The notes under the pieces: model-generated
Told to the model about the DNA's origin: nothing
Seen by the model: only the letters and a program-made list of their open reading frames with translations
Database searches by the model: none
Made by a program: the position numbers and the translations under genes
Shown: in pieces, positions 1-6,891 of the stretch
Numbering within the stretch: position 1 is the stretch's first letter
Layout: every line of letters starts with the position of its first letter
Assembly: GCA_003235605.1 (NCBI GenBank)
Contig: QJVU01000088.1
Span: forward strand, 1-6,891
Direction of reading: 5' to 3'
DNA length: 6,891 nt
DNA from: Planctomycetota bacterium
GTDB taxonomy: Bacteria > Planctomycetota > UBA1135 > UBA2386

Positions 1-1
1 C

Positions 2-631
2 GGCAGCACGAACACCGCGGGGAACGGCGTCTACAACTACACCAACTCGTTCTCCTACGACCCGACCGGCAAGGACTGGGTCGTCGGCACCCGGGACGGG
101 TACATCGACCGCTGGGTGGATGGCCACAGCGCGGAGAAGGTCGTTCCCGGCGTGGGCAGCAACGCCACGCCTACCGCGAACAGCGTCAACGGCAGCCACT
201 ACTTCCCGGTGTCCAAGAACCACGACCAGACCATCGGCGCCGGCTGCCCCGGCCAGGGCTTCACCCCCACGGACGTCTCCCTGGGTGCTGCCGTGTCCCC
301 CAACCCCAACTTCAAGTTTGCCTTGTTCAGCGGCAACGGCGGAGCCAAGTACCTGCTGGCCCTGGGCATCCAGAACAAGGTCTCCGGCGGCCAGACCCTG
401 CCGTGGCGGCTCCCGGGGACCCAGTGCTTCCTGCGCATGGATCCCCTGGTGATCCTGGCGGCCGGCAACCTCGGTGGGACTGGCGCCGGGTTGGGCACTG
501 CCGTGGTCCCGGTGCCGATTCCATCCAACGTTCCCACGGGCGTGACCCTCTACCGGCAGTGGGCCATGGACCTGGGGACGACACCGGCCGCCTTCGTGCT
601 CTCGAACGCCCGGGAGATCAAGTTCCAGTAG
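2..631 (+). CDS. Secreted protein of unknown function, C-terminal part (5' end outside window)
   Basis: The frame is open from the first complete codon at base 2 to TAG at 629-631, giving 209 residues, so the start lies upstream of the window. The first ~75 residues are rich in Gly, Asn, Thr and Tyr and include WVVGTRDGYIDRW, which resembles a blade of a beta-propeller or a similar extracellular repeat. From about residue 79 a distinct domain begins with GAGCPG. It runs through a CFLRMDP segment and a PVPIPSNVPTGVTLYRQWAM stretch to the end AFVLSNAREIKFQ. From memory of family style, this is the conserved C-terminal beta-rich module found on many secreted proteins of Planctomycetota. The two cysteines, about residues 82 and 142, could form a disulfide, which would suit an exported protein. 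No catalytic motif is visible, and function cannot be assigned from this fragment. Only a 25-nt gap separates it from the next gene. Confidence 0.8.
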   Translation, partial: GSTNTAGNGVYNYTNSFSYDPTGKDWVVGTRDGYIDRWVDGHSAEKVVPGVGSNATPTANSVNGSHYFPVSKNHDQTIGAGCPGQGFTPTDVSLGAAVSPNPNFKFALFSGNGGAKYLLALGIQNKVSGGQTLPWRLPGTQCFLRMDPLVILAAGNLGGTGAGLGTAVVPVPIPSNVPTGVTLYRQWAMDLGTTPAAFVLSNAREIKFQ

Positions 632-656
632 GCGCCATCCGCTACCCTGGCCAGCC

Positions 657-1406
657 GTGGTTCTCGTCACCAAGACCATGAGCCCCGGCTGGCTCTCGAA
701 CACCTACCTGGTCGTGGACCGGCCGGGAGGGCATGGTGTGCTCATCGACACCGGCGGGCCCGCGGCTCCGATCCTCGAGAGGATCCACGAGCTGGGCGTC
801 ACCATCACCCATGTCCTCTGCACCCACCATCACCAGGACCACGTCGCCTTCAACGGCCTCTACAAGGACCGCTTGGGCTGTCCTGTCTGCGGACACCACC
901 GGGAGAGCGCCCTGTTCGGGGATCTGGATCAGGAGCTTCAGGACGGCCAGGAAGTCGAGAGCGGTGACCTGCACATCCGGGCCCTCCACATTCCCGGCCA
1001 CACCCTGGGTCAGTTGGCGTTCCTGGTGAACGAGGACCGGGTATTCACCGGAGACACCTTGTTCCGGGGCAGCGTCGGCGGAACTCGGGGTCCTGGCCAC
1101 ACCAGCTTCGAGGATCTGCGTCGCTCGATCATGGAGGTGCTGATGCACCTGCCGGAGCACGTCATCGTCCACCCCGGGCACACCGACCCCAGCAGCATCG
1201 GCAGGGAGTGGTCCCAGAACCCGTTCATCCGCGCCTGGCGCGGCCTGGACCCGAAGCTCGACGCGGACTGCGTGGCCATGGGACGCCCGGCCACCCTCCT
1301 GGTGCGGGCCCGGGACTACGACGGCGGTAGCAAGTGCTGGGTCCGGTTTGCCGACGGCGGCGAGGAGGCCGTGGTTCCCGGCTCCCGTGTGCAGCTCCGG
1401 AGCTGA
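657..1406 (+). CDS. MBL-fold metallo-hydrolase (glyoxalase II-like) with extra C-terminal domain
   Basis: This 249-residue protein has the full metal-ligand set of the metallo-beta-lactamase superfamily. THHHQDH at residues 56-62 supplies H57, H59, D61 and H62 (HxHxDH). The other ligands are H115 in HIPGHTLGQ, D133 in FTGDTLF and H175 in VHPGHT. The IDTGG at 30-34 and the GHT and GDTLF motifs favour the glyoxalase II-like hydrolase branch, which typically hydrolyses thioesters or related esters at a dinuclear zinc or iron site. The substrate cannot be told from sequence. The catalytic fold ends near residue 195. Residues ~205-249 form a small beta-rich domain that could be SH3- or Tudor-like, which is my inference. 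No signal peptide is seen, so it is probably cytoplasmic. The start is uncertain: GTG at 657 keeps the first beta strand, while ATG at 678 is a seven-residue shorter alternative. Neither has a convincing Shine-Dalgarno. It sits 5 nt upstream of the dehydrogenase gene, so the two are probably co-transcribed. Confidence 0.88.
   Translation: MVLVTKTMSPGWLSNTYLVVDRPGGHGVLIDTGGPAAPILERIHELGVTITHVLCTHHHQDHVAFNGLYKDRLGCPVCGHHRESALFGDLDQELQDGQEVESGDLHIRALHIPGHTLGQLAFLVNEDRVFTGDTLFRGSVGGTRGPGHTSFEDLRRSIMEVLMHLPEHVIVHPGHTDPSSIGREWSQNPFIRAWRGLDPKLDADCVAMGRPATLLVRARDYDGGSKCWVRFADGGEEAVVPGSRVQLRS
1399..1402 (+). promoter_or_regulatory. Ribosome binding site for the dehydrogenase gene
   Basis: GGAG lies 9 nt before ATG 1412 and overlaps the last codons of the hydrolase gene, whose TGA is at 1404-1406. 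This site is the main reason for choosing ATG 1412 over the upstream in-frame start at 1334. GGAG can pair with CTCC at 1408-1411 in a weak 4-bp hairpin with the stop codon in its loop. Ribosomes finishing the upstream gene would open that hairpin, so the two genes may be translationally coupled (inference). Confidence 0.6.
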
Positions 1407-1411
1407 TCTCC

Positions 1412-2365
1412 ATGCGTGGTCTCTACCTGAAGCAGGGTCGCCTCTCCTACCGCGAGGATCTCCCCGAGCCGACAGGGGAGGTGGTGGTCGAGCCCCTTCG
1501 GGCGGGCATCTGTGCCACCGACATCGCCCTCTTCCGGGGCTACATGGACTTCGAGGGTGTTCCCGGCCACGAGTTCGTCGGTGTTGCCACCTCCGGCCGG
1601 TACGCGGGCCGCCGGGTCGTGGGGGACATCAACGCCGCCTGCGGCCGTCCCCAATGCCGCGAGTGTGCCCGGGACAACGGTCACCACTGCCCCAACCGCA
1701 CCGTGCTGGGGATCCTGGGACACAGTGGCGCCTTTGCGGAACGCCTGGCCCTGCCGGATCGCAACCTGCTCCCCGTGCCGGATGGGGTTTCCACGGACGC
1801 TGCCACCTTCACCGAGCCGCTGGCGGCGGCCCTGGAGATCGTCGAACAGGTCGCGGTGGAACCGGGGACTTCCGCCCTGGTGGCGGGGGACGGCAAGCTG
1901 GGTCTCCTCTGTGCCCACGTCCTGCACCTTCAGGGTCTGCGGGTGACGGTTGCCGGGCGCCACCCGGAGCGCCAGGACCTCCTGCCCGGGGGTGTGGAAC
2001 ACCGGGTGGGCATGCTGGAGGGAAAGGGGCGGGTGGACGCGGTCTTCGACCTTGCCGTGGAGGCTACGGGCCACGCGGATGTCCTGGGGCAGCTGGTCCC
2101 CCTGGTCCGGCCCCGGGGCACTCTGGTTCTCAAGACCACCACCGAAGCGCCGGCCACGGTCGATCTCAGCCTCGTGGTGGTGAACGAGCTGTGCGTCCTG
2201 GGCTCCCGCTGCGGGCCGATGCAGAAGGCCCTGGACCTGCTGGCAAGGGGCCAGGTACCGGTGGAGAAGTGGATCTGCGGGCGATTCCCCCTCGCCGAGG
2301 GGGCACACGCTTTTTCCCGGGCGCAACAGCCTGGGACACTCAAGGTACTGCTGTCCCACCGGTGA
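1412..2365 (+). CDS. Zinc-dependent medium-chain alcohol dehydrogenase (MDR superfamily)
   Basis: The product has 317 residues and the two-domain layout of zinc MDR dehydrogenases, which oxidise alcohols or polyols with NAD(P). The N-terminal GroES-like domain has C34 in GICATD and H53-E54 in PGHE, the usual catalytic zinc site. C77, C82, C85 and C93 form a probable structural zinc lobe, although the first gap is four residues instead of the common two. The Rossmann domain has GDGKLG at 159-164 as the GxGxxG fingerprint. The end of the second strand reads AGRHPE, with no acidic residue, so NADP use is possible. The HCPNRTVLGILG and AFAERLALP segments match my memory of a divergent MDR subgroup of unknown substrate. 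At 317 residues it is shorter than classical ~350-residue enzymes. It follows the hydrolase by 5 nt, which suggests a common pathway, perhaps aldehyde or alcohol metabolism, but this is only an inference from position. Confidence 0.88.
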   Translation: MRGLYLKQGRLSYREDLPEPTGEVVVEPLRAGICATDIALFRGYMDFEGVPGHEFVGVATSGRYAGRRVVGDINAACGRPQCRECARDNGHHCPNRTVLGILGHSGAFAERLALPDRNLLPVPDGVSTDAATFTEPLAAALEIVEQVAVEPGTSALVAGDGKLGLLCAHVLHLQGLRVTVAGRHPERQDLLPGGVEHRVGMLEGKGRVDAVFDLAVEATGHADVLGQLVPLVRPRGTLVLKTTTEAPATVDLSLVVVNELCVLGSRCGPMQKALDLLARGQVPVEKWICGRFPLAEGAHAFSRAQQPGTLKVLLSHR

Positions 2366-2372
2366 GCGACCG

Positions 2373-2378
2373 TATACT
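2373..2378 (+). promoter_or_regulatory. Candidate -10 promoter element for a leaderless selenoprotein transcript
   Basis: TATACT, a good match to the sigma-70 -10 consensus TATAAT, stands out in this GC-rich sequence between the dehydrogenase stop and ATG 2386. It ends 7 nt before the ATG, so transcription from it would start at or next to the A of the start codon and give a leaderless mRNA. No Shine-Dalgarno is present in the 20 bases before the ATG, which fits. The -35 region at 17-bp spacing (2350-2355) reads GCTGTC and is weak. Confidence 0.35.
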
Positions 2379-2385
2379 TCGCGCC

Positions 2386-3378
2386 ATGGATATCAGGAAG
2401 GTCATTCCCCTTGCGGGGTTCGGTCTCATGCTGGTCGCGGGGACGCTGCCCGCGCAACTCAGCGAAGGTGAGAAGGCGCCGGAGTTCGAGATCAAGGAGG
2501 CCCTCAACCGGGCTCCCGACAACTTCAAGGAGCTCCGCGGCAAGGTCTTGATGTTGGACTTCTTCGCCACCTGGTGAGGCCCCTGCAAGGCCGCCGTCCC
2601 GCATCTGAACGCGCTTCACGAGAAGTACGCAGACAAGGGGCTGGCGATCGTTGGCGTGTCCAACGAGGACAAGGGCAAGCTGGAAGGCTACGTCGAGAAG
2701 CTGGAGGTCCGGTATCCGATCGTGAGCGCGCCTGCGGCGGGCGAGCAGTACGGAGTCAAGGGCTATCCCACGTACTACCTGGTATCGGCCAAGGGCCAGG
2801 TGCTGGCGGGCCCTCAGCACGGCAAGTTCAGCGATGACCAGATCGAGAAGGCCCTCAAGGACGTCATGTTGTTCCCCGACGTTCCGGACAAGGGCGCGTT
2901 CAAGGCCATCAAGAAGAGCTGGAAGAAGCGCAACTTCCTGGAGGTGTCCAGGAACCTGACCAAGGTGCTCCAGGACGAGACGGCTGCCGCCGAGGACAAG
3001 GCCGCTGCCGAGAGCATCAAGAAGGCCCTGGACGGCCGGATCGAGGACGCCCTCGCCACCGTCAAGAAGGCCAAGGCCGGGCCCGACTACTGCGCCGTGG
3101 AGGAGGACCTGAAGACCATCGTCAAGGACTTCAAGGGCATGCCGGTGGAGGCCGAGGCGAAGGCCATGCTCGACGACTTCAAGAGGGATGACAAGATCAA
3201 GAAGGAGATCAGCGCTGGCAAGAAGCTCACCTCGCTGCGCAAGCGCTACGACCCCAACAAGCGGGGAGACCAGAAGAAGCTGGTAGCCGCGCTGGCGTCT
3301 TTCGTGAAGAAGAACGGGGGCACCTACGCCGGCCAGAAGGCCGAGAAGATGTTGGAGTCCCTGAAGGCGGCGAAGTAG
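2386..3378 (+). CDS. Exported TlpA/thioredoxin-like selenoprotein, UGPC active site, in-frame UGA at 2575-2577
   Basis: Read through one in-frame UGA, this is a 330-residue protein ending at TAG 3376-3378. Residues 1-23 look like a signal peptide (lysine, hydrophobic core, LPA then Q), placing it outside the cytoplasmic membrane. Residues ~30-155 are a TlpA/thioredoxin-like domain: GEKAPEFEI, the strand KVLMLDFFATW, then position 64 (UGA), GPC, KAAVPHL, and the cis-proline P128 in GYPTYYL. UGA replaces the first Cys of CGPC, and the resolving C67 is intact. Selenocysteine at this position is known in other thioredoxin-like proteins. The expected role is thiol-disulfide exchange or reduction of an oxidised periplasmic partner. 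Residues ~160-330 are a Lys/Ala/Glu-rich, probably all-helical tail; GMPVEAEAKAML (251-262) and GTYAGQKAEKML (312-323) look like a repeat. Alternatives are a nonsense mutation or a sequencing error. The intact downstream frame and the exact position of the UGA argue against decay. Confidence 0.8.
2575..2577 (+). other. In-frame UGA, putative selenocysteine codon (Sec64)
   Basis: TGA lies between the codons for ATW and GPCK in the frame that starts at ATG 2386. In thioredoxin-like proteins this position is the nucleophilic cysteine of WCxxC. The same frame stays open for 266 codons afterwards. TGA is used as an ordinary stop at 1404-1406, 2363-2365 and 4444-4446, so genome-wide recoding of UGA is unlikely and local selenocysteine insertion is the simplest reading. 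Confidence 0.78.
2584..2603 (+). promoter_or_regulatory. Candidate bacterial SECIS hairpin (weak)
   Basis: Bacterial selenocysteine insertion needs a stem-loop just downstream of the UGA that SelB recognises. Here TGC 2584-2586 can pair with GCA 2601-2603. After an AA/CC internal loop, GGC 2589-2591 pairs with GTC 2596-2598 (one G-U pair). The apical loop is CGCC at 2592-2595, 15-18 nt after the UGA and near the lower end of the distance usual for bacterial SECIS. The stem is short. Competing folds are CGC 2600-2602 with GCG 2611-2613, and a stronger hairpin at 2611-2630. I cannot tell which, if any, is the functional element. Confidence 0.3.
2611..2630 (+). promoter_or_regulatory. Alternative SECIS-like hairpin downstream of the UGA
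   Basis: GCG 2611-2613 plus CTTC 2614-2617 pair with GAAG 2622-2625 and CGC 2628-2630, leaving a two-base UA bulge on the 3' side and an ACGA tetraloop at 2618-2621. Seven base pairs make this the most stable small hairpin I found just after the UGA. The loop lies 41-44 nt from the UGA, slightly farther than is usual for bacterial SECIS, so it is offered only as an alternative. The same bases encode ALHEKYA, a thioredoxin-fold helix. Confidence 0.25.
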
Positions 3379-3396
3379 AGCCCGAAGCAGCCCACA

Positions 3397-3420
3397 CGCC
3401 CCCCTGATTCCAGGGGGGCG
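3397..3420 (+). terminator. Perfect GC-rich hairpin, probable transcription terminator
   Basis: Two perfectly complementary 10-base arms (3397-3406 and 3411-3420) flank an ATTC tetraloop, 18 nt after the stop of the selenoprotein gene. The stem is nearly all G-C and lies in the only clear intergenic space of the window (3379-3456). No T-run follows (the next bases are ATTGCATCC), so it is not a textbook intrinsic terminator. It may instead end transcription without a U-tract or protect the 3' end of the mRNA. Confidence 0.65.
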
Positions 3421-3456
3421 ATTGCATCCTGTGCCAAGGTCCGGTTGATTGGGGGC

Positions 3457-4446
3457 ATGGATCCCTTCCGCGCCTGTCTCCGGAGTGTGTTGCTCGGGAT
3501 CGTGCTTGCCGGGCCCCTCTGGGCCCAGGTCCAGGGCTCCGAGGAGGTGCCTGCCTCCCGGCCATTCGATTCCGGCCTTGCCGACAAGGCTCCGGAGCCC
3601 CTGTCCGGGCCGCCGATCGTCAGCGCCAAGGCCTGGGCCATCGCCGACGCCAGGACCGGCAAGGTGTTGTTCGGTAACCACCAGGATGCCCAGCTTCCCA
3701 TGGCCAGCACCACCAAGCTCATGACCGCGTGGCTGGTGGCGCGGCTGGCAAAACAGGATCCGGAGGTCCTCGACGAGGTGGTCACGTTCTCTGCCTTCGC
3801 AGACGCTACCGGCGGCTCCTCGGCGACGATCCGCGCCGGCGAGCGGCTGCCGGTGCGGGAGCTCCTCTACGGCCTGTTGCTGCCGTCGGGCAACGACGCC
3901 GCCAACGCCCTGGCAGAGCACTTCGGTGACCGCTTTCCGCAGCCCCCCAAGGAGATGACGTGGCCGGTTACCACGCGGCCGGGGCCGAGGCCCGCGTCCT
4001 GGTATCGATTCGTTGCCGAGATGAACCGTGCCGCAGAGACCATGGGGATGAAGAACACCCGCTACTGGAATCCCCATGGCCTCGATTGCACCGGGCACCA
4101 CAGCACCGCCGCTGACCTGTTGATCCTCGCACGGCACTTCATGGAGAGCCCGTTGTTGCGCGTCTACGTTGCCACTCGCAGCCACCGGGTGACGCTTGTC
4201 GCGGGCAATGGCAGCAGCCGCCAAGTGACCTGGCGCAACACCAACCAGCTGCTGGAGATCCAGGGCTATGACGGGATCAAGACCGGCACCACCAGCCGGG
4301 CAGGGGCATGCCTGGTGTCCAGCGCCACGCGCAAGCAGGATCACCTGCTGATGGTGGTCCTGGGCAGTTCGTCCAGCCTCGGCCGCTACGTGGACTCCCG
4401 CAACCTCTACCGCTGGGCGTTCTGCGAGCTCGGCCATCAGGACTGA
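3457..4446 (+). CDS. D-alanyl-D-alanine carboxypeptidase, peptidase family S11 (penicillin-binding protein)
   Basis: This 329-residue protein removes the terminal D-Ala from peptidoglycan pentapeptides outside the cytoplasmic membrane and so limits cross-linking. All three active-site motifs of family S11 are present: STTK at 84-87 with nucleophile S84 and K87, SGN at 144-146, and KTG at 275-277 in GIKTGTTSRAG. Residues 1-23 form a signal peptide with probable cleavage after LWA. A proline-rich insert lies at about 161-182. The protein stops about 50 residues after KTG, so the C-terminal beta domain and amphipathic membrane anchor of DacA/PBP5 (around 400 residues) are absent. It should be soluble in the periplasm or tethered another way. 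ATG 3457 is chosen because it starts the signal peptide. TTG 3445 is in frame, with AAGG 6 nt upstream, and would add four residues. The gene follows the hairpin at 3397-3420, so it probably has its own promoter, though none is obvious. Confidence 0.92.
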   Translation: MDPFRACLRSVLLGIVLAGPLWAQVQGSEEVPASRPFDSGLADKAPEPLSGPPIVSAKAWAIADARTGKVLFGNHQDAQLPMASTTKLMTAWLVARLAKQDPEVLDEVVTFSAFADATGGSSATIRAGERLPVRELLYGLLLPSGNDAANALAEHFGDRFPQPPKEMTWPVTTRPGPRPASWYRFVAEMNRAAETMGMKNTRYWNPHGLDCTGHHSTAADLLILARHFMESPLLRVYVATRSHRVTLVAGNGSSRQVTWRNTNQLLEIQGYDGIKTGTTSRAGACLVSSATRKQDHLLMVVLGSSSSLGRYVDSRNLYRWAFCELGHQD

Positions 4447-4467
4447 CCGGTCGGCGATGGCGACCGG
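4447..4467 (+). promoter_or_regulatory. Hairpin presenting the start codon of the TMTC-like gene
   Basis: CCGGTCG (4447-4453) and CGACCGG (4461-4467) form a perfect 7-bp inverted repeat. The seven-base loop GCGATGG holds the ATG at 4457-4459. The stem begins one base after the TGA of the carboxypeptidase gene (4444-4446). A ribosome terminating there would disrupt it, so it could couple translation of the two genes. The function is inferred; only the repeat is seen. Confidence 0.45.
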
Positions 4468-6493
4468 CCTGCGGCGGGCGCATCGGCCCTGGTTGGCTGC
4501 GATCCTGCTCGGGGCACTGCTGGTCTACCTGCCCGGACTCGGCAACGACTTCGCCTACGATGCGCGGCACTATGCGATGGGCACGACCCCCGACGGCGTG
4601 CCCAACTACATGGTGACCGAGCTGCGTCCGCTCCCCGAGTACTTCAAGCGACCGATGCACTACGGGGTCTCGGAGACCGGCCGTGGCTACCGCCCGGTCA
4701 CGGTCTTGAGCTATGCGTTGATGCACAACCTGTTCAAGCCCCGCGGGTCGAGCGCGGTCCCCGGGTCCGCGGAAGCACCGGCCTGGCCCAGCCACCTCCT
4801 GGACCTTCTGCTGCACGTCCTCGCCACCTTCCTGGCCTGGCGGCTGGTGGCCCAGGTGTGTGGCGCCGGACCGCCCGCGCTCGTGGCCGCAGCGGTGTTC
4901 GGCCTCCACGCCTTGCGCAGCGACGTGGTGCTGTCCATCGTCGGCCGGGCCGAGATCCTGGCCTTCGTGTTCGGCGCCACCGGCGTGCTGCTCTACCTGC
5001 GCTCCCTGAGATTCCTGGCCATGCTCAGCCTGTTCCTGGCCTTCTGTTCCAAGGAGAGCGCAGTGGCCTGGGCGGTCTTCCTGCCGCTGCTGGTGTGGGC
5101 GCGGCATCCACGAAAGGAGGATTCGGGACCGTTCCCCTTTCGGCAAGTGGCGCTCGACTGGCTGTGGGTCTGTCTGCTGCCCCTTGTGGCCTTCCTGGCG
5201 CTGCGAGGTCTGATGCTGATGGAGCACCTGAAGGGGGAGTTCATTGTCGGCTATCGCCAGAATCCGTTGTTCCACCTCCGTGAGCAGCAAGGAAAGGTCC
5301 TCGCTACCGCGGTGATGATGCTCGGCTACGGCCTCTTCAAGGTGCTCTTCCCGTTCCAGCTGGCCTGTGACTACGGCGCCCACGTGTTCCCGATCGTGGG
5401 GCTGGGCGACTACCGCTTCCTGGTTGCTGCCCTGGTCCTGGGGGGAATCCTGGTGGGGGGGGTGCTGGTCGCAAGGCGCGCTCCGGCGCTGTTCCTGGCC
5501 GCCGGCGTGTTCCTCGGCTTCGCCTTCATCACCTCCAACATCCTGGTTCTGGCAGAGGCGAACTTCGCCGAGCGCTTCTACTACACACCGGCCCTGGGCC
5601 TGTCGTTCCTGGCCGCGTTCGTGACCGACAAGCTGCCGTCGGGCGCCGCGCGGAAGGCGGGGTTGGCCGTGCTCGCAGCCTGGCTCGCGGCCTGCGCCGT
5701 GGTCTGCGTGAAGCGCTGTCTTGCCTGGCGCGACAACCAGACCCTGTTCCAGCACGACGTCCTGGCGCAGCCGAGATCCGTAAGCATCCGGATGTACCTG
5801 TCCGGCTTTGCCCGCAGGCGCGGGGACATGCAGGAGTGGCGGCGCCACCTGGACAAGGCGCTGGAGATCGATGACAAGTCGCCGGACCCCCTCAACTCCA
5901 TGGGTGCGTGGCACATTGCCAACGGCATGCCGGCACAAGCCGTGGAGTACCTCACACGAGCGCTCAGGTCCCCGTACTACCACGACCGCACCATGGGTGG
6001 CCTCGTCTACGAGAACCTCGCCCATGCCTACCACGCCCTCGGCGACATCCCGGCAGCGGAGCGGGCCCTGAGGAAGGCCCTCGAGTGCGAACCGAACCGT
6101 TTCGCCGCCATGCGCATGCTCCTGGAGCTGGCCGTCTCTCGCGGCGACCGCAAGCTGCTGGAAGAGCGTCTGGAGTTCGCCCGCCAACGGTTTCCGGAAC
6201 CGAGCCCGGTCCTGGACCTGTATGCGGGACTGTCGGCCTTCCTCGGTGGTGATCCCGCCACCGCCGCGCAGCTGCTGGGTCGCGCCCTGCCCGTCCTGGA
6301 CCAGGCACCGGAACACGCCGGGGGTTTCCGCGCCCTCGTCGGAGGCTGGCAGGTCCTGGCGCGTTCCCTCTTCCTTGTGGGCAGGGCTTCGGAAAGTGCC
6401 CAGATCGTGCGACGCTTCCTGGCCATGCCCGACCTGGCCGACCCGCAACGGCAGATGTTCCTCCGACTGGCCCAGGATCTGGAACGTCGATAG
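4457..6493 (+). CDS. TMTC-like membrane glycosyltransferase (GT-C fold) with C-terminal TPRs
   Basis: The product has 678 residues. The N-terminal ~420 residues hold roughly 10-12 hydrophobic segments, beginning at about 13-27. The C-terminal ~235 residues are soluble and carry about six TPR-like units, the clearest at 478-508 (AVEYLTRAL) and 515-547 (ENLAHAYHALGD). The order resembles TMTC proteins, which are GT-C O-mannosyltransferases using lipid-linked sugars. Matching segments are the first extracytoplasmic loop with NDFAYD (30-35), GRGYRPVTVLSYALMH, the HLLDLLLHVLATFLAWRL helix, GLHALRSDVVLSIVGRAEIL, SKESAV (198-203) and AERFYYTPALG. The likely role is sugar transfer to a protein on the outer face of the cytoplasmic membrane; substrate and donor are unknown. 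The loop reads YDAR where the downstream paralogue has YDDR, so the second of two acidic residues is missing. It starts 10 nt after the carboxypeptidase gene with no strong Shine-Dalgarno. Confidence 0.8.
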   Translation: MATGLRRAHRPWLAAILLGALLVYLPGLGNDFAYDARHYAMGTTPDGVPNYMVTELRPLPEYFKRPMHYGVSETGRGYRPVTVLSYALMHNLFKPRGSSAVPGSAEAPAWPSHLLDLLLHVLATFLAWRLVAQVCGAGPPALVAAAVFGLHALRSDVVLSIVGRAEILAFVFGATGVLLYLRSLRFLAMLSLFLAFCSKESAVAWAVFLPLLVWARHPRKEDSGPFPFRQVALDWLWVCLLPLVAFLALRGLMLMEHLKGEFIVGYRQNPLFHLREQQGKVLATAVMMLGYGLFKVLFPFQLACDYGAHVFPIVGLGDYRFLVAALVLGGILVGGVLVARRAPALFLAAGVFLGFAFITSNILVLAEANFAERFYYTPALGLSFLAAFVTDKLPSGAARKAGLAVLAAWLAACAVVCVKRCLAWRDNQTLFQHDVLAQPRSVSIRMYLSGFARRRGDMQEWRRHLDKALEIDDKSPDPLNSMGAWHIANGMPAQAVEYLTRALRSPYYHDRTMGGLVYENLAHAYHALGDIPAAERALRKALECEPNRFAAMRMLLELAVSRGDRKLLEERLEFARQRFPEPSPVLDLYAGLSAFLGGDPATAAQLLGRALPVLDQAPEHAGGFRALVGGWQVLARSLFLVGRASESAQIVRRFLAMPDLADPQRQMFLRLAQDLERR

Positions 6494-6891
6494 ATGCAAC
6501 GCTCCTGGATCTGCCTGGTCTTGGTCCTGCTGTCGACGGTCTGCGTCTACGTCCGGAGCTTCTGGAACGACTACACGTACGACGACAGGATCTTCGTCCA
6601 GGTGCCCACGGCCAATGACCTTCCCAACCCGATGGTCGCCGAGGTGGGGACGGTGACCGACTACTGGCGCACCTGGTACGGAGATGGTGCGCAAAAGACC
6701 GGCCGCGGCTACCGCCCCCTCACCGTCTACAGCCATGCACTGGCGCATTGGTGGGGCCTTGGCGGTGCCGCCTCGCAGCACGTGGTCAACGTCCTCCTCC
6801 ACTGCATGGCCACTCTGGCCGTCTACTGGCTCGTGGCACTCTTTCTGGGTCAGGGCGCTCCCGCCCTGGTGGCCGCGGCGGTGTTCGGTCT
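6494..6891 (+). CDS. TMTC-like membrane glycosyltransferase paralogue, N-terminal part (3' end outside window)
   Basis: ATG 6494 directly follows the TAG (6491-6493) of the previous gene, and the frame is open to the window end, giving 132 complete codons. The fragment is paralogous to gene 4457-6493. It has an N-terminal signal-anchor helix (about 5-20), then NDYTYDDR (25-32), GRGYRPLTVYSHALAH, a VVNVLLHCMATLAVYWLV membrane helix and APALVAAAVFGL, each aligning in order with the upstream protein. The YDDR loop keeps both aspartates expected in the first extracytoplasmic loop of GT-C enzymes, so this copy may be the more canonical one. A weak GGAACG lies about 7 nt upstream, inside the preceding gene. 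The abutting stop and start suggest translational coupling in an operon. The rest of the protein, including any TPRs, is not visible. Confidence 0.82.
   Translation, partial: MQRSWICLVLVLLSTVCVYVRSFWNDYTYDDRIFVQVPTANDLPNPMVAEVGTVTDYWRTWYGDGAQKTGRGYRPLTVYSHALAHWWGLGGAASQHVVNVLLHCMATLAVYWLVALFLGQGAPALVAAAVFG

What the first reader, a model, noticed from the sequence alone, without database searches (positions are those of the whole stretch)
2386..3378. Putative selenoprotein: UGA replaces the catalytic cysteine of an exported thioredoxin-like protein (UGPC)
Seen: the frame from ATG 2386 meets a single TGA at 2575-2577 between ATW and GPCK, then stays open for 266 codons that encode the rest of a thioredoxin fold with its cis-Pro motif (GYPTYY). 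Known: bacterial Trx-like selenoproteins carry Sec at this Cys, and automatic gene callers split or truncate them. Inference: the two halves are one selenoprotein. An annotation stopping at the TGA gives a 63-residue fragment, and the downstream half would be miscalled from GTG 2656.
Basis: partly seen in the sequence, partly recalled or inferred. Interest (0 to 1): 0.9.

Follow-up and report, generated by a model that had tools for sequence, protein, structure and literature searches.

The report
Selenium-containing exported thioredoxin of Planctomycetota
A gene that looks cut in two by a stop codon very probably makes one exported redox protein whose active site carries selenium; the same gene recurs in many Planctomycetota bacteria, and the RNA signal that tells the ribosome to insert selenocysteine seems to sit unusually far away, brought near by a folded spacer.

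Summary
In detail: one frame, 2386-3378, with a single TGA (2575-2577) replacing the first Cys of a thioredoxin CxxC (ATW-U-GPC). The selenoprotein reading is strongly supported. Of 137 members examined, 112 (window included) have TGA at exactly this codon, 21 Cys, 4 another residue. In 26 genomes with the closest homologues, selD is found in 26, selA in 24, selB in 22, tRNA-Sec in 23. The window's own genome is not held. The protein is a ResA/TlpA-like thioredoxin domain plus an eight-helix domain.

New is the RNA signal. No hairpin meeting the standard bacterial SECIS model (loop 16-37 nt after UGA) was found for the window. Instead a 55-nt spacer hairpin (2592-2646) precedes a SECIS-like hairpin (2648-2666, loop CGUGU at +78); folding out the spacer puts the loop at +23. 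70 of 112 TGA members fold so; 31 of the other 42 have a proximal hairpin (null 4.8) against 1 of 21 Cys members. Two facing codons are exact reverse complements in 51 of 59 eligible genes (14.1 expected). SelB binding and selenium content are untested.

The parts
2386..3378 (+). Selenoprotein gene, 330 residues, Sec at 64, stop TAG 3376-3378
2386..2457 (+). Probable signal peptide (about residues 1-24: charged start, hydrophobic core, LPAQ)
   Evidence: Read from the sequence; no predictor was run; model confidence about 50 over residues 1-20
2458..2865 (+). ResA/TlpA-like thioredoxin domain
   Evidence: Pfam AhpC-TSA 5.2e-18; PDB profile best match 4nmu ResA 3.9e-33; Foldseek best 3gl3 DsbE, several ResA among the top rows
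2575..2577 (+). UGA read as selenocysteine 64 (motif W-U-G-P-C)
2584..2586 (+). Cys 67, second redox residue of the UxxC motif
   Evidence: Present in all 112 TGA members (GPC 109, TPC 1, PPC 1, APC 1)
2767..2769 (+). Pro 128 of GYPTYY, by position the cis-Pro of the thioredoxin fold
   Evidence: Invariant in the 54 sequences of alignment A2; that it is the cis-Pro is recalled fold biology, not measured
2592..2646 (+). Spacer hairpin (+15 to +69 after UGA), apical loop 2618-2621
   Evidence: -25.4 kcal/mol, z -3.73, 0 of 200 shuffles; family-wide excess over synonymous codon shuffles
2648..2666 (+). Distal SECIS-like hairpin UCGUUGG-CGUGU-CCAACGA, loop 2655-2659 (+78 to +82)
   Evidence: -7.6 kcal/mol, z -2.59, 6 of 200 shuffles; family-wide excess and codon complementarity; pair counts on a set chosen for this stem
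2656..3378 (+). Miscalled ORF of 240 aa beginning at GTG 2656, which lies inside the distal hairpin's loop
   Evidence: P0002
2896..3375 (+). C-terminal all-helical domain (eight helices, residues 171-329), no Pfam match at E 0.001
   Evidence: (matches the C-terminal part of NF041382, 2.8e-11, under cut-off); model helices

Best explanation
The gene encodes an exported selenoprotein thiol-disulfide oxidoreductase. Selenocysteine 64 (UxxC with Cys 67) is the attacking residue of a ResA/TlpA-like thioredoxin domain; a helical C-terminal domain presumably holds a partner or substrate (inferred). UGA is decoded as Sec by SelB and tRNA-Sec. The signal is a composite SECIS: a 55-nt spacer hairpin (+15 to +69) folds up so that a bSECIS-like hairpin (+71 to +89, loop CGUGU at +78) stands at an effective spacing of about 23 nt, inside the standard range. 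Shown by computation: TGA conservation, exchange with Cys, Sec genes in relatives, non-random RNA structure linked to TGA members. Inferred: Sec in this very organism, SelB binding to the distal hairpin, the spacer's role, the redox reaction. I put the selenoprotein part at about 0.95; the figure below is for the whole statement, composite SECIS included.
For: Gene: TGA at one codon in 112 of 137 members; Sec genes in relatives and selA enriched in TGA carriers, 60/64 vs 182/328; Cys 67 in 112 of 112 TGA members; model pLDDT 91.6. RNA: +13..+69 folds better than synonymous shuffles in TGA members (mean z -1.92; 71/112 below -1.5) but not in Cys members (-0.40; 2/21), p 4e-6, and is the peak along the gene. 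Distal stem of at least 6 pairs: 76/112 vs null mean 25.2, maximum 37 in 100 shuffles; it goes with the spacer (62 and 14 vs 7 and 29, p 5e-10) and against a proximal hairpin (11 and 65 vs 23 and 13, p 3e-7). Codon 25 is the exact reverse complement of codon 29 in 51/59, expected 14.1, maximum 30 in 200,000 simulations. Effective loop position 18-25 nt in the 62 of 63 in which the distal hairpin forms. TGA members without the composite have a proximal hairpin in 31/42 (null mean 4.8, maximum 10), those with it in 3/70 (null 1.5), Cys members in 1/21 (null 1.8).
Against: The window's genome is not held, so its Sec genes are unseen. 4 of 64 TGA-carrying genomes show no selA at E 1e-70 (G022, G083, G213, G265; incomplete assemblies are possible); selB is missing in 4/26 and tRNA-Sec unconvincing in 4/26. 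11 of 112 TGA members show neither architecture, and 5 of 21 Cys members also fold as a composite; 7 of 21 Cys members have a distal stem of at least 6 pairs somewhere in the range. As a folding energy, the proximal region alone does not separate TGA from Cys members (p 0.17). Amino-acid constraint gives much of the spacer geometry: synonymous shuffles keep it in 40.4 of 63 on average, maximum 48, against 62 observed. Phylogenetically independent changes at the covarying positions are few (5 on supported branches for each of two pairs; none opposite, but no significance possible). RNAalifold on the 63-member alignment finds the distal hairpin but not the spacer, whose pairs hold in 63-69% of cells.
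Confidence: 0.65

Rival explanations
1. Selenoprotein yes, composite SECIS no: SelB uses another or weaker structure close to the UGA (for example the GGCC hairpin at +1..+15), and the two downstream hairpins are by-products of codon use or serve mRNA stability or ribosome pausing.
For: A small hairpin at +1..+15 is predicted; the review PMC13188914 says some bSECIS candidates fail the standard model (passages); the synonymous null keeps much of the spacer geometry.
Against: Region +1..+42 is not more folded than the synonymous null (TGA mean z -0.08); the two hairpins are linked to each other, to TGA and to absence of a proximal hairpin.
Confidence: 0.22
2. The long hairpin itself is the SECIS, read at its apical loop (+41..+44), and the distal hairpin is incidental.
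For: The spacer hairpin has the strongest family-wide folding signal; an apical loop at exactly +41..+44 occurs in 33 of 112 minimum-energy structures.
Against: [quoted passage not shown] the distal loop CGUGU has it, and selD loops in 26 relatives are CGGGC, CGGGA, CGUGA or CGUGC in 23. Codon 25/29 complementarity is unexplained by this reading.
Confidence: 0.08
3. Sequencing error or pseudogene: the TGA is a recent TGC to TGA mutation.
For: A single base separates TGA from TGC; no reads were available.
Against: 111 other members carry TGA at the same codon with open reading behind it.
Confidence: 0.01
4. UGA reassigned to another amino acid, or plain stop-codon read-through without selenium.
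For: The frame is open under any code that reads TGA.
Against: Neighbouring genes end in TGA; the usual exchange partner is Cys; selA is enriched in carriers.
Confidence: 0.03

Closest known systems
Sec-containing thiol-disulfide oxidoreductases of bacteria listed in PMC13188914 (thiol-disulfide isomerase-like, cd02966, UxxC; Redoxin family, PF08534, UxxC)
   Same: Thioredoxin fold, Sec at the first position of UxxC, predicted by computation
   Different: No listed family could be matched to this two-domain architecture here; 'planctomycet' does not occur in the review's text. Whether a listed accession is in fact a member could not be checked.
VPGUxxT family thioredoxin-like (seleno)protein, type 1 (NF041382)
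   Same: C-terminal domain: query 171-324 matches model 194-348 of 349, E 2.8e-11
   Different: 43.3 bits against a cut-off of 350; the reported best stretch does not include the redox domain; active-site motif is WUGPC, not VPGU
ResA-like WAxxUGC motif protein (NF041054)
   Same: ResA-like domain, named after a motif with U
   Different: 37.5 bits against a cut-off of 300; motif differs
Bacterial SECIS, standard model (as quoted in PMC13188914)
   Same: Distal hairpin: 5-nt loop, 7-bp stem, G in second loop position, -7.6 kcal/mol
   Different: Loop lies 78 nt after UGA instead of 16-37, with a stable 55-nt hairpin between

Membership tests
Bacterial selenoprotein | In-frame UGA at a position where homologues have Cys | tested here: met
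   112 TGA, 21 Cys, 4 other codons among 137 members
Bacterial selenoprotein | Sec synthesis and insertion genes in the same genome | not testable with these tools
   Window genome not held. In 26 relatives: selD 26, selA 24, selB 22, tRNA-Sec 23 over cut-off
Bacterial selenoprotein | Selenium actually in the protein | not testable with these tools
   Needs 75Se labelling or mass spectrometry
Standard bSECIS (model as quoted in PMC13188914) | Loop 3-9 nt, stem 4-16 bp, G in first two loop positions, MFE at most -7.5 | tested here: met
   Distal hairpin 2648-2666: loop CGUGU, 7 bp, -7.6 kcal/mol, only just under the energy limit
Standard bSECIS (model as quoted in PMC13188914) | 16-37 nt between UGA and the apical loop | tested here: not met
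   None found for the window in a scan for perfect stems of 4 or more; distal loop at +78. Met (23 nt) only if the spacer hairpin is folded out
ResA/TlpA-like thioredoxin-fold oxidoreductase | Thioredoxin fold with the redox motif (here UGPC) and the conserved Pro | tested here: met
VPGUxxT type 1 (NF041382) | Score over the curated cut-off | tested here: not met
   43.3 vs 350 bits
WAxxUGC_long (NF041054) | Score over the curated cut-off | tested here: not met
   37.5 vs 300 bits

The most novel reading that the evidence does not exclude
A composite bacterial SECIS: the SelB-binding hairpin lies about 78 nt after the UGA and is brought to standard spacing by an intervening, autonomously folding spacer hairpin, all inside coding sequence. 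Within one protein family this form alternates with the ordinary proximal SECIS, so distance in the folded RNA, not along the sequence, is what counts.
Probability: 0.65. Interest if true: 0.87.

Novelty: new variant of a known kind. Interest (0 to 1): 0.78.

Why it matters
A selenoprotein family found in many Planctomycetota genomes appears split in the closest protein clusters seen here, so an exported redox enzyme of common environmental bacteria is easily overlooked. If the composite signal is right, searches that demand a hairpin 16-37 nt after the UGA miss such genes, and the question of what SelB measures (bases along the chain or distance in space) becomes testable with natural variants that use either form in the same family.

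Tried and rejected
First folds stopping at 2625-2635 showed nothing; they cut through the spacer hairpin. A consensus fold of 27 diverse members over +1..+57 gave no structure. Mutual information over 110 distinct members gave no clean helix; pair-probability excess over the null was more useful. I first took the long hairpin's apical loop as the SECIS and dropped that when the distal hairpin appeared. In the first selD scan 2 of 26 rows (L110, L123) had the wrong TGA; a motif-based repeat found all 26. The Rfam scan of the window and five loci found nothing. An extra fold of locus L022 used arbitrary coordinates and says nothing. One of 60 fetched loci flagged with a TGA (L153) had Cys at the site and the TGA at its end. 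Alignment A3 was chosen for having the distal stem, so its 100% pairing in that stem is not evidence by itself. In one search the spacer z-scores were rounded to one decimal, so 69 rather than 71 members count as below -1.5 there. The 112:21 ratio is not a prevalence: 60 of the further loci were picked because their match held a TGA.

Full report
WHAT IS THERE. Frame 2386-3378 is open except for one TGA at 2575-2577. Read through, it encodes 330 residues: a probable signal peptide (read by eye), a thioredoxin-fold domain with the motif ATW-U-GPC, and a C-terminal domain of about 160 residues. Pfam sees AhpC-TSA, Redoxin and Thioredoxin across the TGA and nothing in the C-terminal part. The AlphaFold2 model (54 sequences, Cys in place of Sec) has mean pLDDT 91.6 and eight helices from residue 171 to 329. 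Solved relatives of the first domain are ResA and DsbE proteins. The ORFs that end at 1406, 2365 and 4446 stop with TGA, so TGA is not reassigned here.

DATABASE STATE. In a protein search, the seven best clusters (P0002-P0008; P0002 is the window's own, the other six are 60-80% identical) are 240-245 residues long and begin behind the TGA point, at residue 86-91 of the window's protein. That is what a gene caller gives if the same TGA is present in them; their DNA was not seen. Homologues that are whole in the database and have CGPC are more distant (40% identity or less for the best full one, P0009 to P0015, except 47% over a third of P0010).

TGA IS CONSERVED. A scan of genome contigs gave nine loci; the best (L001, Planctomycetota MAG casp15-mb.161, 41% identity over residues 3-319) has TGA at the same codon. 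A search of 392 genomes of its phylum matched 383; of the 30 best loci returned (29-41% identity), 26 have TGA exactly at the residue-64 column, 3 TGC and 1 TTG. A search of 154 genomes of its class (63 with a match at 1e-30) gave 26 further loci, all TGA. Of 60 more matches chosen because a TGA lay inside, 59 have it at this codon; of 20 chosen because no stop lay inside, 17 have Cys and 3 another residue. In all: 112 TGA (window included), 21 Cys, 4 other, n = 137; TAA or TAG stands at the site in none of these 137. Cys 67 is present in all 112 TGA members. One TGA member, L084, has a TAA seven codons before the TGA; L050, L052, L134 and L155 were flagged with a TAG inside the match although their frames run 252-266 codons past the TGA. 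A tree with the site masked needs at least 12 changes between the three states (132 rows), so Sec and Cys have been exchanged repeatedly; the window lies in a supported set of 31 rows, 27 of them Sec and 4 with other residues.

MACHINERY. The window's genome is not held. In the phylum sample selA is over cut-off in 239 of 392 genomes. Taking selA as E at most 1e-70 (242 genomes), 60 of 64 genomes with a verified TGA copy have it against 182 of 328 others (p 3.7e-10); the 'others' include carriers I did not verify, which weakens the contrast. In 26 genomes with the closest homologues: selD 26, selA 24 (contig-end fragments in the other two), selB 22, tRNA-Sec 23 over the gathering score. Only 22 tRNA hits are at 70.8-80.1 bits; the 23rd (47.8 bits, G494) is doubtful, and 5 of 14 control genomes also exceed that cut-off. 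selD itself has an in-frame TGA (GU[AV]AK) in all 26.

RNA SIGNAL. The review PMC13188914 (passages read) gives the standard bacterial SECIS: loop of 3-9 nt, G in its first two positions, 16-37 nt after the UGA for most elements; it adds that some elements fail the model. A simple scan for perfect stems under that model found none for the window and one in 28 of 112 members. selD in the 26 relatives does have one: loop start at +27 or +28 in 25 of 26, loop CGGGC in 19. So SelB there works with ordinary elements.

In the window, 2587-2669 folds into two neighbouring hairpins (-35.3 kcal/mol, z -2.47, 4 of 200 shuffles as good). The first, 2592-2646 (+15 to +69), is -25.4 kcal/mol, z -3.73; the second, 2648-2666 (+71 to +89), has seven pairs and loop CGUGU, -7.6 kcal/mol, z -2.59. 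Against shuffles that keep the protein and the gene's codon usage, +13..+69 is more stable in TGA members (mean z -1.92, 98/112 below 0, 71/112 below -1.5) than in Cys members (-0.40, 2/21), p 4.3e-6. Along the gene the 57-nt window at +13 is the peak (-2.09; from +31 on the values lie between +0.02 and -0.56); Cys members show no peak (-0.61 to +0.62). In the 27 closest sequences RNAalifold over +1..+75 finds spacer helices (-4.14 against a synonymous-null mean of -0.49, none of 100 as low), and pair counts give a covariation score reached by 2 of 500 shuffles.

The distal hairpin with a stem of at least 6 pairs occurs in 76 of 112 TGA members against a null mean of 25.2 and maximum of 37 in 100 shuffles; 63 of 112 have its loop start at exactly +78. 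It is present mostly where the spacer folds (62 and 14 versus 7 and 29) and mostly absent where a proximal hairpin of at least 6 pairs exists (11 and 65 versus 23 and 13). Seven of 21 Cys members also have some distal hairpin of at least 6 pairs in the range searched. The stem pairs codon 25 with codon 29 after the Sec codon. Where these encode Ile/Val and Asp/Asn, the codons are exact reverse complements in 51 of 59 TGA members, of four kinds (ATC/GAT 33, GTT/AAC 11, GTC/GAC 4, ATT/AAT 3); codon usage predicts 14.1, and 200,000 simulations reached 30 at most; in Cys members it is 2 of 5 eligible (12 of 21 had no such site; Fisher p 0.03). The loop's G is fixed by the Gly-Val coding, so the loop letters alone prove little.

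Counting without selecting on that stem, the minimum-energy fold of +10..+92 shows the composite in 70 of 112 TGA members and 5 of 21 Cys members (p 0.0015); of the remaining 42 TGA members 31 have a proximal hairpin and 11 neither. Proximal hairpins of at least 6 pairs occur in 31 of those 42 against a synonymous-null mean of 4.8 (maximum 10 in 60), in 3 of the 70 composite members (null 1.5) and in 1 of 21 Cys members (null 1.8): two layouts that replace each other, tied to the TGA. Folding energy of the proximal region alone does not separate TGA from Cys members (p 0.17). In the 62 of 63 members in which the strict distal hairpin forms, taking out the upstream helix leaves the loop at +18 to +25 (window +23); the 30 members with a proximal hairpin only have loops at +22 (10), +18 (10), +35 (6), +19 (2), +21 and +30. 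Synonymous shuffles of codons 1-23 keep that composite geometry in 40.4 of 63 on average (maximum 48 in 60, observed 62), so part of it comes from the amino acids. On the tree, independent changes at the two covarying pairs number 5 each on supported branches; none goes the wrong way, but that is too few for a test.

HOW IT PROBABLY WORKS. The protein is exported and uses Sec 64 as nucleophile with Cys 67 resolving, as in ResA/TlpA-type reductases (from knowledge of that family); the helical domain may bind a partner. UGA is read as Sec; the spacer hairpin stays folded outside the ribosome and presents the distal hairpin to SelB at ordinary distance. The last two steps are inference.

WHAT IS KNOWN. 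The review PMC13188914 lists UxxC thiol-disulfide isomerase-like and Redoxin selenoproteins and a VPGUxxT family; 'planctomycet' does not occur in its text. PMC1794560, PMC2398784 and PMC12013277 were read as passages only. Nine library searches, seen as listings, brought up no paper that by title or abstract describes this family or a spaced two-hairpin bacterial SECIS; the library lacks most subscription journals. The window's protein is under the cut-off of all 14 NCBIfam models it matched.

VERDICT. A real selenoprotein gene (about 0.95), new as a two-domain family as far as I could see, with a probable new SECIS layout (0.65).

Noticed in passing
L099-L124 (selD of 26 relatives): selD is itself a selenoprotein gene (GU[AV]AK) in all 26 genomes, with an ordinary proximal SECIS-like hairpin in most; in many of them it lies next to selA by its coordinates.
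   Followed up: partly
L022 and L024 (genome G001): Two further thioredoxin-like paralogues with in-frame TGA at UGPC; in the folds both have proximal hairpins (loops GGUC and CGUGCC), unlike the family member in the same genome.
   Followed up: partly
L190 (G492) and L191 (G503): Paralogues of the selenoprotein with Asp or His at the Sec position, in G492 right beside the Sec copy: perhaps redox-dead partners.
   Followed up: no
window 4457-6493 and 6494-6891: Two tandem reading frames that look alike by eye; the first has TPR repeats towards its end.
   Followed up: no
window 657-1406, 1412-2365, 3457-4446: MBL-fold hydrolase, zinc-binding dehydrogenase and D-Ala-D-Ala carboxypeptidase by Pfam around the selenoprotein gene; no functional link seen.
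   Followed up: partly
L047, L050, L052, L054, L127, L138, L148, L149, L150, L161, L162: TGA members in which neither the composite nor a proximal hairpin was found; their SECIS remains unexplained.
   Followed up: partly
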